A stretch of 23,764 nucleotides of DNA. Origin: a virus. Positions 1 to 23,764 of this stretch are shown here, one piece after another. Numbering within the stretch: position 1 is the first letter of the stretch; each line of letters begins with the position of its first letter. The stretch spans positions 1 through 23,764 of the IMG/VR virus record IMGVR_UViG_3300032223_001267; one strand, written 5' to 3'. The notes under the pieces are model-generated. The model was given only the letters and a program-made list of their open reading frames with translations. It made no database searches and was not told the origin of the DNA. The translations under genes and the position numbers were made by a program.

Positions 1-642
1 CGCTGGAAGCCGCACACGCGGATTCACCTTGGGGATGCCATAGACCTCGCTTGTCTACGTGCGGGAGCAATTGGAACCGCAGACGATGCGGCAGACCCGG
101 AGGGCGATCTCTCGGACGGGTTGACGTTCATTTCACGCTTTCGCCCGCAGGTTTATTTGCTCGGCAATCACGAAGCGCGGCTGACAACTCTTATGGAGTC
201 GCCTCGGGCCATAGTGAGCGCGCTGGCGTGTCGGATTTACCAACAAATCACCGACCGGGCCAAGGAGCTCAAATGCGAAGTGGTTCCGTATAACTTTCAA
301 AACGGTTGGCGACAGTACGGGGATGCATTGTTTGGCCACGGGTACATGATCAATGAGGCTAGCGTGAGAGATCACGCCGAGGCCGTTTGTGGGGCTACAG
401 CTACAAAAGTGGTCATCGCACACCTCCACCGAGTCACACAGGCAGAGGGGCGCAATAGAGCGCACCCGACAGGATATTGCGTGGGGTGGCTGGGGCGCAC
501 AGAGGATCTGGGTTATTCGGCCCTGAGACGGGCAACGACAAGTTGGAGCCGAGGATTTTCTTGGGGAGAATATTGCGACAACGAAACAATAGTATGGCTG
601 GCAAAAGAGACAAAAAATCAGACGTTCAAGCTCCCTCTGTGA
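1..642 (+). CDS. Metallophosphoesterase, 5'-truncated by window edge
   Basis: The reading frame is open from base 1, so the N-terminus lies outside the window. Calcineurin-like phosphoesterase motifs appear in order: HLGDAID (the GDxxD metal site) near the left edge, LLGNHEAR (GNHE) about 50 residues later, then FGHG, and finally VIAHLHR in place of the usual GHTH. Proteins of this superfamily hydrolyse phosphomono- or phosphodiesters with a two-metal centre. Phage members may act on nucleic acid or on phosphoproteins, and the sequence does not say which. A TTG at 121 could be mistaken for a start, but it falls after the first metal motif and so cannot be the true one. The 3' end overlaps the next gene by about 49 bases. 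The family call is firm; the substrate is unknown. Confidence 0.85.
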   Translation, partial: RWKPHTRIHLGDAIDLACLRAGAIGTADDAADPEGDLSDGLTFISRFRPQVYLLGNHEARLTTLMESPRAIVSALACRIYQQITDRAKELKCEVVPYNFQNGWRQYGDALFGHGYMINEASVRDHAEAVCGATATKVVIAHLHRVTQAEGRNRAHPTGYCVGWLGRTEDLGYSALRRATTSWSRGFSWGEYCDNETIVWLAKETKNQTFKLPL

Positions 643-848
643 GCTGGTTAGATCAACTCGCGCAGGAGCTTAATGTTCCATATGCTCCCGAGGGGTGGTA
701 CACCATCTCGGCCATCTCGGAAAAGCTAGATGTTGATCATCAGACAGTTAGGCGAATACTTTCCAAACGGAAATGCGAAAGCAAAATTTTCCGCTGTACC
801 ACGAAGAATGGAAAAACCATTCGGGTTCAGCATTTTAGGATGACCTAA
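594..848 (+). CDS. Small HTH DNA-binding protein
   Basis: This 84-aa protein starts at MAGKRDKK, inside the end of the phosphoesterase frame. An earlier start at 477 would only add sequence antisense in character and lying inside the phosphoesterase gene. Residues from about 37 (GWYTISAISEKLDVDHQTV) form a convincing helix-turn-helix: YTISAISEKLDV is the first helix and turn, DHQTVRRILSKRK the recognition helix. The last 30 residues (FRCTTKNGKTIRVQHFRM) look like a beta wing. Its size and place near the early genes fit a phage regulator or a helper of DNA replication. No good Shine-Dalgarno is visible. HTH assignment is by eye; the target is unknown. Confidence 0.6.
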   Translation: MAGKRDKKSDVQAPSVSWLDQLAQELNVPYAPEGWYTISAISEKLDVDHQTVRRILSKRKCESKIFRCTTKNGKTIRVQHFRMT

Positions 849-855
849 AAAATAA

Positions 856-875
856 TTGAAAAAAAGTATTTTCAA
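856..875. repeat. Short inverted repeat TTGAAAA/TTTTCAA
   Basis: Seven-base perfect arms (856-862 and 869-875) flank a 6-base loop in the 92-base gap after the HTH gene. The arms are A/T-rich and weak. The site could bind the adjacent HTH protein or be chance in an A-rich tract. Confidence 0.3.
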
Positions 876-887
876 GCGCAAGTGATT

Positions 888-903
888 CGGCTTTAGTAAG
901 CCG
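888..903 (+). other. Small hairpin CGGCTT-TAGT-AAGCCG
   Basis: A perfect 6-bp stem with a 4-base loop lies between the HTH gene and the 65-aa gene. There is no T-run after it, so it is not a convincing intrinsic terminator. It may be an RNA processing or protein-binding site. Confidence 0.35.
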
Positions 904-940
904 CGTCAAAGGGAATCAACCCGCGACGAACTTAAAAAAA

Positions 941-1138
941 ATGAAAATGAAAAAGTACGAAATCCACGCTCGCCTTCCGCTAACAAACCAAGCCCGAAAT
1001 GCCGGTGCAATCGGTCGAAAGTTTTGGTGGGTACTAGCGGAAATTGTTGAAGCTCCATCAGCTCGAGCAGCATGTGCAGTTCACCGCAAAAATGGGGCTT
1101 TTGCTTATGCCGACAAACTCAAAGCTGTCATCCGTTAA
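941..1138 (+). CDS. Hypothetical 65-aa basic protein
   Basis: The protein is 65 aa and rich in K/R and A, with no motif I recognise. It starts at MKMKKYEIHARL after an eight-A tract and has no Shine-Dalgarno. The aromatic block FWWVL near residue 29 and the AARAACAVHRKN-like middle suggest a small folded unit. The next gene follows one base after its stop, so both are probably in one transcript. Function unknown. Confidence 0.5.
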   Translation: MKMKKYEIHARLPLTNQARNAGAIGRKFWWVLAEIVEAPSARAACAVHRKNGAFAYADKLKAVIR

Positions 1139-1139
1139 A

Positions 1140-1403
1140 ATGAGTACATCACACTATGCATCCCGCCCGCCTCAAAACGACGTTGGCGCAGACACAATTC
1201 GCATTCCACTTGATGGGGTGCCAAAAAACGTTCGCAGGACTAACGCACAATTTCTTTTCTGCATTGGCATTTTGCTCCTAATGGCGGACGGGCTTGCCAT
1301 GAAGTATTTCGCAGAAAACCTTTGGGAAGCGCTTATCATCGCGGTGCTTACCGTTCCACTTGCTTTACTGGTGATCTTTTGTGCGTTGGAGGCTCGGAAA
1401 TGA
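1140..1403 (+). CDS. Small membrane protein, two predicted TM helices
   Basis: This 87-aa protein starts at MSTSHYASRPP, two nt after the previous stop (1136-1138). The frame is open upstream, but a start at 1044 would lie wholly inside the preceding gene. The N-terminal ~35 residues are polar. Two hydrophobic segments follow: about residues 38-52 (AQFLFCIGILLLMADGLA) and about 62-82 (ALIIAVLTVPLALLVIFCAL), separated by a short polar loop, with a basic end. This predicts a hairpin in the inner membrane. Phages encode many such proteins for host takeover or exclusion, but nothing here shows the job. It ends in an ATGA overlap with the next gene. Confidence 0.55.
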   Translation: MSTSHYASRPPQNDVGADTIRIPLDGVPKNVRRTNAQFLFCIGILLLMADGLAMKYFAENLWEALIIAVLTVPLALLVIFCALEARK

Positions 1404-1606
1404 ACTACCGCCATTTTCAAAAAATCCGAGACAGAATCATTTTTTTGTCAGAGAAAGGCGAAAAAAATCAGGTTGTAGCCCGTCAAATGGGCCTAAAAAC
1501 TTCCGAGGTCAACGCCATCCTTCAAGAGCACCGCTCCAAACGGGCAAAACCTGAGTTTGGCTTTGAGTTCTGCAAGCAGCTCGCCAAGGAGGCCGGGCTA
1601 CTATGA
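1400..1606 (+). CDS. Small HTH-like protein
   Basis: The protein is 68 aa and starts at MNYRHFQKIRD. The ATG at 1400 overlaps the upstream TGA and is preceded by GGAGG-like TTGGAGG at 1387-1393, which fixes the start. Residues 8-42 read like a homeodomain-type HTH: a first helix (QKIRDRIIFLSEKG), then EKNQVVARQMGL as helix and turn, and KTSEVNAILQEH as recognition helix. This resembles the DNA-binding parts of transposase or sigma-like regulators. It is translationally coupled on both sides by ATGA overlaps. Function beyond probable DNA binding is unknown. Confidence 0.6.
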   Translation: MNYRHFQKIRDRIIFLSEKGEKNQVVARQMGLKTSEVNAILQEHRSKRAKPEFGFEFCKQLAKEAGLL

Positions 1607-2115
1607 GACGCCCAGCGATGAAAAGCATCGTCCTCCAAGACGCCTACCCCTCTCAGGCCGAGGGAGGCCTAGCGGGTGATATTTCGATCAGCTTGAAACG
1701 CGCTCTTGCAGCGTGGGATGAGCGTCGGTTTAATAACAAGCCAGTGCCAAGCTACGGAAGCGCATACGTGCGGGAGAAAGCCACCAAACGGGCTGAAGTG
1801 ACATGGAACCCAACGCCGGCAAGTAAACCGCCGACAATCAAGGTTCCTCGCGCTCCAAGGCCGGCGAAAGTCAAAGAACCAGACCTGCCAGGGCTATCAC
1901 GTGGCCAACGGTACCGCAATAAAATGACGCCAGAGCAACGGGAGACGCACCTGGCACGGCGTCGGGCAGAGTATCGAGCAAAGGCTGGGCCGCCAAAACA
2001 ACGGCCAAAAATGGATCCAGACAAACGGCGCGAAAGCGTCAAACGCGCATGTCGCGCATTTAGAGCACGTAAAAAAGCTAAAAAAAATGAAAATCAGATC
2101 ATCATCCCTTCCTAA
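1603..2115 (+). CDS. Hypothetical basic protein
   Basis: The protein has 170 aa and starts in an ATGA overlap with the previous gene. From about residue 60 on it is dominated by K, R, P and A. The segment MTPEQRETHLARRRAEYRAKAG near residue 108 has the charged helical pattern often seen next to HNH or zinc-finger DNA-binding regions, but no HNH or Cys motif is present. The C-terminus (RRESVKRACRAFRARKKAKKN) is strongly basic and suggests nucleic-acid binding. Its end overlaps the following nuclease gene by 29 bases. I do not recognise the family. Confidence 0.5.
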   Translation: MRRPAMKSIVLQDAYPSQAEGGLAGDISISLKRALAAWDERRFNNKPVPSYGSAYVREKATKRAEVTWNPTPASKPPTIKVPRAPRPAKVKEPDLPGLSRGQRYRNKMTPEQRETHLARRRAEYRAKAGPPKQRPKMDPDKRRESVKRACRAFRARKKAKKNENQIIIPS

Positions 2116-3034
2116 GCTCGCAGTCTGTGGCCAGTTTGAAGGTGCCCAAGGCGAGCCTTCTGAGGCCGCTGCACGCGGGTTAAAATTAGACGCCGCGTTG
2201 CGTGCAGCGTGGACCACGGGAAACGTCCCCGAGCTTGATCAAACCGACGGTATTGCCGTTGCGTGGTCGTACGGCGTCCTTGACTTTTTGGCCCGATCCT
2301 ATGAAGGTGCCGAGGCTGTTGTTTACCCCGTGGAAATGCGGGAGAAACGGTGCAAAATTTGGGTTCCGCTCATTGATTACACTGGAACCGCAGATGCGAT
2401 TTGCGCCAAAGGGCGCTGGATTGCTGACCTTAAATCAGGGCAGATTCGGAACTACCGGGAACAGATGGCGGCCTATTGTCTCGGATTGATGACCGAACAT
2501 TTGGAAATGGAGTGGACTTACCACCTCATTTTTTGCGACGCGGAACAGACCGTCAGCGAAACTCTGACATTTGCCCAGGCTCGCGACATTGTGCAGGGCG
2601 TGATCGACAACGTCGGCACAGCACCGACGCCGAATGATTACTGCGGATGGTGCGCTAAATCGTTGACGTGCTCGGCCCGAGTGACTGCTCTTGACGTGGT
2701 GGATACACGATTCGACGCGGTTCTTGCGGATCCTGACAAGCTCGGTTTGTTTTTAGACAAATGCCGCATTCTTGACGATTTCAGGGAGGCGGCGGCTGAC
2801 AAGGCACGCGAAATCCTTGACGCAGGCGGAACCATCCCCGGATGGCGGCTGCAAAAAGGCCGCGTGTCGGAAGCCGTCGATGTGGCGACTCAACTTCAAT
2901 TTTGCGACCCAGAGCAGCTTCTCGTAGCCCACGGGGCATTGAGCGCGAAAAAATTTCGGGAACTCGTTGGCGAAGGCATCGAATTTCCGATTGTTAGAAA
3001 AATCAGTAAACCTTCACTAGTAAAAACAAAATGA
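2087..3034 (+). CDS. RecB/Cas4-like PD-(D/E)XK nuclease with Fe-S-type cysteines
   Basis: The 315-aa protein has the core of a RecB-family exonuclease: GTADAI (D103), then IADLKSG (D114, K116) for the D-x(n)-DxK metal site, and QMAAY (Q126, Y130), the QxxxY motif. Cys14 near the N-terminus and Cys186, Cys189 and Cys195 (YCGWCAKSLTC) have the one-plus-three spacing of the 4Fe-4S cluster in Cas4/AddB-type nucleases. The start at 2087 is supported because it includes Cys14, although it costs a 29-base overlap. It overlaps the RecT-like gene by ATGA. A nuclease paired with an annealing protein is the usual phage recombination arrangement, as with lambda Exo/Bet. End polarity and in vivo role are inferred. 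Confidence 0.8.
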   Translation: MKIRSSSLPKLAVCGQFEGAQGEPSEAAARGLKLDAALRAAWTTGNVPELDQTDGIAVAWSYGVLDFLARSYEGAEAVVYPVEMREKRCKIWVPLIDYTGTADAICAKGRWIADLKSGQIRNYREQMAAYCLGLMTEHLEMEWTYHLIFCDAEQTVSETLTFAQARDIVQGVIDNVGTAPTPNDYCGWCAKSLTCSARVTALDVVDTRFDAVLADPDKLGLFLDKCRILDDFREAAADKAREILDAGGTIPGWRLQKGRVSEAVDVATQLQFCDPEQLLVAHGALSAKKFRELVGEGIEFPIVRKISKPSLVKTK

Positions 3035-3690
3035 ACGACACGCAATTAGTCCCCATCGGGGACATTCAAGAAATGGCAAACGCCATCAGCAAATCAAACT
3101 TCTTTGGGCTCAAAACCCCAGAGCAAGCGGCGGCTCTTATGCTTGTTGCACAGGCAGACGGATTGCACCCGGCGAAGGCCGCGACGCATTACCACATCAT
3201 CCAGGGCAAACCTTCCCTGAGCGCAGACGCCATGCTTGCACGGTTTCAAGCCGCAGGCGGGCGTGTGCAGTGGCAGGCCTACGGAGATGACGCCGTGATT
3301 GGCACATTCACGCACACGGCAGGCGGATCGGTCACCATTCGGTGGGATCTCGAACGCGCCAAAAAAGCAGGGGTGGGAAATCTTCAAAAGTTTCCCGCCG
3401 CGATGATGCGTGCGCGCTGCATTTCGGAAGGGGTGCGGACGGTTTATCCCGGCGTGATTGTCGGGATGTATACGCCAGAGGAAGTCGCCACGTTTGCAGC
3501 ACCCGTTGAGGAAGTGGTTCCGAAAGCGCGCGCATACATGGCATTTCACACGGCAACATCTCACCTTGAGTCGTGCGAAACTTTGGACGAATTAAAGCGG
3601 GTTTGGTTTGAAGTCGCCACCAATGTCGACCCTTCTGACCTTCCGCAACTCACCGAACTTAAAGACCTCAAAAAAGCTCAACTCTCCTAA
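3031..3690 (+). CDS. RecT-like single-strand annealing protein
   Basis: The 219-aa protein has the pattern of a widespread phage recombinase family: FGLKTPEQAAALMLVAQADG near residue 26, HYHIIQGKPSLSADAMLARFQ near 53, GSVTIRWDLERAKKAGV near 99 and RCISEGVRTVYPGVIVGMYT near 128. This family is usually annotated RecT or recombinase-like and is expected to promote annealing of complementary single strands. It sits directly between a RecB-like nuclease (ATGA overlap) and an SSB-like protein, the classic recombination triad. The C-terminal ~60 residues are variable and may contact partners. I judge the family from remembered patterns, not a search. Confidence 0.7.
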   Translation: MNDTQLVPIGDIQEMANAISKSNFFGLKTPEQAAALMLVAQADGLHPAKAATHYHIIQGKPSLSADAMLARFQAAGGRVQWQAYGDDAVIGTFTHTAGGSVTIRWDLERAKKAGVGNLQKFPAAMMRARCISEGVRTVYPGVIVGMYTPEEVATFAAPVEEVVPKARAYMAFHTATSHLESCETLDELKRVWFEVATNVDPSDLPQLTELKDLKKAQLS

Positions 3691-3693
3691 ACC

Positions 3694-4170
3694 ATGGCCT
3701 ACAAATTTAACATTCCCACCCTTCGCTATCCGTCACCCGGCGCGGGGGAATACATCGCAGAAGTTAAAACCGTTACGGGGAAAAACCGCGACGGGGAAAA
3801 ACTTATTTCGCGCAACGGCGACCCAAAATTGTCCCTTGGCCTTCTGCTAGTGGGCAAAGACGGCTTGCTTTACGAGATGAGCGAATTTGTCACGCTTCCC
3901 ACGTTAGACGACGAGGGGAACCCCGTACAGGATACGGGCGTCTACTTGCTCCGCAGGCTTTCGGAGATCCTCCGGGCGCTCGGGCACGATATGTCAGCGG
4001 GCGAATCGTTTGAAATCAACTCTGCCGCGTTTCTCGGGAGAACCGCGAAAATCACCATTGGCATCGGGCCTGAAGTGAATGGGAAAAGTTATCCACAGAT
4101 TAAACTCTGGGAACTCAGCCCGCGCGCAGCTCAAGCAAGCGGGCAAAGAGACGACGAGATTCCGTTTTAA
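3694..4170 (+). CDS. SSB-like protein with acidic C-terminal tip
   Basis: The protein has 158 aa and starts three bases after the previous stop. The last residues, QRDDEIPF, match the acidic hydrophobic tip (DDDIPF type) by which single-stranded DNA-binding proteins recruit partner enzymes. The rest is beta-rich (GEYIAEVKTVTGKNRDG, GRTAKITIGIG) and resembles the DUF669-type phage proteins that stand in for SSB in such operons. Its place between the RecT-like protein and the helicase agrees. Expected role: coating single-stranded DNA during replication and recombination. Single-strand binding itself is inferred from tail and context. Confidence 0.7.
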   Translation: MAYKFNIPTLRYPSPGAGEYIAEVKTVTGKNRDGEKLISRNGDPKLSLGLLLVGKDGLLYEMSEFVTLPTLDDEGNPVQDTGVYLLRRLSEILRALGHDMSAGESFEINSAAFLGRTAKITIGIGPEVNGKSYPQIKLWELSPRAAQASGQRDDEIPF

Positions 4171-4209
4171 CTGCAGGAGGGGCGCGCATTCCGATCACGC
4201 GCAAAATTT

Positions 4210-5565
4210 ATGATTCTCAGAGATTATCAGCAAAGCGCGGTCGATAAAATCCGCGCAGCATACGCAAACGGGTTCAAGCGCCCGTTATTAGTCGCACCGA
4301 CCGGGGCAGGGAAAACAGTCATTTTTTGCTACATCGCGCAGGGTGCAGCGGCACGCGGGAACCGTGTCACGATTTTAGTCCACAGGCAGGAGCTCGTTGA
4401 TCAGACCTCGCGTTCCCTTGATGCTTACGGCGTCCCCCACGGGGTGATTGCAGGCGGACGCACCGATTCACGGGCGCATCTCGTACAGGTTGCCAGTGTG
4501 CAGACTCTGGCGCGGCGATTGCATAAATACGAACCGCCCCAGCTTGTCATCGTAGACGAAGCACACCACGCCATCGCGGGGACGTGGCGAACGGTTTTAG
4601 ACCATTACGCTGACGCGCACGTTCTAGGGGTCACGGCGACTCCGCAACGATTGGATGGAAAAGGGCTCGGTTCCGTGTTCGACAAAATGATCATGGGGCC
4701 AAAGGTTGGCGAATTGATCAACCAGGGTTTTCTGAGTCGCCCCATTTATTGGAGCAAGCCGCTGATGGACGCATCTCAAGCGCGCATCACGATGGGCGAT
4801 TACGCCATCCAAGATCTCGATGCCATGCTTACCAATGCAGTCATGGGAGACGCGGTCGTTGAATACAAACGGCGCGCCGATGGGCTCCCTGCGATTGCGT
4901 TTTGCCCTTCGATTTTAAAAGCTCAAGCGGTTGCCACTGCATTTCGGGCGGCAGGGTTTAACTGGGCAACGATTGATGGCACTTTAGACAAAGGCACCCG
5001 GCGCGATTTAGTTGAGCAACTCGGGGACGGGCGACTGCACGGGCTATCAGCCTGCGAGATTGTTTCCGAGGGGTTTGACCTTCCAGTGGTCACGGCGGCG
5101 ATTTTACTCAGGCCGACAGCATCCCTTGCGATGCACCTTCAACAGGTCGGGCGAGTGCTGCGGATTCACGCAAATAAAGAGAGGGCCATTATCATCGATC
5201 ACGCAGGCAACCTCCACAAACACGGCGCGGCAGAAGATGAGCGGGAATGGTCGTTGAAGACTCGGAAAAAGAAAAAAGGCAAACCCGTGGCCATGATGAA
5301 AGAGTGCCCGCAATGCTATTGTAGCGTGCCACTTGCGGCTATTTTCTGTCCAGAATGTGAACATGAGTTTAAAGCGAAAGAACGGGAATCTAACGAGGTC
5401 GAAGGAGATTTAGTTGAATTTCGCGCGGGAACAGATAGTCTTGCGGCGCTGATGGCAGGGGCGTCTACGTTTACTGATTTTCAGCGAATTGCAAAAATGA
5501 AGGGATACAAGCCGGGATGGGCTTGGCACCAATGGAGGAAACCAAAATTCAGTTACAATTTATGA
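4210..5565 (+). CDS. DEAH superfamily-2 helicase with C-terminal zinc ribbon
   Basis: The 451-aa protein carries an N-terminal LRDYQQSAVDKI Q-like motif, Walker A APTGAGKT (29-36), DEAH (116-119), VTATP (141-145) and the arginine-finger motif QQVGRVLRI (about 311-319), so both RecA-like domains are complete. A basic linker (TRKKKKGK) leads to a four-Cys zinc ribbon, CPQC...CPEC (Cys366, 369, 380, 383). Phage helicases of this layout, like UvsW or restriction-type helicases, unwind or remodel branched DNA during replication and recombination. The leader holds GGAGGGG about 30 bases before the ATG, too far to be a normal ribosome site. It ends in an ATGA overlap with a small gene. Confidence 0.85.
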   Translation: MILRDYQQSAVDKIRAAYANGFKRPLLVAPTGAGKTVIFCYIAQGAAARGNRVTILVHRQELVDQTSRSLDAYGVPHGVIAGGRTDSRAHLVQVASVQTLARRLHKYEPPQLVIVDEAHHAIAGTWRTVLDHYADAHVLGVTATPQRLDGKGLGSVFDKMIMGPKVGELINQGFLSRPIYWSKPLMDASQARITMGDYAIQDLDAMLTNAVMGDAVVEYKRRADGLPAIAFCPSILKAQAVATAFRAAGFNWATIDGTLDKGTRRDLVEQLGDGRLHGLSACEIVSEGFDLPVVTAAILLRPTASLAMHLQQVGRVLRIHANKERAIIIDHAGNLHKHGAAEDEREWSLKTRKKKKGKPVAMMKECPQCYCSVPLAAIFCPECEHEFKAKERESNEVEGDLVEFRAGTDSLAALMAGASTFTDFQRIAKMKGYKPGWAWHQWRKPKFSYNL

Positions 5566-5732
5566 CGACACAAGAGAACTATGTGGCCATGGCTCAAGAG
5601 CTTGCGGCCACTAAACTACACTTGAAGATGGCAATGCGTTTGCTTTCGCAAGCGCAACCACAACTGAAAGGCGAGGCCGCCGAACGGTGGCTGATGCAGC
5701 TTGAGGGACTATTTGAGGAGGTATCGAAATGA
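5562..5732 (+). CDS. Small coiled-coil protein
   Basis: This 56-aa protein starts at MTTQENYVAM in an ATGA overlap with the helicase stop. An alternative ATG at 5532 lies inside the helicase gene and has no ribosome site. The sequence is almost wholly amphipathic helix (AMAQELAATKLHLKMAMRLLSQAQ) and is likely a short coiled coil. It ends in an ATGA overlap with the next gene. Function unknown. Confidence 0.5.
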   Translation: MTTQENYVAMAQELAATKLHLKMAMRLLSQAQPQLKGEAAERWLMQLEGLFEEVSK

Positions 5733-5735
5733 ACA
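5717..5735 (+). repeat. 19-bp direct repeat, copy 1 (ribosome site and start)
   Basis: The block GGAGGTATCGAAATGAACA includes a full Shine-Dalgarno, the upstream TGA and the ATG. It recurs exactly at 6001-6019, at the next gene junction but one boundary. See the paired entry there. Confidence 0.85.
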
Positions 5736-6016
5736 GTAGAAAAATTAACGCGGCAATTGCTGAATTATGTGGGTGGACTGAAATTGACAAATTAACAAAC
5801 AGGGGCAAGCCCCCCGGAAGATTGGTGCAAAACATTCCTTTTTATTGTCAAGACCTCAACGCAATGCATGAGGCTGAGAAGATTATTTTAGACATGAATG
5901 ACGGTTACGGGTGGGAATTATCACGCACTGACTGCTTTACGATTTGGCACGCAACAGCGCGCGAACGAGCAGAAGCATTTTTACGCTTATTTGACAAATG
6001 GGAGGTATCGAAATGA
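5729..6016 (+). CDS. Phage ABA-sandwich-type protein, paralog 1
   Basis: This 95-aa protein starts at MNSRKINAAIAELCGW behind a strong GGAGG, with an ATGA overlap. It shares three blocks with the protein at 6967-7314: INAAIAE-CGW at the N-terminus, DLNAMHEAEK in the middle, and TARERAEAFLR--KWE at the C-terminus. This pattern matches the small phage 'ABA sandwich' domain family as I remember it, whose biochemical role is not known. The paralog is 35% longer in its middle loop. Such genes are commonly found among accessory replication-region genes, as here. Confidence 0.7.
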   Translation: MNSRKINAAIAELCGWTEIDKLTNRGKPPGRLVQNIPFYCQDLNAMHEAEKIILDMNDGYGWELSRTDCFTIWHATARERAEAFLRLFDKWEVSK

Positions 6017-6019
6017 ACA
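6001..6019 (+). repeat. 19-bp direct repeat, copy 2 (ribosome site and start)
   Basis: An exact second copy of the block at 5717-5735, again spanning Shine-Dalgarno, upstream stop and ATG. Because the two proteins it starts are unrelated, the block appears to have been copied as a translation-start cassette or carried at a recombination joint. Confidence 0.85.
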
Positions 6020-6231
6020 ACGTTCAAACGCTAGAAGAAGCCCTCGATATTATCGCTGACACCATTGGAAGCGATCAGTTCACCGACTACGTGCGAACGG
6101 GTCTGGCCGCAGGCCATGAGCTGAACTACAGACTGATCATCAAGGAATCCAACCAAGGCATCGTGGTCTGTTTGCAGGCCGAGAAAAAGGTTCCCGCTCG
6201 AAACATTAAAACACTGATCCGACTCCAATGA
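6013..6231 (+). CDS. Hypothetical 72-aa protein
   Basis: The protein starts at MNNVQTLEEALDIIADTIG, with the ATG at 6013 behind GGAGG and overlapping the upstream TGA. The five residues upstream in frame are not needed. It looks like an alpha/beta fold: an acidic N-terminal helix region, then strands (NYRLIIKESNQGIVVCLQAEKK). I recognise no family. The stop overlaps the ATG of the zinc-ribbon gene. Confidence 0.55.
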   Translation: MNNVQTLEEALDIIADTIGSDQFTDYVRTGLAAGHELNYRLIIKESNQGIVVCLQAEKKVPARNIKTLIRLQ

Positions 6232-6374
6232 TCTCGATAGGATTTCCCGGTGACGAAGATGATCGCATTGACGAGGTGCCCTGCTGCGATGAATGCGGGC
6301 ATGAAATGGGCGAGGATTTGTTTGGCGAGTGGTATTGCGTGAAATGTGCCGAAAATGAAAAAATGGATGCTTAA
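6228..6374 (+). CDS. 48-aa zinc-ribbon protein
   Basis: A short frame that fills the gap between neighbours. It starts at MISIGFPGDEDD in an ATGA overlap with the upstream stop. Two Cys pairs, CCDECG (19-23) and YCVKC (37-40), with ~13 residues between them form a rubredoxin-like zinc ribbon or knuckle. The N-terminus is acidic. Small zinc ribbons of this type in phages often bind nucleic acid or a host polymerase, but no target can be named. Coding is supported by the overlap pattern on both sides and by four correctly spaced cysteines. The end overlaps the next gene by 20 bases. Confidence 0.65.
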   Translation: MISIGFPGDEDDRIDEVPCCDECGHEMGEDLFGEWYCVKCAENEKMDA

Positions 6375-6591
6375 CTACAAAGCCACATGTGATTTCCGCC
6401 CATTTCGCTATTGGCTTATTGAAGCCGAGTCAGTCGATGAAGCGCGGCAAATTGTCGCCGGCGAGTTGAAGGTTCCGCTTGAGCAGGTTGACGCCAGTAT
6501 TGCGTCACTGGTGGAGCCTACAAATCAGTTTATTTACTTGCCATTGAACACGGAATTGAACACGGAATTACCCACAAAAATAGCACGTTAA
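6355..6591 (+). CDS. Hypothetical 78-aa protein
   Basis: The protein most likely starts at MKKWMLNYKATCDF (6355); an ATG at 6367 (MLNYK) is possible and would shorten the overlap with the zinc-ribbon gene. A GTG at 6346 is less likely. The order of strands and helix (YWLIEAESVDEARQIVAGELKV) resembles small beta-alpha phage proteins with an 'E-A-x-S-x-D-E-A' helix start. Near its end the 12-base unit TTGAACACGGAA is repeated in tandem (LNTELNTEL). Function unknown. Confidence 0.55.
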   Translation: MKKWMLNYKATCDFRPFRYWLIEAESVDEARQIVAGELKVPLEQVDASIASLVEPTNQFIYLPLNTELNTELPTKIAR

Positions 6592-6607
6592 CAGAGTAAA
6601 ATTGAAC

Positions 6608-6970
6608 ATGAACACAGACGAATTGATCAAAAAGCTGAAAGATATTATGCCCTTGGGGCCGATTAGCAATCAGACGCTCAAAGACGCCGCCGACAGGCTG
6701 GAGGAGTTGCAGCGGCTCTTCTTTGATATGACAAGCCAGCGCGATCAGGCTCGTGCCCAGGTGGAGTTTATTAAAGAATCGCACGCAAAATGCCGTCAAT
6801 ATCTTGCAGAGGCATTAGACAAGCTCAAAAACCAAAGCACCGAAATGACCCGCCCAGAACCCTCGCGACTGGAAATTGCGGCGATGGTGTATTCGGTAGA
6901 CGGAGTGACAGCAGACATTGCTCTTAAATGGGCAGACACACTCATCGCTGCAGCAAAGAAATCCAAATGA
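6608..6970 (+). CDS. Hypothetical 120-aa coiled-coil protein
   Basis: The start is ATG at 6608 (MNTDELIKKLKDI); a TTG six bases earlier is not needed. Residues about 20-85 are heptad-like (AADRLEELQRLFFDMTSQRDQARAQVEFI...), predicting a long coiled coil. After a proline-rich hinge (TRPEPSR) comes a second short helical region (LEIAAMVYSVDGVTADIALKWADTLIAAAKK). It ends in an ATGA overlap with the second ABA-sandwich gene. It may be a scaffold or inhibitor; I see no family. Confidence 0.55.
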   Translation: MNTDELIKKLKDIMPLGPISNQTLKDAADRLEELQRLFFDMTSQRDQARAQVEFIKESHAKCRQYLAEALDKLKNQSTEMTRPEPSRLEIAAMVYSVDGVTADIALKWADTLIAAAKKSK

Positions 6971-7314
6971 CCGACGAACAAATCAACGCGGCAATTGCGG
7001 AGGCGTGTGGGTGGGTAGATTGCAGAGTGATACAAAAGGCTACATTGGGAGGATGTAAACCTGTGGCATATGGCAGGCCCAATGAATACGGATATGATGT
7101 TGTGTGTCCGTCATTTGCGACTGATCTCAACGCGATGCATGAGGCGGAGAAGATGCTAAAAGGCTATGAACAGATTGCCACTTATGTCTGGCACCTAGAA
7201 AACAGAAGCGGCGACTGGATTACAGACCAAAACTTAATGGCAACACACACAACCGCTCGCGAACGCGCAGAAGCATTCTTGCGAACGCTGGGAAAGTGGG
7301 AAGAGGAAAAATGA
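6967..7314 (+). CDS. Phage ABA-sandwich-type protein, paralog 2
   Basis: This 115-aa protein starts at MTDEQINAAIAEACGW in an ATGA overlap. It shares INAAIAE-CGW, DLNAMHEAEK and TARERAEAFLR--KWE with the protein at 5729-6016, with an extra loop around residues 20-45 that contains several Gly, Cys and Tyr. DNA identity is also visible at both ends, so the pair arose by duplication or repeated acquisition. Biochemical role of the family is unknown. It is coupled to the VRR-NUC gene by another ATGA. Confidence 0.7.
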   Translation: MTDEQINAAIAEACGWVDCRVIQKATLGGCKPVAYGRPNEYGYDVVCPSFATDLNAMHEAEKMLKGYEQIATYVWHLENRSGDWITDQNLMATHTTARERAEAFLRTLGKWEEEK

Positions 7315-7736
7315 CCGAAGCCACAATCCAAAACAAAATCCGCCTTGCACTGGGCTCCCGTCCTGATGTGCGGTTATTTCGCAACCACGTCGGAGTGGTC
7401 AAAGACGAGCGGGGCCGTGTGCATTCTTTTGGACTTCGCAAAGGATCCGCCGACCTTATCGGTTGGGTGCGTATTTCGCACATTGCAGTTTTTCTCAGCG
7501 TAGAAATCAAAACGGCTACCGGGCGCGTCCGCCCAGAGCAGCAACAGTGGATGAATAACGTAAACCAATCGGGCGGGATAGCTTTCATCGCCCGAAATGA
7601 AATTGAAGCAGAAAAAACACTAAATGAATACATCGCCGCAAGACATCGCCTCCTCTCTGTATCAAATCGAATGGGAGACGCCGCAACTGGGCTGGCTCGA
7701 TTGTCCGGGGATGGCAGCACACACGGGGCGGAATAA
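7311..7736 (+). CDS. VRR-NUC domain nuclease
   Basis: The 141-aa protein starts at MTEATIQNKIRLAL in an ATGA overlap, after GAAGAGGAAAA. The VRR-NUC pattern is complete: an N-terminal helix with Glu3, LFRNHVGVV, GLRKGSADLIGW (Asp48), VFLSVEIKTATG (Glu65, Lys67) and RPEQQQWMNNV (Gln78), then GGIAFIARN. The family is a stand-alone PD-(D/E)XK nuclease that cuts branched DNA such as Holliday junctions (FAN1 and phage homologues). In this operon it may resolve replication or recombination intermediates. The last ~37 codons overlap the primase-helicase gene by 113 bases, an unusually long overlap here. Confidence 0.85.
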   Translation: MTEATIQNKIRLALGSRPDVRLFRNHVGVVKDERGRVHSFGLRKGSADLIGWVRISHIAVFLSVEIKTATGRVRPEQQQWMNNVNQSGGIAFIARNEIEAEKTLNEYIAARHRLLSVSNRMGDAATGLARLSGDGSTHGAE

Positions 7737-10083
7737 CCCCGCAGACTGCCGGATCACGCTGGACGACGGGCGACCGCCGACGATCCATTGTTTTCACGAT
7801 TCTTGCAAATCCGAGATTGCAAGCGCGAATAAGGCGCTTCGATCCGCAATCGGCAAGGCGCAGAAGGCCGCCGCTCCCATCCGCCATTCGGTTGTGATGA
7901 AGCCGACGGTGGCAAAGAAGCCGCTGCAATCTCAAGATGTTCCACCACCCATTAACGGCGGAATGGAAAGGCACCTTGCAGCCTGTTTTGCGCCTGATGA
8001 GCATGTCGGCCTAGTCGGGGCGGATTTGGATGGAGGAATCAAGAGCGCGGGCAAAACCGTGTTGCCTGCTCAAGTTGCTGAGCAAAATGAACGCGGGACG
8101 TTCATCCGGGTCAACCCGATGGTTCCGAATGGCGCAGGGAATAGTGATGTCGCAGCATACAGACACGTGCTGATCGAATCCGACGAAACCTCGAAGCCGC
8201 TGCAATGGGCGGCGATAAACGCCAGCGGGCTTCCCGTGTCGGTTGTTATTGATTCCGGGGGGAAATCCCTGCACGCATGGGTACGAGTTGACGCGGAAAA
8301 CGAATCCGAATATCGGGCACGCGGAAAAAAAGCCGCTGACGCCATGGATGCTTTCGAGGGAGTCAAGGTAGACCGCTCTTGCCTTAACCCGGCACGATTG
8401 GCGCGGCTCGCCGGATGTCAGCGGGGAGCATCGCGACAGGAACTCATCTCGCTCGGAATTGGCGCAGCGTGCTGGGAGGAGTGGGAGAAACCCGAACCCG
8501 TCGCCGATCCGAAAGACGACAAGCCATTTCTGATCCTTGGAAATCTAAACCGCACGTATTATTACCTAAGCCGTCGCACGGCGTCTCTAGTGGCCCTTAC
8601 AAGCGCGCAGCATACGCGAAATGCGCTGCTTGAGCTGGCTCCGTTGTCGTGGTGGGAAATGGAGATGGATAAAAAGGGGGATGTTCTCATTCAAATCGCC
8701 GTCGACTGGCTCATTCAGACGGCGGGCGGAATGGAATTTAGCCCAGGACACATTCGCGGACGCGGCGCGTGGCTCGACGAGGGGCGCGTGGTGTTTCATG
8801 CGGGAAACGCGCTTTTTGTGGACGGCACGCCGGGGGATTTGCTGGCGGTGCGCTCAAAATACGTTTATGCGCGCGCTGAACGGCTTGGAGTGGCTCCCGC
8901 TGAACCGTTGTCGAACGCCGAAGCAAATAAGCTCAGGACGCTGATGGGCTGCTTTCAATTCGTAAACCCGCTCGACTCGCTCTTCATGGCGGGTTGGCTT
9001 GTTACGTCGGCAATCTGCGGCGCGCTAGACTGGCGTCCCCACGTCTGGCTGACTGGCGCGGCGGGATCGGGGAAAACTACGATTCTCACCGAGGTCGTGG
9101 AACCGCTCCTTAGTGACATCGCGTTGCATCTTCAGGGCAACACCACCGAGGCCGGCATCCGGCAGGCGCTCGGGTGCGACGCGCGGCCCGTGATATTTGA
9201 TGAAGCCGAGGGTGAAGGCGAAAGCGGGCAGAAACGGATGGCCGAAGTGATTGCCTTGGCTCGCGCGGCATCTCGGGAATCGGGGGCGGTGATGCTGAAG
9301 GGTGGCGCGACCGGGCAAGCGATGTCGTACAGGATCCGCTCGTCATTTCTTTTTGCTTCAATCGCCGTTTCACTGGACAAACGCGCCGACCAAGGCCGAA
9401 TTACGGTGCTGGAACTCATCCCCGAGCACCTCCGCACGGTCGACCATTTTTCAGAAGCGAAGAAATTGATGGCCGAAACCGTAGATCGCCCAGAGTGGTG
9501 TGAACAGTGGCGCGCTCGGTGCATCTCGCTTGCGGCGGTTGTCGCTGCGAACGCCATCACGTTCAAGCAAGCCGCGCGGCACAAGCTAGACGAGGCCCGC
9601 AACGCGGATCAGGTCGGGGCACTCTTAGCGGGTGCTTACGCGCTGACATCTACGGACCGAATCACGCCAGAGATAGCATCGTCATGGGTAGACGCGCAGG
9701 ATTGGACGTTCGCCAGCGCAGACCGAGGCGAAACGGATGAACGCTCGCTTTTAAACCGACTTCTTGAATCGTGGCTTCAGGTCGACACGCTCGACGGACC
9801 GGGGCGCGCTCGCATTACGGTTGCGGAGGCGATCCGACAGTCACTTTCAGAAAACGACAGCCGCGCACGGTGGGCAGAGGAGGCTCTGGCTCGAATTGGT
9901 GTCAAGGTACGCGACGAACATGTGGACATCGCCATCAGTGGCATCGAACTAAAGCAGCGGTTTGGCGTCACTCGGTGGGTGGATCAGCTAAAGCGATTCC
10001 CCGGCGCCCAGCGGATGGACTCTCAAGTTCAGATTGGTGCGATGCGGAAACGCACTGTCCGCTTGCCAATGTCGCTTTTCTAG
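7624..10083 (+). CDS. Primase-helicase (AEP-type primase plus SF3/AAA+-like ATPase)
   Basis: An 819-aa replication protein. The N-terminus has zinc-binding spacing (Cys27, His33, Cys42, Cys56, His58, Cys61), which requires the start at 7624 even though it overlaps VRR-NUC by 113 bases. The middle carries archaeo-eukaryotic-primase features: LIESDE (185-188), DSGGKSLHAWV (His217) and VDRSCLNPARLARL, so it should synthesise primers. The C-terminal half has Walker A TGAAGSGKT (477-485) and Walker B VIFDEAEG (Asp526, Glu527), followed by a sensor-like SSFLFASIAV. This joins primase and replicative helicase in one chain, as in plasmid and phage Prim-Pol proteins. A terminator follows about 60 bases after the stop. 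Confidence 0.8.
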   Translation: MNTSPQDIASSLYQIEWETPQLGWLDCPGMAAHTGRNNPADCRITLDDGRPPTIHCFHDSCKSEIASANKALRSAIGKAQKAAAPIRHSVVMKPTVAKKPLQSQDVPPPINGGMERHLAACFAPDEHVGLVGADLDGGIKSAGKTVLPAQVAEQNERGTFIRVNPMVPNGAGNSDVAAYRHVLIESDETSKPLQWAAINASGLPVSVVIDSGGKSLHAWVRVDAENESEYRARGKKAADAMDAFEGVKVDRSCLNPARLARLAGCQRGASRQELISLGIGAACWEEWEKPEPVADPKDDKPFLILGNLNRTYYYLSRRTASLVALTSAQHTRNALLELAPLSWWEMEMDKKGDVLIQIAVDWLIQTAGGMEFSPGHIRGRGAWLDEGRVVFHAGNALFVDGTPGDLLAVRSKYVYARAERLGVAPAEPLSNAEANKLRTLMGCFQFVNPLDSLFMAGWLVTSAICGALDWRPHVWLTGAAGSGKTTILTEVVEPLLSDIALHLQGNTTEAGIRQALGCDARPVIFDEAEGEGESGQKRMAEVIALARAASRESGAVMLKGGATGQAMSYRIRSSFLFASIAVSLDKRADQGRITVLELIPEHLRTVDHFSEAKKLMAETVDRPEWCEQWRARCISLAAVVAANAITFKQAARHKLDEARNADQVGALLAGAYALTSTDRITPEIASSWVDAQDWTFASADRGETDERSLLNRLLESWLQVDTLDGPGRARITVAEAIRQSLSENDSRARWAEEALARIGVKVRDEHVDIAISGIELKQRFGVTRWVDQLKRFPGAQRMDSQVQIGAMRKRTVRLPMSLF

Positions 10084-10144
10084 GTATGTTTTCCCGCCAA
10101 CACCAAAACATCCGGGCGGACGTTGTGGTGCACGGTGCATACAG

Positions 10145-10178
10145 ACCCGGCCCGTCGTGTGACGGTGTCCGGGTTTTT
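10145..10178 (+). terminator. Intrinsic terminator after the replication module
   Basis: The hairpin has outer arms ACCCGG (10145-10150) and CCGGGT (10169-10174), an inner stem CCGTC/GACGG and a GTGT loop, followed by TTTTT. It closes the early/replication transcript before the control region. Confidence 0.75.
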
Positions 10179-10228
10179 CCGTGTAATACTCAAAAACTCA
10201 ACTCACCTCCGGTGGGAGATAGAGCCCT

Positions 10229-10267
<39 letters not shown>

Positions 10268-10293
10268 TATATATATTTATATGAGTATATGAG

Positions 10294-10299
10294 TATAAT
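10294..10299 (+). promoter_or_regulatory. Candidate promoter -10 box (TATAAT)
   Basis: A perfect TATAAT lies about 50 bases before the first late-module gene. No good -35 is present 17 bases upstream (ATATAT-like only), so activator help is plausible. It overlaps the end of a TGAGTAT copy, a typical place for an operator. Confidence 0.4.
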
Positions 10300-10351
10300 A
10301 TATAGGATCCCTCTGTAAAACGGCCAAAATCGCGGTGAGTATTGACTGAGT

Positions 10352-10585
10352 ATGAGTGAGCATTCTGAGTATCGGTTCCTTGTGGCTCCCGCGTGCGGGG
10401 GCTGGGTGGCGCTTCTCCACGCTGAATGCACAGAGGAAGCGGGGATTCTGAGCTGGCAACTGATGGCGAACTGCACCTGCGACCTGAAAAGCGCGCGCTA
10501 CGTGGGGAAGCATCGTCTGGCTGACTGTGATCTTTTGGGCTGGACATTTACCACGCGCGGGTGTCATTCAAAGAGCGATGGATGA
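10352..10585 (+). CDS. Hypothetical 77-aa Cys-rich protein
   Basis: The protein starts at MSEHSEYRFLVAPACGGW; the ATG lies within a TGAGTAT repeat region. Six Cys are present (residue 15, then ECTEE, ANCTCD, ADCDL, RGCHS), possibly metal-binding, but spacing fits no family I know. The stop overlaps the start of the HTH gene by 8 bases, which supports coding. No Shine-Dalgarno is visible. Moderate doubt remains. Confidence 0.45.
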   Translation: MSEHSEYRFLVAPACGGWVALLHAECTEEAGILSWQLMANCTCDLKSARYVGKHRLADCDLLGWTFTTRGCHSKSDG

Positions 10586-10943
10586 CGCAATCGACGAGTT
10601 GAGAGATTTAGGGCTCTCTGTGACAATGGCAGAAGACGTTCTCGAATGGCATGAAGAGCGCCTATTGGAGGAACGTGAAGCATTAGGAGGGCAGGTCGTG
10701 GTGAGGCTGATGGGATTCATTCTTGGCAAGCCGGGGTCGTCTCGCGTGCGGGACACGCGGCTTCGTGCGCTAGGGATAGCGTTTGCGGCTGGGCTTAATG
10801 AGATCGCAGGCTCTGGCTCGCTTACGCAGGCTGCCGAAAAAGAGGGGTGCAGCCCCAAGGCGCTGTCTTTAGTCTCGGCGGAGGCTGGAGAGGCTCTGGC
10901 GCTCCCGCTAGGCCCCAATAGACGCAGGGGAGGCCCCCGGTAA
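10578..10943 (+). CDS. HTH protein at the head of the late module
   Basis: This 121-aa protein starts at MDDAIDELRDLGL (10578). Frame upstream to 10527 overlaps the previous gene and is not needed. The N-terminal ~50 residues are acidic and helical (EDVLEWHEERLLEEREAL). Residues ~85-110 (LTQAAEKEGCSPKALSLVSAEAGEAL) fit a helix-turn-helix. Its place between control region and packaging genes suggests a late regulator or an additional packaging protein. No specific family is recognised. Confidence 0.55.
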   Translation: MDDAIDELRDLGLSVTMAEDVLEWHEERLLEEREALGGQVVVRLMGFILGKPGSSRVRDTRLRALGIAFAAGLNEIAGSGSLTQAAEKEGCSPKALSLVSAEAGEALALPLGPNRRRGGPR

Positions 10944-10999
10944 GGAATCTTTTTGGCCCGAACGGCGGCCGCAGTGAAGGGCTCTCCTTTAAGAATTTT

Positions 11000-11809
11000 A
11001 TGAGTAAATCAAAAAACCACACTTACCAAATTGAACAGGTAGACATTCAGAAACTGATTCCCTACGCGAACAACGCAAAACTACATTCTGAAAAACAGGT
11101 TTCTCAAATCGCTTCATCTATCCGGGAGTTCGGCTTTAACAACCCGGTGCTGATTGATTCAGAAAATGGAATCATCGCCGGGCATGGCCGGGTTCTTGCA
11201 GCCCGGAAACTTGACCTCGAACAAGTGCCGTGCATTCGCCTTGTTCACTTAACTGACAATCAACGCAAGGCATACATCCTTGCAGACAACCGACTTGCGG
11301 AAACGGGCGGAGGCTGGGATGAGGAAATATTGAAACTTGAAATCAAGGCAATCGAGTGGTCTGATTTAGAGGAGATTGGCATTGATGATTTTGAATTTTC
11401 AGAAATAGAGTTTGGAGAATCCGAAGAGAGTTCAGAAAAAACAAACAACCCTTATACAGCAAAAATTGAAACCCCGGTTTATCAAGTCACAGGAGAAACC
11501 CCGGACGTTTCGGATTTGATGAATCTCGAAAAATACAATGTTTTGCTTCAAGCGATTAGCAAATCTGCTGTTAGTAGCCAGCAAAAAGAATTTTTGAAAT
11601 TTGCTGCTGCTAGGCATATTGTTTTCAATTATCAACAGATTGCCGAATTTTACGCACACGCTGACAAAGAGCTTCAGCAACTGATGGAGGACTCAGCTCT
11701 TGTTATTGTGGATTTTAACAAGGCTATTGAAAAAGGCTTCGTGAAACTGACAGACTCAATCGCAGAGCAGTTTGGCGTTGATTTCCCAACGGAAGAAGAT
11801 GATGAATAA
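11000..11809 (+). CDS. ParB-like protein with a separate C-terminal phage domain
   Basis: The 269-aa protein has an N-terminal ParB/sulfiredoxin-type domain (about 10-125): IQKLIPYANNAKLHSEKQV, then IIAGHGRVLAARKL with the GHGR motif at 61-64, and LTDNQRKAYILADNRLAE. After an acidic linker (140-165) a second domain begins near 175; its RHIVFNYQQIAEFYAHADKE and SALVIVDFNKAIEKGFVKL are, as I recall, a conserved phage region. ParB-like domains bind DNA and hydrolyse CTP, or act as nucleases; phage relatives are linked to DNA modification and packaging regions. The gene is AT-rich and overlaps the glycosyltransferase gene by 8 bases. Confidence 0.75.
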   Translation: MSKSKNHTYQIEQVDIQKLIPYANNAKLHSEKQVSQIASSIREFGFNNPVLIDSENGIIAGHGRVLAARKLDLEQVPCIRLVHLTDNQRKAYILADNRLAETGGGWDEEILKLEIKAIEWSDLEEIGIDDFEFSEIEFGESEESSEKTNNPYTAKIETPVYQVTGETPDVSDLMNLEKYNVLLQAISKSAVSSQQKEFLKFAAARHIVFNYQQIAEFYAHADKELQQLMEDSALVIVDFNKAIEKGFVKLTDSIAEQFGVDFPTEEDDE

Positions 11810-12656
11810 TTTTTGCGTATTCATTTTGTCTCACGGCCGAGCAGACAATGTAGTCACATATCAAACATTGCGAAACCGAGGTTATACGGGACGCATTGTT
11901 GTGATTATTGACAATGAAGACAAACAGGCAGCGAAATACAAAAACAAATACGGAGACGAAGTTTATGTTTTTGATAAAGCTGCAATTGCAAAAACAGTAG
12001 ATAACGGCGACAATTTCAATAATTTGCGAACAACCACTCATGTTCGTAATGCAATTTTTGAAACTGCAAAACAAATGGGGATAGAATCCTTTGTGATGCT
12101 GGATGACGACTATGTGGATTTTCGATACAAATTTTCAAGCGACCACAAATACGGGGATTTTTTGGTCAAAAAAAATCTCGACCGCATTTTTCAGTTTACT
12201 GTCAATTATTTGAAATCATGTGAAAAATTGAGTTGTATAGCATATTCGCAAGGAGGTGATTTTATGGGTGGCGCAAATGGAATTTATGCAAAAAAAATTC
12301 GCACAAAGAGAAAAATCATGAACAGTTTTTTCTGTCTGACTGACAGGCCGTTCAAATTCATTTCGAGACTAAACGAAGACGTCAATACGTATCTTTCCTT
12401 AGGAGCACGTGGTGTGTTGTTTTTGACAATCAATCAGTTTGCTTTGAATCAAAAACAAACCCAAACAAATAAAGGTGGAATGTCGGACGCATACCTTGAA
12501 GGAGGCACTTATATGAAATCATTTTACTCTGTGATGTATGCACCAAGCTGTACACGAGTTATGACAATTGGTGCCGTGCATCCTCGATTGCATCACAAAA
12601 TCAATTGGAAATACGCAGCACCTTATGTGGTGTCTGAAAATGTGAAAAAGAAATGA
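11802..12656 (+). CDS. Predicted TET-associated-type (DNA) glycosyltransferase
   Basis: The 284-aa protein has the signature of a GT-A-fold glycosyltransferase: VFILSHGRADN (SHGR 10-13), RIVVIIDNEDKQAAKY near 31, TTHVRNAIFETAKQMG near 78 and FVMLDDDYVDF with Asp101-103 as metal-binding DxD. This pattern matches TAGT proteins, found in phages beside TET/JBP dioxygenases and thought to glycosylate hydroxylated bases. ATGs at 11799 and 11802 are adjacent; I use the second, 8 bases after GGA. The gene is AT-rich (19 G/C of 60 in 11941-12000). No base hydroxylase is in this window. An alternative substrate, such as a protein or surface glycan, is possible. Confidence 0.65.
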   Translation: MNNFCVFILSHGRADNVVTYQTLRNRGYTGRIVVIIDNEDKQAAKYKNKYGDEVYVFDKAAIAKTVDNGDNFNNLRTTTHVRNAIFETAKQMGIESFVMLDDDYVDFRYKFSSDHKYGDFLVKKNLDRIFQFTVNYLKSCEKLSCIAYSQGGDFMGGANGIYAKKIRTKRKIMNSFFCLTDRPFKFISRLNEDVNTYLSLGARGVLFLTINQFALNQKQTQTNKGGMSDAYLEGGTYMKSFYSVMYAPSCTRVMTIGAVHPRLHHKINWKYAAPYVVSENVKKK

Positions 12657-13219
12657 GTCTTGTCGATAAAGCGACCAAGAAACAGGTCAAAAACATTCTC
12701 GCAAAGCTCAACGCTGGAAAGACAATCACGCGCCGGGAGCAGGCGCAGATTGAAGCCTACGAGCGCGGGCAGGCTGTGCCAAAAACGACTAGGGAATGGG
12801 CGGCGCATTACAAGGTGTCTCACGTCACAATCATCAACTGGGGGAAGGCAGACGCGCCACTGAATGGAACTGTCGAGGAAATGGACACATGGAGAGCGTC
12901 GAAAGAGAAACAGGAGCCAACAAAATATTCGGATGCGAAACTTCAGAAAACGCTCCTCGAATGTAAGAAAATCGGGCTGGTGGTTGCCCAGCTTGAGGGA
13001 GAACTGATTTCGCGGGCGGCAGTGCGCGAAGCGTGCACAACAATTTCGGCAACACTGGCGGCAGAATTTCAAAACCTTGTTAGTGATTGCGTTTCGATTC
13101 TGGATGGGCTGCAAGGCGCGCAGATTCGGGAGAAGCTGGAACCCCGCGTGAACCTACTAATTGAAAGGACCAATGAACGACTCGCCAACATTAAATCCGG
13201 CATTCGAGGGATGGATTGA
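12653..13219 (+). CDS. Small terminase subunit (Nu1-like)
   Basis: The 188-aa protein starts in an ATGA overlap with the glycosyltransferase. N-terminal residues ~45-70 (TTREWAAHYKVSHVTIINWGK) are an HTH typical of small terminases. The middle is charged, and the C-terminal half (ISRAAVREACTTISATLAAEF, then long helices to the end) resembles Nu1-type phage proteins. It should bind the packaging site and recruit the large terminase, which overlaps it by 47 bases. Confidence 0.75.
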   Translation: MSLVDKATKKQVKNILAKLNAGKTITRREQAQIEAYERGQAVPKTTREWAAHYKVSHVTIINWGKADAPLNGTVEEMDTWRASKEKQEPTKYSDAKLQKTLLECKKIGLVVAQLEGELISRAAVREACTTISATLAAEFQNLVSDCVSILDGLQGAQIREKLEPRVNLLIERTNERLANIKSGIRGMD

Positions 13220-14960
13220 GGGGTTTAAAGGAACCTTCAGTGGCGACCCGCTCGACTGGATGGCGGCGAATGTTCGGCTGCCTCATTCGGCGCGCAGTTC
13301 GGAATTTGACCCCGGCATGGCGCCGTGGTTGAACGACATCATCCGGGCGGTGACAAACGACAGGATCCGGCAAATCATCGTGCGGATGCCCACAGGCGCC
13401 GGAAAGACAACGTTTCTGGAACTCATCTGCCCATACATCGTCGCGAATCAGCCTGGGCCGATGCTTTTGGTGGAGCAAACTGATGACACCAGCAAAGATT
13501 GGGCAGAGTCTCGACTCATGCCAGTATTTGAAGCGTGCGAACCTGTGGCGCGCCTATTCCCCGAGGACCGGCACCAGAAACGCAAGAGCGCTATTCTTTT
13601 TCCACACATGGCACTCTTCATGTCCGGTGCCAATATGAGCGGGGCTCAAGGCAAGTCGATGCGGTATGTTTACTGCGATGAAGCTTGGCAATTCAAGGCG
13701 GGTATCTTGGGTGAGCTGCAAAAGCGGCTTCACGACCGGGTGAACCGGAAGTTTATTGTGTGCTCGCAGGGCTGGGATAGCTCACATGATACCGAGGAGC
13801 TCTGGCGAATGGGGACAACGCATGAGTGGGGTCATGAATGCATCGCGTGCGGCGCCTGGGGGAAATGGTCCTGGCTCAATGTCAAATACGCCGAACCAGA
13901 GGAAGGCAAGGAATGGAACTGGCAGGAACTCCGCGACTCTGTCCGGCATGAATGCGAATGTGGACACGTCACGCCGAACACAACCGCAGGCCGTCGGGCG
14001 ATGGCGGCGCGCTCTAGCTATCGGGCGGAGGTTGGCGAGAACGCAGTTGAGGGCAACGTGAATTTCACCCTTCCAGCGTGGGCAGTCTGGTGGATTGATT
14101 GGGCAGACTTAGCCGTTGAGTGGGTGAAAGCAAATGAGGCGAAGCGGAAAGGGAACATTGAACCGCTGAAGCAATTTAAACAGAAACGCGGGGCGCAGGT
14201 CTGGACGCTCGAAGAAGACCGCCCCGTGGTGAACCTACTCGCGGCGGATTACTCGCGCGCGGATTACGCCGACGGGCAGAAGATCGATGGGGAAGTGATT
14301 CGGTTTCTTACGGTGGACGTGCAGCAGGATCATTATTGGGCGTGCGTCCGAGCATGGCGAGCGGATGGGACGTCGATGCTCGTCTGGTATGGGAAGATTC
14401 TGACCAAGGACGGCATTGTGGATTTGCAAAAGCGGATGGGTGTCAGAGAAAACATGGTTTTTGTCGACTCCGGTTACGAAACCCCGGCAGTTTACGAAAT
14501 GTGTGCAGTGGGGGCAAAGTACAACGAGCAGGGCTGGCTCTGGAACTCGGGGTGGACGGCGCTGAAGGGCGCGAAGCAGGAACGGTTTTCCCACATCCCG
14601 CCGAATGGAAAGAAAGTGGAAAAGTTCTTCAGCCCCCCGGTAAAGGTGCTCGCGGGATCCGGCAAGCATTGTCGACTGATTCATTGGAGCAATTTGATCG
14701 CAAAAGATAAACTCTCGCACCTGCGCGCGGCGGGTCCGGATGTCTGGGCGTTTCCCTCGGATGTCGGAGAGCAGTACATGGCGCAGATCGTCAGCGAAGT
14801 GAAGCGCGACGTGATTGATCCGCAGACTAAAGCGATCACGCAACGGTACGTCGCCATAAACCGAAACAACCACGCATGGGATTGTGAGTGTATGCAAATT
14901 GTCGCAGCGGCCATCACGCACATCTTGAAAGGTGTTGCCAACGATGAATCGCCTGTGTAG
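13173..14960 (+). CDS. terL: Large terminase subunit (GpA family)
   Basis: The 595-aa packaging motor has Walker A MPTGAGKT (72-79) and Walker B RYVYCDEA (163-171) in the ATPase. A four-Cys zinc site (Cys223, 226, 261, 263) lies between the domains. The nuclease domain has LTVDVQQDH (Asp382), FVDSGYE (Asp432) and NNHAWDCE near 575. The order and the SGAQGKSMRYVYCDEA region place it in the lambda GpA family rather than Terminase_1/3/6. The start at 13173 follows AAAGGA; the four residues upstream are not needed. GpA enzymes pump DNA into the procapsid and cut concatemers, usually at cos sites. Confidence 0.93.
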   Translation: MNDSPTLNPAFEGWIEGFKGTFSGDPLDWMAANVRLPHSARSSEFDPGMAPWLNDIIRAVTNDRIRQIIVRMPTGAGKTTFLELICPYIVANQPGPMLLVEQTDDTSKDWAESRLMPVFEACEPVARLFPEDRHQKRKSAILFPHMALFMSGANMSGAQGKSMRYVYCDEAWQFKAGILGELQKRLHDRVNRKFIVCSQGWDSSHDTEELWRMGTTHEWGHECIACGAWGKWSWLNVKYAEPEEGKEWNWQELRDSVRHECECGHVTPNTTAGRRAMAARSSYRAEVGENAVEGNVNFTLPAWAVWWIDWADLAVEWVKANEAKRKGNIEPLKQFKQKRGAQVWTLEEDRPVVNLLAADYSRADYADGQKIDGEVIRFLTVDVQQDHYWACVRAWRADGTSMLVWYGKILTKDGIVDLQKRMGVRENMVFVDSGYETPAVYEMCAVGAKYNEQGWLWNSGWTALKGAKQERFSHIPPNGKKVEKFFSPPVKVLAGSGKHCRLIHWSNLIAKDKLSHLRAAGPDVWAFPSDVGEQYMAQIVSEVKRDVIDPQTKAITQRYVAINRNNHAWDCECMQIVAAAITHILKGVANDESPV

Positions 14961-14992
14961 GTTTGATTCGCGGTTTTAATGGAACATACCTT

Positions 14993-15029
14993 AACGCCTC
15001 TCGCTCGGGATTACCTGAGGGGAGGCGTT
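14993..15029 (+). other. Stem-loop before the gpW-like gene (composite element, copy 1)
   Basis: Perfect 8-bp arms AACGCCTC (14993-15000) and GAGGCGTT (15022-15029) enclose a second stem, CTCGGG/CCTGAG with loop ATTA. There is no T-run, so termination is doubtful. One base later comes TTGCTTCACG (15031-15040), then 14 bases and the ATG at 15055. The same layout recurs at 17652-17714. Confidence 0.65.
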
Positions 15030-15054
15030 ATTGCTTCACGGGCGGCCTAATAAC

Positions 15055-15330
15055 ATGACACCCGGCATTCGCCTTCTCGTCGAAGTCCTCCTCACCCGCG
15101 ATATGGCGGAGCTTCGGACAATTCGCGAAGGCGCATTTACGCTGGCGACAAATAAAGGACAGGGCACGCTTCTTTCCTCAAGCGTCAACGGGTCGTCATT
15201 TTCCTTTTCCCTCCCCGGCGCTGCAACGTTGACCCCGCTTCAGTTGAGTGCGATTGCTCAACTCGCCATCGATCACAAACTCGCTGGCTTTTGTCGGCCT
15301 ACGACTAAGACGACTGTCCGCTTCATCTAG
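15055..15330 (+). CDS. gpW-like head-tail joining protein (by position)
   Basis: A 91-aa protein between large terminase and portal, exactly where lambda gpW stands. It starts at MTPGIRLLVEVLLTRD. A helical N-terminus (LLVEVLLTRDMAELRTIREG) and a beta-turn-rich middle (TLLSSSVNGSSFSFSLPG) followed by a helix resemble gpW length and layout. A TTG 24 bases earlier is in frame. Motif evidence is weak, so position carries most of the call. Confidence 0.5.
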   Translation: MTPGIRLLVEVLLTRDMAELRTIREGAFTLATNKGQGTLLSSSVNGSSFSFSLPGAATLTPLQLSAIAQLAIDHKLAGFCRPTTKTTVRFI

Positions 15331-15332
15331 CC

Positions 15333-16808
15333 ATGCTCTCAAAACTCATCAACGGCGTCTCGAAGTTGCTCAAACCGAAAAGCGAGTACACACGCCCGCA
15401 AGATCAGAGGCTCATTGAGGCCGGATGGTGGGCGCAGAAACCCTATTGGGTGACGCACGCGCGCCCGATGATTAAGGAGGTTACACCTTCCGAGCATCGT
15501 GTTTTGACGAGCGCGGCAAACCGAATTTATTGGAATTATGGCCCCGTGCAGGCGGGCATTGACGCGAAAGGCACCTATGCAGTGGGCCGCGCGTTTCGTC
15601 CTGTATTTGCGGGCAAGGACAAAGAATGGGGCAAGCAAGCGGAGGAGTGGCTCGATAACTGGCAAAATGTGGCGTTCATCGACGGCGTCGACTGGACAAC
15701 GGGGCTCTGGCGGATGTCGGTCGCCGTGGATCGCGACGGCGATCAGGGGTTGCTTTTGACTGAAACGAAAGCGGGCTACCCGCAGCTTCAGTCAATCCCT
15801 TGGCACGCTATCGGGCCGCGTAAGGCTTCCGAGTTTATCGAGGACGGCCCTTACAAAGGACTCCGGCAACACCTCGGAGTGGCGATCAATTCGCAGGGTC
15901 GTCCCGTCGGCTACCACATCGTGGGCGCGACCGAGGAGCAGGATCAATGGGTGTCAGCCACTAGTTTGATGTTGGTGCGGGATCACCCTAACGTGGACTT
16001 TTACCGTGGGCTATCGTCCCTCACAACCGGGATTATGGACCTCCGCGCCGCGTTTGAAATCGGGCGCAACATCAAGCAGGCCGCGCAGCTCGCCTCGACT
16101 CTCGGGCTGATCGTCCATAACGAAATGGGGATGGCGGATCCGCTCGACCAGGCTTTCGCTTACCCTGATGTCCCGCCTCCGGGTCAGTCTGGGCTTCGCG
16201 TTGAAGAGCGGATGGGCGGCACGATTCAGTATTTCCGCGCGGGCGCTCAGGAGAAACTTGAACAGCTTAAAAATGAAATCCCTACAGAAGCAACTGACCG
16301 TCTTGTTGAGCGTCTCATTCGTCAATCTCTCCTCGGTGCTGGACTTCCAGTGGAGTGGTTCTGGGAGAATAACAATGGGGGCGCAGATGTTCGTGCTACG
16401 GTAGAAAAGGTAAACCGTATCGTGAAAGATCGTCAGGACGTGCTCCGTATGAACGGAAGGCGCGCCATTGGCTACGTGGTATCGAAAGCCATCAAGCTCG
16501 GGCAGCTCCCGCCGTACAAGGGCAACGATCCGGGCGGGTTCCTAAAATGGAGCTTTACGACGCCTCCCATTCTCACAGTAGATTCGGGTCGCGTGTCAGC
16601 GGCTCAACTCGACGCCTACCGCGCTGGGATGGTGAACATGACGGAGATCGCAGCCGAGGGCGGGAAGACTCTGGATCAGCATTTGGATGAACGCGAGGCC
16701 GAGATGATCAACATCCGTGAACGGTGCGCGCGCTCGGGGCTTCCATTCTCTGACTTTGTGCTTCAAACACCCAACGGCAACGTGGCGCAACCAATTCCCG
16801 CAAAATGA
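15333..16808 (+). CDS. Portal protein (lambda GpB family)
   Basis: The 491-aa protein starts three bases after the previous stop. Features include KSEYTRPQDQRLIEAG at the start, then WRMSVAVDRDGDQGLLLTET near 127, and VEWFWENNNGGADVRATVEKV near 345. These patterns fit the lambda portal family, which forms the dodecameric gate at one capsid vertex through which DNA enters and leaves. Order terminase-gpW-portal-S49 protease agrees with lambda. The stop overlaps the protease start by ATGA. Confidence 0.88.
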   Translation: MLSKLINGVSKLLKPKSEYTRPQDQRLIEAGWWAQKPYWVTHARPMIKEVTPSEHRVLTSAANRIYWNYGPVQAGIDAKGTYAVGRAFRPVFAGKDKEWGKQAEEWLDNWQNVAFIDGVDWTTGLWRMSVAVDRDGDQGLLLTETKAGYPQLQSIPWHAIGPRKASEFIEDGPYKGLRQHLGVAINSQGRPVGYHIVGATEEQDQWVSATSLMLVRDHPNVDFYRGLSSLTTGIMDLRAAFEIGRNIKQAAQLASTLGLIVHNEMGMADPLDQAFAYPDVPPPGQSGLRVEERMGGTIQYFRAGAQEKLEQLKNEIPTEATDRLVERLIRQSLLGAGLPVEWFWENNNGGADVRATVEKVNRIVKDRQDVLRMNGRRAIGYVVSKAIKLGQLPPYKGNDPGGFLKWSFTTPPILTVDSGRVSAAQLDAYRAGMVNMTEIAAEGGKTLDQHLDEREAEMINIRERCARSGLPFSDFVLQTPNGNVAQPIPAK

Positions 16809-17632
16809 AACACAAACGCTTTTCCCACATAATCGAGGCCGTTTACCACCGCCCGTGGTTTATCACGCCGGGCGGCTACCGTGCAGTGCGGCAGGTGGTC
16901 GATGCGCGTCTAGCTCGGGCCGAGATGCCTGACCTTAGCGAATACGAAGGATGTGAACGCGAGGAGATGACCATCGACGCGAACGGCATCGCGCACATTC
17001 ACGTTGAAGGGACCATGGCACGCGGCATTTCTGCCCTTGAGGCTATTTGCGGAGGTTTTGACTACGAATGGCTAGAGGCCGACCTTCAAGAAGTGCAGCG
17101 CGCGGGTGTCAAAGGCGTCTGGATTGAGTTTGACACTCCGGGCGGTGCGGTTGAAGGAAACTGTGAATGTGCAGATATATTGCAGGAGATTGCTAAACGC
17201 ACACCCATTGTGGCGTGGTCTGATGGCACCTGCGCGTCGGCTGGGTACAATCTTGCGGTGTCTTGCACAAAGCTTTATGGCTCGCAGTCCTCCACGTGGG
17301 GCAGCATTGGGACGATTATCCCGTGGTGCGATGAATCCGCCGCATGGCAAGAGCAAGGGATGAGCTGGGAGCCGATTACAAACGCTGAAGGCGTATTGAA
17401 GGGCGCGGGCATGGGTCCGTCACTCACGGCGGCGCAACGGGCTTCGCTTCAAGAATACGTTCAAGACGCTTTTGATCAATTCAAGGGCAACGTGCTACGC
17501 AATCGCAAAATCGCGGATGAAGCGATGCGTGGACAAGCGTTTTTTGCACCGCGCGCTCTCGCAAATAACCTCATCGACGGCATTTCCACAGAGCAGGCGG
17601 CCTATAATAAACTGCTTGCAATGGTGCGCTAA
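16805..17632 (+). CDS. S49 (SppA/gpC-type) capsid maturation protease
   Basis: The 275-aa protein has the S49 signature: HIHVEGTMARG near 66, VWIEFDTPGGAVEG (105-118), GTCASAGYNLAVSC with the nucleophile Ser145, and STWGSIGTIIP near 163. A lysine in EGVLKGAG (about 199) lies where the general-base lysine is expected, though not at the exact column. Lambda gpC homologues cleave themselves and scaffold during head maturation. It lacks the extra C-terminal scaffold part of lambda gpC; the coiled-coil protein downstream may fill that role. A strong terminator begins about 20 bases after the stop. Confidence 0.85.
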   Translation: MKHKRFSHIIEAVYHRPWFITPGGYRAVRQVVDARLARAEMPDLSEYEGCEREEMTIDANGIAHIHVEGTMARGISALEAICGGFDYEWLEADLQEVQRAGVKGVWIEFDTPGGAVEGNCECADILQEIAKRTPIVAWSDGTCASAGYNLAVSCTKLYGSQSSTWGSIGTIIPWCDESAAWQEQGMSWEPITNAEGVLKGAGMGPSLTAAQRASLQEYVQDAFDQFKGNVLRNRKIADEAMRGQAFFAPRALANNLIDGISTEQAAYNKLLAMVR

Positions 17633-17651
17633 ATAGGCTAGGCATTCAATC

Positions 17652-17689
17652 AGACCCTCGCTTGCTTTTTTTGCAGGCGGGGGTCTTTT
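17652..17689 (+). terminator. Intrinsic terminator with TTGCTTCACG element (composite element, copy 2)
   Basis: A 14-bp stem, AGACCCTCGCTTGC with GCAGGCGGGGGTCT (two G-T pairs), has a 7-T loop and is followed by TTTT. It resembles an intrinsic terminator placed between protease and coiled-coil genes, and may reduce transcription of the following genes or need antitermination. TTGCTTCACG follows one base after the stem (17688-17697), then 14 bases to the ATG at 17712, as in copy 1. Confidence 0.75.
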
Positions 17690-17711
17690 GCTTCACGCGG
17701 GGGCCATAGGT

Positions 17712-18110
17712 ATGGATACACCCGCAACCTTGGCCGACGCGCTCACGGCGCTGAATGCCGCTAATGTGCGCTCGACCGAACTCAATGCAGAGGTTGCGGC
17801 GCTGAATGAACTCCTCACGGAAGCAGGCCCCGCAGTTGCCGAGCGCAATCAGCTCCGCGCTGAACTCGACACGCTGAAAGCCAACAACGCCGACCTTTCC
17901 AAGCAACTGGCAGCGGTGGCCAGCGCAAGCAAAAGCGTGGACGACCAAGCCGCCGCCATTGTGGCAGCAGCGGGCCATGCTCCTCTGGATATTGCGCCCA
18001 ACCCGGACGCAGTCGCCAAGCCCCAGTCTTTGAGTGAAAAACTCGAAAATGTCAGTGACCCGATGGAACGCAGCCGCATCCGTGCTGAATTTCTCTCAAC
18101 CCTCAAATAA
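17712..18110 (+). CDS. Coiled-coil protein, candidate capsid scaffold
   Basis: A 132-aa protein starting at MDTPATLADAL; a TTG 24 bases upstream is in frame. Residues ~15-75 are a strong coiled coil (ELNAEVAALNELLTEAG, then RNQLRAELDTLKANNADLSK). The C-terminus (SDPMERSRIRAEF) is a charged helix. Lying between capsid protease and major capsid protein, it is likely an assembly scaffold or a head-associated protein. No specific family is recognised. Confidence 0.6.
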   Translation: MDTPATLADALTALNAANVRSTELNAEVAALNELLTEAGPAVAERNQLRAELDTLKANNADLSKQLAAVASASKSVDDQAAAIVAAAGHAPLDIAPNPDAVAKPQSLSEKLENVSDPMERSRIRAEFLSTLK

Positions 18111-18128
18111 CCAACCTTTTTTTAACTT

Positions 18129-19028
18129 ATGTCCAACTCCTTAGGTACTTTAAACAGCGCCCTGATTCTTCAGACGGCGCTTTCACTGGTCTTCACCAAA
18201 CGTCCTCTGCTCCAAGCAATTAGCAAGGATCTTGAACCCATGGGCGCAAAACAGGGGCAGACTGTTCTGACCCGTTTGAAGTCCATTCCCGCTGTCGTTA
18301 ACGACACCGAGGAACTTCCCAGCTTCAACACAACCGACGTGCCCGTCACGTTGTCCTACTCGAAGCGCGTGGGTGCGACGTTCACATCCGCGCAGCTCAA
18401 CAGTACGGCGCGTAATCTGATTGAGGAACTCGCTGAACCGATCGCCGTAGCGATGGCTACCAGCATCGTGGATTCAATCGGCGCGCTTTGGACCACGTCC
18501 AATTTCGCCAACGAAACCGTGGCTTCCGCTCCTTCGTACAACACGCTTGTCGAACTTCGTCAGCGGTTGATCGAGCGCGGTATTCACGGAGATCGTTATC
18601 TGAGCGTGAACGCTCCGACTTACGCGGCGCTTCTCGAAGATCCGTTGATCACCCGCCCTAACCGCTTTATGGCTGTCGGCACGGATATCATCCAGACCTC
18701 CGAAATCGCTGGCGTGGCTGGGTTCTCGAACATCTTCGAATATCCCGCGATCAACACCGCAAACCACATGACTGGTTTTGCTTGTACGCCCGAAGCGGTT
18801 GTCCTGGCTTCCCGCGCTCCGCAGGATCCGCGCGAAGCTTTCGGTGGCAACATTCCGTTTCCGGGCAACTTCGAAGTGCTCACGGATGTCGCCACTGGGT
18901 TCTCCGCCGCCGCTGTGGAATACATCAACCCACTGACGCTCGACGTCACGGTGTATTTGAAATGGATCTATGGCGTCGCCGTGGGCAACCCGCTCGCAGG
19001 TCAGCGTCTGGTCTATCAGGCCAACTAA
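18129..19028 (+). CDS. Major capsid protein
   Basis: The 299-aa protein starts at MSNSLGTLNSALILQTAL after a T-rich leader. Its size, the single-copy place after protease and coiled-coil genes, and the C-terminal sheet region (TGFSAAAVEYINPLTLDVTVYLKWIYGV) suit an HK97-fold coat protein. The N-terminal ~110 residues (VLTRLKSIPAVVNDTEELPSF, LSYSKRVGATFTSAQLN) resemble P22/coat-type N-arm and E-loop sequence. Its DNA has moderate GC. This is the most abundant virion protein expected. Family name within HK97 is uncertain. Confidence 0.8.
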   Translation: MSNSLGTLNSALILQTALSLVFTKRPLLQAISKDLEPMGAKQGQTVLTRLKSIPAVVNDTEELPSFNTTDVPVTLSYSKRVGATFTSAQLNSTARNLIEELAEPIAVAMATSIVDSIGALWTTSNFANETVASAPSYNTLVELRQRLIERGIHGDRYLSVNAPTYAALLEDPLITRPNRFMAVGTDIIQTSEIAGVAGFSNIFEYPAINTANHMTGFACTPEAVVLASRAPQDPREAFGGNIPFPGNFEVLTDVATGFSAAAVEYINPLTLDVTVYLKWIYGVAVGNPLAGQRLVYQAN

Positions 19029-19053
19029 TTAAGCACGCACGCTCAAGCCTATT

Positions 19054-19248
19054 ATGCGCATTCACTTAATCATCACCCGTAATGCGGTCGGCGCGATCAA
19101 AGTCGAGTACATTGGCGAAGATCGCGCCGCCGCTCTGGCGGTATACGAAACGTGCGGAACTGACGGCGACACGGTGGAGCTTTACTCGTACCCTGAATTG
19201 ACTAGACGCCGGAATGTTTTGGACACGCTTCGCAAAAAGAAAAAATGA
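19054..19248 (+). CDS. Small 64-aa protein, head region
   Basis: It starts at MRIHLIITRNAVGAIKVEY and ends with KKKK in an ATGA overlap with the next gene. Two strands and a helix (EDRAAALAVYETCG), then a strand (TVELYSYPEL) and a basic tail. It is probably a small head or joint-associated protein; no family recognised. Confidence 0.5.
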   Translation: MRIHLIITRNAVGAIKVEYIGEDRAAALAVYETCGTDGDTVELYSYPELTRRRNVLDTLRKKKK

Positions 19249-19547
19249 GCTTCTTTGCCCAGATGTCAGAGGCGTTTGACGCTACGACTGACGTCGTGGG
19301 CAGAGAGTTTATTTACAAGGGAACCACCTACACCGGGGTCGTTAATTTCCTCTCGACGAATGAGATTATCGACTTCGGTGGGTTTCAGAGTCATCTCAGC
19401 GCCACCGTTGCGGTCAACTGCGCGCACATGGCTCAACCCGCGAATGGTGAGAAAATCACCATCAACGGGGTTGAGCGTCGTATTGTGAACGTGACAAACA
19501 ACAACGGGGTGAGCTGGCACATTAGTCTGGAGGATATCAGCAGATGA
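19245..19547 (+). CDS. Head-tail joining protein (gpFII-like by size and position)
   Basis: A 100-aa protein starting at MSFFAQMSEAFDAT. It is beta-rich (FIYKGTTYTGVVNFL, GEKITINGVERRIVNVTNNNG), like the small sandwich of gpFII-type connectors that bind head to tail. It is preceded by the 64-aa gene and followed by a tail-terminator-like gene, with ATGA at both ends. Assignment relies on size, fold guess and order. Confidence 0.55.
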   Translation: MSFFAQMSEAFDATTDVVGREFIYKGTTYTGVVNFLSTNEIIDFGGFQSHLSATVAVNCAHMAQPANGEKITINGVERRIVNVTNNNGVSWHISLEDISR

Positions 19548-19924
19548 TTGATGGCATCCTCGCCCAGGCTATCGCGACTTCCATTAAAGCGGCATTTCCC
19601 AACGTTTATGTGGGTATCCCGCAGGATGATGGGCGGATCACGATGCCAGCGATCACCCTGCAATTGCGTTCTGATTTTGTCGTCGGATCACCTTTGGAAC
19701 GCGGCACGCTCACCGTGATGGTGTCATCTCAAGCTGACGACACAACGCCCGCCGATCACGCCCAATTTTGCTACAACGTCAGCGCGTTCATGCGGACGCT
19801 TTCCATCCAGTCTGATGTCGTAAAGCTCGACGGACTGGTAACAGCGAGCGCAGACGAACAGCACGCCGAACGGCATTGGCAAACTCCTCTGGTCTACACA
19901 ATCGGTTTTTCACCCAAAGCTTAA
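19544..19924 (+). CDS. Tail terminator-like protein (gpU-like)
   Basis: A 126-aa protein that starts in an ATGA overlap. The pattern IKAAFPNVYVGIP, then PAITLQLRSDF, GTLTVMVSSQADDTT and, at the end, HWQTPLVYTIGFSP is typical of small phage minor-tail/terminator proteins that cap the tail tube and control its length. Order after the connector agrees with lambda U. Confidence 0.6.
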   Translation: MIDGILAQAIATSIKAAFPNVYVGIPQDDGRITMPAITLQLRSDFVVGSPLERGTLTVMVSSQADDTTPADHAQFCYNVSAFMRTLSIQSDVVKLDGLVTASADEQHAERHWQTPLVYTIGFSPKA

Positions 19925-19930
19925 ATTCCC

Positions 19931-20227
19931 ATGCCTACTTTCGGAGCATCAACTTTAGGAGGGACCGCCCCAAGCGGCTACCTTCAAGAATCCACAAAAG
20001 ACGTGACCGTCGAACTCGCCACAATTCGCGATGCGACAGGCCCCGTAAAGGTCGCGTCCGTCAAGCCGCGTTCCATCACGACCATCGTCTGCAAAACCAA
20101 AGGTGATGCCGGATTTGTCGCAACCACCGGGCTCGGATCGTTCACGAGTGCCGTGACCTCCGCAAAGGTTTCGCAGACTAATGACGACTATTCAACCGCA
20201 GAAGCAACCCTCACCACCTACGCCTAA
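19931..20227 (+). CDS. Small virion protein, paralog A
   Basis: A 98-aa protein starting at MPTFGASTLGGTAP. It is beta-rich, with no Cys besides one. Its end, TSAKVSQTNDDYSTAEATLTT, resembles TSCKTTTKNDDWQGWEISGTS in the next protein, and KTKGDAG resembles RGKGDNP. So A and B appear to be tandem paralogs. By position between tail terminator and chaperones, a tail tube or tube-associated role is likely, though 98 aa is short for a tube protein. Confidence 0.55.
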   Translation: MPTFGASTLGGTAPSGYLQESTKDVTVELATIRDATGPVKVASVKPRSITTIVCKTKGDAGFVATTGLGSFTSAVTSAKVSQTNDDYSTAEATLTTYA

Positions 20228-20228
20228 C

Positions 20229-20537
20229 ATGAGTGTTTTCGGCATTACTTTAACCGCAGCAAGCGGATTCACGGAGTCGGTCGACGTCGAAAAGAAGGCT
20301 GAAGTGAAACAGCTTTTGACAAGCGAAGGTCACCATGGCGATGCGGTCGCGTATGATCACGTTTACACGTTCAGCGCGCGCGGCAAGGGGGACAACCCCT
20401 ACACGGCAGGCGCGGGCAATGCGGGTATCTCAGCGGTGGAAGGTGCCGCGTTCATTACGTCCTGCAAAACCACGACGAAAAACGACGATTGGCAGGGCTG
20501 GGAAATCAGCGGGACATCATACGTCCACGCGTCGTAG
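20229..20537 (+). CDS. Small virion protein, paralog B
   Basis: A 102-aa protein starting at MSVFGITLTAASGF, one base after the previous stop. It is beta-rich and shares C-terminal layout with the upstream protein (see A). Middle: VKQLLTSEGHHGDAVAYDHVYTFSARGKGD. Probably a tail protein. An in-frame ATG at 20181 lies inside gene A and is not the start. Confidence 0.55.
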   Translation: MSVFGITLTAASGFTESVDVEKKAEVKQLLTSEGHHGDAVAYDHVYTFSARGKGDNPYTAGAGNAGISAVEGAAFITSCKTTTKNDDWQGWEISGTSYVHAS

Positions 20538-20559
20538 CGGCTTTTGATTCCTCTAATAT

Positions 20560-20988
20560 ATGGAACAAGGAAAATCTTATTCATGGCTGGTCGACGATAA
20601 AGACCCGGCCAAAAGCGCCAACACTGACCTGGTGATGGCATGGCATACCATGGGGGGCAAGCTCGCCCCGAAACCGTTTGAAAAGGTCGAGGAAGACGGA
20701 AAGCCGCGCATAACATGGGTCGTGGAAGTTTCCACACCTGTCGATATCAACGGTGATGTGTTGGACTTCGCGACCTTCCGCAAACGGTGGGACGACCTTG
20801 AATGGTGCAAGGCAAACGAATGGCACCCCATCGCTATCATGCGAGCGTTTCGGGATAACTGCCGCGACGGCAAACGGTGGGCCAGAGAGCAGGCAACAGG
20901 AATCTGCAAAACCAAAGGCAACGCCCGCATCGTGATTTATCCGAATTCCCCCGAGTGGCTCAAAAAGGAATTTGCCCGCTTTATATGA
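20560..20988 (+). CDS. Hypothetical tail-region protein
   Basis: A 142-aa protein starting at MEQGKSYSWLVDDKDP. It is rich in Trp and charged residues (WHTMGGKL, RKRWDDLEWCKANEWHP) and has a mixed alpha/beta look. No family is recognised. It ends in an ATGA overlap with the G chaperone. Placement between virion genes suggests an assembly or virion role. Confidence 0.5.
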   Translation: MEQGKSYSWLVDDKDPAKSANTDLVMAWHTMGGKLAPKPFEKVEEDGKPRITWVVEVSTPVDINGDVLDFATFRKRWDDLEWCKANEWHPIAIMRAFRDNCRDGKRWAREQATGICKTKGNARIVIYPNSPEWLKKEFARFI

Positions 20989-21356
20989 GCCCTTTCCTAC
21001 TCGCTAACGAAAAAGTCGGCGGAATTGAAGTTCGCCCCTTCAGCCTGACGACTCAAAACGCCATCGACGCACTCTCCGATTGCAAATTCAACCGGGTTGA
21101 GCAGGCTGCTTCTCTTCTCTGGTGCCAGATGCGCGAGGTTGACGAAGTGAAAGCCGCGATCACGGCCGGCACTCTTGAGCAAAGCATCCGTGACCTCGCT
21201 GCACAGATGCCGCTTGCTTACCTTAAACCGATTGAAGCATGGGCCGAGCGGCAAAATGAGATGATCTTGTCGGGGCAGGTTGAAATCATTTCGAAAGATT
21301 TAAACTCAGACGAGCCGGGAAACTCGATGGGCCAGGGTGGTGCGAATCGTTCGTGA
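20985..21356 (+). CDS. Tail assembly chaperone G
   Basis: A 123-aa protein starting at MSPFLLANEKVGG. The helical sequence (FNRVEQAASLLWCQMREVDEVKAAI, AQMPLAYLKPIEAWAERQNEM) fits small tail chaperones. The protein ends just past a G GGA AAC heptamer (21317-21323) in the zero frame, beyond which the -1 frame is open into the T part. As in lambda gpG, it should help tape-measure folding and tube polymerisation, made in excess over the fusion. Confidence 0.75.
   Translation: MSPFLLANEKVGGIEVRPFSLTTQNAIDALSDCKFNRVEQAASLLWCQMREVDEVKAAITAGTLEQSIRDLAAQMPLAYLKPIEAWAERQNEMILSGQVEIISKDLNSDEPGNSMGQGGANRS
21317..21323 (+). other. -1 frameshift slippery heptamer GGGAAAC
   Basis: G GGA AAC is in the zero frame of the G gene (codons CCG GGA AAC), so both tRNAs can re-pair in the -1 frame as GGG AAA. 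The -1 frame is open from here through the T part to 21559. A stem-loop begins 5 nt later. Together these form a complete programmed frameshift signal. Confidence 0.82.
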
Positions 21357-21368
21357 TTACTCTGGCCC
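21329..21368 (+). other. Stimulatory stem-loop for the frameshift
   Basis: Perfect 7-bp arms GGGCCAG (21329-21335) and CTGGCCC (21362-21368) can extend by CTC/GAG with a 3-base bulge. A small inner hairpin, CGAA-TCG-TTCG (21343-21353), sits in the loop. The spacing to the slippery site is 5 nt, in the usual range. Confidence 0.7.
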
Positions 21369-21559
21369 GAGAAACCGGATGGACTGAGGATTTTATCATG
21401 CGCGCTCCATTGGCAAAACTGATGCGGTATTATCACGCTGCACTGTGGGCAAACGGAGCGTGGACGCGGAAGATTGCTTCGAAAGCCAAGGTGGCGGACG
21501 TTGAAACGATGCTTCAGAACTTCAAACCCATAGAGGAGGACGACGATGGGATTTATTGA
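21353..21559 (+). CDS. T part of the G-T tail chaperone (made by -1 frameshift)
   Basis: In isolation this frame starts with GTG overlapping the G stop, giving 68 aa, but the more likely product is a G-T fusion spanning 20985-21559 of about 191 aa (113 residues of G, then 78 in the -1 frame). The -1 frame upstream of the GTG (LDGPGWCESFVITLARETGW) reads as one continuous protein domain. FIMRAPLAKLMRYYHAALWANG is typical of this chaperone C-terminus. The fusion should contact the tape measure protein. The next gene overlaps its end by 14 bases. Confidence 0.75.
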   Translation: MITLARETGWTEDFIMRAPLAKLMRYYHAALWANGAWTRKIASKAKVADVETMLQNFKPIEEDDDGIY

Positions 21560-22316
21560 AGTTCAGACCAAAGGCCCTGCCGATTTCTACAAGTTCCTCG
21601 ACATGATTTACGCCTCGGGTAAACGGTCAATGAAAGAACAGGCGTTCACGCATTTCAAAGGCGTTGTGCGAAATATGCAGGCGTTGACCTACCCTATGGG
21701 CGGAAAAGAAGCGGGAAGCGCGTCAATCAAACGAAACGACAAAGGCGAATCCACAGGGACGGTTGATTTTGCTGGCGGGAAAAAAGCGGGACAGATTGCA
21801 ATTGCGGCGGGGGTGAACAATGCGTTTAGAACGCCAACGGAGGCAAAGCAGGTATTCAGCGGAGAAGCTTTGCGGCGATATTTCTCGAACCTTGCAAGCT
21901 ACAAAGACGAATCACCTGAGCAGGCTTTCGCGTGGTATCTCAGTATTCGAGACAAACGGATGCGCGTGAGAAAAATCAAACGCCCAGTGACGGCGGCGAA
22001 TAAAGCTTACGTCTACAAGCAGCTTTTAAAGCGGCAAGGTTACGTTTGTGCTGGCTGGAATGCAGCGGCGCAACGCTTTGGGCTTTCAACTCCAAAATGG
22101 ATTTCAGAATGGAGCACAAGCCGAGGCAACTGCAATGTGAAGGACGGTGGGGATTTCTACTACATCACCGCGCGTTGTAGCACGCAGCATCCAAATGCCA
22201 AACTGCTTCAAACCCGCGCGGATGTTGCTATGCAGATGCAGCGCAACAATATGAAGCGCATTTTGACCGACCTCCTAAAAAAGCAGGCTAAAAAACCCAA
22301 AGGCTTTATCTCCTAA
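21546..22316 (+). CDS. Minor tail or virion-assembly protein
   Basis: A 256-aa protein starting at MGFIEVQTKGPADFYKF, with GAGGAGG about 8 bases before ATG. Segments include SGKRSMKEQAFTHFKGVVRN near 30 and RQGYVCAGWNAAAQRFG near 165, patterns seen in phage tail-proximal proteins that precede or follow the tape measure gene. Three cysteines are in the C-terminal third. The C-terminus is basic (KKQAKKPKG). The stop/start with the tape measure is TAATG. Function is inferred from order. Confidence 0.55.
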   Translation: MGFIEVQTKGPADFYKFLDMIYASGKRSMKEQAFTHFKGVVRNMQALTYPMGGKEAGSASIKRNDKGESTGTVDFAGGKKAGQIAIAAGVNNAFRTPTEAKQVFSGEALRRYFSNLASYKDESPEQAFAWYLSIRDKRMRVRKIKRPVTAANKAYVYKQLLKRQGYVCAGWNAAAQRFGLSTPKWISEWSTSRGNCNVKDGGDFYYITARCSTQHPNAKLLQTRADVAMQMQRNNMKRILTDLLKKQAKKPKGFIS

Positions 22317-23713
22317 TGAGCGACATCACTTTATCAATGGGCGTTGACGCCTCTGGGCTTGAGTCTGGGGTGAGCAAAGCTAAGTCGACATTGAAATCGC
22401 TTGAGGCTCAGGTGAATCAGCGCGGTATTTTTGAGCGGCTAAACAACGACGTCAAAAACATTGGCGGAACGTTCGCCTCACTCCGCGATCAGCTCGCAGG
22501 CGGGAACATTGTGGGGGCACTGGCGACTGTGTCCAAAGCCGGATCCAATATGGCAGGCGGAATGGGTATGCTTGCGCCTATTCTGGGAAGCGCAGGATTA
22601 GCCATGGCAGGCGTGGCAGTCGCAGCGGGCGGGATGTGGTCGGCAATGTCGAAGGCTAAGGAAATGCGCGACGTGGCGGATCAGTCTGGCCTTCTCGTCT
22701 CCGAGTTGGCACCGCTTGAAAAAGTTTTCGGCAGGGTCGGCTTGGAATCGGAGCAGATTCCCGTCGTGATGACGAAGCTCCGGGAATCTTTGTCGACGTT
22801 AAACGACCCGGCTTCAAAAGCTTCGCAGGCATTCGCTAAAATCGGACTTACGGCGGAATCGTTTAAGGGGAAAAGCTATTACGAAGGGCTGAAAATCATC
22901 GGATCCGCGCTTGCGAACGCAAAGGATAAAACCGACGCGCTAAACGCCTCCACAGAGGCGTTCGGTGCTAAAAAGGGCACAAAGGTAGGGCAGGCGCTGG
23001 CAGGCGCTGATTTTGGCAAAATGGAAGCGCAGACGCCCGAGTCTGTGAAGATTATTGAGGAGCAGGGTGAAGTTTTTCAAAGATTCCAGATAGCTATCGG
23101 GCGGCTGAAACCATCTATGGATAGTTTCTTTTTAGGCATGGCTTCCAAAGTTGTGCCAGAATTGGAAGCGGGAGCCGCTGGAGTTTCAAGCTCGGCTAAT
23201 ACTTTGGTGGAAGCGGGAAAATCTTTTGGAACAGTTTTAGCTGGAACAATCAATGCGCTCAAAACGGTTGCAAGCTCAATAAAAAGCCTGTTTGATTCCG
23301 CCCCTGATTGGATTAAATCACCCGCAGGAGCAGGTGCAAACGCAACGCAAGCCCAAGGCGCGGCATTCATGGGGCCTGCTTTAATAAACGCGCAGGCTGG
23401 AGTTAATAGCCAAGAAGCCAAGCCGTTGATAAATCTTCCTTCAATAGAAGAAGGCCCCGCAAAAAAAGGAGCTGGAATCGACACAGGTGAAGGCAAAAAT
23501 CTAAAAATTGAACGCACAGAACCCATCACGACCAGCCTTGCAAAAATGGGCGGCGGCGCTTCTGGGATGAATGCGGATGCGTTAAGCGTGCAGCGTGAAC
23601 AGCTCAGTGTGATGCAGCAGATGCTCAACGCGCTGAATAAATCGAAGGACACCCAAGGAAAAGCTTCCATGATTGATATTTACGGAAACTCAGACATCGC
23701 AGTCTCTGCATAG
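22316..23713 (+). CDS. Tail tape measure protein (short)
   Basis: A 465-aa protein starting at MSDITLSMGVDASGLESGV. An N-terminal 'VDASGLESGVSKAKSTLKSLEAQV' start is typical of tape measure proteins. Residues ~60-110 are Gly/Ala-rich and hydrophobic (LAPILGSAGLAMAGVAVAAGG), like the membrane-inserting part. Heptad-like and Ala/Gly-rich repeats follow. By the rule of about 1.5 angstrom per residue, it suggests a tail near 70 nm, short for a siphovirus. It closes the head-tail gene order visible here. Confidence 0.75.
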   Translation: MSDITLSMGVDASGLESGVSKAKSTLKSLEAQVNQRGIFERLNNDVKNIGGTFASLRDQLAGGNIVGALATVSKAGSNMAGGMGMLAPILGSAGLAMAGVAVAAGGMWSAMSKAKEMRDVADQSGLLVSELAPLEKVFGRVGLESEQIPVVMTKLRESLSTLNDPASKASQAFAKIGLTAESFKGKSYYEGLKIIGSALANAKDKTDALNASTEAFGAKKGTKVGQALAGADFGKMEAQTPESVKIIEEQGEVFQRFQIAIGRLKPSMDSFFLGMASKVVPELEAGAAGVSSSANTLVEAGKSFGTVLAGTINALKTVASSIKSLFDSAPDWIKSPAGAGANATQAQGAAFMGPALINAQAGVNSQEAKPLINLPSIEEGPAKKGAGIDTGEGKNLKIERTEPITTSLAKMGGGASGMNADALSVQREQLSVMQQMLNALNKSKDTQGKASMIDIYGNSDIAVSA

Positions 23714-23718
23714 TTTTT

Positions 23719-23764
23719 ATGGCCGCAATTCAAACCAAGATTGAAGAAGCAAAGGATATTCAGC
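23719..23764 (+). CDS. Start of next gene, cut by window edge
   Basis: ATG at 23719 opens a frame reading MAAIQTKIEEAKDIQ to the window edge, five bases after the tape measure stop. It is probably the next tail gene, but 15 residues are too few to classify. Confidence 0.4.
   Translation, partial: MAAIQTKIEEAKDIQ

Follow-up and report, generated by a model that had tools for sequence, protein, structure and literature searches.

Gene content of the locus

The window analysed here, meaning the whole stretch of DNA, comprised an entire virus record of 23,764 bases, which may itself be a fragment. Directly before the terminase genes it encoded a pair of overlapping genes (Table 1). The first gene encodes a protein with a ParB/sulfiredoxin-like domain followed by a helical C-terminal domain (CTD), and the second encodes a glycosyltransferase of the TAGT type, a family named for its link with TET/JBP. 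Both open reading frames had been proposed in an initial annotation made from the sequence alone. They were confirmed with an overlap of 11 bases, and the GHGR, SHGR, RN and DDD motifs were all present in the proteins to which they had been assigned. For the TAGT reading frame there is also an alternative TTG start at position 11772. Regarding the flanking genes, the annotation held on the terminase side, where profile matches were found, while its label of an HTH gene for the upstream neighbour was weak. About twelve TAG triplets in a row (10231-10268) were observed in an AT-rich stretch between the primase gene and this upstream neighbour.

Table 1. Coordinates of the gene pair, its domains and motifs, and the neighbouring genes in the window.
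Feature	Position (bases)	Strand	Size or residues	Remarks
Gene without assigned function upstream of the pair	10527-10943			HTH match at chance level only (E 0.027, below cut-off)
ParB/sulfiredoxin-like + CTD protein gene	11000-11809	+	269 aa
ParB/sulfiredoxin-like N-terminal domain	11000-11434	+	aa 1-145	Profile and structure matches
GHGR motif of first protein	11180-11191	+	aa 61-64
CTD, helical	11447-11809	+	aa 150-269	Partner of TAGT
Overlap of ParB-CTD gene and TAGT gene	11799-11809	+	11 bases
TAGT glycosyltransferase gene	11799-12656	+	285 aa	Counted from ATG
SHGR motif of TAGT protein	11829-11840	+	aa 11-14
RN motif of TAGT protein			aa 83-84
DDD motif of TAGT protein	12102-12110	+	aa 102-104
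HH, C-terminal, of TAGT protein			aa 265-266
Terminase small subunit	12653-13219	+		Marks slot; phrog_57 3e-6, weak
Terminase large subunit, GpA-type	13161-14960	+		Marks slot; PF05876 1.1e-25, PF20454 8.8e-23

The pair differed strongly in base composition from the rest of the record, with a GC content of 42% in the ParB-CTD gene and 37% in the TAGT gene versus 54% elsewhere. The pair as a whole had 39.8% GC, about 15 points under its flanks, and stretches of equal length (1,657 bases) outside the pair never fell below 47.8% anywhere in the record. Third-position GC dropped from about 0.6 elsewhere to 0.36-0.45 in the pair. The G/C counts given in the initial annotation were exact (19 in 11941-12000 and 38 in 13261-13320). 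We also checked whether AT-richness is a general trend of such cassettes and rejected this, as the mean deficit versus flanks among 142 cassette loci was only -3.6 points. With -15.5 points the pair of this record showed the second largest deficit of all 142, and it was therefore likely acquired recently by this virus lineage, in support of the AT-rich, transferred pair that had been suggested before.

The ParB-like domain and the glycosyltransferase

The assignment of the first protein to a ParB-type family was supported by matches of its N-terminal domain to PHROG 620 (2.9e-60), to Spo0J/Noc/ParB in profile searches of the PDB (6e-11) and to Noc/ParB in Foldseek (7e-6). With a ParB_N fold and a GxxR nucleotide motif the protein belongs to the ParB/sulfiredoxin superfamily, with a Pfam ParB_N score of 22.9 bits that lies under the curated cut-off of 26.3. 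G61 was invariant among about 60-70 homologues. The closest family after its own PHROG was the ParB part of phage ParB-DNA methyltransferases (phrog_498, whose N-terminal part matched at 9e-46), and the N-terminal part of the PADLOC model MTase_II matched as well (2e-31). ParB matches covered the N-terminal part of the protein only and the HTH and dimerisation domains of ParB partition proteins were not found there; the remainder of the protein is the CTD.

The second protein reached 124.9 bits against PF20691 (curated cut-off 27.5), which places it within this family, and matched phrog_842 at 6.7e-67. Its AF2 model (pLDDT 93, pTM 0.90) falls inside the GT-A fold, since the PDB matches listed by Foldseek were GT-A enzymes, and the nearest solved folds include collagen and mucin-type protein glycosyltransferases. 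R14, R83, D103 and D104 were invariant among about 60-70 homologues, the two aspartates representing the acidic DxD-type metal site of such enzymes. The initial call of a TAGT protein with a GT-A fold was thus borne out, and the protein is probably a nucleotide-sugar-dependent transferase that acts together with the CTD. Among PADLOC models none matched the TAGT protein or the CTD. Tandem TAGT duplicates were seen in loci L032 (7015-9525), L019, L114, L115, L185 and L198, with a repeated CTD-TAGT pair in L032 and the order TAGT-CTD-TAGT in L198.

The C-terminal domain is the constant partner of TAGT

A search with the TAGT protein yielded 134 loci from viral contigs, bacterial genomes and named phages, this record included, and in 130 of them the upstream DNA was readable. 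A homologue of the first gene was located upstream in all 130 readable loci. The CTD was encoded in 129 of these, the exception being one locus (L108) with the ParB part only. When the CTD alone was used as bait, TAGT was encoded in all 72 newly found loci, and among 50,697 phage records the CTD was present in 28, all of which were within the 34 records with TAGT. The first gene and the TAGT gene were at most 60 bases apart in 114/130 loci, and an overlap of exactly 11 bases was the commonest spacing (26/130), which makes translational coupling of the two genes possible.

In 22 loci the CTD was found without ParB, as a gene of 131-153 aa. In each of them an in-frame stop lay ahead of the gene, 600 bases or more of upstream DNA were available and the preceding 4 kb contained no ParB domain. 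The tree called for 10 or more switches between a fused and a solo CTD. It is thus the CTD, and not the ParB domain, that is the constant partner of TAGT, and since 22 loci carry the solo form ParB is dispensable. The second C-terminal domain that had been noticed in the first protein was hence confirmed and proved to be the constant element of the cassette.

Conservation of the CTD was assessed for 76 representatives with less than 65% identity. Y161, R205, A215, Y218, E230, D238 and also P159 were present wherever the alignment column was filled, and H206 and H220 were found in 93% and 79%, respectively. The AF2 model predicted helices at residues 177-188, 193-206, 211-220, 223-231 and 242-261, with high confidence to about residue 230 and moderate confidence beyond. 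Profile comparison found no confident relative of the CTD in Pfam, NCBIfam or PDB, and Foldseek with the whole first protein gave essentially ParB/sulfiredoxin-type structures among the matches listed. Weak matches to PF23887 (mycobacteriophage L5 gene 47-like) were obtained for 11 of 15 members of the CTD family, with a best value of 0.0018. A match over 27 aa to T4 RNA ligase 2 in the PDB (E about 0.6-0.8) was judged to be due to chance.

Distribution of the cassette

The cassette occurred in viruses infecting Gram-negative or Gram-positive bacteria and in one haloarchaeal virus, as well as in bacterial genomes from several phyla; on the plasmids searched no TAGT of this clade was found. A terminase was encoded at positions +1 to +4 downstream in at least 79 of the 119 TAGT loci having three or more downstream genes, a count that is a lower bound because only eight gene clusters were counted. 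In E. coli the pair sits in Rac-type prophages, an intact example being L025 (19217-20933), and some part of it was detected in 1,572 of 5,426 complete genomes, with at least 80% of the pair in 885 (~16%). In the Rac prophage of K-12 MG1655 (L219, 3878-4481) only ynaK is left, an 87-aa remnant of the ParB part; the TAGT gene is gone and ydaY follows directly.

Donor-type genes within the cassette

Several cassettes encoded for a cytidylyltransferase (PF01467), for which the nearest match was glycerol-3-phosphate cytidylyltransferase (TIGR01518, 1.6e-14, under the cut-off of this model). Three arrangements were seen. In L020 and relatives the cytidylyltransferase is fused to a His-phosphatase, and the gene for this fusion lies between CTD and TAGT with overlapping ends; in L049 (10861-11274), L061, L063, L146, L168 and L187 it stands alone directly 3' of TAGT; and in L140 it stands alone between CTD and TAGT. 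In another cassette (L188) the genes between CTD and TAGT included one with a CofD domain and one for an NTP_transf_3 protein. On a fast and therefore approximate tree the nucleotidyltransferase trait required about 6 parsimony changes. This repeated entry of nucleotidyltransferase genes into the cassette marks a nucleotide-sugar pathway, and we regard it as strong circumstantial evidence that the cassette carries out a nucleotide-sugar-dependent decoration. The captured donor genes further suggest that the attached group varies among lineages, for example with a CDP-glycerol-like donor. The cassette of this record contained no nucleotidyltransferase gene and would draw its donor from the host.

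A class I methyltransferase-like gene was located between CTD and TAGT in L045, L046 and L065, and in L182 such a gene was recognised by sequence likeness only, with no Pfam hit. In one further locus (L054) a stand-alone CTD and TAGT were immediately preceded by an FkbM-family methyltransferase gene (8970-9608). A single open reading frame in L163 (5569-7251) spanning ParB-CTD and phosphatase-cytidylyltransferase was not counted as a fusion; it lacks the RHG motif of the phosphatase in its relatives and is therefore probably a frameshift.

Search for acceptor-making enzymes

The initial annotation had placed the source of the sugar acceptor in a TET, hydroxymethylase or thymidylate-synthase-like enzyme encoded outside the window or in an unrecognised gene. 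For the former we screened 37 records of relatives, including complete genomes, among them ones of 32-65 kb, from phages of Escherichia, Lactobacillus, Haloarcula, Nocardia and Vibrio, as well as several fragments. Neither Tet_JBP nor a C5-methyltransferase was found in any of the 37. A thymidylate synthase (dCMP hydroxymethylase family) was present in one, a 191 kb Vibrio jumbo phage, and a distant 2OG oxygenase in another single contig. All radical SAM matches in these records were below cut-off, and N6/N4 methyltransferases were not consistently present. As a positive control, the same Tet search detected the TET of mycobacteriophage Nigel. This record, itself possibly a fragment, likewise contained no Tet_JBP and no thymidylate synthase. 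These results do not support the proposed source, and the missing recognised hydroxylase appears to be the rule among relatives of the cassette; because the 37 records include several fragments, the finding describes a trend and does not prove the point for every genome.

Comparison with known systems

According to the TAGT passages of PMC13216743 and PMC13390438, the TAGT of phage T6 adds a second glucose to glucosylated hmC in DNA. This beta-glucosyl-HMC-alpha-glucosyltransferase of T2/T6 (Ggt) shares PF20691, PHROG 842 and the GT-A fold with the TAGT described here, with a PF20691 score for T6 Ggt of 35.8 bits versus 124.9. The gene ggt adjoins that of the dCMP hydroxymethylase gp42 and no ParB or CTD gene was annotated in the T6 stretch examined, whereas cassettes of the present clade encode for CTD or ParB-CTD and for no hydroxymethylase. 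Profile comparison of the cassette clade with the T6 TAGT alone gave no match, and the substrate of this distant enzyme is therefore not transferable to the clade. In T6 (MH550421; L208, 6138-6980) the ggt frame has an in-frame TAG at codon 10, at the SHGR-type motif, and the annotated start lies 3' of this TAG.

With no alpha-GT or beta-GT, the TAGT of this record fits the class of solitary TAGTs as outlined in the corresponding passages of PMC13216743, which report such enzymes in 288 of 753 phage genomes. This class is thus already known. These passages mention neither a partner domain on which TAGT depends, nor a fusion to ParB, nor the insertion of donor genes, and in the literature examined we found neither the obligate CTD nor the embedded donor genes described; the CTD itself may have been described earlier.

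In other phages similar ParB domains accompany DNA-modifying enzymes. Fusions of ParB and DNA adenine methyltransferase (PHROG 498; pOW20-A) share the ParB subfamily and likewise the slot before the terminase, the pOW20-A fusion being encoded immediately 5' of the terminase genes. There the ParB domain and its methyltransferase effector form one polypeptide, in contrast to the separate TAGT with CTD found here. In Nigel a related ParB-like gene (gp1) overlaps the TET oxygenase gene (gp2), with one gene between TET and terminase. In that phage the effector is the oxygenase, gp1 is without a CTD and no match to PF20691 was found.

Possible function

The pair very probably transfers a sugar, and DNA is its most likely recipient. 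We lean, with modest confidence, towards reading it as a DNA-directed, CTD-dependent phage glycosylation cassette. TAGT would act as a metal-dependent GT-A transferase, with a nucleotide-activated sugar or polyol as donor that the host pool would normally supply, and would be active only with its cognate helical CTD. Both would probably form a complex, in matched amounts due to coupled translation, which the ParB-type domain, fused to the CTD here and in most relatives, would bring to DNA. We infer that the cassette marks phage DNA, and the phage's own DNA would be the likeliest acceptor, marked before packaging and possibly thereby evading host nucleases as a means of counter-defence. DNA appears to be the likeliest target because other phages encode this ParB domain, likewise before the terminase, as a fusion to DNA methyltransferases, and because in Nigel the gene for a related domain overlaps that of TET. 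No known kind of TET or hydroxymethylase would make the acceptor; the cassette would use an ordinary base, or the CTD would help to prepare the site. Several points count against this reading: an acceptor-making enzyme was not found in the relatives searched, the ParB domain, on which the case for DNA mainly rests, is lacking in 22 loci, and the T6 TAGT is distant. To our knowledge every characterised phage DNA glycosyltransferase requires a hydroxylated base, and we are not aware of chemical data on any protein of this TAGT clade. If DNA is the target, a DNA mark of uncharacterised chemistry would be spread among a haloarchaeal virus and phages whose hosts belong to several bacterial phyla. 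Either the rule that sugar addition depends on a hydroxyl already present on the base would then not hold, or a new domain that makes the acceptor would come to light. Both the obligate CTD and the captured donor genes offer direct ways of probing what solitary TAGTs do, a question left open in the 2026 paper PMC13216743.

It is conceivable, though less likely than not, that DNA is glycosylated with no separate hydroxylase: TAGT and its obligate CTD might attach the sugar or polyol to an ordinary base directly, or base activation might fall to the CTD as a new kind of enzyme. We consider it unlikely that the CTD by itself prepares the base for TAGT by hydroxylation or another activating step. 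Its near-strict presence with TAGT and its enzyme-like conservation (R205, Y218, E230 and D238 in 76/76, in addition to H206) would agree with such a role, but the CTD is a helical domain of 120 aa, showed no confident likeness to known enzymes in the profile and structure searches described above, and has no obvious metal triad since its histidines, H220 in particular, are not invariant. It is very unlikely that TAGT follows the classical scheme and decorates a 5-hydroxymethyl-pyrimidine made elsewhere in phage or host. The origin of the TAGT name and the hydroxymethylase gene next to the T6 TAGT favour this scheme; the screen of the 37 relatives and of this record, with its positive Nigel control, argues against it.

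The cassette could also glycosylate a protein, such as ParB-CTD itself, the terminase or a host factor, with the CTD as acceptor or adaptor. This would suit the absence of hydroxylated-base enzymes in the relatives, the invariant tyrosines Y161 and Y218 of the CTD, the overlap of both genes and the likeness to collagen and mucin-type protein glycosyltransferases, and GREB1, a eukaryotic protein in which a TAGT domain is said to occur, reportedly glycosylates a protein. We nevertheless regard a protein target as rather unlikely, since the ParB domain also occurs in DNA methyltransferases encoded at this position before the terminase and is related to the ParB-like protein whose gene adjoins that of the TET oxygenase in Nigel. 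That the T6 TAGT acts on DNA, as stated in the passages cited above, also speaks against it. Finally, the pair might be a neutral passenger, the decayed leftover of a broken modification system, as its AT-rich and recently transferred state and the ynaK fragment of K-12 would allow. This is extremely unlikely, as both reading frames are intact in this record, the catalytic residues are kept over about 70 homologues and roughly a sixth of the complete E. coli genomes retain most of the pair.

Follow-up and report, generated by a model that had tools for sequence, protein, structure and literature searches.

A hairpin and a conserved word ahead of late phage genes: candidate parts of a terminator and a late promoter core

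The window, i.e., the whole stretch of 23,764 nucleotides of viral DNA considered here, contains a late gene region in which profile searches identified the terminase large subunit, the portal, a ClpP-like head protease, and the major head protein. Two further genes of this region (Table 1) are each preceded by a composite element consisting of a hairpin, a single spacer nucleotide (A15030 in copy 1, T17687 in copy 2), and the decamer TTGCTTCACG. A sequence-only reading had described this arrangement, and the positions that it gave, the decamer common to both copies, the 1-nt spacing, and the distance to the ATG are exact to the base. The same reading located the copies at the two breaks of an otherwise coupled late operon, and the intergenic gaps at 14961-15054 and 17633-17711 are indeed the two widest between the terminase genes and the tape-measure gene. 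When both strands of the window are searched, the exact decamer is found at these two sites only; a candidate third copy upstream of the tail gene at 19931 was rejected, the sequence there being coding. The gene names in that reading fared less evenly. The 91-aa gene owes the name 'gpW-like' to gene order, as profile searches against Pfam, PHROGs, and PDB did not support gpW, whereas the gene called coiled-coil has sub-threshold scaffold and coiled-coil matches and, judged by its position, probably encodes a scaffold.

Table 1. Features at the two sites of the element (z, folding z-score of the 46 nt upstream of the decamer)
Feature	Position	Strand	Remarks
Hairpin 1	14993..15029	+	terminator-like; lies after terminase large subunit gene and before small pre-portal gene; stem AACGCCTC..GAGGCGTT; z = -6.2
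Decamer 1 TTGCTTCACG	15031..15040	+	family core TTCACG 15035-15040, 20 nt before ATG 15055
Small head gene, 91 aa, gpW position (name unproven)	15055..15330	+	first gene of unit with portal and ClpP-like protease
Portal	15333-16808	+	phrog_21
ClpP-like head protease	16805-17632	+	phrog_53
Hairpin 2	17652..17686	+	terminator-like, 14 pairs, then TTTTGCTT; z = -6.9
Decamer 2 TTGCTTCACG	17688..17697	+	family core TTCACG 17692-17697, 20 nt before ATG 17712
Coiled-coil gene, probably scaffolding protein, 132 aa	17712..18110	+	first gene of unit with major head protein
Major head protein	18129-19028	+	phrog_283

Elsewhere in the window, a triplet-repeat tract at ~10230-10280 translates into a serine run from one strand and, from the other, into a run of threonine/tyrosine. 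A TET-associated glycosyltransferase gene (PF20691, 5.5e-36) adjoins a gene with a ParB-like nuclease domain (11799-12656 and 11000-11809), the two being probable DNA hypermodification genes. Upstream of an early gene lies a repeated hairpin-like sequence, GAGGGGCGCG..ACGCGCA (~4170-4205), which is also present in the early regions of the relatives G001, G003, and G004.

Isolated-phage DNA gave no match. A search of all viral contigs for the exact DNA pattern of decamer plus flank returned 54 matches, essentially chance occurrences within coding regions and none with the element, and relatives were therefore sought via protein. Viral contigs yielded 22 loci by portal search, 8 by protease search, and 79 by profile search, these sets partly overlapping; where the gene order was intact, the sites were read directly. 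Twenty-two homologous copies from related phages, with portals 57-95% identical, were anchored on the ATG and compared. The hairpin region, at a mean of 0.11 bit per column, has no sequence conservation, whereas the invariant columns of the word (T-26 to T-23, G-22, T-20, and T-19) reach 1.3-1.9 bit. Folding upstream of the word is nevertheless strong in 20/22 copies (z -3.4 to -8.7), with hairpins that end 0-6 nt before the word; they have the GC-rich stem and immediate T-run of an intrinsic terminator, the T-run of copy 1 in the window being broken (TTATTGCTT). The remaining copies, L058c1 and L059c1, have no hairpin fold yet keep core and spacing, which makes hairpin and word separable. So selection appears to maintain 'some hairpin with a T-run' and, independently, the word with its distance to the ATG. 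That the two-copy element is due to chance is ruled out, as judged by this conservation in relatives. The T-run after the stem would also suit a simpler account in which only the hairpins matter, as intrinsic terminators of the ordinary kind, and the word does no more than extend the U-tract. This account is largely refuted by the hairpin-less copies that keep the word, and the conservation of non-T positions and of the ATG distance likewise speaks against it; we regard it as very improbable.

Within the near relatives the word varies by clade. All 12/12 copies from the clade of the window (clade A) and from L061 have GCTTCAC, unchanged or with one letter replaced, 22 nt, counted from the G, before the ATG, while L063-L068 carry GTTTACA/G 21-22 nt before the ATG at both sites. 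Over clades A, L061, and B the distance from the G to the ATG is 22 nt in 20/22 copies and 21 in two, that from the TTG being 24 nt, and 23 in two. In whole records of near relatives the decamer is almost confined to these two sites. The expectation in the sequence-only reading that decamer and spacing accompany the genes thus holds throughout clade A and L061; elsewhere the decamer gives way to GTTTACA or TTGACA, and some sites are lost. Since L062/L093 and L084-L087 retain the genes with no motif at site 2, the motif is not indispensable in the family. The alternative in that reading of an 8-codon leader starting at the TTG fails in several relatives: the TTG is TAG in L059 copy 1, in-frame stops occur in copy 2 of L063 and L064, and copy 2 of L066/L067 is out of frame. 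A second box, CATAGG, 7 nt after the core, occurs in clades A, B, and L124-131 and was rejected as a general feature. In nearly all phages both sites of one genome carry the same variant (CACG/CACG, CACA/CACA, TTTACG/TTTACG, or TTTACA/TTTACA), the only exceptions, L059 and L066, differing in the last letter. This sharing within a phage, combined with the differences between phages, suggests a trans factor that reads the word and co-evolves with it.

At site 1 of clade B (L063-L067), ~90 nt before the small pre-portal gene, a cloverleaf RNA replaces the simple hairpin. In the alignment of these loci 15/31 of its pairs are backed by two-sided (compensatory) changes, which indicates selection on RNA structure there; an assignment as tRNA or known RNA was rejected, neither ARAGORN nor Rfam giving a match. 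The cloverleaf and the position of the ATG inside a small hairpin at some sites would fit a post-transcriptional RNA element made of hairpin and word, acting as an endonuclease cut site, as 3′-end protection of the upstream mRNA, or as a translational operator. We consider such an element improbable: the hairpin is dispensable in L058 and L059, the stems have no common sequence or loop, and no Rfam family matches. Small hairpins between word and ATG were also rejected as a general feature, being found at only ~15% of sites at p<=0.05.

Across the wider family, aligned variants reduce the core to TTNACR, ~20 nt before the ATG, with TTCACG in the window and TTTACG, TTTACA, or TTGACA/G elsewhere; by this alignment, the decamer TTGCTTCACG is the local form of a wider signal. 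In the distant relatives G018 and G019, TTGACR lies 18-24 nt upstream of 16/44 late genes vs 0/44 other genes (Fisher P = 2.9e-6), a test that, both having been chosen as motif-rich, bears on late-versus-other placement and not on the frequency of the motif in the family. TTGAC is the most frequent 5-mer at that upstream position. The distance from core to ATG is usually 19-23 nt, with cases of 26, 28, and 29, and, for one tail gene, of 34-35. L088, a relative filed as a Flavobacteriales metagenome-assembled genome (MAG), has at least 5 genes with TTGACA 19-20 nt upstream; it is probably a phage contig binned into that MAG.

The pairing of hairpin and word extends to this wider family and is specific to late genes. 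A terminator scan of the window ranked copy 2 first among its terminator-like sites and left out copy 1 because of its broken T-run. A second scan showed that in the window and in G001, G002, G003, G018, and G019 the strongest late-region terminators are followed by the motif within 2-7 nt; in G004 the late terminator is followed by the variant TTCATG. The criteria of this second scan missed copy 1 of G002 and copy 1 of the window. Early terminators have no motif after them, a further point against an extended U-tract. In G019 the tape-measure gene (PF20155, 1.5e-19) is preceded by two opposite-strand genes, so that a forward promoter is expected in the 83-bp gap between them and the gene, where TTGACA lies at 18431. 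The opposite-strand pair itself (L211 3117-4471, minus strand; G019 17013-18370), a DUF6602 gene (1.5e-14) and a gene for a protein with a sub-threshold RHIM-like motif inside the late operon, possibly represents inserted defence or moron genes. In G018, a 234-aa opposite-strand ORF with no family support stands upstream of the motif-bearing first head gene. Judged by gene arrangement, motif sites after terminators and opposite-strand genes are places where promoters would be expected.

The account that we favor, with a probability of about 0.5, is that each copy joins the intrinsic terminator of one late unit to a late promoter core that is specific to the phage and yields a near-leaderless mRNA. 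Each copy would then mark the point where one late transcription unit gives way to the next. Hairpin and T-run would act as intrinsic terminator, or as a 3′-end-forming structure, for the upstream unit, and the word would provide, at the DNA level, the recognition core for a factor that the phage encodes or modifies. Initiation of transcription between core and ATG would give a leader of ~0-15 nt devoid of a Shine-Dalgarno sequence; the transcript must include the ATG, since the N-termini of the downstream proteins are conserved from the ATG methionine. The variable distance from core to ATG in the wider family fits a promoter with a short leader. A sigma-70 promoter is a poor match. If the word were read as a -35 element (TTGCTT-17-TATG), the -10 element would fall on the start codon and transcription would start inside the gene, whose N-terminus is conserved from that methionine, and this reading is therefore excluded. 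Over 58 sites no column beyond the core is conserved, hence no -10 element, and the hairpin region of the 22 copies has no conserved sigma-70 hexamers. As to the factor, PF00940 (single-subunit RNA polymerase) had no match in 14 records, several of them incomplete, and none in the control genomes either, while matches to sigma-4-type helix-turn-helix domains were sub-threshold only. Against a promoter stand the strong terminators without motif in G015 and G016, and genes downstream of the inverted ones could be reached by simple read-through.

The rigid ATG spacing in the clades of the window also counts against a promoter, as it resembles that of a translation signal. In the main rival explanation, the ribosome or a phage protein binds the word in the late mRNA as a start signal for translation that is not of the Shine-Dalgarno type, and the hairpin serves as a leaky terminator or as a structure blocking coupling from the upstream gene. 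Beyond this spacing, most genes here have no Shine-Dalgarno site, the TGA of TTGACA is the stop codon of the upstream gene in many relatives, as in termination-reinitiation, and at some sites a small hairpin separates word and ATG. However, a late-only distribution would need a late-specific factor, the spacing in the wider family spans 19-35 nt, the word has no complementarity to the anti-Shine-Dalgarno CCUCC, and the sites head units after terminators and opposite-strand genes. Nor do the site sequences of the window and its relatives contain a purine-rich complement of CCUCC 5-9 nt before the ATG. We judge a translation signal unlikely, while the tight spacing in the clades of the window and the scarcity of Shine-Dalgarno sites keep it a serious competitor. 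The sequence-only reading had proposed a cis element for translational control, antitermination, or RNA processing. A conserved element does head two late units, and translational control is possible without being the best fit, whereas antitermination at the adjacent hairpin is unlikely since the word sits downstream of it. An antitermination site of the nut/boxA type could draw on what we take to be a loose resemblance of GCTTTACG to boxA and on a hairpin-then-box order presumably like that in rrn leaders; yet the box would sit after the terminator that it must defeat, and the family form TTGACA is unlike boxA, which leaves this the least credible of the alternatives.

The host of this phage family is probably a member of the Verrucomicrobiota, a view based on the only described relative, Verrucomicrobia phage P8625, whose portal is 25.6% identical. 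In one Opitutaceae plasmid (n=1; 36 annotated starts in the first 50 kb) no such word was found 20 nt before genes, a weak hint that the signal is not a general one of the host. To our knowledge, transcription and translation signals are almost unknown for phages of uncultured, largely non-Shine-Dalgarno bacteria. Hairpin and word together look like a real, undescribed late-gene start signal, no description of TTNACR in this role having been found in the literature searched. With its clear core and spacing, such a late-only start signal can serve to mark late units and true start codons throughout this large phage family, and the variants typical of each clade offer a way to search for the trans factor that reads it. 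More tentatively, and with a somewhat lower probability than the promoter account itself, late genes throughout an uncultured phage family, probably of Verrucomicrobiota, may start with TTNACR ~20 nt before the ATG, a signal that a co-evolving phage factor would read independently of sigma-70 hexamers or a Shine-Dalgarno site and that is paired with terminators, so that each late block would be a separate near-leaderless unit.

Several known systems share features with this element. Intrinsic (Rho-independent) terminators between phage modules have the same GC-rich stem, short loop, and T-run; here, in contrast, what follows the structure is fixed, namely a conserved word and, within ~25 nt, a start codon, and one clade B site has a cloverleaf. 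The late promoters of bacteriophage T4, with the core TATAAATA, are phage late promoters read by a phage factor. They resemble the present sites in their short core, their late-only use, and their several copies on the late strand, but the core here is TTNACR and the corresponding factor would be a putative one. Phage P8625 (L176) has three late genes, at 5448, 10772, and 15594, with TTGACA-17-TATNNG-7-ATG, sites that would yield leaderless mRNAs; a dyad GTATCM-N7-GGATAC accompanies two of them and a weaker form the third. TTGACA thus precedes late genes in P8625 as well, including the gene before the portal, but there it lies 36 nt away, is followed at 17-nt spacing by a -10-like hexamer, and comes with the dyad GTATCC-N7-GGATAC; the P8625 genome paper does not discuss promoters or terminators. 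The nearest analogue is found in cluster K mycobacteriophages, in which SAS words precede start codons and about half of them have an upstream inverted repeat (ESAS) (PMC3203893). The SAS word, GGGATAGGAGCCC, lies 3-9 bp from the start, is purine-rich and partly Shine-Dalgarno-like, and occurs mostly outside structural genes (PMC3203893); later work described putative SigA-like promoters in ESAS and left the role of SAS open (PMC11373665; PMC12699233). The present element is not a member of SAS/ESAS, as its word, the distance of the word from the start, and the class of genes it precedes are all different, and its hairpin is free to vary in sequence: TTNACR at 20 nt is not Shine-Dalgarno-like and is confined to late structural genes, no SigA-like promoter is seen, and the inverted repeats share no sequence, in contrast to those of ESAS, which are imperfect, 17 bp long, and built on a common consensus. 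What both have in common is a short conserved word near many start codons, specific to a phage group and with a role that may belong to either transcription or translation, and an inverted repeat directly upstream, which in SAS accompanies about half of the words.
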